From: a virus
IMG/VR virus record: IMGVR_UViG_3300032070_000028
Location: 1-25,225 of that record
DNA: 25,225 nt
Reading direction: 5' to 3' (one strand)
Shown: one piece after another, positions 1 to 25,225 of the stretch
Position numbering within the stretch: position 1 is the stretch's first letter
Layout of the letters: the number at the start of each line of letters is the position of its first letter
Notes under the pieces: model-generated
Database searches by the model: none
Told to the model about the DNA's origin: nothing
Seen by the model: only the letters and a program-made list of their open reading frames with translations
Position numbers and translations under genes: made by a program

Positions 1-1624
1 TAGAATCTTTGTCATTGACATTGTTTATATTGCCACCTATCAAGGCGCATGTAGGCGGCCATGATCCGCTTTCGGCAAATGCGCCCGCTTCATTCTTCAG
101 AAACGTCGGAAAGCCCCAATCGGCCAGAGTTATTTTCGTGCATAAAGCCGGATTCAGCACGGGCAATGCCGTAAACCCAAGAAGTATATCCGGGCTTCTG
201 TCAATCATTTTGGGATTCAAATCGATTTTGTTGCCGTTCGTGGCATCGCCAGTGTACGCGCTGGTGGGGATCGGCAGGAAAGCGGAATCTTCTTCTTCAA
301 TCGGGATATCCACTTGTAAATTTACGTCGGCCTTTGCCTGATCAATTATCGAAGCATCGATTTGCGCGCGGGCTTTCTTGCGTGCTTGGTACGAATAGAG
401 CTGCATTCCTTTGGAAACAATATTCCCGTCGGCATCTTTCATGCCCTTGCACGGCCAGGTGTCCAGCGTATATTCCTGATAGATTCGCCGGATTTTCACC
501 CATGAAACATTTGATTTCGAAATCAAATAAGAATGCTTTGCCTGGGTGAAGTTTATCCCGGTGATGTTCTCATTGAAGGTGATTTTTTTCAACGTGGCAT
601 CCACCGCAGCAATGGTATGCGCTTCGCTCAAATCATCATTGACAAGATACACGCTGTCATTCGCGGCATACCCGACGGTATTATAAACGTAAATGATTTT
701 CTGGCTGGCGGCCGCAGTCGCGGACAGGTCGATTTTATACGATGGCGGTGTTTCGAAATACTTGTCAACGGTGAAGTCAATTTTTCCGTAGTTTATAGAT
801 TCATCCATTGCAGTGATTCCGCGCGTCTGCCCGTTCCCGGCCCCGCCGATAATTGTTGCATACAGATGATCGAATGAAGTCAATTGCACAGCGCCCGCGC
901 CGTTTTTGACCTGGAATGAATATGACAGCGTCGGCTGTCCGTCGCCGGTCGAAACCCCCGCCACAACGGGGAAAGCTACTATGCTGGAATCGGCCCCCGC
1001 GTCCGTGAAGCTGGTTTCATCATATACGGTTTCCTCCGATGCAGTCCGAATCATTTTTGCCTTGTCGATGTCGCCGAAAGTTATCGGCTTCACTTTGCCG
1101 ATATCTGACGCCGCGGCATGCGGGTCATCAACGATATTTACTTTTTGCGCAAGCGACACGTTGCGCTTGTATTCCGGCGGGATGCAATTAATAACAAGAT
1201 CGGTTTCGTTCCAATTCAAAGAATCAATAACGTATGTCGCAAGTAAATCGCGCGATGAAGCTTCTGCGTTCGCGTCAGTCCCGACGAATTCCCATAGCTC
1301 AATAACGCAATTTATAAGCGAAACAAGTTGCGATTTCAGGACAAGATAAAGCTTCCCGGTCGCGTCGATCTTGATTGTCCAGTTGCTTACCTTTGCTACA
1401 TCGCCGCCGCGCCGCAGGTTCAAAGACTGCTCTCTTGTCCCTATTCCGTTTTCAAGAATATGGCCGGACGCCCAGGCCGTCGGCGCCGCAGTGAGAACGA
1501 CAGGGGACTCAACGAGACGTATTTCACTTGCCCCCGCGCTTGTATAAATCCCGGCCGCGGTGTCCTGAGAAACAGCATACGGAAGATATATTCGGATTCC
1601 GTCGATAATATTGGAATGGCTCAT
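1..1624 (-). CDS. Large phage tail protein, 3' end beyond window (partial)
   Basis: On the minus strand the frame starting at the ATG at 1624-1622 stays open for all 541 codons to the left edge, so the C-terminus is missing. The start overlaps the stop of the preceding tail gene in an ATGA junction, which argues for translational coupling. The visible part begins MSHSNIIDGIRIYLPYAVSQ and is soluble and beta-rich, with alternating Gly/Asp/Thr stretches and no membrane segment or signal peptide. Its place is downstream of the tape measure and one more tail gene, where lambda-like phages encode distal tail and baseplate proteins. I infer a tail-tip or central-fibre role from position only and recognise no domain. 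It could equally be a baseplate hub or a receptor-binding scaffold. The rightward open frames in the same stretch are shadows of this gene. Confidence 0.75.
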   Translation of the reverse strand, partial: MSHSNIIDGIRIYLPYAVSQDTAAGIYTSAGASEIRLVESPVVLTAAPTAWASGHILENGIGTREQSLNLRRGGDVAKVSNWTIKIDATGKLYLVLKSQLVSLINCVIELWEFVGTDANAEASSRDLLATYVIDSLNWNETDLVINCIPPEYKRNVSLAQKVNIVDDPHAAASDIGKVKPITFGDIDKAKMIRTASEETVYDETSFTDAGADSSIVAFPVVAGVSTGDGQPTLSYSFQVKNGAGAVQLTSFDHLYATIIGGAGNGQTRGITAMDESINYGKIDFTVDKYFETPPSYKIDLSATAAASQKIIYVYNTVGYAANDSVYLVNDDLSEAHTIAAVDATLKKITFNENITGINFTQAKHSYLISKSNVSWVKIRRIYQEYTLDTWPCKGMKDADGNIVSKGMQLYSYQARKKARAQIDASIIDQAKADVNLQVDIPIEEEDSAFLPIPTSAYTGDATNGNKIDLNPKMIDRSPDILLGFTALPVLNPALCTKITLADWGFPTFLKNEAGAFAESGSWPPTCALIGGNINNVNDKDS

Positions 1625-2463
1625 GATGCAGACCTGAATAGAAATTTCAGTTTCATCGAAAACATATCCCAGCGTTCGTGTTTAATTTCGATATGGTCCT
1701 GAATGAACTTTGATATGAACGTTCCGCCGCTCAAATTGTCTATATGAAACGGATATGCGCCGCTGCCGGTAATAATGCTAATATCAGCGGTCCGGCCGCT
1801 CGATCCGGTAAGGAACTGGACCAGTTTCGCCGACTTCGTTTGATTGCATTCTTGGGTCCATTCTGATTGCCAGGTGTCGGCGGCTGCACCTAAATCGATG
1901 CTTTCAGGCTGCCCGGTCCTGCTGATATCCGCAGACCAGCCGGGCATCAACCGGGACGAAAACGAATTTTGAGGATATCGTATTTCTGTTACGGTCCCGA
2001 TCTGAAAAGTGCCTTCCTTCTTTTCGGCAGGTATCGAATACGCCGGCGCCGATACCAGCACCAAATCAAATGCGTCTTCCCAATATTTCCAGGGCTGGAA
2101 TATCATTCCGGATTCATCGCGGGATATTGGCCGACATACAAATGTTCCCTTGTCCCCCAGGTCCGGACCGAACGGGAAAAAACCGGTCGCATCCGATCCG
2201 AGTTCGATCGATATGTTTTCCGCACGCGCCTGGCCGGCCGTCCGCAGGAATCCGGAAAGAAGCGATTTGTTTGCCGTACTGATTAACCAGGTAACTCCCC
2301 GGGCGATCCGGTAATCAAAACCGCCCGTTGCATCGTCATCTGCAAACCGGTATGTCCCGTCATGCTGGCGCCGCGACTTAATTGCCATTTTAACCAACGA
2401 GGAATAGCCCCATTGTGGCGCTTCGATGGATATTGGTGTTCCGTTTGCCGATATTGTTATCAT
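1621..2463 (-). CDS. Phage distal tail/minor tail protein, function unassigned
   Basis: This 280-residue protein lies directly after the tape measure gene, 14 bases downstream of its stop, and its own stop overlaps the next tail gene by ATGA. The sequence is beta-rich, without transmembrane segments, and has several aromatic residues near the N-terminus (APQWGYSSL) and in the middle (MIFQPWKYWEDAFDLV). In lambda the genes after the tape measure (M, L, K, I) encode tail-tip parts, and position suggests an M- or L-like role here. I see no iron-sulfur cysteine cluster that would mark gpL, and I do not recognise the family from sequence alone. The ATG at 2463 has only a weak Shine-Dalgarno sequence (AGGA just upstream), so coupling to the tape measure gene is likely. 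Confidence 0.7.
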   Translation of the reverse strand: MITISANGTPISIEAPQWGYSSLVKMAIKSRRQHDGTYRFADDDATGGFDYRIARGVTWLISTANKSLLSGFLRTAGQARAENISIELGSDATGFFPFGPDLGDKGTFVCRPISRDESGMIFQPWKYWEDAFDLVLVSAPAYSIPAEKKEGTFQIGTVTEIRYPQNSFSSRLMPGWSADISRTGQPESIDLGAAADTWQSEWTQECNQTKSAKLVQFLTGSSGRTADISIITGSGAYPFHIDNLSGGTFISKFIQDHIEIKHERWDMFSMKLKFLFRSAS

Positions 2464-2477
2464 GATCCTACGCGGTC

Positions 2478-4286
2478 CTAGGCGCTAAAATATGGCGCTA
2501 TGTCCGGCGCCAGCTTGGCAAATTCTCCCGACCGTACCGCCCACCGAAAACGGGTGATGAAATCATCATCGCCGGTAACATGGATATGCACCTGGGGAGC
2601 CGGTCTGTTGTTTTGGGCCATCCGCGCCGTATCGCCGGAATTGTATACCCGGGCGCCCGCCGGCAGCGCGACCGCTTCCGGGCCGTGCTCCCCGACCAGA
2701 GCCATTCCCCCGCGCGCCTGGCCGCCAAGGGCGAATTTCTGTTGCGATATCACAGCCGTTTGCGCGACGGCTTGGGAGATCAACGCCGCCTCAACGGCGA
2801 TTGTCTCAGCAAGGGCAGCTTGCCATGCAACGCCGGATTGTGACCATATCGCCCGCGCCGCGGATGCCCCGGCTGCAGCGGAATCAATCCAGACTTCGGC
2901 GATTCGAATGGCCTTCATCTTGTTGCCGTGTGCCCTGGATGCCTGGGCGATCATATCCATGATCGCAACGAGTCCATGCGCGCTTTCAAGCGCAAAATCC
3001 TGCATTGCGCGTTCGGTTGCGATTTTGGCTTGCTTCTCTTGCTCCAAATTGTCCAGATTGTGCTGCAATATCCGGTCCTGAGATTTTCTATCAGTTTCCG
3101 CGATTTTCTGTTTTTGATTCGAAACGTCCTGATCTATCTGCACTTCGAGTTCGGCCATTTTCTTCTTCTTTTCGTACGTCTCTTTTGCATACTGCTCTTT
3201 CTGCTTTTCGATTTTCTGCAAGGCCCGGACTTGTGCTTTCTGGCGTTCCGTCAGTTTCCCATCGCCACTGCCGCCGCATGGCGCCGCCGGGTCCGGCGCT
3301 GGTGCGCTGCCAGTTGATGCTGTTGGGTTATTAAATTTATTGAGTTCCGCCCTGAGTTCGGCGATCTTCTTTTTGGCTTCATCCGTTGTTAATGGAATAT
3401 CGCCCATATACTTCACCCAATAACTCAGTAGTTTGTATTTTGGTTCCCCTTTGTTAAGTTTATCAAGTATTTCGTATAGGTCGGTAATATGGCGATTGAT
3501 TTCGATTGTCTTCTTATCGTTCTTCTCCTGTTCTGTAAATGCATAGGTCCATGAGTTTACTTTATCGATAAAAGAAGTCAGGGCAGGGACCGCGAGATTT
3601 ACGATATTCGCAGATAATACTTTAAAGTTATTATCCAGAATAACTGTTTTTTTCTTCGCGTCGTCAAGGGCTTTGACTGTATCATCGTCAAGTCTCAATG
3701 CCAAATCGTTGACATCCTTAATCATGCCCTGAAGCGCCGGCTTGCCCTCATTGATCACAGTCAAAACTTCCCCGGCGCCCTTACCGAAAAGCTTTTGCGC
3801 TGCCGCCGTGCGCTCCAATGGGCTTTGCATGCCGCTTATTGCCAACACGGTTTCATTGAAGATTTGGTTTGCGGTCTTCAGATTCCCATTATTATCGCGG
3901 ACCGTGACGCCAAGCTGATTAAAAATCTTTTCGAATTCTCCGCCCTTTGTAGCGGCATCATAAGCATGCGTAGAAAGCTGCCGGAAAGCGCGGCCCAAAG
4001 CATCGATATTTGTCCCGGCCATTTTCGACAGCAAATCAAGACGCTGTTCTTCGTCGGCCGTAACTCCGATCCGTTTCGCCGTTTCCTCAATCCTCGATCC
4101 GAATTCAATGGCCTGCTTTGTCATATCGGCCATTTTCGATATCACGAATGACCCGGCAAAGGCCCCGGTAAGTCCGGCGGTAAACATTTTGATTTTTTTA
4201 TTGATATCGTCGAAGGCACTCCCGAATTCCGCCATGGGCTTTGAACCCTTGTCGAGTGCCTTCAATACTATTTCGAGACCTGGCAT
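2478..4286 (-). CDS. Tail tape measure protein
   Basis: The 602-residue product sets tail length and is threaded through the tail tube during assembly and DNA ejection. It begins with an amphipathic region, MPGLEIVLKALDKGSKPM, then a Gly/Ala-rich hydrophobic stretch (about 33-50, FTAGLTGAFAGSFVISK), then long helical and coiled-coil segments (about 55-240 and 350-480, rich in Lys, Glu and Gln). Near the C-terminus is the GEHGPEAVALPAGARVY stretch, widespread in phage tape measures, followed by a QVHIHVTG tail. By the usual 0.15 nm per residue rule, 602 residues predict a fairly short tail of about 90 nm. The start has a good Shine-Dalgarno sequence (GAAAGG, 6 bases before ATG) and is 2 bases from the stop of the gpT-like gene. 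Order and motifs make this a confident call. Confidence 0.92.
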   Translation of the reverse strand: MPGLEIVLKALDKGSKPMAEFGSAFDDINKKIKMFTAGLTGAFAGSFVISKMADMTKQAIEFGSRIEETAKRIGVTADEEQRLDLLSKMAGTNIDALGRAFRQLSTHAYDAATKGGEFEKIFNQLGVTVRDNNGNLKTANQIFNETVLAISGMQSPLERTAAAQKLFGKGAGEVLTVINEGKPALQGMIKDVNDLALRLDDDTVKALDDAKKKTVILDNNFKVLSANIVNLAVPALTSFIDKVNSWTYAFTEQEKNDKKTIEINRHITDLYEILDKLNKGEPKYKLLSYWVKYMGDIPLTTDEAKKKIAELRAELNKFNNPTASTGSAPAPDPAAPCGGSGDGKLTERQKAQVRALQKIEKQKEQYAKETYEKKKKMAELEVQIDQDVSNQKQKIAETDRKSQDRILQHNLDNLEQEKQAKIATERAMQDFALESAHGLVAIMDMIAQASRAHGNKMKAIRIAEVWIDSAAAGASAARAIWSQSGVAWQAALAETIAVEAALISQAVAQTAVISQQKFALGGQARGGMALVGEHGPEAVALPAGARVYNSGDTARMAQNNRPAPQVHIHVTGDDDFITRFRWAVRSGEFAKLAPDIAPYFSA

Positions 4287-4288
4287 AT

Positions 4289-4663
4289 TTAACCTTTCGG
4301 CAAAAATCTTTCAATCAACGCAAAATACAGATTGCAGGCGCGCACGAATCCAACTGGCTGATTTATCATTCCCGGCTTTCCGTTTGGAAATTCTCCATAA
4401 TCCCGGTATCGAATAAAAAAAGGAAGCAACGGGGCAAAATCCCTGGCCGATGAACGGGGACAGCGATACATCGGTATTCGATTGCTTCCTTTGCAGTGCT
4501 TGCATTTATCGTTCTCACCTTCGCAAAATGGACATATATCAGAAATCCATGCCGGATGTTTTTTGCTGGTCGGCCTTATGCAGCCGCGGCGCTTCTTATG
4601 TTCCGCCGAACAATTCTTGCATGAGAAAGGCGGACTTTTCGCAGCCGCGGCAGCCGCCGACAT
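4289..4663 (-). CDS. Tail assembly chaperone partner, gpT-like, with zinc-ribbon module
   Basis: This 124-residue protein sits between the tail chaperone gene and the tape measure, the position of lambda gpT. Its N-terminal half is cysteine-rich: a CKNC pair at about 15-18, then CPFC and CKHC pairs followed by KGSNRIPMYRCP. That looks like one or two small zinc ribbons. The C-terminal half is compact, with many aromatic residues (FIRYRDYGEF, LYFALIERF). Its ATG overlaps the TAA of the upstream gene by one base (TAATG) and lies in the -1 frame relative to it. It may therefore be made by reinitiation, by -1 frameshifting as in lambda G-GT, or both. The CP-x-C...CK-x-C-x-GS module recurs in the two small proteins encoded at 21637-22195. 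The gpT role is inferred from position. Confidence 0.68.
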   Translation of the reverse strand: MSAAAAAAKSPPFSCKNCSAEHKKRRGCIRPTSKKHPAWISDICPFCEGENDKCKHCKGSNRIPMYRCPRSSARDFAPLLPFFIRYRDYGEFPNGKPGMINQPVGFVRACNLYFALIERFLPKG

Positions 4664-5034
4664 TATTTTAATGTGTCAAGTTCCGATAACCCGACAAGCT
4701 GGTCAAGGTTTTTTTCGATTAATTTTGCTATGCGTCTGATATCGTTAGAACGAAGAATCTCGCTCGGCCTCCGTTTGTCGAAAGCCCTCTTGTCAGTTCC
4801 GACCAGGAATTTATCCACGGTCTTTGCGTCATATTCCCAGTTGTCGCTGATCATTTGCTTGAGCAAGTTTTCATCCTTGACAGTTTCGGGATTTCTGCGC
4901 TTGATTTCCTCCGCGAACGCGCTTATATCCGCAAACCATGCGGACGGGTTCCCGACAAGCGGCTGCAGGTGGAGCATCTCGCCGGAAACCGGGTCTTCAA
5001 CCTTCAAAAAATCTTCCGGAATTAACGGAATCAT
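4663..5034 (-). CDS. Tail assembly chaperone, gpG-like
   Basis: The start is the ATG at 5034 (MIPLIPEDFLKV), because GAAAGGGG lies 5 bases upstream. A longer open frame reaching to 5223 would run into the tail tube gene and has no such site. The 123-residue product is acidic to neutral and largely helical, with a C-terminal part (DIRRIAKLIEKNLDQLVGL) that could bind the tape measure. It sits between the tail tube and tape measure genes and is followed by a one-base-overlapping -1-frame gene, exactly the arrangement of lambda G and T. These proteins coat the tape measure before tail tube polymerisation and are not kept in the virion. The family is inferred mainly from order and size. Confidence 0.72.
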   Translation of the reverse strand: MIPLIPEDFLKVEDPVSGEMLHLQPLVGNPSAWFADISAFAEEIKRRNPETVKDENLLKQMISDNWEYDAKTVDKFLVGTDKRAFDKRRPSEILRSNDIRRIAKLIEKNLDQLVGLSELDTLK

Positions 5035-5066
5035 ACCGTCCCCTTTCAAAAAAAATACCGCAGTCG

Positions 5067-6035
5067 TTATGCCGACGTAGTATCGACGGCGATCGAGAAT
5101 GAATTGTCTATCGCCCGGCCCGCGATATCCAGCGTTTCTACTCCGTTTTGCTCTGATCGTTTCTCTGATTCCACGGATGCCGTAGTAATCGCAAAGGTGA
5201 TTTTGTTCGGAGCCGTACCGCATACGACCGACATCGCGCCGGTCGTGCCCGCCAGAATCGCAGACGGAATGTTCCCGACCGATGGCAGTTCACGGTAAAT
5301 TTTCGCCGACCACTTCACCTGATATTTTCCGATAAGCGAGCAGCCGAGGCCGGATATAGTTTCGAGGCAATTGATTGTTGGCAATGCTTCGAGTCCGCCC
5401 TCGAATTTCATTGAAATCGGAACATATGCAGAACTTCCGAGGATGGAAATCGTTGCCAATTTGAGGGCCGGGGGAATCGCGGTTGATCGTGTCACCGTCG
5501 GCACAGTCCCCGCGACCGGAGCCCCGCAGGATCGCCCTTTCCCGGTGAATGTGCCTTTAGAGACGCCTTTGTCGAAATCAAGTTCAATCGACCAATCGAA
5601 AATTAAATTTCCGATTTTGTCAATGATGCTTCCCGACGTGTCCAAATTGCCGGAGAATCCCCACAGAGTTGCGGCGTTCCATTCGGATTGTTTGTTTGTG
5701 ATCGCGTACGAATAGATATGCGTCTCTATGGACTCTTTGAACCCGGCACATTTCAGCAGTGTCGTGAATTGCCCTGCGGAATCTTGGGCGCCGCCGGTGC
5801 GAAGCGGCATAGCCAATTCGACCCCGGCGTATATCGGGCCGATGATGGATTTGTTGTTAGGGAACCCGGCGCCGACAAGCTCAATCGGATTGACAACAGG
5901 ATCAAAACTAATCTTGGGCGACTCGGCTTCGATTATGTCCGTCCCGGCCAGAGACGTTTCCGGCGTGTCGAAAACGGATTGTACTTTGCAAAGTACAGTT
6001 TCAAGCTTTTTCACTTGGCGTACTGGTGCTGCCAT
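5067..6035 (-). CDS. Major tail tube protein
   Basis: The 322-residue product is Gly/Ser/Thr-rich and beta-rich, with no membrane segment. It lies just before the chaperone pair, where lambda gpV is encoded. It starts with MAAPVRQVKKLETVLCKVQS, and the segment with ELVGAGFPNNKSIIGPIYAG resembles the N-terminal part of other tail tube proteins of this size. Tail tube subunits stack as hexamer rings around the tape measure. The ATG has an AGGAG site 6 bases upstream and begins one base after the stop of the gpU-like gene. At 322 residues it is longer than gpV (246), so an extra surface domain is possible. The assignment rests on order and composition. Confidence 0.78.
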   Translation of the reverse strand: MAAPVRQVKKLETVLCKVQSVFDTPETSLAGTDIIEAESPKISFDPVVNPIELVGAGFPNNKSIIGPIYAGVELAMPLRTGGAQDSAGQFTTLLKCAGFKESIETHIYSYAITNKQSEWNAATLWGFSGNLDTSGSIIDKIGNLIFDWSIELDFDKGVSKGTFTGKGRSCGAPVAGTVPTVTRSTAIPPALKLATISILGSSAYVPISMKFEGGLEALPTINCLETISGLGCSLIGKYQVKWSAKIYRELPSVGNIPSAILAGTTGAMSVVCGTAPNKITFAITTASVESEKRSEQNGVETLDIAGRAIDNSFSIAVDTTSA

Positions 6036-6036
6036 A

Positions 6037-6672
6037 TTATGCTCCTATCAGATAAGGGTTGTCGTAACGGATAATTGCGCGAACAGCAATATCCAGATAT
6101 AAAACCAGTTCCGGACTCGCAGGGTCGCCCGCGAAATAATGCCCCCAGCCGGTGATTTCTGTCATTAATGCATTGCCGCCGCGCGTTAGATCGACAAATA
6201 ATAATTTCATCAAATCAGCATGCAGATTCCTGATCTGCTTGGATGCAGGATCAGCGAGCGAAGCTTTTAAATATTTGTCCTTGACAATATCGGTAAACTC
6301 AATGCGGTAATGCAGATTGCAATCCATCGAAAGATTATCGCGCGTGAGTACTTCGACGGATGGACCGAGTATTTCCACGAACGGATAACGATCATCTATT
6401 ACGGTTACCGACCGCTGCATCTCGCATGTTATCGTCTCGGCCGTCCCGGTGTAGTTGATCATTTTCCCGCTGAATGTGCCAACCAGATTTCCGCTGATTT
6501 TGCCGGAAACTGAATCGTCTGTCGGAACCGTCGGGGTTCCACCCTCAAAGGTGCCCGTCAGCTCGGTTCCGTTCGCGCCATACTGAATATCCTTCTGGGT
6601 TTCGGCAGCCGTCGGCACCCAAACCCCGATATCTCCATCGCTCATGATAGGCCACCAGCTTTTGAAGCTCAT
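6037..6672 (-). CDS. Tail terminator (gpU-like) with an extra N-terminal beta domain
   Basis: The chosen start is the ATG at 6672 (MSFKSWWPIM), which overlaps the TGA of the preceding gene as ATGA. It gives 211 residues. The C-terminal part, from about residue 80 (VTVIDDRYPFVEILGPSVEV) to the end (LYLDIAVRAIIRYDNPYL), has the size and alternating strand-helix pattern of tail terminators, and it lies directly before the tail tube gene as gpU does before gpV. The first 75 residues contain a DIQYGANGTELTGTFEGG stretch, like the short repeats seen in phage fibre and surface proteins, so this looks like a fusion. Tail terminators cap the finished tube and join it to the head. The N-terminal addition is unusual. 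Confidence 0.55.
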   Translation of the reverse strand: MSFKSWWPIMSDGDIGVWVPTAAETQKDIQYGANGTELTGTFEGGTPTVPTDDSVSGKISGNLVGTFSGKMINYTGTAETITCEMQRSVTVIDDRYPFVEILGPSVEVLTRDNLSMDCNLHYRIEFTDIVKDKYLKASLADPASKQIRNLHADLMKLLFVDLTRGGNALMTEITGWGHYFAGDPASPELVLYLDIAVRAIIRYDNPYLIGA

Positions 6673-7205
6673 GATGGCGTCCTTGTGGTGTCGGTATAGG
6701 TGAGCGTGATTTCGTTCGCGTTGTCGGCCTGGTTGCGATAGGTGATTGCGCCGGCCGTGCGACTGCTTTTGCCGCACAGGCGGGCAATGAGTTTTTTCAT
6801 GGAGGTGAAAATGGTAAGCGTTCCGTCCACCGTTTGGGTGAGTGTTGCTTCCTTCGCCATATCATCATATACTTTGGCCAGACCTTTTGACCCATTGGCA
6901 AGGATCACGTTATTGTCCGCAGTTTGAATCGCGCTTGCTGCCGCATTGAGTTCCGCTATAGTAAATTCAACATCGATATATCGATTGTCAATTGCATCAG
7001 TTCCCGCGTTAATGATTGCTCGGCAGGGCACGACTGACGTGTAGGTATAAGTCACACTGTAAATGCCATCGCCGATATCAGCAACGGCAATACTGCTCGC
7101 TAAGTCAGCCCCGGTATTAAGGTTTCGTGCCGTTTTGCTGGGAGAGAGTCCCGCTTGCGGAACGCCATCTGCTTTGAAGCTTACCGATTTGATAATGGTT
7201 GACAT
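6669..7205 (-). CDS. Hypothetical phage virion-associated protein
   Basis: This 178-residue protein has no signal peptide or membrane helix. The first 80 residues are beta-rich (MSTIIKSVSFKADGVPQAGL, DIGDGIYSVTYTYTSVVPCR), like a small immunoglobulin-like or jelly-roll domain, and are followed by a helical Ala/Asp/Asn stretch. The end, ANEITLTYTDTTRTPS, resembles the ends of other short phage surface proteins. AAGG upstream of the ATG at 7205 serves as ribosome-binding site. The gene is 9 bases downstream of the exported adhesin-like gene and overlaps the gpU-like gene by ATGA. I infer a virion surface or connector role from position and composition and cannot name a family. Confidence 0.55.
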   Translation of the reverse strand: MSTIIKSVSFKADGVPQAGLSPSKTARNLNTGADLASSIAVADIGDGIYSVTYTYTSVVPCRAIINAGTDAIDNRYIDVEFTIAELNAAASAIQTADNNVILANGSKGLAKVYDDMAKEATLTQTVDGTLTIFTSMKKLIARLCGKSSRTAGAITYRNQADNANEITLTYTDTTRTPS

Positions 7206-7214
7206 AGTGCCGCC

Positions 7215-9539
7215 TTACGGAGCCAGCCGTGTTCGCGCTGACCGGGTAGATAATGTGTCAATGTACGCACTTGACTTGGCAATCGTTCTCAATCGTAAAT
7301 AATACGCTTTGTCAGGCTGCAAAAAGTTTGCGCGCAAGGTGTCTTTGAGGACGGTTTTTGTCCATGCCATGCTGTCCCGAGTCTGCCAGGTCATGCTCGT
7401 GAGCGATCTGATCTGCAGATACGCCTTTACCGAGTCGCAGGACATTTTCGCCAGCGTCGAGCAAGGAACTGAGAGCGCATAGGAAAGCCGTTTTGTGACC
7501 CCGTAGAACAGCGCCAGAGTATCGTAGGTGCATGAGGCCCGATACACAATCGTCGTCGTATCCCGGTTCCCCGGCAGATACCCGGTATCGCTCGTGACCG
7601 TGTACACGTTGATCGCCCCCGCAGCGTGAGCAGGCGCCACCACGCGCAGGATGGAATCTGAGCGCAGGATGGAATAGCTGAAATCGGACAGGTCGAATCT
7701 TACCTTACACGCGCCGTCACGCCCGAAATATTTGCCGGTGATCGTGACCGTGTCCCCGCCATCCGCGCTGATCGTGTCCGGGGAAATGCTGGCGATCCGG
7801 GGAGCTGGCCAGACGAAGCCGTAATTATGCCCCATGTTGTAGCTGGTCGTGTCCGGCGTGCAGGCCGCGCCAATATTGTAGTGGTCCTGAACATTGAGCA
7901 CCGGGCTTGCCGCTGTGGGAAGCGAATCGTATGTGTAAACTCCCGGAGTATCCGAGCGCCATATAGCAGCGGGCCAGTCGCCACTGGTGTAATTCTGAAT
8001 CGCCAGAGTGTCGTGCGCGTGCCCTGTCCACGTTTTGCCACTGGTGAGAATCAGACGCGAGATTGAGCGGCAGTGTTCGCCGAGCCACGTTTTTATATTA
8101 TGCAAAGGCCAAATTACCATAGAAGTGGGTACGCCTTTGCTCCCTTTCCAAGCTATCTTAAGCATTGCATTATTTGTAAATGATAAAGTATTATTCAATA
8201 GCAATGTATCCGTTGGCACTGTGCTATTTGACAATAGCGATCCAGTTAATGTTAGAACATATCCATTTTGATTAAATCTTCCAGATGTTAATATCAGAGT
8301 ATCCAAATATACTTGTCCATTCATGGTTAGTTTTTGAGTTGTTGCGCAATTTAATTCAACATCCTGAAATGTTCCATTTACCCCGCCTGTAATGGATTTT
8401 TCCGTTGTACCGCCTGTAAATAATACCTTTCCACCTTCTTGCCATGTAGATACCATGGTTCCTGCTCCAGCACCATCGCTAAAATTAAATCCGTCCTTGA
8501 CTGTCCATTGCGATGTTCCAAAATTGAATGTTTGCAATCCGGTAGTGACATTATTTGTATGTGTAAGTACCGAACATGCGACTGCTGAATTTAAGAAGTT
8601 CCATGTTGCGGAACCTGTAGTAACGCCTTGTCCCCCATCTAACATCAACCCTTTGTTGGTGGAAACAGAATATCCATTTGTATTCAGGAATAAATTTGGT
8701 ATAGATGTTCTTCCTGACATGCTTATCCCTGTCGCACCTGATCCGGAATTGCTTAAATTACCTGCTAACCCAATTGTGTCAGGGTTTTGTGAACCTGTCA
8801 TGTACCATTTAAACGTTGCGGTTTGCATTGTCAATTCGGGTATTGTCACATTTTTACCTGCAACGATTATGCCTACCTGTAAAAACGCTGATGTATTATT
8901 AATAACCGTTCCGGGAGAGTAGCTCATTAATGATCCGGAGGTATTTAATGAAGTCAATATCCCTGACGCACCTGAGCAATTCCACGTACCTCCATGCAGC
9001 TTTAGAGGATTTGTTGCTTTCCCTTGTATGGTTAGTTGGCCAGCACATACCATGTCCGTTATTTTGCCTGAATCTGCAATGTCAAGCGATAAAATGGCTA
9101 TCGCTTTACGTATCGTCAACGAATCATTGCCATGCATTTTTACTGCAAGATTCGCCAAATTAGAACCAAGCGTTCCGGTATTTGTGATCTTTATCGCTCC
9201 ATATCCCGTACCTGTTTTTGTCAAAGACGGTGTCCCGTCGGCAGCTTGCAGCAGCCCGGAGCTTGCCCAAATCGCGCTATTAGTAACTGTCAACTCATTA
9301 CCCACAAAGTAAAAGCTATCCGTTGATCCCCAATAAATTGCCGAAACGGTATCCGCAACATCGAGGGAGCATTTTCCGGCACCCATGACGCAGGAATCAT
9401 TTATTGTTGGCGGAGTGTCCCAATTGCCAGCCGTGCTCCATAGGTGATTAACTCCACCATAGGTCCATGTGCAGGTCGCACCCCACGCCCCCGCGCAGAG
9501 CGGGAGCAGCAGGGAGAATGCAAAGATTATTTGCTTCAC
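7215..9539 (-). CDS. Exported beta-helix/IPT adhesin-like protein
   Basis: The 774-residue product starts with GTG at 9539 (GTGA overlap with the preceding gene). It has a clear Sec signal peptide: a Lys at residue 2, a hydrophobic core (IIFAFSLLLPL) and a likely cut after about residue 20 (WGA). Residues about 25-560 are Gly/Thr/Ser/Asn-rich short strands (for example LTMNGQVYLDTLILTSGRFN) typical of beta-helix or passenger domains. An IPT/TIG domain follows at about 580-665 (PRIASISPDTISADGGDTVT), then a fibronectin-III-like end. There is no autotransporter barrel, LPXTG or visible secretion tag. Codons of the middle part (about 8.1-9.4 kb) are much richer in A and T than either flank, suggesting mosaic origin. 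A signal peptide is odd for a virion part, so I infer a lysogenic-conversion or host-surface protein. A tail fibre remains possible. Confidence 0.7.
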   Translation of the reverse strand: MKQIIFAFSLLLPLCAGAWGATCTWTYGGVNHLWSTAGNWDTPPTINDSCVMGAGKCSLDVADTVSAIYWGSTDSFYFVGNELTVTNSAIWASSGLLQAADGTPSLTKTGTGYGAIKITNTGTLGSNLANLAVKMHGNDSLTIRKAIAILSLDIADSGKITDMVCAGQLTIQGKATNPLKLHGGTWNCSGASGILTSLNTSGSLMSYSPGTVINNTSAFLQVGIIVAGKNVTIPELTMQTATFKWYMTGSQNPDTIGLAGNLSNSGSGATGISMSGRTSIPNLFLNTNGYSVSTNKGLMLDGGQGVTTGSATWNFLNSAVACSVLTHTNNVTTGLQTFNFGTSQWTVKDGFNFSDGAGAGTMVSTWQEGGKVLFTGGTTEKSITGGVNGTFQDVELNCATTQKLTMNGQVYLDTLILTSGRFNQNGYVLTLTGSLLSNSTVPTDTLLLNNTLSFTNNAMLKIAWKGSKGVPTSMVIWPLHNIKTWLGEHCRSISRLILTSGKTWTGHAHDTLAIQNYTSGDWPAAIWRSDTPGVYTYDSLPTAASPVLNVQDHYNIGAACTPDTTSYNMGHNYGFVWPAPRIASISPDTISADGGDTVTITGKYFGRDGACKVRFDLSDFSYSILRSDSILRVVAPAHAAGAINVYTVTSDTGYLPGNRDTTTIVYRASCTYDTLALFYGVTKRLSYALSVPCSTLAKMSCDSVKAYLQIRSLTSMTWQTRDSMAWTKTVLKDTLRANFLQPDKAYYLRLRTIAKSSAYIDTLSTRSARTRLAP

Positions 9540-9964
9540 TTCAGCACGCCCAGACTATCACGTGACCGGACGGTATAATCGTTGAATTGGTACAGCAGTC
9601 TCAGCTTTAGAGCGTTCGCGCTGTCAATTGGTGGATTCAACGGCCTGAAGACACGGTAAAACATGGTGTCCCGTTTTGCCGCGTTTTTTCGCCATGCTAT
9701 GATCTCAATGGTGTCCTTCGTGCCAATGTAGGACGGGAGCACAACATCCTCACGTGGGCGAATAATTTTCGCGGGTTCCGTCCAGCGCACCATTTTTCCT
9801 TCCCATAAACACGAGTCTACATGAGCAGCGGTTTTCGTGTCGGTTGAAACGGTTTTGTTGATATCCTTGACAATTACCGTGGAGTCAATCGCCACCGCGA
9901 GGGATGCCGCTTTCTGCGGGTAGGCGCAGACGGCGAGAAGCAGGACAAGGATTAGATTTTTCAT
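9536..9964 (-). CDS. Small exported protein, unknown function
   Basis: This 142-residue protein begins MKNLILVLLLAVCAYPQKAA, a textbook signal peptide. Cys13 follows Leu-Ala-Val, a poor lipobox, so I favour ordinary cleavage over lipidation. The mature part is Lys/Asp/Arg-rich with no recognised domain; it ends in a predicted strand-helix (LKLRLLYQFNDYTVRSRDSL). The ATG has an AAAGG site 7 bases upstream and overlaps the TAA of the preceding membrane-protein gene (TAATG). Its own stop overlaps the GTG of the adhesin-like gene. The position after holin and membrane coiled-coil genes would fit an outer spanin-like or periplasmic partner, or a chaperone for the adhesin-like protein. Neither idea has a motif behind it. 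Confidence 0.6.
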   Translation of the reverse strand: MKNLILVLLLAVCAYPQKAASLAVAIDSTVIVKDINKTVSTDTKTAAHVDSCLWEGKMVRWTEPAKIIRPREDVVLPSYIGTKDTIEIIAWRKNAAKRDTMFYRVFRPLNPPIDSANALKLRLLYQFNDYTVRSRDSLGVLK

Positions 9965-10308
9965 TAATCGGCCTTTCTAAGCAGTGTTTTCAGCATGGCT
10001 TTTTGCTCCGCGTTATTCACCCGCATTTCCTCGCGCACGCATGTTAGTTGATCTCTCGTATCATCCAGCCTTTTCAAAATTTCCGCGTCATGCCGCTTTT
10101 GCTCTTCGCAATGCGGGACCAGTTTCGCATCGATCTGTTGATCTATTTTGTCCCGGTATTGCAGCTTGTAAACTAAGCCGTATATCGGATTGATGCAGGC
10201 AATGGCCGCACAGCTCCCGGACACCAGCCCGGCAATCCATATCCACCGCTTGGCCCATACGGGAATGCCGCCGTCGTTTTTTCTGCGCATTGGATGATCG
10301 TGTTCCAT
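9964..10308 (-). CDS. One-pass membrane protein with C-terminal coiled coil (inner-spanin-like?)
   Basis: I choose the ATG at 10308 (MEHDHPMRRKNDGG), 10 bases after the holin stop. An upstream ATG at 10365 would overlap the holin gene by 47 bases. The 114-residue protein has a short polar N-terminus, one membrane helix (about 20-42, WIWIAGLVSGSCAAIACI) and a charged helical tail (about 55-110) with heptad-like Leu/Ile spacing. That N-in topology with a periplasmic coiled coil is the plan of inner-membrane spanins such as lambda Rz, and the gene follows a holin gene. No sequence match to Rz is evident. It could also be a small accessory lysis or membrane-anchor protein. There is little Shine-Dalgarno signal, so coupling to the holin gene is likely. 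Confidence 0.5.
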   Translation of the reverse strand: MEHDHPMRRKNDGGIPVWAKRWIWIAGLVSGSCAAIACINPIYGLVYKLQYRDKIDQQIDAKLVPHCEEQKRHDAEILKRLDDTRDQLTCVREEMRVNNAEQKAMLKTLLRKAD

Positions 10309-10318
10309 TGATGTTTTT

Positions 10319-10591
10319 CTATTTTGCTGGTTGAGTACTCGCATCGTCAGTCGGCTTTTCCGCAATGCTGCTTTGCGTTACCTTTGCGCCAAATGTCAAC
10401 GCATTTGCTCCCGCGTACAAAAGCCAAACACCCTGCGGGATGTCGATCAGTTGTCTTGTTGCTACGCACAGATAGCACCATGCACCAAATATGGCAAGAG
10501 TTGACAGAATCGCTATGAACACCATAACGAAACGCATGGACGAAAGATTTTTTCCGTCATCTGACATTAGCATTGAAAGCAGCAGTTTCAT
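10319..10591 (-). CDS. Holin-like small membrane protein
   Basis: The 90-residue product has two predicted membrane helices: about 20-47 (RFVMVFIAILSTLAIFGAWC) and about 53-72 (PQGVWLLYAGANALTFGAKV). A charged C-terminal tail (EKPTDDASTQPAK) follows. Size, helix number and placement next to two peptidoglycan-hydrolase-like genes fit a phage holin, which makes the inner-membrane hole at lysis. The SSMRFVM start of the first helix is common in small phage holins of this kind. GGGAGGA, 6 bases before the ATG, is the strongest ribosome-binding site in this part of the operon, and the start lies just inside the intergenic gap after the NlpC/P60 gene. Confidence 0.62.
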   Translation of the reverse strand: MKLLLSMLMSDDGKNLSSMRFVMVFIAILSTLAIFGAWCYLCVATRQLIDIPQGVWLLYAGANALTFGAKVTQSSIAEKPTDDASTQPAK

Positions 10592-10594
10592 AAA

Positions 10595-11017
10595 TCAATC
10601 CTCCCACGGATCAACTATCATCGAGAGCACGTTTTCCCAATAATTGGAGCGCACGCAATCGACAAATGCTATTGCATCCCATGCGCGCTGCAAATCGCTG
10701 GTTAGTTTCCAGCCGCCACGGGCGCCAATCAGCGTACCGCGGTTATCTCCCCAATATTCGATGCCTGCCATCATGTGAGATGCCGGACAATGATAGAAAA
10801 ACAACTGACCGGGCATGGTATATTTCGATATGGACTTATCCATAAACATGCTATGCAAATCCATTACGCAATGGTCGCCGATTTGCAGGCCGGCCGCTCG
10901 CATGGCCGCGCAAATTAGGCCCGAACAATCATAGGCAGCCGGTCCATTGGCGCCCCATAGATAGGGCTTCCCGATCTGCAGCTTTAAAAATTCGATGAAC
11001 TTTTCACGCGGAGACAT
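10595..11017 (-). CDS. NlpC/P60-family cysteine peptidase (endolysin-like)
   Basis: The start is the ATG at 11017 (MSPREKFIEF), with GGGG 6 bases upstream; the open frame could extend to a TTG four codons earlier. The 140-residue product has the NlpC/P60 signature: GKPYLWGANGP, then the nucleophile in YDCSGL (Cys31), and a candidate His81 in ASHMMAGIEYWG. These enzymes cut gamma-D-Glu-diaminopimelate or related peptide bonds in peptidoglycan. The next gene is a holin, so a lysis enzyme is the simplest reading. NlpC/P60 domains also occur at tail tips (lambda gpK), but this gene is far from the distal-tail genes. No cell-wall-binding domain or signal peptide is present. Confidence 0.8.
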   Translation of the reverse strand: MSPREKFIEFLKLQIGKPYLWGANGPAAYDCSGLICAAMRAAGLQIGDHCVMDLHSMFMDKSISKYTMPGQLFFYHCPASHMMAGIEYWGDNRGTLIGARGGWKLTSDLQRAWDAIAFVDCVRSNYWENVLSMIVDPWED

Positions 11018-11019
11018 TA

Positions 11020-11574
11020 TCAACCCCAAAATTTTTTATATGATCGCCAGATTATTTCTTTGGTCGCTTCGAAATGCCGTTGCATTTCCCATGGTTCGAC
11101 GCCCTGGTCCCATTCCAGCGGATAATGATACCCGGCGCTTCTCAGCGTATCGCGCCCGAGTTCCGCGCAATTTGATTTCTTCGGATCATCGTTGCCGATG
11201 CCAATCGCTTCAAAAAGGCTCTTTCCGTCGTATGGGCGTTTTCGCGCATACTCTGAGTCTAAAAATTTCATTGCGTCCCGCTGCCCGTCTATGGATAGCC
11301 CAGGCATGGCAACAAAAACGATATGGTTTCCTGATAATCCATGGTCGTACATGCCCCATTCAACCTTTCGGATATGGGGGACCGTCATTTCATATCCGGT
11401 CACCTGTCCGACCCCGACGCTTCGGATAACGGCAATATGGGAAGCGACATGAGGAGAAAAAACTTTTCCGATGCCAGCTTCGCGCCAGCGGATAATTGTT
11501 CCGAGTACAGAAAAAGATGTTGTTCCGACGATACAGCCCGGCCGGAGTTCTTTCCACATGCTATTTATGTTCAT
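11020..11574 (-). CDS. YiiX/YebB-like permuted papain-fold hydrolase
   Basis: The 184-residue protein shows the layout of permuted NlpC/P60 (YiiX-like) enzymes. An early ELRPGCIVGTTSF with GTIIRW is followed by the histidine in ASHIAVI (His46), then an acidic residue in GYEMTV (Glu62), and late the cysteine in KSNCAELGRDTL (Cys136). The order His, Glu, Cys is the reverse of classical NlpC/P60, as expected for the permuted group. Such proteins are thought to be amidases or peptidases acting on cell-wall or lipid substrates. There is no signal peptide. The next gene, 2 bases away, is a classical NlpC/P60 enzyme, so the phage carries two different papain-fold hydrolases in tandem. The substrate is unknown. 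Confidence 0.68.
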   Translation of the reverse strand: MNINSMWKELRPGCIVGTTSFSVLGTIIRWREAGIGKVFSPHVASHIAVIRSVGVGQVTGYEMTVPHIRKVEWGMYDHGLSGNHIVFVAMPGLSIDGQRDAMKFLDSEYARKRPYDGKSLFEAIGIGNDDPKKSNCAELGRDTLRSAGYHYPLEWDQGVEPWEMQRHFEATKEIIWRSYKKFWG

Positions 11575-11608
11575 GGAGTCTTCCCGATTTTTGCATAATT
11601 CCGCCCGT

Positions 11609-11833
11609 CTATTTGTCGCGCATCAATGCATTGATCTCATTGCGCGCCTGCCGTTGATATTTCGCAAAATCACCGTTATAAATGACCATAATCGCCGCGC
11701 GATGTCCAGCGATTTTCTGCGAGCGTTCAAAGGTTTGCGATAAACTAAGATTTCGCATAAGTTCATCGACATTATAAGCGAGAAAAGCAGTCTCGTATTT
11801 GTCAAATTTCTTTAGCTTAAAATTGCAGTCCAT
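11609..11833 (-). CDS. Small hypothetical protein
   Basis: The 74-residue product is helical and basic (MDCNFKLKKFDKYETAFLAY...), without membrane segments or cysteine pairs. It begins 14 bases after the stop of the gpZ-like gene and ends 34 bases before the YiiX-like gene, in the run of tightly packed leftward genes. GGAA lies about 9 bases before the ATG, a weak ribosome-binding site. I do not recognise a family. It marks the left border of the conserved head-tail joining block and the start of the accessory cassette. Confidence 0.5.
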   Translation of the reverse strand: MDCNFKLKKFDKYETAFLAYNVDELMRNLSLSQTFERSQKIAGHRAAIMVIYNGDFAKYQRQARNEINALMRDK

Positions 11834-11847
11834 AACAGAATTCCAGA

Positions 11848-12516
11848 TTATGAGAGAACCTTATCAGCTTCCCGGTTTATCTGGTCACAAGTCTGGTCGA
11901 TCATCTTTTCCAATCTGCGGACCGCACCGGATTCGCGCTTTTTCCATTGCTCATAAAAATCTATTTGCTTTGGGATACGGACGTTCTTAGTGCCGACCCA
12001 CAGCGGCAACGGAGCGAGCTCTTTCGTGGTCCAGTAAACCATGCCGCGATGTGAAATCATAATCAGCTTTCCGGCGGATTGCAGCTCGTGAAATAATCCT
12101 CGCTTCTTTCCTCCTCGATAGATCAGGTTTGCATATCGTAAGTTCGCATAAATCGGAATCGGCATCCATTCCGGAGAATCAACCGTGAATCCTTCCTGCA
12201 TTTCCCCGATTGCTTGCTTGAACCCCTTGTTTTTCGCGAAATCACCCATATGCAATGTCATTGCAATATTTTCTGAATTCTCGATATATCCCTTGAACAT
12301 CTTTCCGATTGCCGGGCGCCAGGTCCCTTCTTGGCCATGTCGCTGCTTTTCTTTCAGATGCTCATACCATGCACCGGTTTTTGCTCGGCTTCCGACGAAT
12401 GCTATTTGTTCGGTCGCCATCCAATGGCGTACGGTGTCCCGGATTCGCCCAGGAAAGGCATGCAGCATTGCACTGGTTTCGGTTGCCCCGAATACATCGC
12501 ATTTGAATTCGATCAT
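11848..12516 (-). CDS. Minor tail protein, gpZ-like
   Basis: This 222-residue protein follows the gpFII-like gene with an ATGA overlap and comes before the tail genes, as Z does in lambda (192 residues). It has a long central segment (about 60-110, EKQRHGQEGTWRPAIGKMFK) and a charged helical C-terminus (about 185-222, EQWKKRESGAVRRLEKMIDQ). gpZ joins the tail to the head-tail connector and is needed for infectious particles. The assignment is mainly by synteny. It could instead be an HK97 gp10-like tail completion protein, which fills the same place in other phages. No membrane segment is present. Confidence 0.55.
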   Translation of the reverse strand: MIEFKCDVFGATETSAMLHAFPGRIRDTVRHWMATEQIAFVGSRAKTGAWYEHLKEKQRHGQEGTWRPAIGKMFKGYIENSENIAMTLHMGDFAKNKGFKQAIGEMQEGFTVDSPEWMPIPIYANLRYANLIYRGGKKRGLFHELQSAGKLIMISHRGMVYWTTKELAPLPLWVGTKNVRIPKQIDFYEQWKKRESGAVRRLEKMIDQTCDQINREADKVLS

Positions 12517-12881
12517 CTGGAAAGCCCCAGGCGCCAGGTTGCAAGGTCCTGCCGGATAATTGCCGCAACATGAAACACAACATTTGCGGCATCGCCAATA
12601 TCTAATGGTATTTCAACCTTATCACCCTTTTCGGTAACCTCGGCGATTCCATCGGTCGCGTCCGTCGAAATAACAATTTCCCGATCATAGCGCGCGATCT
12701 GAGATCCCGGGCCGCCATAATTCGACAGGCCCGTCTGCTTGATATTCCTGCGGGAAATGACGGCCCTGATTGATTTCGCCGCTTGCCCGGAAGCAGTATA
12801 TGAAACGGCCTCCGAAAAAAACGGATTATCGAGAAAGCAAGCTTTAAATTCCGCTTGCGCTTGTTCTTTCGTGTAGCTCAT
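12513..12881 (-). CDS. Head-tail joining protein, gpFII-like
   Basis: The 122-residue protein has the features of the small phage attachment (gpFII) family. It has a helical N-terminus, a central SYTASGQAAKSIRAVISRRN stretch and a short beta-rich C-terminal part. In lambda, FII lies between the capsid genes and Z and forms the ring that receives the tail; here it lies directly before the gpZ-like gene. The ATG overlaps the TGA of the glycosyltransferase gene (ATGA), so its translation appears to depend on that inserted gene. This is a good family candidate, though from pattern and place only. Confidence 0.65.
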   Translation of the reverse strand: MSYTKEQAQAEFKACFLDNPFFSEAVSYTASGQAAKSIRAVISRRNIKQTGLSNYGGPGSQIARYDREIVISTDATDGIAEVTEKGDKVEIPLDIGDAANVVFHVAAIIRQDLATWRLGLSR

Positions 12882-13780
12882 TTGTTTTGCCGCTCAAATA
12901 CTTTATTCATTCGGTCGATTTGTTCTTGAAAATGGTCTTTTGCGGCATCTTCCACGCCGTTTTCGACGGAAGTCCTGTCCTGATATTCTTTAATTATTTT
13001 GGCCGCGCGCGCCAATATTTGGTCGATTCTGGATTCGTTTGTGCTCGGATAATCGCCTTCGAAGGGGTCGCAATAGCCAATTAATGACAGGAAGTCGAAA
13101 ATAAACAGGACATTTGGCAAATAATGACAATGATACTTACCAATGCGGAATGATTGAAACTCCGTTGTATCGGGAAGCTTCTGGCTTTCAATTATGGTAA
13201 GTTTTGAATTGCGCTCGGCTTTATCAATCAGCTTTGCATTATCCAAATAGCCATAATGCAAAACATTAATCCCCATTGCAACAATCGGGATATTGAGCCT
13301 TTGACAGCTTTTCAAAACAGTCTCATGCAATCTGTTTTCGAATTTTATTCCGCAATTGTTCCGGAAAAACTTGATTTGCGGAAATGGCATATCAAAGATG
13401 ATGTCCCCGATTTTGTTTGCTCCGACATTGTTGTTCAAAAACTGGAATGCGACCGGAGCGTCAGGGTACGATTCTATGCATATCCTGATTTTTTTTTGCT
13501 CCATGATGTCGATCCGTTCATCGGCATCAATCCAGAGCACCCAATCGCATGCGGCATGCGAAATGCTGCAATTTCTCGCATCCGCAAAGCTGTTATTCCA
13601 TTGGTAGGAAAAGCACTTTACTTTTTCGCTTGCGGTTTTTGCTATTTCGAGAGTATCGTCGGAGGAACCGGTATCGCAGACAATAATTTCATCGGCCAGG
13701 GGTTCTATGTTTTTTATGCAGTCTCGAATCCGCCCCGATTCGTTTTTGACTATCATGCAAACAGATATTGTTCCCGACAT
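12878..13780 (-). CDS. Family 2 glycosyltransferase (GT-A fold)
   Basis: The 300-residue protein begins with the canonical GT2 pattern ISVCMIVKNESGRIRDCI, followed by ADEIIVCDTGSSDDT (about 30-43) and the metal- and sugar-nucleotide-binding DAD at 85-87 in VLWIDADERID. A second region (FRNNCGIKFENRLHETV, about 138-154) corresponds to the conserved acceptor side seen in SunS-type and TPR-linked GT2 proteins. No membrane helix follows, so it is a soluble enzyme. A perfect 11-bp hairpin separates it from the decoration-protein gene, and AAGGGA lies 6 bases before its ATG. It overlaps the gpFII-like gene by ATGA and so belongs to the structural operon. Likely acceptors are a virion protein or a host glycan; the sequence does not say which. 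Confidence 0.88.
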   Translation of the reverse strand: MSGTISVCMIVKNESGRIRDCIKNIEPLADEIIVCDTGSSDDTLEIAKTASEKVKCFSYQWNNSFADARNCSISHAACDWVLWIDADERIDIMEQKKIRICIESYPDAPVAFQFLNNNVGANKIGDIIFDMPFPQIKFFRNNCGIKFENRLHETVLKSCQRLNIPIVAMGINVLHYGYLDNAKLIDKAERNSKLTIIESQKLPDTTEFQSFRIGKYHCHYLPNVLFIFDFLSLIGYCDPFEGDYPSTNESRIDQILARAAKIIKEYQDRTSVENGVEDAAKDHFQEQIDRMNKVFERQNK

Positions 13781-13800
13781 TGTTGTCCCTTCAATGTGAG

Positions 13801-13832
13801 AAACGGGGGATATTATTTATCATCCCCCGTTT
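13801..13832 (-). terminator. Perfect 11-bp hairpin after decoration-protein gene
   Basis: AAACGGGGGAT (13801-13811) and ATCCCCCGTTT (13822-13832) are exact reverse complements around a 10-base A/T loop. The hairpin starts 5 bases after the stop of the decoration-protein gene on the leftward transcript. Only TTTCTC follows, so as a terminator it would be leaky. It may lower expression of downstream genes relative to capsid genes or protect the 3' end of the capsid mRNA. Confidence 0.6.
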
Positions 13833-13837
13833 GAGGA

Positions 13838-14473
13838 TCAGGAAGCAGCCCGATTTACGACATAAGAAAACTTGTGATCGGTTGACGGATTGCCGGACAA
13901 CACGAGGGTTGCGACGCCGTCGGCCACACTCAGCTTGTTTACCGTAACGGGGCTTGCTCCGACGCTTTCGAGCGCCAGAGTCATCTTGTCCGTGCTCAGG
14001 AGCCCGCTGATTGTTATCAATTCGGTCGCGTCGCCGCCCTCGGTCGTTTTGGTTCCGGCCGCGACAGTGATGTAAGCGGGCTTGATCCCGGAATCCAAAT
14101 GCTCAAGTGAAATCTGGGCGGCATTCGGATATTTGAGAATTTCGACCAGCACATAGCCGGCTGTTGCGGTTCCAGCTTCGACCGCCGTACCGATAAGCCA
14201 GCCGTTGGCGGGGGCAGTGATACAGACCTTGTCAGTGTCAGTATTGTAGTAAACCGGGTTGCCCTGCGCGATCGTGACGCCGTCATCGATCGAGAACATG
14301 AATCGGCCGCCGCGGTAAAACGTATTCGCAACGTTTATGGCTTGCGTTGTCAACGGAATCAAGATTCCGAGGGTTGCTGATTTGACCGGTGTCCAGGCGG
14401 TTGTCGCCGCCGTATGGGCGACCCTGATCGTCTCAAGGTCTTCGTATTGCCCTTTCAATTCGCATACGCTCAT
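13838..14473 (-). CDS. Capsid decoration protein, DUF2190-like
   Basis: The 211-residue product has a DUF2190-type N-terminal domain: GILIPLTTQAINVANTFYRG at about 36-55, then a beta-rich segment with GNPVYYNTDTDKV and LIGTAVEAGTATAGYVLVEI. This family is found next to major capsid genes and often acts as a capsid stabiliser or cement protein. A second beta domain of about 75 residues (VAAGTKTTEGGDATELITIS to the end) follows and may be exposed on the particle. The ATG is preceded by AAAGGGGTG, a strong ribosome-binding site consistent with high-level expression. Its place directly after the capsid gene matches that of lambda gpD relatives. Confidence 0.72.
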   Translation of the reverse strand: MSVCELKGQYEDLETIRVAHTAATTAWTPVKSATLGILIPLTTQAINVANTFYRGGRFMFSIDDGVTIAQGNPVYYNTDTDKVCITAPANGWLIGTAVEAGTATAGYVLVEILKYPNAAQISLEHLDSGIKPAYITVAAGTKTTEGGDATELITISGLLSTDKMTLALESVGASPVTVNKLSVADGVATLVLSGNPSTDHKFSYVVNRAAS

Positions 14474-14522
14474 GTTTCACCCCTTTGTAAATGGTTGCTA
14501 AGTAATGATCTGTTTTCGAAAG

Positions 14523-14542
14523 CCGCCCCTGTTAAGAGGCGG
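14523..14542 (-). terminator. GC-rich hairpin after capsid gene
   Basis: On the leftward transcript CCGCCTC pairs with GGGGCGG (7 pairs, one G-U) around a 6-base loop, 19 bases after the capsid stop. CTTTCG follows, so the U-run is poor. It may be a weak terminator or an mRNA-stabilising hairpin between the capsid and decoration genes. Confidence 0.4.
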
Positions 14543-14561
14543 TTACGATATCCAATTCCTG

Positions 14562-16097
14562 CTACGATGACGCGCCGTCGTTGTAGACCATGCCGCGCCA
14601 GTCCGGGATGCCGATTCCCCAATCCATGAAAATGTCCCATGAAATGCCCAGGGCTTCGCCGATTCCGGAAGGTTGATTTCGCAGCGTCGGCGTACGGTTT
14701 CCGGCCAGGTAATAAACGACAAATGTTTCAATGACATTCGAATCGGTCGCGAGATACCATGCATTGGCTTTGCTGCCGGCAGTCAGCAGGGCCTGCAGAT
14801 ATGCATCGTTGACTGGCGTCAAACCGGTATATGGATTGTAAACGCCAGCCATGGTTTTTGCGGGATCAAACGGCGTATTCAGAAGCTGCATGACGGTGAG
14901 CCGCTGATTCGTTCCGGTGATCAGATAGCGCGCCGGCGCATTGGTGTACTGCTGGACTGACGTTTTATCGGGCTTGGGCAGCTTCATCATCATTAGCTTG
15001 GCCTCGGCCGCGCCGATTGTGTTGACGGAAGGAATGCCCGACGTCTGGACCAGGTTGACGTGCGTTGCTGCATTGAATAAATACAAGCTATCCTCGGCCA
15101 TGGTCGGACCCTGCAGCGTATTCGCCGTAAGCTTGTCGTAAACATCCTTGTTGATACGACGCGCAACCGAATTCATGATCGCGGCCGGAATGCGCGCAAA
15201 GGCATTCAAATCATCGTTGATGACTGCCTGCCGGGTGAGGGAGAATTTCTTTCCCTTGGTGTCGATGGATACAGTTTCTTTCTTGTCCGAGAAACGGCCG
15301 TCCTTGAACGCCATGCCTTCAGGAATGTCGTCAATGTCGCTGAAGTTCGACATCTTGACCAGGTTCGCGGTTTTGAAGTCCGGTACTTCGCCTTCGCCGC
15401 ACCATGTACGGAACGTCACCGGCGCCTCGACAAAGCCCTTGAGCAGCGACTTGTTGGCAACGTCGGCCAGAATCGCGGTCAGGTCGCTTGAACCCTGCGA
15501 AGCCATGTGAAACGCTTCCTGGGCGAGATCTGCCGGCAGAAGGGAATGAATCCGGTTGTCGGAAATCCGGCCCTGCTTTTTAAGGCAGATACGAATCAGG
15601 CCCTGGATTGTTCCGGGGGCTTCGGAGCCCTGTTTTCGCACTTCGGCAATGACTTCTGGCCGTTTTTCGACTCCGGCAGCCACCGCCATCGATTTCGAAG
15701 CGATATCGCGGAATTTGTCCGACTGATCGGCGGTAGGAATGATTGCCGACGGCATCGCGTTTGCAACGCGATCGAGGATTTCTTTCCGGCATTCATCCAG
15801 AGTTTTTTCGCTGTTGATAAGCGAGCTCTGAAAATCTTCCGGAAGGTTGAATTTTTTTGAGAGCGCGACAATCTCGCTTACGCGAGCGCGCTCCGCCGCT
15901 TTGGCTTCGTTGCGCTCTTTATCCGCTGCGGCTGCAATCTGGCTCGGAGTTTGTCCGGCAGGGACCTGCGCTGCAGGGGCAACGGGGGGGACCTGGGCTG
16001 CCGGCGCCGCGGCCGGGGCGTCGGTCAAGCTTTTTCCGCAATGTCCGCAGAATGGCATTCCGGTAGCAACTTCTTTTCCGCAATGCTTGCATCTCAT
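14562..16097 (-). CDS. Internal in-frame start: zinc ribbon + scaffold + major capsid product
   Basis: Inside the fusion gene, an ATG at 16097-16095 is preceded by AAGGAG (16111-16106) with 8-base spacing, better than the site for the full-length start. It is in frame with no stop between. The 511-residue product would begin MRCKHCGKEVATGMPFCGHC (Cys 3, 6, 17, 20) and include scaffold and capsid regions without the protease. Lambda uses the same trick when Nu3 is made from a start inside C. This would let many capsid subunits be made for each protease. It is inferred from the site alone, so the actual ratio of products is unknown. Confidence 0.6.
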   Translation of the reverse strand: MRCKHCGKEVATGMPFCGHCGKSLTDAPAAAPAAQVPPVAPAAQVPAGQTPSQIAAAADKERNEAKAAERARVSEIVALSKKFNLPEDFQSSLINSEKTLDECRKEILDRVANAMPSAIIPTADQSDKFRDIASKSMAVAAGVEKRPEVIAEVRKQGSEAPGTIQGLIRICLKKQGRISDNRIHSLLPADLAQEAFHMASQGSSDLTAILADVANKSLLKGFVEAPVTFRTWCGEGEVPDFKTANLVKMSNFSDIDDIPEGMAFKDGRFSDKKETVSIDTKGKKFSLTRQAVINDDLNAFARIPAAIMNSVARRINKDVYDKLTANTLQGPTMAEDSLYLFNAATHVNLVQTSGIPSVNTIGAAEAKLMMMKLPKPDKTSVQQYTNAPARYLITGTNQRLTVMQLLNTPFDPAKTMAGVYNPYTGLTPVNDAYLQALLTAGSKANAWYLATDSNVIETFVVYYLAGNRTPTLRNQPSGIGEALGISWDIFMDWGIGIPDWRGMVYNDGASS

Positions 16098-16760
16098 AAT
16101 ATTTTCTCCTTGTGGAGTTGAAGGTTTTATTATCGATTCTATTGATTTGGCCCCGAGCAACATGCAAAAAACAGCCTCGGGCAGATTCATATTTTTGAAA
16201 GATTCCTCACTGTGCTCTGCCGGGTCAGTGCATTCGTCAATAAACCCATGCAGAAACGCATCCTCTCCGGTCAACCACGTTTCATCATCCATCATCTGCG
16301 AGATCTCTTCATCGGTTTTGTCCTTGGCATGGGTTTTGTATACCTTTATCGCCTCCTTTTTCATTTTATCAAGCAATTCCGCATCTTTTTGGAGCTGTTT
16401 AGAATCGCCGACGGTATAGACAAACGGGTTATGAATCATCAGAAAGGCGTTGCTTGGCTGCGATATGTGGTCGCCAGCCATGGCGATAATCGACGCCATT
16501 GATGCTGCGATGCCGTCGATATGAACGGTTTTGTACGCGGAATGCTCATGCAGCAGGTTGTAAATTGCAAAGCCGTCCGTGATGGAACCGCCGTTGCTGT
16601 TGATTCTGATCTTTATGTTCTTTACTTCTCCGAATCCATCCAGTTCCCGCTTGACATCCTTCGCTGTAATGCCATATCCGATTTCGTCATAAATCAATAA
16701 TTCGGCCGATTTGGCAGCGGCATTGTAGCTGAACAGTTTTTTTCTATTCGTCATCAGCAT
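14562..16760 (-). CDS. ClpP-like prohead protease / zinc ribbon / major capsid fusion
   Basis: The start is the ATG at 16760 (MLMTNRKKLF), which has GGGGG 5 bases upstream and overlaps the portal gene by 17 bases. The 732-residue polyprotein has four parts. Residues 1-200 are a ClpP-fold (S14) protease with RINSNGGSITDGFAIYNLL, Ser87 in AASMAS and His110 in MIHNP. Residues 222-245 form a CxxC-CxxC zinc ribbon. An Ala/Pro-rich linker and a charged helical scaffold-like region follow to about 430. The rest (from about 460, FVEAPVTFRTWCGEG) is an HK97-fold-type capsid subunit. Such fusions would mature by self-cleavage during prohead assembly. An internal ATG with its own ideal Shine-Dalgarno sequence lies at 16097, so a shorter capsid-only product is likely too. 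The zinc ribbon in the joint is unusual. Confidence 0.9.
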   Translation of the reverse strand: MLMTNRKKLFSYNAAAKSAELLIYDEIGYGITAKDVKRELDGFGEVKNIKIRINSNGGSITDGFAIYNLLHEHSAYKTVHIDGIAASMASIIAMAGDHISQPSNAFLMIHNPFVYTVGDSKQLQKDAELLDKMKKEAIKVYKTHAKDKTDEEISQMMDDETWLTGEDAFLHGFIDECTDPAEHSEESFKNMNLPEAVFCMLLGAKSIESIIKPSTPQGENIMRCKHCGKEVATGMPFCGHCGKSLTDAPAAAPAAQVPPVAPAAQVPAGQTPSQIAAAADKERNEAKAAERARVSEIVALSKKFNLPEDFQSSLINSEKTLDECRKEILDRVANAMPSAIIPTADQSDKFRDIASKSMAVAAGVEKRPEVIAEVRKQGSEAPGTIQGLIRICLKKQGRISDNRIHSLLPADLAQEAFHMASQGSSDLTAILADVANKSLLKGFVEAPVTFRTWCGEGEVPDFKTANLVKMSNFSDIDDIPEGMAFKDGRFSDKKETVSIDTKGKKFSLTRQAVINDDLNAFARIPAAIMNSVARRINKDVYDKLTANTLQGPTMAEDSLYLFNAATHVNLVQTSGIPSVNTIGAAEAKLMMMKLPKPDKTSVQQYTNAPARYLITGTNQRLTVMQLLNTPFDPAKTMAGVYNPYTGLTPVNDAYLQALLTAGSKANAWYLATDSNVIETFVVYYLAGNRTPTLRNQPSGIGEALGISWDIFMDWGIGIPDWRGMVYNDGASS
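16106..16111 (-). promoter_or_regulatory. Internal ribosome-binding site for capsid product
   Basis: AAGGAG on the minus strand, 8 bases before the in-frame ATG at 16097. It is a consensus Shine-Dalgarno sequence in the middle of an open frame, placed exactly at the protease-to-capsid joint. Confidence 0.6.
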
Positions 16761-18330
16761 TTTGGCCCCCATTTTCAAGAATCGAGGAATTTTGATTTTT
16801 ATTTGGATTCGGAAGCAATTCCGTAAGGCCCGCTTGTTCAATGAGCTCTTTTTCTCTTTGCCGCTGCTTCAGGATTGCCAGATAATTGGTCCCGCGCATT
16901 GCGCAAAGCTGCTGCAGCGTGACGATACCCATCTGGTAAAGGGTTTCCATTGCCTTTGCGTCCTTAAAAGGATCTACCCAGTCTTCCCCCTCCGGAAGCC
17001 AGAAGCATTGCGTATAATACCAGCGATTTTTTTCGAAATCCGGCAGAGAAATCGGAAGGCGTCCGGCTAAAACTTCCCATTCAACAAACTTTTCCCAGCG
17101 ATGCTGGCAGCAGGTTTTATAAAACCATTTGTAAAGAGTCCGGAAAAACCGTGAATCGGCGATTTTGTTTGTGCGGGCGGATGAAAAATTCATGCCCTCA
17201 AGATCCGAGCTCAGAAGCTGGTAAGAAAATCCGAGCCCGATACCGATCATCATGACAGTCAGTTTGACCAGTTCGCCGAATGTCTCTGATAGTTTGTCGT
17301 CAAGCTGAATCGCTTCTGGTTTTTCCTGCGTCCGAATCATCATCCCCTGTTCGAATGGGGCATAATAATCGTCGTCGTCCTGTTCGGTTGCAAGGTCGTC
17401 GAACGCCGCTGCGTCGCGCCGCTTTGTCCAGATGCCCATGCGCGAGAGCGCGCGCGATTGATACATCTTGTCCTGAAAAAGCTGCTGATTGTCCCAAATA
17501 TGCGGCAATACATGAGTGAGCCACGATAGCCCCAGATATTGTTCTGCTTCGGACTGGTAATAATGAACACTGACATTTTTTGCCGATCGTGGGGTCTGTT
17601 CGCCAATGATATGGAAACCCGTCGGCTCCATGAACGAATTGCGCGCTATTCCGTGCAGAATTGGGCTTGCCGGCATGGCCTCGGATGAATTCCCGTAATA
17701 ATTATCCTTCGTGAAATCCAAACAGGTGGGCTTAACAATTTGAAAAGCAAAGGGCAGCATGCTGCCATTGCGGGAGCGGACTGTATTTATCAGGGATGAA
17801 CCGTAGGTGATGATCGTCTCAAGTTCCAGGCTTTGCGCCTGGGTCATTGTCATTCGTTCATTGCCGGTTCGCATGCCTTCATCATTGAATCGGTCCCAAT
17901 CGCGGGCAAGGATTTCGTTTACGTTCTCAATTGCTTCGCCGTCTGGATTCACAACGGCAGGAAACGGCTTTAGGCCCGCCCCGACCGTGAATGTGCGCAG
18001 CACCTGCAAAGCCCGCTTGGCAATCGAATCGGTCCGGATTGCGAGCTCCGCGCGGGCGCAGATATATGCAAAATCAGAATTGATAATGGATGTTGCGGTT
18101 TTAAGAGCGGTCGGCCAGTCGCCGCGCAGACGCCCATTGTCGGCACCGGGCGCATACATTTCGGCAGAACGAGATATACCGGCGGCCAGGCCGCGCTTGA
18201 AATAGGCTTGCTTTAACTGTCGGAGGTTCTCGGCGCGAGTAGATGCGGAAGGACGGCTTTTCCATAGTGAGGAAAAACCGCGTTGTAGAAATGATAGATC
18301 GCGAGAAAGTTTGCTTCTATTGGAAGCCAT
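16744..18330 (-). CDS. Portal protein, lambda gpB family
   Basis: The 528-residue protein has the hallmarks of lambda-type portals. These include an early LRGDWPTALKTATSIINSDF stretch, RTDSIAKRALQVLRTFTVGAG, an LETIITYGSSLINTVRSRNG stretch, and later GIGLGFSYQLLSSDLEGMNF followed by SSARTNKIADSRFF. It forms the dodecameric portal at one vertex, through which DNA is packaged and ejected. The C-terminus is polar and low-complexity (PNPNKNQNSSILENGGQNAD). The ATG lies inside the end of the gpW-like gene (14-base overlap), and the fusion protease gene starts inside its own 3' end. Order W-B-C is as in lambda. Length is close to lambda gpB (533). Confidence 0.92.
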   Translation of the reverse strand: MASNRSKLSRDLSFLQRGFSSLWKSRPSASTRAENLRQLKQAYFKRGLAAGISRSAEMYAPGADNGRLRGDWPTALKTATSIINSDFAYICARAELAIRTDSIAKRALQVLRTFTVGAGLKPFPAVVNPDGEAIENVNEILARDWDRFNDEGMRTGNERMTMTQAQSLELETIITYGSSLINTVRSRNGSMLPFAFQIVKPTCLDFTKDNYYGNSSEAMPASPILHGIARNSFMEPTGFHIIGEQTPRSAKNVSVHYYQSEAEQYLGLSWLTHVLPHIWDNQQLFQDKMYQSRALSRMGIWTKRRDAAAFDDLATEQDDDDYYAPFEQGMMIRTQEKPEAIQLDDKLSETFGELVKLTVMMIGIGLGFSYQLLSSDLEGMNFSSARTNKIADSRFFRTLYKWFYKTCCQHRWEKFVEWEVLAGRLPISLPDFEKNRWYYTQCFWLPEGEDWVDPFKDAKAMETLYQMGIVTLQQLCAMRGTNYLAILKQRQREKELIEQAGLTELLPNPNKNQNSSILENGGQNADDE

Positions 18331-18499
18331 ACCTGAGAACCGCTCCGCGACTTGATTCCTTGCCCTCTAATTCTTCGGCGACACGTAGCATGGCTTCGGG
18401 ATCATAGTTGCGGACTGTGCGGTCCCCAAGAGTTGTTTCCTGGGCGCCAGCCTTTAACTGATCGATTAAATTTGATTTGATATCACTTGAATCGGACAT
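18317..18499 (-). CDS. Head-tail connector, gpW-like
   Basis: The 60-residue product (MSDSSDIKSNLIDQLKAGAQ...) matches gpW in size and pattern: an N-terminal helix, a short beta turn (TTLGDRTVRNYDPEAML) and a helical end. gpW is added after DNA packaging to stop leakage and to bind gpFII. As in lambda, the gene lies between the large terminase and the portal gene. AAGG 9 bases before the ATG is a modest ribosome-binding site, and a TATAAT box lies about 15 bases upstream of the ATG. Small size keeps confidence moderate, but synteny is strong. Confidence 0.7.
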   Translation of the reverse strand: MSDSSDIKSNLIDQLKAGAQETTLGDRTVRNYDPEAMLRVAEELEGKESSRGAVLRYGFQ

Positions 18500-18513
18500 A
18501 TTCTATCGCCTTA

Positions 18514-18519
18514 ATTATA
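18514..18519 (-). promoter_or_regulatory. Possible leftward -10 box ahead of the gpW-like gene
   Basis: On the minus strand a perfect TATAAT lies in the AT-rich gap between the small unknown gene and the gpW-like gene. The best -35 candidate is TTGGCG with a short 15-base spacer, so this is only a tentative promoter. Confidence 0.22.
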
Positions 18520-18586
18520 ATGTACCATAATCCACGCCAAAATGCAAAAAAAAATGTATAACAATAAAGATACGTCTATTTTGGCC

Positions 18587-18793
18587 CTATTTTCTGAACA
18601 CTAAAACGGAAACGGGAGTATCTAAATTGCAGGATTCTCCGACATATTCAAAGCCCCTATTCGAAAAATCTTGAAAAACTTTTTGCAGGCAATCGGCAAA
18701 AACTTCTTTCGGCTGCATTCTGTCCACTATTTTCGTTTCGTAAATATACTGTTTCTTTTCCTGCTGCTGAATCGGCTGTCTGTTCTGCTGCAT
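18587..18793 (-). CDS. Small DUF4177-like protein
   Basis: The 68-residue product has a Gln-rich start (MQQNRQPIQQQEKKQ). A compact domain follows that begins with YIYETKIVD, has a helix (VFADCLQKVFQDFSNRG), then FEYVGESC and ends in a strand VSVLVFRK. That strand-helix-strand order, with an aromatic-Glu-aromatic turn, resembles small DUF4177-type proteins, whose function is not known. GAAGGGA lies 7 bases before the ATG, in the 12-base gap after the large terminase. The gene is an insertion between the lambda-like A and W genes. No function can be assigned. Confidence 0.55.
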   Translation of the reverse strand: MQQNRQPIQQQEKKQYIYETKIVDRMQPKEVFADCLQKVFQDFSNRGFEYVGESCNLDTPVSVLVFRK

Positions 18794-18805
18794 TTCGATG
18801 TCCCT

Positions 18806-20863
18806 TCATATGCGCGAAAAATATCCGCCCCTATGGCTGAACCTTCGCGCTGGGTTTAATATTTCACGCTTCTTCTGTATGTCAACTTCGCTTTTTTCGG
18901 GCTTTTTTGGCGCATTTCCGGCCATTTCTTCAGGGTTTTGGTTCCCTTTTTGAGCAATTGAACGTTGTATCAAGGTGTCATCGACATTTGGCCGGAATAG
19001 TATTTTGTCAAGATTTAATAGCTTTGCAGATGCAAATGCAAGATTTAAACAGCTTCTATAGTGGTCGTTTGGCCCTTTAATCCATGTCGTGACGCGCTTC
19101 CCGTCCTTCGTTACCTTGTCAAGATGAAAATGCTGATTTACCTGCTTTAAAAAATCGCTTCCTACATCAATGGGCAAAAACCAGTCGGCCCCTTCCAGGA
19201 GTTTTCCGACCTGATCGCTCAGTAATTCAGATTGTCCCAGATAAAATTCTCCGTCGCCTGAGTTAGTTTTTCTCAGGTCTGGCTTTCTGTAATCGACCTG
19301 AGTCAATCCTACATACGGGTCCAGCCAGTGCAAACGCTCGCAGATAAAATCCACATCTTCCGGGCGGTGCCCCCCGCGATCAATGAATCCGTGCTGGATT
19401 CTCATTTCCAACCCGTTTTTTCTCAGCAGCGGTTGCGTATAAATCCCAGATACGACTTTCTTAAAAACCGCATAGCGGTCCTTGTAATCGACCATTGGGC
19501 AGTGAATCATGTCGTGGCGGATCAGGCGCCAGGCGAAATACTTCATCCATCCGATAATCGCATAATAAAACCCATTGTCCTGCGAGTCAATTCCGATCGT
19601 TAAAACTAAAACGTCATCAGGAATTCTGGCCGTTTCGCCGTATTGACAATACGATTTATCCTTATGGGCTTCCAAATAATTAATATGCAGCTGCTGCGAT
19701 TTCAATTTCCAGTAACGACCCATTGTTTCCGTCTGATATCCGAGCATTTTAATGGGATCGTTCTTGCTTTCAAAGAATCGCGCCAGGCATTCCCAGAATG
19801 GATAGGCAGGATCAAGCAATTTCGAAGCATTGAAGCAGATCGCATCATATGATCTGCTTTCCTTTTCGACAACCGTTCCGTTTTTCCGGACTTCATCCGC
19901 TTTCTGGTCGAAGTCATCATTTTTATAATCAACCTTTGCCCAGACCATATCTTTTTCCATGTCCCCGCGCGCGCTTTCCTGTATTTCACAGTGACAGAAC
20001 GGACATTCATAATAAACGGCGTCCGATTTCATCGCGCGAATTTTTTCCGGTGATTTATCAATTTCTTTTTCAATTGCAGGACGCATTTTTATCTGGCTAT
20101 CGGTCAGGACCTGGTAAGTCCCGCAATGCGGGCATGGCATATACGCCTGCACAATTTTGGTTCCCGATTTAAAAACCTCCCGATATATATAATCGCCTAC
20201 CGCAAATGGCGTTGATTCGGCTATGAATATCTGGCCGCCTTTCTTTGTGTACGCGCCGCCGCGGCCCCGGATCATATCTATCGGGTCATATTCAACCGTC
20301 GGCCATTTCCCGAGTTCTGAACAGATAGCCATGCCGGCCGGGAACGTCGACAGCGTTGCTGGATTCTGCGCGCTCCCAACGCGCCAGAGGGAGGACTTCA
20401 GCAGAATATTGTCCATGGTAAGATTGTCCTCGACTCCATCCCATAAACCGCGCAGACAATCATTATCCTGGATCATGGTTTTTATCCGGACCTTAAAAAC
20501 ATCCTTCACCGTTTCATTGCGATCGTAAACGACGATTCCATTTGTCCTGATTATGGTCATGCCGTAATACATAACGCAATCGGCCATGGTGCTTTTACCC
20601 ATTTGCGGCGGGAACAGATAATAAACGCTGCGCCAGTCATGAATGGCGTCGACCATAGGGACCTGCCAGGGGAATAATCGCAGCCGGCCAGGGTACACAT
20701 ATGCGCGATTCAAAACGATATTCTGCTGTACCCACTCCGATACTTTGGGCCGCGGGCGGATTGTAAACGCTTCATGCTCCGATGCTGACAATGCGTGAGA
20801 ATGCAAAACTTTCGGAAAATGAAGATCTATCCCCTGCATTATCCCCTGCATTATTCCATGCAT
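18806..20863 (-). CDS. Terminase large subunit, GpA family
   Basis: The 685-residue packaging motor has an N-terminal ATPase with the Walker A-like PPQMGKS (85-91) after the conserved LRLFPWQVPMVDAI, and a coupling region with GMAICSELGKWP (about 178-187). Two CxxC pairs (CPHC 244-247, CPFC 287-290) form the zinc insert typical of GpA. A C-terminal nuclease region starts with the metal-binding LTIGIDSQDNGFYYAIIGW. Length is close to lambda gpA (641). It cuts concatemers and drives DNA into the prohead. The start overlaps the small subunit stop as TAATG. The first residues carry a short tandem repeat (MQGI twice after MHGI), giving several nearby ATGs. Confidence 0.95.
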   Translation of the reverse strand: MHGIMQGIMQGIDLHFPKVLHSHALSASEHEAFTIRPRPKVSEWVQQNIVLNRAYVYPGRLRLFPWQVPMVDAIHDWRSVYYLFPPQMGKSTMADCVMYYGMTIIRTNGIVVYDRNETVKDVFKVRIKTMIQDNDCLRGLWDGVEDNLTMDNILLKSSLWRVGSAQNPATLSTFPAGMAICSELGKWPTVEYDPIDMIRGRGGAYTKKGGQIFIAESTPFAVGDYIYREVFKSGTKIVQAYMPCPHCGTYQVLTDSQIKMRPAIEKEIDKSPEKIRAMKSDAVYYECPFCHCEIQESARGDMEKDMVWAKVDYKNDDFDQKADEVRKNGTVVEKESRSYDAICFNASKLLDPAYPFWECLARFFESKNDPIKMLGYQTETMGRYWKLKSQQLHINYLEAHKDKSYCQYGETARIPDDVLVLTIGIDSQDNGFYYAIIGWMKYFAWRLIRHDMIHCPMVDYKDRYAVFKKVVSGIYTQPLLRKNGLEMRIQHGFIDRGGHRPEDVDFICERLHWLDPYVGLTQVDYRKPDLRKTNSGDGEFYLGQSELLSDQVGKLLEGADWFLPIDVGSDFLKQVNQHFHLDKVTKDGKRVTTWIKGPNDHYRSCLNLAFASAKLLNLDKILFRPNVDDTLIQRSIAQKGNQNPEEMAGNAPKKPEKSEVDIQKKREILNPARRFSHRGGYFSRI
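20824..20863 (-). repeat. Short tandem repeat at terminase large-subunit start
   Basis: The 12-base unit ATGCAGGGGATA occurs twice in a row, preceded by a diverged copy (ATGCATGGAATA), so the protein starts MHGIMQGIMQGI. Each unit supplies an ATG preceded by a G-rich GGGGATA, so initiation could occur at any of the three. Confidence 0.6.
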
Positions 20864-21420
20864 TATTCTGTTTCCTTGACTTCCTCAATGTCAGTGGATT
20901 CATCTTCAATTACCTTCCCGCCTAAATATGCGTCCATCATTTCCTTTGATTCCTGAATTCTTATCACTCTAATCTGGTCGAGATTCTTCCCCAGGTAATG
21001 GTGCGCATTCAGCAGGGCGGTATCTTCTAAAAACGCTCGCAGCGATGCCGCCCTGCTTGCGCAAATCTGGTTATGGGTCACGCGCGAAATGCTTTCTTGC
21101 TCCATTTTCTGTATCTGCAGCTCCTTGATTTTTATCTCGCGCTCCAATTTCTTGTCTTTCAGCCCCTCTGTTCCGTTTGGGATATTTTTTTCCTTTTCGC
21201 GCTCCATTAGCCAGTTGTAAACATCAACCGCGCAAAATGACCCGTCCGGATTCCGGGGGCATCGCGCATTTGCCCAATCACTAACCGTTTTGGGCGTCTT
21301 GTGGAAAAGCAGCGCGATCTGGACGCCGGCCAGATGATCGAAGTCGATCTTCTGGACCGCCTGCCTGCCCGGCGTCTTTCCGGGCTTTCGTCCAGGCTTC
21401 CTGCCCGGGTTCTTTATCAT
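20863..21420 (-). CDS. Terminase small subunit, Nu1-like
   Basis: The 185-residue protein lies directly before the GpA gene with a TAATG overlap. Its N-terminus is a basic repeat (GRKPGRKPGKTPGRQ) and is followed by a winged-helix-type DNA-binding region: DHLAGVQIALLFHKTPKTVS then DWANARCPRNPDGSFCAVDV. A long charged coiled-coil-like helix (about 75-115) joins it to a C-terminal part likely to bind the large subunit. Nu1-type proteins recognise the packaging site in phage DNA. The basic N-terminal repeat is not usual in lambda Nu1 and may add DNA contacts. An AGGAAAG lies rather far (about 13 bases) before the ATG. Confidence 0.82.
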   Translation of the reverse strand: MIKNPGRKPGRKPGKTPGRQAVQKIDFDHLAGVQIALLFHKTPKTVSDWANARCPRNPDGSFCAVDVYNWLMEREKEKNIPNGTEGLKDKKLEREIKIKELQIQKMEQESISRVTHNQICASRAASLRAFLEDTALLNAHHYLGKNLDQIRVIRIQESKEMMDAYLGGKVIEDESTDIEEVKETE

Positions 21421-21587
21421 GGGTTTTTGTCGCTTTCCTGTTTTTGTCTCTGAAAAGTGCTTGATATTTGCAAGAAAAACCCGCTAATTTTCAAATTTTG
21501 CAGGGAAAAATGTCGGGCTGCGGGAAACCTCTTTACTTTTTTGTCAAGGGAGTACCTTTTGTTTTGTTTCATTATGAACCGTGTGTT

Positions 21588-21634
21588 TGTCAAGCTAATG
21601 GATTGTCAAGTTATGGATTGTAAAGCTTATGGGT
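21588..21634 (-). repeat. Three tandem 15-16-base repeats upstream of terminase genes
   Basis: On the plus strand the units are TGTCAAGCTAATGGAT (21588-21603), TGTCAAGTTATGGAT (21604-21618) and TGTAAAGCTTATGGGT (21619-21634). A partial fourth copy (TTGTCAAG) is at 21541-21548. They lie in the gene-free 216 bases between a zinc-finger gene and the small terminase gene. Lambda has its Nu1-binding repeats in the same place, so a cos/pac-type packaging site is a reasonable guess. Confidence 0.6.
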
Positions 21635-21636
21635 CG

Positions 21637-21963
21637 TTAGGATGAAGGGATAAAGTACTGAATCATTATATCTGCGCCGTTCTTATCTTGATTGCCTGTG
21701 CCATGAACGCGCCCAAAGAATCCAGTAATGAATATATTTTCTTCATAGATTGATTGCATTGAATGTGGCAGGGGATGCAGTATTAAAAATGATCCTTTTG
21801 ATTTTCCTGATCCATTGCACGGTTTGCATTCCTTTCGCAGATATTCAATGTTGCGACAGATTGGGCAGTCAATCTCTTCTTTGAAGTCCGCCATTACGCC
21901 AAGGGTTTTTTTTGATCCAAAGCGAATAATCTTGCATTGGAATAGCTGTCGAGTGTTTGGCAT
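21637..21963 (-). CDS. Small zinc-finger protein, paralogue A
   Basis: This 108-residue protein carries IDCPICRNIEYLRKECKPCN followed by GSGKSKGSF, a four-cysteine zinc-binding module similar to half of a DnaJ zinc finger. The C-terminal 50 residues are not recognised. Two starts are possible. The ATG at 21963 has AGGGA 8 bases upstream. The ATG at 21894 (MADFKEE) would line up with the start of the neighbouring paralogue and gives 85 residues. The adjacent gene at 21998-22195 has the same module at similar spacing, and the gpT-like tail protein has a shorter version. The pair lies just upstream of the packaging genes; DNA or RNA binding, or transcriptional control of late genes, is possible but unproven. 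Confidence 0.6.
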   Translation of the reverse strand: MPNTRQLFQCKIIRFGSKKTLGVMADFKEEIDCPICRNIEYLRKECKPCNGSGKSKGSFLILHPLPHSMQSIYEENIFITGFFGRVHGTGNQDKNGADIMIQYFIPSS

Positions 21964-21997
21964 CTTGATTGTCCCTGTTGTTTACAAATAATAATGG

Positions 21998-22195
21998 TTA
22001 TGATTGGGGCCTTGTTGTACTCCTGATTATTCGCCTGACAATTGAATGTGATTTGGGGGCTGGCTGCTCTATGATTGTATCCGACAAAACGAATGCGCAT
22101 TGCACCTTCCCGGACCCGCAGCATGCTTTGCATGCCTTCCTGAGCGCCCGGATATTGCAGCAAATTGGGCAATTGATTTCTTTTAAAACTGGCAT
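21998..22195 (-). CDS. Small zinc-finger protein, paralogue B
   Basis: The 65-residue protein begins MPVLKEINCPICCNIRALRK and continues ACKACCGSGKVQCAF. The Cys pairs and the GSGK turn match paralogue A, and the underlying DNA is also similar, so these genes arose by tandem duplication. The C-terminal part is different and basic (IVRRIIRSTTRPQS). No clear Shine-Dalgarno sequence precedes the ATG; an A-rich run lies upstream. It is the first gene left of the gene-free regulatory stretch and may be the first gene of the late transcript. A role like that of small phage zinc-finger regulators is conceivable, but nothing in the sequence proves it. Confidence 0.55.
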   Translation of the reverse strand: MPVLKEINCPICCNIRALRKACKACCGSGKVQCAFVLSDTIIEQPAPKSHSIVRRIIRSTTRPQS

Positions 22196-22339
22196 GGAAA
22201 GAATATAGCAAAAAAAAAGAAAAATCCTGAAGTATGCCGGCAGGAAAATTAATCAGATAATGTAATATGGCGTGTAGTAAAAAAATTATTCTACATTTAA
22301 TCGATTGATATTAAATGAATTACATAAAATATAAACGGC

Positions 22340-22368
22340 TTGACAAAATAGTGACTACGCTTTTTACT
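22340..22368 (+). promoter_or_regulatory. Possible rightward sigma70-like promoter
   Basis: TTGACA (22340-22345) is a perfect -35 box; 17 bases later comes TTTACT (22363-22368), a 4-of-6 -10 box. It would start a transcript of about 175 bases running into the terminator at 22514-22551, with no gene between. Confidence 0.35.
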
Positions 22369-22450
22369 ACAAATCTGCCTACACCTAAGTTATTATTATA
22401 TATATACTTATACATATATTATATACTGTATACAAAATATTCACAATCTT

Positions 22451-22489
22451 CATATGTGTGCGCGTGCGCACGCGCGCGCGTATATATAT
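22451..22489. other. 39-base alternating pyrimidine-purine run (Z-DNA-prone)
   Basis: From CATATGTG through the CG-repeat block to TATATATAT every base alternates pyrimidine and purine without a break. It contains the perfect 16-base palindrome GCGCGTGCGCACGCGC (22460-22475). A second CG-rich alternating block follows at 22493-22515. Such runs can flip to left-handed DNA or extrude hairpins under supercoiling. Confidence 0.8.
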
Positions 22490-22513
22490 CTTCGCGTGCG
22501 CGCGGTGCGCGCG

Positions 22514-22551
22514 CGAGGGGGCATATATAGCTCTCTCGTTTTTTTTGTTTT
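22514..22551 (+). terminator. Intrinsic terminator, rightward
   Basis: CGAGGGGGC (22514-22522) pairs with GCTCTCTCG (22530-22538), nine pairs including two G-U, around the loop ATATATA. Eight T, then G, then four T follow directly. This is a textbook rho-independent terminator for rightward transcription. Confidence 0.65.
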
Positions 22552-22669
22552 GATTACAAGTACGATTCTTGCGGGAACGATGCAAGTAGTTTAATTATCA
22601 ATTACTTACATGATAGCAGAGGTGTATGCAATGTAGTAAAATTGTTTTTGAGCGGATATCGAATGGATA

Positions 22670-22987
22670 TTATTTGGGTCTAATTAATTTCTCCAAATAG
22701 CTGATCTTCTCAATTAATTTTGAATTTTCAGACATTAATTCCGCAATTCGATTATGCTGGATCTTTGATTCATGGATGTATTTCTCGCAATTTTTGCAAT
22801 GCCCCCGGAGGATATAATCCGTATGAAGCCGGCCTGATTTAATAAAATGGCCATCACCCCGTGAATGATTTTCCAGGCTGCAGATAGCAGCAAGGTCGTC
22901 TTGAGTAAATTTCTTATTTGGCGCCTTCTCTATTTCTTCATTCAAACGAATTGCTCGGGACTTTTGTTCGCTCTTAATTTTTGGCAT
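22670..22987 (-). CDS. Hypothetical protein with one CxxC pair and C-terminal coiled coil
   Basis: The 105-residue protein is basic at the N-terminus (MPKIKSEQKSRAIRLNEEIE). It has a central stretch with GRLHTDYILRGHCKNCEKYI and ends in a helix with heptad spacing (ELMSENSKLIEKISYLEKLI), so it may dimerise. The HCKNC cysteines may bind metal with nearby His residues. No Shine-Dalgarno sequence precedes the ATG, which lies 23 bases from the rightward promoter at 23011, so the two genes are divergently arranged around a shared region. This placement is typical of a regulatory switch, but I see no repressor-type HTH. Function unknown. Confidence 0.55.
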   Translation of the reverse strand: MPKIKSEQKSRAIRLNEEIEKAPNKKFTQDDLAAICSLENHSRGDGHFIKSGRLHTDYILRGHCKNCEKYIHESKIQHNRIAELMSENSKLIEKISYLEKLIRPK

Positions 22988-23010
22988 AAAAAAAATATCT
23001 AAAAAAGTTA

Positions 23011-23039
23011 TTGACGTTATCCCCGAATAGATATATTAT
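23011..23039 (+). promoter_or_regulatory. Strong sigma70-like promoter for the rightward island
   Basis: TTGACG (23011-23016), a 17-base spacer and TATTAT (23034-23039) are each one base off consensus. Transcription would start near 23046, about 50 bases before the HTH gene. The leader contains an AAT-repeat loop closed by GTGG (23046-23049) and CCAC (23077-23080), which could form a hairpin before the ribosome-binding site. Confidence 0.65.
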
Positions 23040-23097
23040 TAATGTGTGGTAATAATAATATTAATAATAATAAATTCCACTCTTGAAAGGAGAATAT

Positions 23098-23301
23098 ATG
23101 AGAAAAAGAAAAATCGATATATCGGATAAGGAAAAAGAGCAATTAAAAAAAAAGGTTGATAATTGCGGAAGATTAAGGATAGCGAAATCGCTCAATATAC
23201 TTTACGATACGCTATCTAAAAAGCTTAATGGAATTTTGCCATTAGGAAAGGAAGAAGCAAAGAGGATTTTTCAAGCATGTAAATCACTCAAGAAAAGCTA
23301 G
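23098..23301 (+). CDS. Small HTH DNA-binding protein (Cro-like position)
   Basis: The start is the ATG at 23098 (MRKRKIDISDKEKE), with AAAGGAG 5 bases upstream. A TTG five codons earlier is in frame but would bury that site. The 67-residue, very basic product has a helix-turn-helix in GRLRIAKSLNILYDTLSKKL, followed by NGILPLGKEEAKRIF. That spacing (A-K-S-L-N-I, then Y-D-T-L-S-K-K-L) fits small phage repressor/Cro-type proteins. It is the first gene after the strong promoter and starts a rightward island opposed to all other genes. I infer a regulator of the island and perhaps of the neighbouring leftward promoters. Its operator is unknown, but the leader repeats are candidates. Confidence 0.7.
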   Translation: MRKRKIDISDKEKEQLKKKVDNCGRLRIAKSLNILYDTLSKKLNGILPLGKEEAKRIFQACKSLKKS

Positions 23302-23313
23302 ACAGAAAAGAAT

Positions 23314-23400
23314 AAAAAACCCCCGTCTGCATAAACAGAGCGAGGGCTTTGAAACGGTCACTCCATCCAACTAAGATTGGCTACCCTGAACCAACGAATT
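23314..23400 (+). ncRNA. Structured RNA element upstream of the zinc-ribbon gene (C4-like?)
   Basis: A hairpin forms from CCCCCGTCTG (23320-23329) and CAGAGCGAGGG (23336-23346), with a bulge and one mismatch. A second structured part follows, with CCAA and TTGG (23368-23381) closed by GGTCA and TGAACC. AAACCCCC (23317-23324) is exactly complementary to GGGGGTTT (23428-23435), which covers the ribosome-binding site of the next gene. This layout resembles phage C4-type antisense RNAs that act on a downstream ribosome-binding site, though I cannot confirm membership. On the minus strand the first hairpin is followed by TTTTTT and would be a good terminator, so a leftward antisense RNA is the alternative. 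Confidence 0.4.
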
Positions 23401-23437
23401 AAAAAAAAAATTGAAGAGCATTTGAAAGGGGGTTTAT

Positions 23438-23704
23438 ATGATCGGAAAAATTAAATCAAATGTTTTCGGGAAATGCAGCCATTGCGGAAGCTTATCCATT
23501 TACGGGATTTGCCAGACATGCGGATTCAAAACAGCATGCGCATGGTGCGATCGGATTAAATTGCCAAATGGAGAATGGATGCGCATACCGCACGATTCTG
23601 AAAATGAAAGCCATGGAATTTGCCTTGATTGCATCAAGCTTTATTTTCCTGACCATTGGGCAAAATATAAAAACAGATTAACGGTTTTATCAATTGCTGC
23701 TTGA
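23438..23704 (+). CDS. Small zinc-ribbon protein with CxWC...SHGIC motif
   Basis: The 88-residue protein has a first four-cysteine zinc ribbon, CSHCGS (13-18) and CQTCG (25-29), then a second module CAWCDRIKLPNGEWMRIP (34-51) closed by SHGICLDC (60-67). The second module closely resembles the cysteine motif often seen at the ends of bacterial sensor kinases and response-regulator-like proteins (CxWCxxI...GxW...SHGICxxC), here free-standing. AAAGGGGG lies 5 bases before the ATG. The upstream RNA element can pair with that site, so translation may be regulated. No enzymatic motif is present. A metal-binding protein or protein-interaction adaptor is my best guess. Confidence 0.68.
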   Translation: MIGKIKSNVFGKCSHCGSLSIYGICQTCGFKTACAWCDRIKLPNGEWMRIPHDSENESHGICLDCIKLYFPDHWAKYKNRLTVLSIAA

Positions 23705-23729
23705 CTTATAAAATTATTATTAGTAATAT
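23701..23729 (+). promoter_or_regulatory. Sigma70-like promoter for the last rightward gene
   Basis: TTGACT (23701-23706), a 17-base spacer and TAATAT (23724-23729) form a strong promoter that overlaps the stop codon of the zinc-ribbon gene. It would start transcription near 23736, about 40 bases before the ATG of the next gene. Confidence 0.55.
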
Positions 23730-23775
23730 TTGTTCGGTCAATTGACAAACATCTACGGACAAAAGGAGTATGACC

Positions 23776-24276
23776 ATGTTTGAGATATATAAAATTCCCT
23801 CAGATGAGCAGCTTCCAAGAAAATGTATTGGTCATTTTTCATCCCCAGAGCAGGCTATGATAAAGCTGGGAATTGATTCTAATGATATGTCGAGACTTCT
23901 CGACGGCAAAATATCCGGCGGATACATGCTGGAATTTGATAGCAAATTCATGCGCGATTTAGCCCTGGATAGCCTGATAAATACGCATAATGACTTCTTA
24001 TCGACTAAGGAAATTTCGCAAGATTTGGAAATGAACGAAGATTTAATATGGAAGCATTTAAATAATGCTATCAGGAAAATCAAAAAGTCAGGGAAATCAA
24101 ATGATTTTATATCTACAGTGTCGAAAATGAAGCAAATCCAGCGGCGCCGAGTTAACACCATGCTTGATAATATGGATATTTGCCAAAACCAAATTATTGA
24201 ATCTAATGAATGCTATACGCTCGACGGATTTGACATCAAGGTAAATATCAAGGCAAAAGTGACTATCGAGGATTAA
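23776..24276 (+). CDS. Hypothetical protein with possible HTH segment
   Basis: The start is the second ATG, at 23776 (MFEIYKIPSD). AGGAG (23764-23768) is 7 bases before it, whereas the ATG at 23770 is only one base away. The 166-residue product has an N-terminal domain of about 60 residues (SPEQAMIKLGIDSNDMSRLL), then FLSTKEISQDLEMNEDLIWK followed by a basic helix (HLNNAIRKIKKSGK), which looks like a DNA-binding HTH. The C-terminal part ends in a beta-rich YTLDGFDIKVNIKAKVTIED. I recognise no family. It closes the rightward island; its stop is 10 bases from the stop of the leftward ATPase gene. A transcription regulator is plausible. Confidence 0.62.
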   Translation: MFEIYKIPSDEQLPRKCIGHFSSPEQAMIKLGIDSNDMSRLLDGKISGGYMLEFDSKFMRDLALDSLINTHNDFLSTKEISQDLEMNEDLIWKHLNNAIRKIKKSGKSNDFISTVSKMKQIQRRRVNTMLDNMDICQNQIIESNECYTLDGFDIKVNIKAKVTIED

Positions 24277-24277
24277 G

Positions 24278-24304
24278 GATAGCTGGTTAATCGACCCAGC
24301 TATC
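24278..24304. terminator. 9-bp hairpin between convergent genes
   Basis: GATAGCTGG (24278-24286) and CCAGCTATC (24296-24304) are exact reverse complements around a 9-base loop that contains the stop codon of the leftward gene. No U-run follows on either strand. It may act as a transcription block or 3'-end stabiliser for both transcripts. Confidence 0.45.
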
Positions 24305-25225
24305 GTCGAAGGGAATTCCCACAGCGCGAGTTGGGGGGCCATAAAAACGCATGCTGATTTTTCTTGTGGCCCCCGGAATTCTCGCCAGTGTTCTGCCCCA
24401 GCATTTAGGCCATGCGGAATTTTTGAGTATTCGTTTTAAGCCAGGATGATACTCGGATATGTAAACCCTTTTTTCAGAGCGAACATATCGAATACCATGG
24501 CGCCGCAGAATCATTCCCTCATCTGATTCCTCTCCTGAAATCGGGATATTGTTTTTGCATTCTATGAGCATTTCAATAATAGATTTTTCTTGATTGGAAT
24601 TTGTTTTTGCGACATGATGAAAAATTGCATTCAGGCACTGCATCCCGTCTGATTTCTCAGTAATTTCGCGTTGATCTTCCCAATCCTGTTTGTTCACCCA
24701 TTCCTGCGCCTGCTCGAATGTGATCGCTTTATCGGATACCAAAAGGTACGCCCCGGCCAGCAATGCCCCTACCTGGTCCCCGGCCCGCTGGTTTCCGAGC
24801 AATTGAGAAACTACCAGAGAAAATACGCTGCTATTTTTTTTCAGGATCTGTATGTACTTTATTGCGCGGGCACGAAGTCCGGCGCAAAAATCCTCCGTGA
24901 GAATGTTGGTTACATCATCCTGCAGCTGCTTAAAATTTTCATGCTTTGATTTATTATCCCTGTCGTATGGCTCTTCTAATTCCAGGACTGATATTCTGGT
25001 TTCGTCGGCGTGTTGCGACAAATTCACCCCGACGCTCGACATGAAAAAGCAGGACCGGATGTTGTACGCGGTAGCATGCCCGTTCTGGCCGCCTTTGACA
25101 ATTCGAGTCGATGAACTGCTGAATGATTGCCGAGCAAGGTCCAGAATTTTCTGGATATTAATCTGCGATAGATAATCTTCGCCCTCGAATTCGTCGATGA
25201 TAACGGCCAGGGCATCATTCCGCAG
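24287..25225 (-). CDS. Replication ATPase, primase/helicase type (C-terminal part, 5' end beyond window)
   Basis: On the minus strand the frame is open from the right edge to a TAA at 24287, 312 codons. The visible part begins with a Walker-B-like ALAVIIDEFEGED, then LARQSFSSSSTRIVKGGQNG and TAYNIRSCFFMSSVGVNLSQ, then a sensor-like ADETRISVLELEEPYDR. The end (WGRTLARIPGATRKISMRFY followed by GPPTRAVGIPF) matches the close of phage and plasmid primase/helicase ATPases with a RIPGA-type finish. The N-terminal part with primase and Walker A is outside the window. It is a replication gene that would precede the packaging block on the same strand. An in-frame ATG at 25042 is internal and not the true start. 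Confidence 0.7.
   Translation of the reverse strand: MRNDALAVIIDEFEGEDYLSQINIQKILDLARQSFSSSSTRIVKGGQNGHATAYNIRSCFFMSSVGVNLSQHADETRISVLELEEPYDRDNKSKHENFKQLQDDVTNILTEDFCAGLRARAIKYIQILKKNSSVFSLVVSQLLGNQRAGDQVGALLAGAYLLVSDKAITFEQAQEWVNKQDWEDQREITEKSDGMQCLNAIFHHVAKTNSNQEKSIIEMLIECKNNIPISGEESDEGMILRRHGIRYVRSEKRVYISEYHPGLKRILKNSAWPKCWGRTLARIPGATRKISMRFYGPPTRAVGIPFDDSWVD

Follow-up and report, generated by a model that had tools for sequence, protein, structure and literature searches.

The window analysed here, the 25,225 bases of IMG/VR record IMGVR_UViG_3300032070_000028, carries a lambda-type head gene in which protease, scaffold and capsid form one frame with, very probably, two translation starts: a short precursor would build most of the shell, a long form would carry the protease in, and a zinc ribbon would cap the scaffold. 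The second start is strongly supported by the conservation of a Shine-Dalgarno (SD) sequence and in-frame ATG over a diverse family of fusions, from which its use in cells is predicted. The features on which the analysis draws are the following.

18806-20863, minus strand: large terminase, gpA type (Pfam GpA_ATPase, 1.4e-24)
16744-18330, minus strand: lambda-family portal protein (Phage_portal_2, 2.5e-33)
14562-16760, minus strand: protease-ribbon-scaffold-capsid fusion gene, 732 aa, 79.7 kDa (translation, Pfam, NCBIfam)
16227-16643, minus strand: ClpP-like (S14) protease domain, residues 40-178 (Pfam CLP_protease, 1.7e-28)
16106-16111, minus strand: internal SD sequence AAGGAG, 8 nt before the ATG (sequence; family conservation)
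16095-16097, minus strand: internal ATG, start of a predicted 511-aa, 55.1-kDa capsid precursor (sequence)
16026-16091, minus strand: Cys4 zinc ribbon, residues 224-245, with Cys224, 227, 238 and 241 (Pfam Zn_Ribbon_1, 25.6 bits)
15948-16025, minus strand: Ala/Pro-rich linker (translation; low confidence in the structure model; unalignable with locus L107)
15543-15947, minus strand: helical scaffold (delta-like) region, precursor residues 51-185 (predicted helices)
14583-15530, minus strand: HK97-fold major capsid domain, residues 411-726 (Phage_capsid_4, 9.2e-46; Foldseek)
13838-14473, minus strand: head decoration (cement) protein downstream of the fusion gene (Phage_cement_2, 25.3 bits)

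The frame is open from 14562 to 16841 on the minus strand, and its ATG at 16760 gives the 732 codons. The protease domain scores above the cut-off of NF045542, and the codons of Ser87 (16502-16500) and His110 (16433-16431) are both invariant in 13 aligned fusions. In the scaffold region, a conserved R...I helix stands out, with its Arg and Ile nearly invariant among the aligned fusions. The window capsid was not matched in a PF05065 profile search because its family is PF25209. The initial annotation had described one frame with a ClpP-like protease (Ser87, His110), a Cys4 ribbon, a scaffold and a capsid, which translation, Pfam and alignment bear out; it had also placed AAGGAG at 16106-16111 and an in-frame ATG at 16097 at the joint, correctly in every coordinate, and the 511-residue reading frame from 16097 was recovered by translation.

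The structure of the precursor was predicted with AlphaFold2. A run from 3 sequences reached a pLDDT of 40 and was replaced by one using a 35-sequence alignment (rows from the phages collection left out), which gave a mean pLDDT of 87.6. The resulting model starts with the ribbon (pLDDT ~90), continues through a low-confidence linker into a long scaffold helix (51-82), and ends in the capsid domain; its best PDB matches in Foldseek are the D3 and HK97 capsids (E ~1e-8).

The protease-capsid fusion itself is already known, as NF045540 and PHROG 133. The window gene has the features of the ClpP-like fusion type, namely an S14 domain with N-terminal Ser and His and an HK97-fold capsid in the same frame. 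A PHROG 133 match covers the fusion protein end to end (1.7e-138), and NF045540 aligns over residues 19-728 with 455.7 bits (E 3e-136), which is below its cut-off of 475 and thus makes the window a divergent relative kept outside the NF045540 model itself. Identity to the known fusions of these two families is ~30-35%. By tblastn, the fusion was found in Fels-1, Gifsy-2, mEp460, mEp213, cdtI, F10, MD8 and others; those of Fels-1, Gifsy-2, mEp460, F10 and MD8 have the protease-scaffold-capsid order in one frame, as in the window, with an internal SD-ATG at the same joint. Such fusions have been described for MD8 (PMC8508860) and for Rhodobacter phages (PMC8601537), and the passages describing them make no mention of an internal start. 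None was reported for such fusions in the literature searched, a weak negative given the short coverage of subscription journals.

The surroundings are those of a lambda-type head region. Upstream of the fusion gene lie the small and the large (gpA-type) terminase, a small frame at the position of lambda W and the lambda-family portal, whose gene shares its last 17 nt with the beginning of the fusion. The head genes of lambda are ordered Nu1-A-W-B-C/Nu3-D-E, and the order in the window is the same with C, Nu3 and E merged. Within the head-gene cluster, directly downstream of the cement gene, there is also a family-2 glycosyltransferase gene (12878-13780, minus strand; PF00535, 3.8e-18), the product of which might modify the capsid or decoration protein. 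Elsewhere in the window, positions 7215-9539 (minus strand) encode a protein of 774 residues that contains an IPT/TIG domain and has no PHROG match.

We considered the internal start in the window on its own terms. The pattern AAGGAG-N4-9-ATG has a single match on the minus strand of the window and three on both strands, with ~1 expected. The internal SD has a duplex energy of -8.5 kcal/mol with the anti-SD, and an equally strong SD arises in 36% of synonymous-codon shuffles of the window, so that taken alone it is unremarkable; the internal ATG is likewise ordinary in its predicted RNA accessibility. With 97% identity and no change around the joint, the very close relative L001 is uninformative as a test of conservation. 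It is the family, and not the window by itself, that makes the case for the internal start. As a separate observation, L001 is nearly identical to the window over most of the fusion gene, with strong divergence at the extreme 5' end and in one patch inside the capsid domain (residues ~540-587; window 15140-15000, minus strand), the latter of which may mark a part of the capsid that has recombined or changes fast.

For the family survey, we collected 138 ClpP-capsid fusions, all selected for one uninterrupted frame that extends through the capsid domain. They formed 43 clusters at 75% identity and 19 at 50%. An SD core was defined as GGAG, AGGA or GAGG before an in-frame ATG, and the joint as the protease/scaffold boundary. 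An SD core with an in-frame ATG was present at the joint in 42 of 43 fusions, compared with 34 of the 879 in-frame ATGs that lie outside the joint in these genes. With all joint ATGs counted and no best pick, the comparison became 51/139 versus 34/879 (odds ratio 14), and among the 19 clusters at 50% identity 24 of 66 joint ATGs versus 18/387 (odds ratio 11.7, p 7e-12); as the surveyed sequences share ancestry, these survey figures are not strict probabilities. The mean anti-SD energy at the joint was -7.12, against -5.38 ± 0.31 in synonymous shuffles, none of 200 being as low; for the 19 clusters it was -7.71 against -6.42 ± 0.49, with one of 200 as low. Among other stretches of equal length, 7-8% were as strong as the joint. 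One fusion, L205, has only a weak SD at its joint. The peptide flanking the joint Met varies (QGENI, KEFAH, PKGES, PEGS, GGT) while the SD stays, which indicates that a nucleotide signal rather than a peptide is conserved. By these comparisons, the SD-ATG at the joint occurs far beyond chance across the family, and the predicted internal start is a rule for protease-capsid fusion genes and no peculiarity of the window.

The alternative that every part is made as a single polyprotein has to be weighed against this recurrence. All parts do lie within one open frame, and in P2 and lambda a single gene serves for both protease and scaffold (PMC8508860). Full-length fusion alone would then be translated, the protease would cut itself out and equal the capsid in amount, and the SD-like sequence would be incidental or a pause site. 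This leaves unexplained why an SD-ATG recurs at one joint in nearly all of these divergent fusions while the residues change, and why it is present in most fusions with an unrelated protease and in lambda (see below); we judge it improbable. Lambda also offers the precedent for another alternative, in which the internal start makes free scaffold only and the long form is the main source of capsid, since the lambda protease gene contains, in the same frame, the coding sequence of the free scaffold Nu3 (NC_001416). The surveyed frames continue through the capsid domain, and any internal initiation there would include the capsid protein; the sequence nearly excludes the free-scaffold reading, to which we give hardly any credence. 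Besides the fusion, the gene probably also yields the capsid precursor alone, from its internal start. A scarce long form and an abundant short form, as the initial annotation proposed, would fit this two-start arrangement; against a short-form excess, the long-form start (GGGGG, canonical core absent) has no clear disadvantage in duplex energy, at -8.4 versus -8.5 kcal/mol.

We compared the window with systems outside the family. The fusions of an S78 (U35) protease (NF045541, PHROG 617/4523; RcMamaDuck, Stenotrophomonas S1, VP882) have the same layout and, in most of those examined, an SD-ATG at the joint. Fusions to a related capsid in L226-L229 and L233 have it at or near the same joint, and it is present in VP882 and ep3; at the joint of the cyanophage S-LBS1 fusion it was looked for and was absent. 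These fusions differ from the window in their unrelated protease, and the capsid of one, L255, also belongs to another family (PF05065). In FP_Epona, an unfused homologue, a separate capsid gene has a strong SD, TAGGAGGTA, before the ATG at the equivalent point.

In lambda, as in the window, the portal gene overlaps the protease gene, and a strong in-frame SD-ATG lies within the protease frame ahead of the scaffold. In gene C this is AGGAGGG-ATG, the strongest of its internal sites, located at codon 309 directly in front of the scaffold. In the lambda record NC_001416, this strong site lies at position 5342, and the RefSeq nu3 start at 5132 is without a strong SD by the measure used (positions 1343 and 1133 of our locus L241, respectively). 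The lambda protease is of S49 type, whereas that of the window is ClpP-like (S14), and the lambda capsid protein E has a separate gene, its nested product being scaffold alone, whereas the window frame continues through the capsid domain. With HK97 gp4/gp5 the window shares the predicted capsid fold, and the HK97 capsid protein likewise carries its scaffold as an N-terminal domain; unlike in the window, protease and capsid are in separate genes and there is no ribbon. Read most simply, these sequence comparisons suggest that a scaffold(-capsid) gene once started at the joint ATG and would have retained this start when the protease gene was joined to it in one frame.

In contrast to the internal start, the ribbon is a rare variant. 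The initial annotation had called both the extension of the nest through the capsid and the N-terminal zinc ribbon unusual. The former view did not hold, as fusions of protease, scaffold and capsid already make up a named family and the internal start is present in nearly every one surveyed; the latter did, since among all ClpP fusions found the ribbon occurs only in the window and L001, in L107 and in L188. Of the two features for which it had proposed a survey of homologous fusions, the SD-ATG is kept at the joint and the ribbon is confined to one clade. The window, L107 and L188 are 44-55% identical and form that clade in a maximum-likelihood tree (support 99/98). Upstream of the internal Met they read CAAGGAG-N8-ATG, AAGGA-N7-ATG and AAGGAGG-N4-ATG, respectively, and the ribbon begins 1-2 residues past this Met in all three, the position expected for an N-terminal module; the predicted N-terminus of the window precursor is MRCKHCGKE.

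One might suppose that the Cys4 motif is a functionless remnant or a disulfide motif and no zinc-binding ribbon, the window score in Zn_Ribbon_1 (PF13240) being barely over the cut-off (25.6 versus 25 bits) and most relatives living without a ribbon. However, L107 (28.5 bits) and L188 (26.1 bits) are above the cut-off as well, both keep the four Cys and the CGKE...FC pattern despite an unalignable linker beside them, and the ribbon is modelled with a pLDDT of ~90. We regard this supposition as rather unlikely, and the ribbon as a real, rare variant on the fusion with predicted zinc binding.

A scan of IMG/VR for the SD-ATG-ribbon pattern gave at least 80 loci. Among the matches listed, most were unrelated genes with the ribbon Met close to the start of the frame, and one besides the known clade was an S78-type fusion, L255 (9769-7745, minus strand), with a Cys4 motif, MEKCEFCGKDLAEGTLCGC, directly behind AAGGAG and an internal ATG. 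The spacing of this motif differs from that of the window ribbon and it has no Pfam ribbon match, which makes it a lead for convergence and not proof. It is conceivable, though we hold it only tentatively, that ribbon caps arose at least twice, in the ClpP-type clade to which the window belongs and in the S78-type L255, just behind an internal start, as a metal-dependent device that would set scaffold tip contacts or procapsid docking and be removed on maturation. Separately, the ClpP head protease encoded by L009 (2965-4206) is not fused to a capsid; its protease domain is directly followed by a longer Cys4 motif (CGACGKG...CPHCG), at which there is no start codon.

In the two-start model that we favor, initiation at 16760 would give a minor protease-scaffold-capsid protein and initiation at 16097 the 511-residue ribbon-scaffold-capsid precursor that would form the bulk of the shell. 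The long form would co-assemble with it via its scaffold and capsid parts, and these shared parts would thereby carry the protease inside the procapsid. The protease would then remove ribbon and scaffold, letting the shell mature. The ribbon would be a small folded cap at the N-terminus of the scaffold, most likely joining the scaffold tips or docking them inside the procapsid.

What is new here is a family-wide survey of the internal SD-ATG at the protease/scaffold joint. The ribbon clade adds an unusual predicted metal-binding element on a tailed-phage scaffold, and this small, putatively zinc-binding knob at the front of the precursor is rare and was new to us. The public records examined annotate the long protein alone, and the N-termini and masses of capsid proteins in this family are therefore probably mis-stated. 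The survey yields a testable rule: where protease, scaffold and capsid are fused, phages retain a second start at the joint. If used, such a start would remove the dosage problem that comes with a protease on every capsid subunit.
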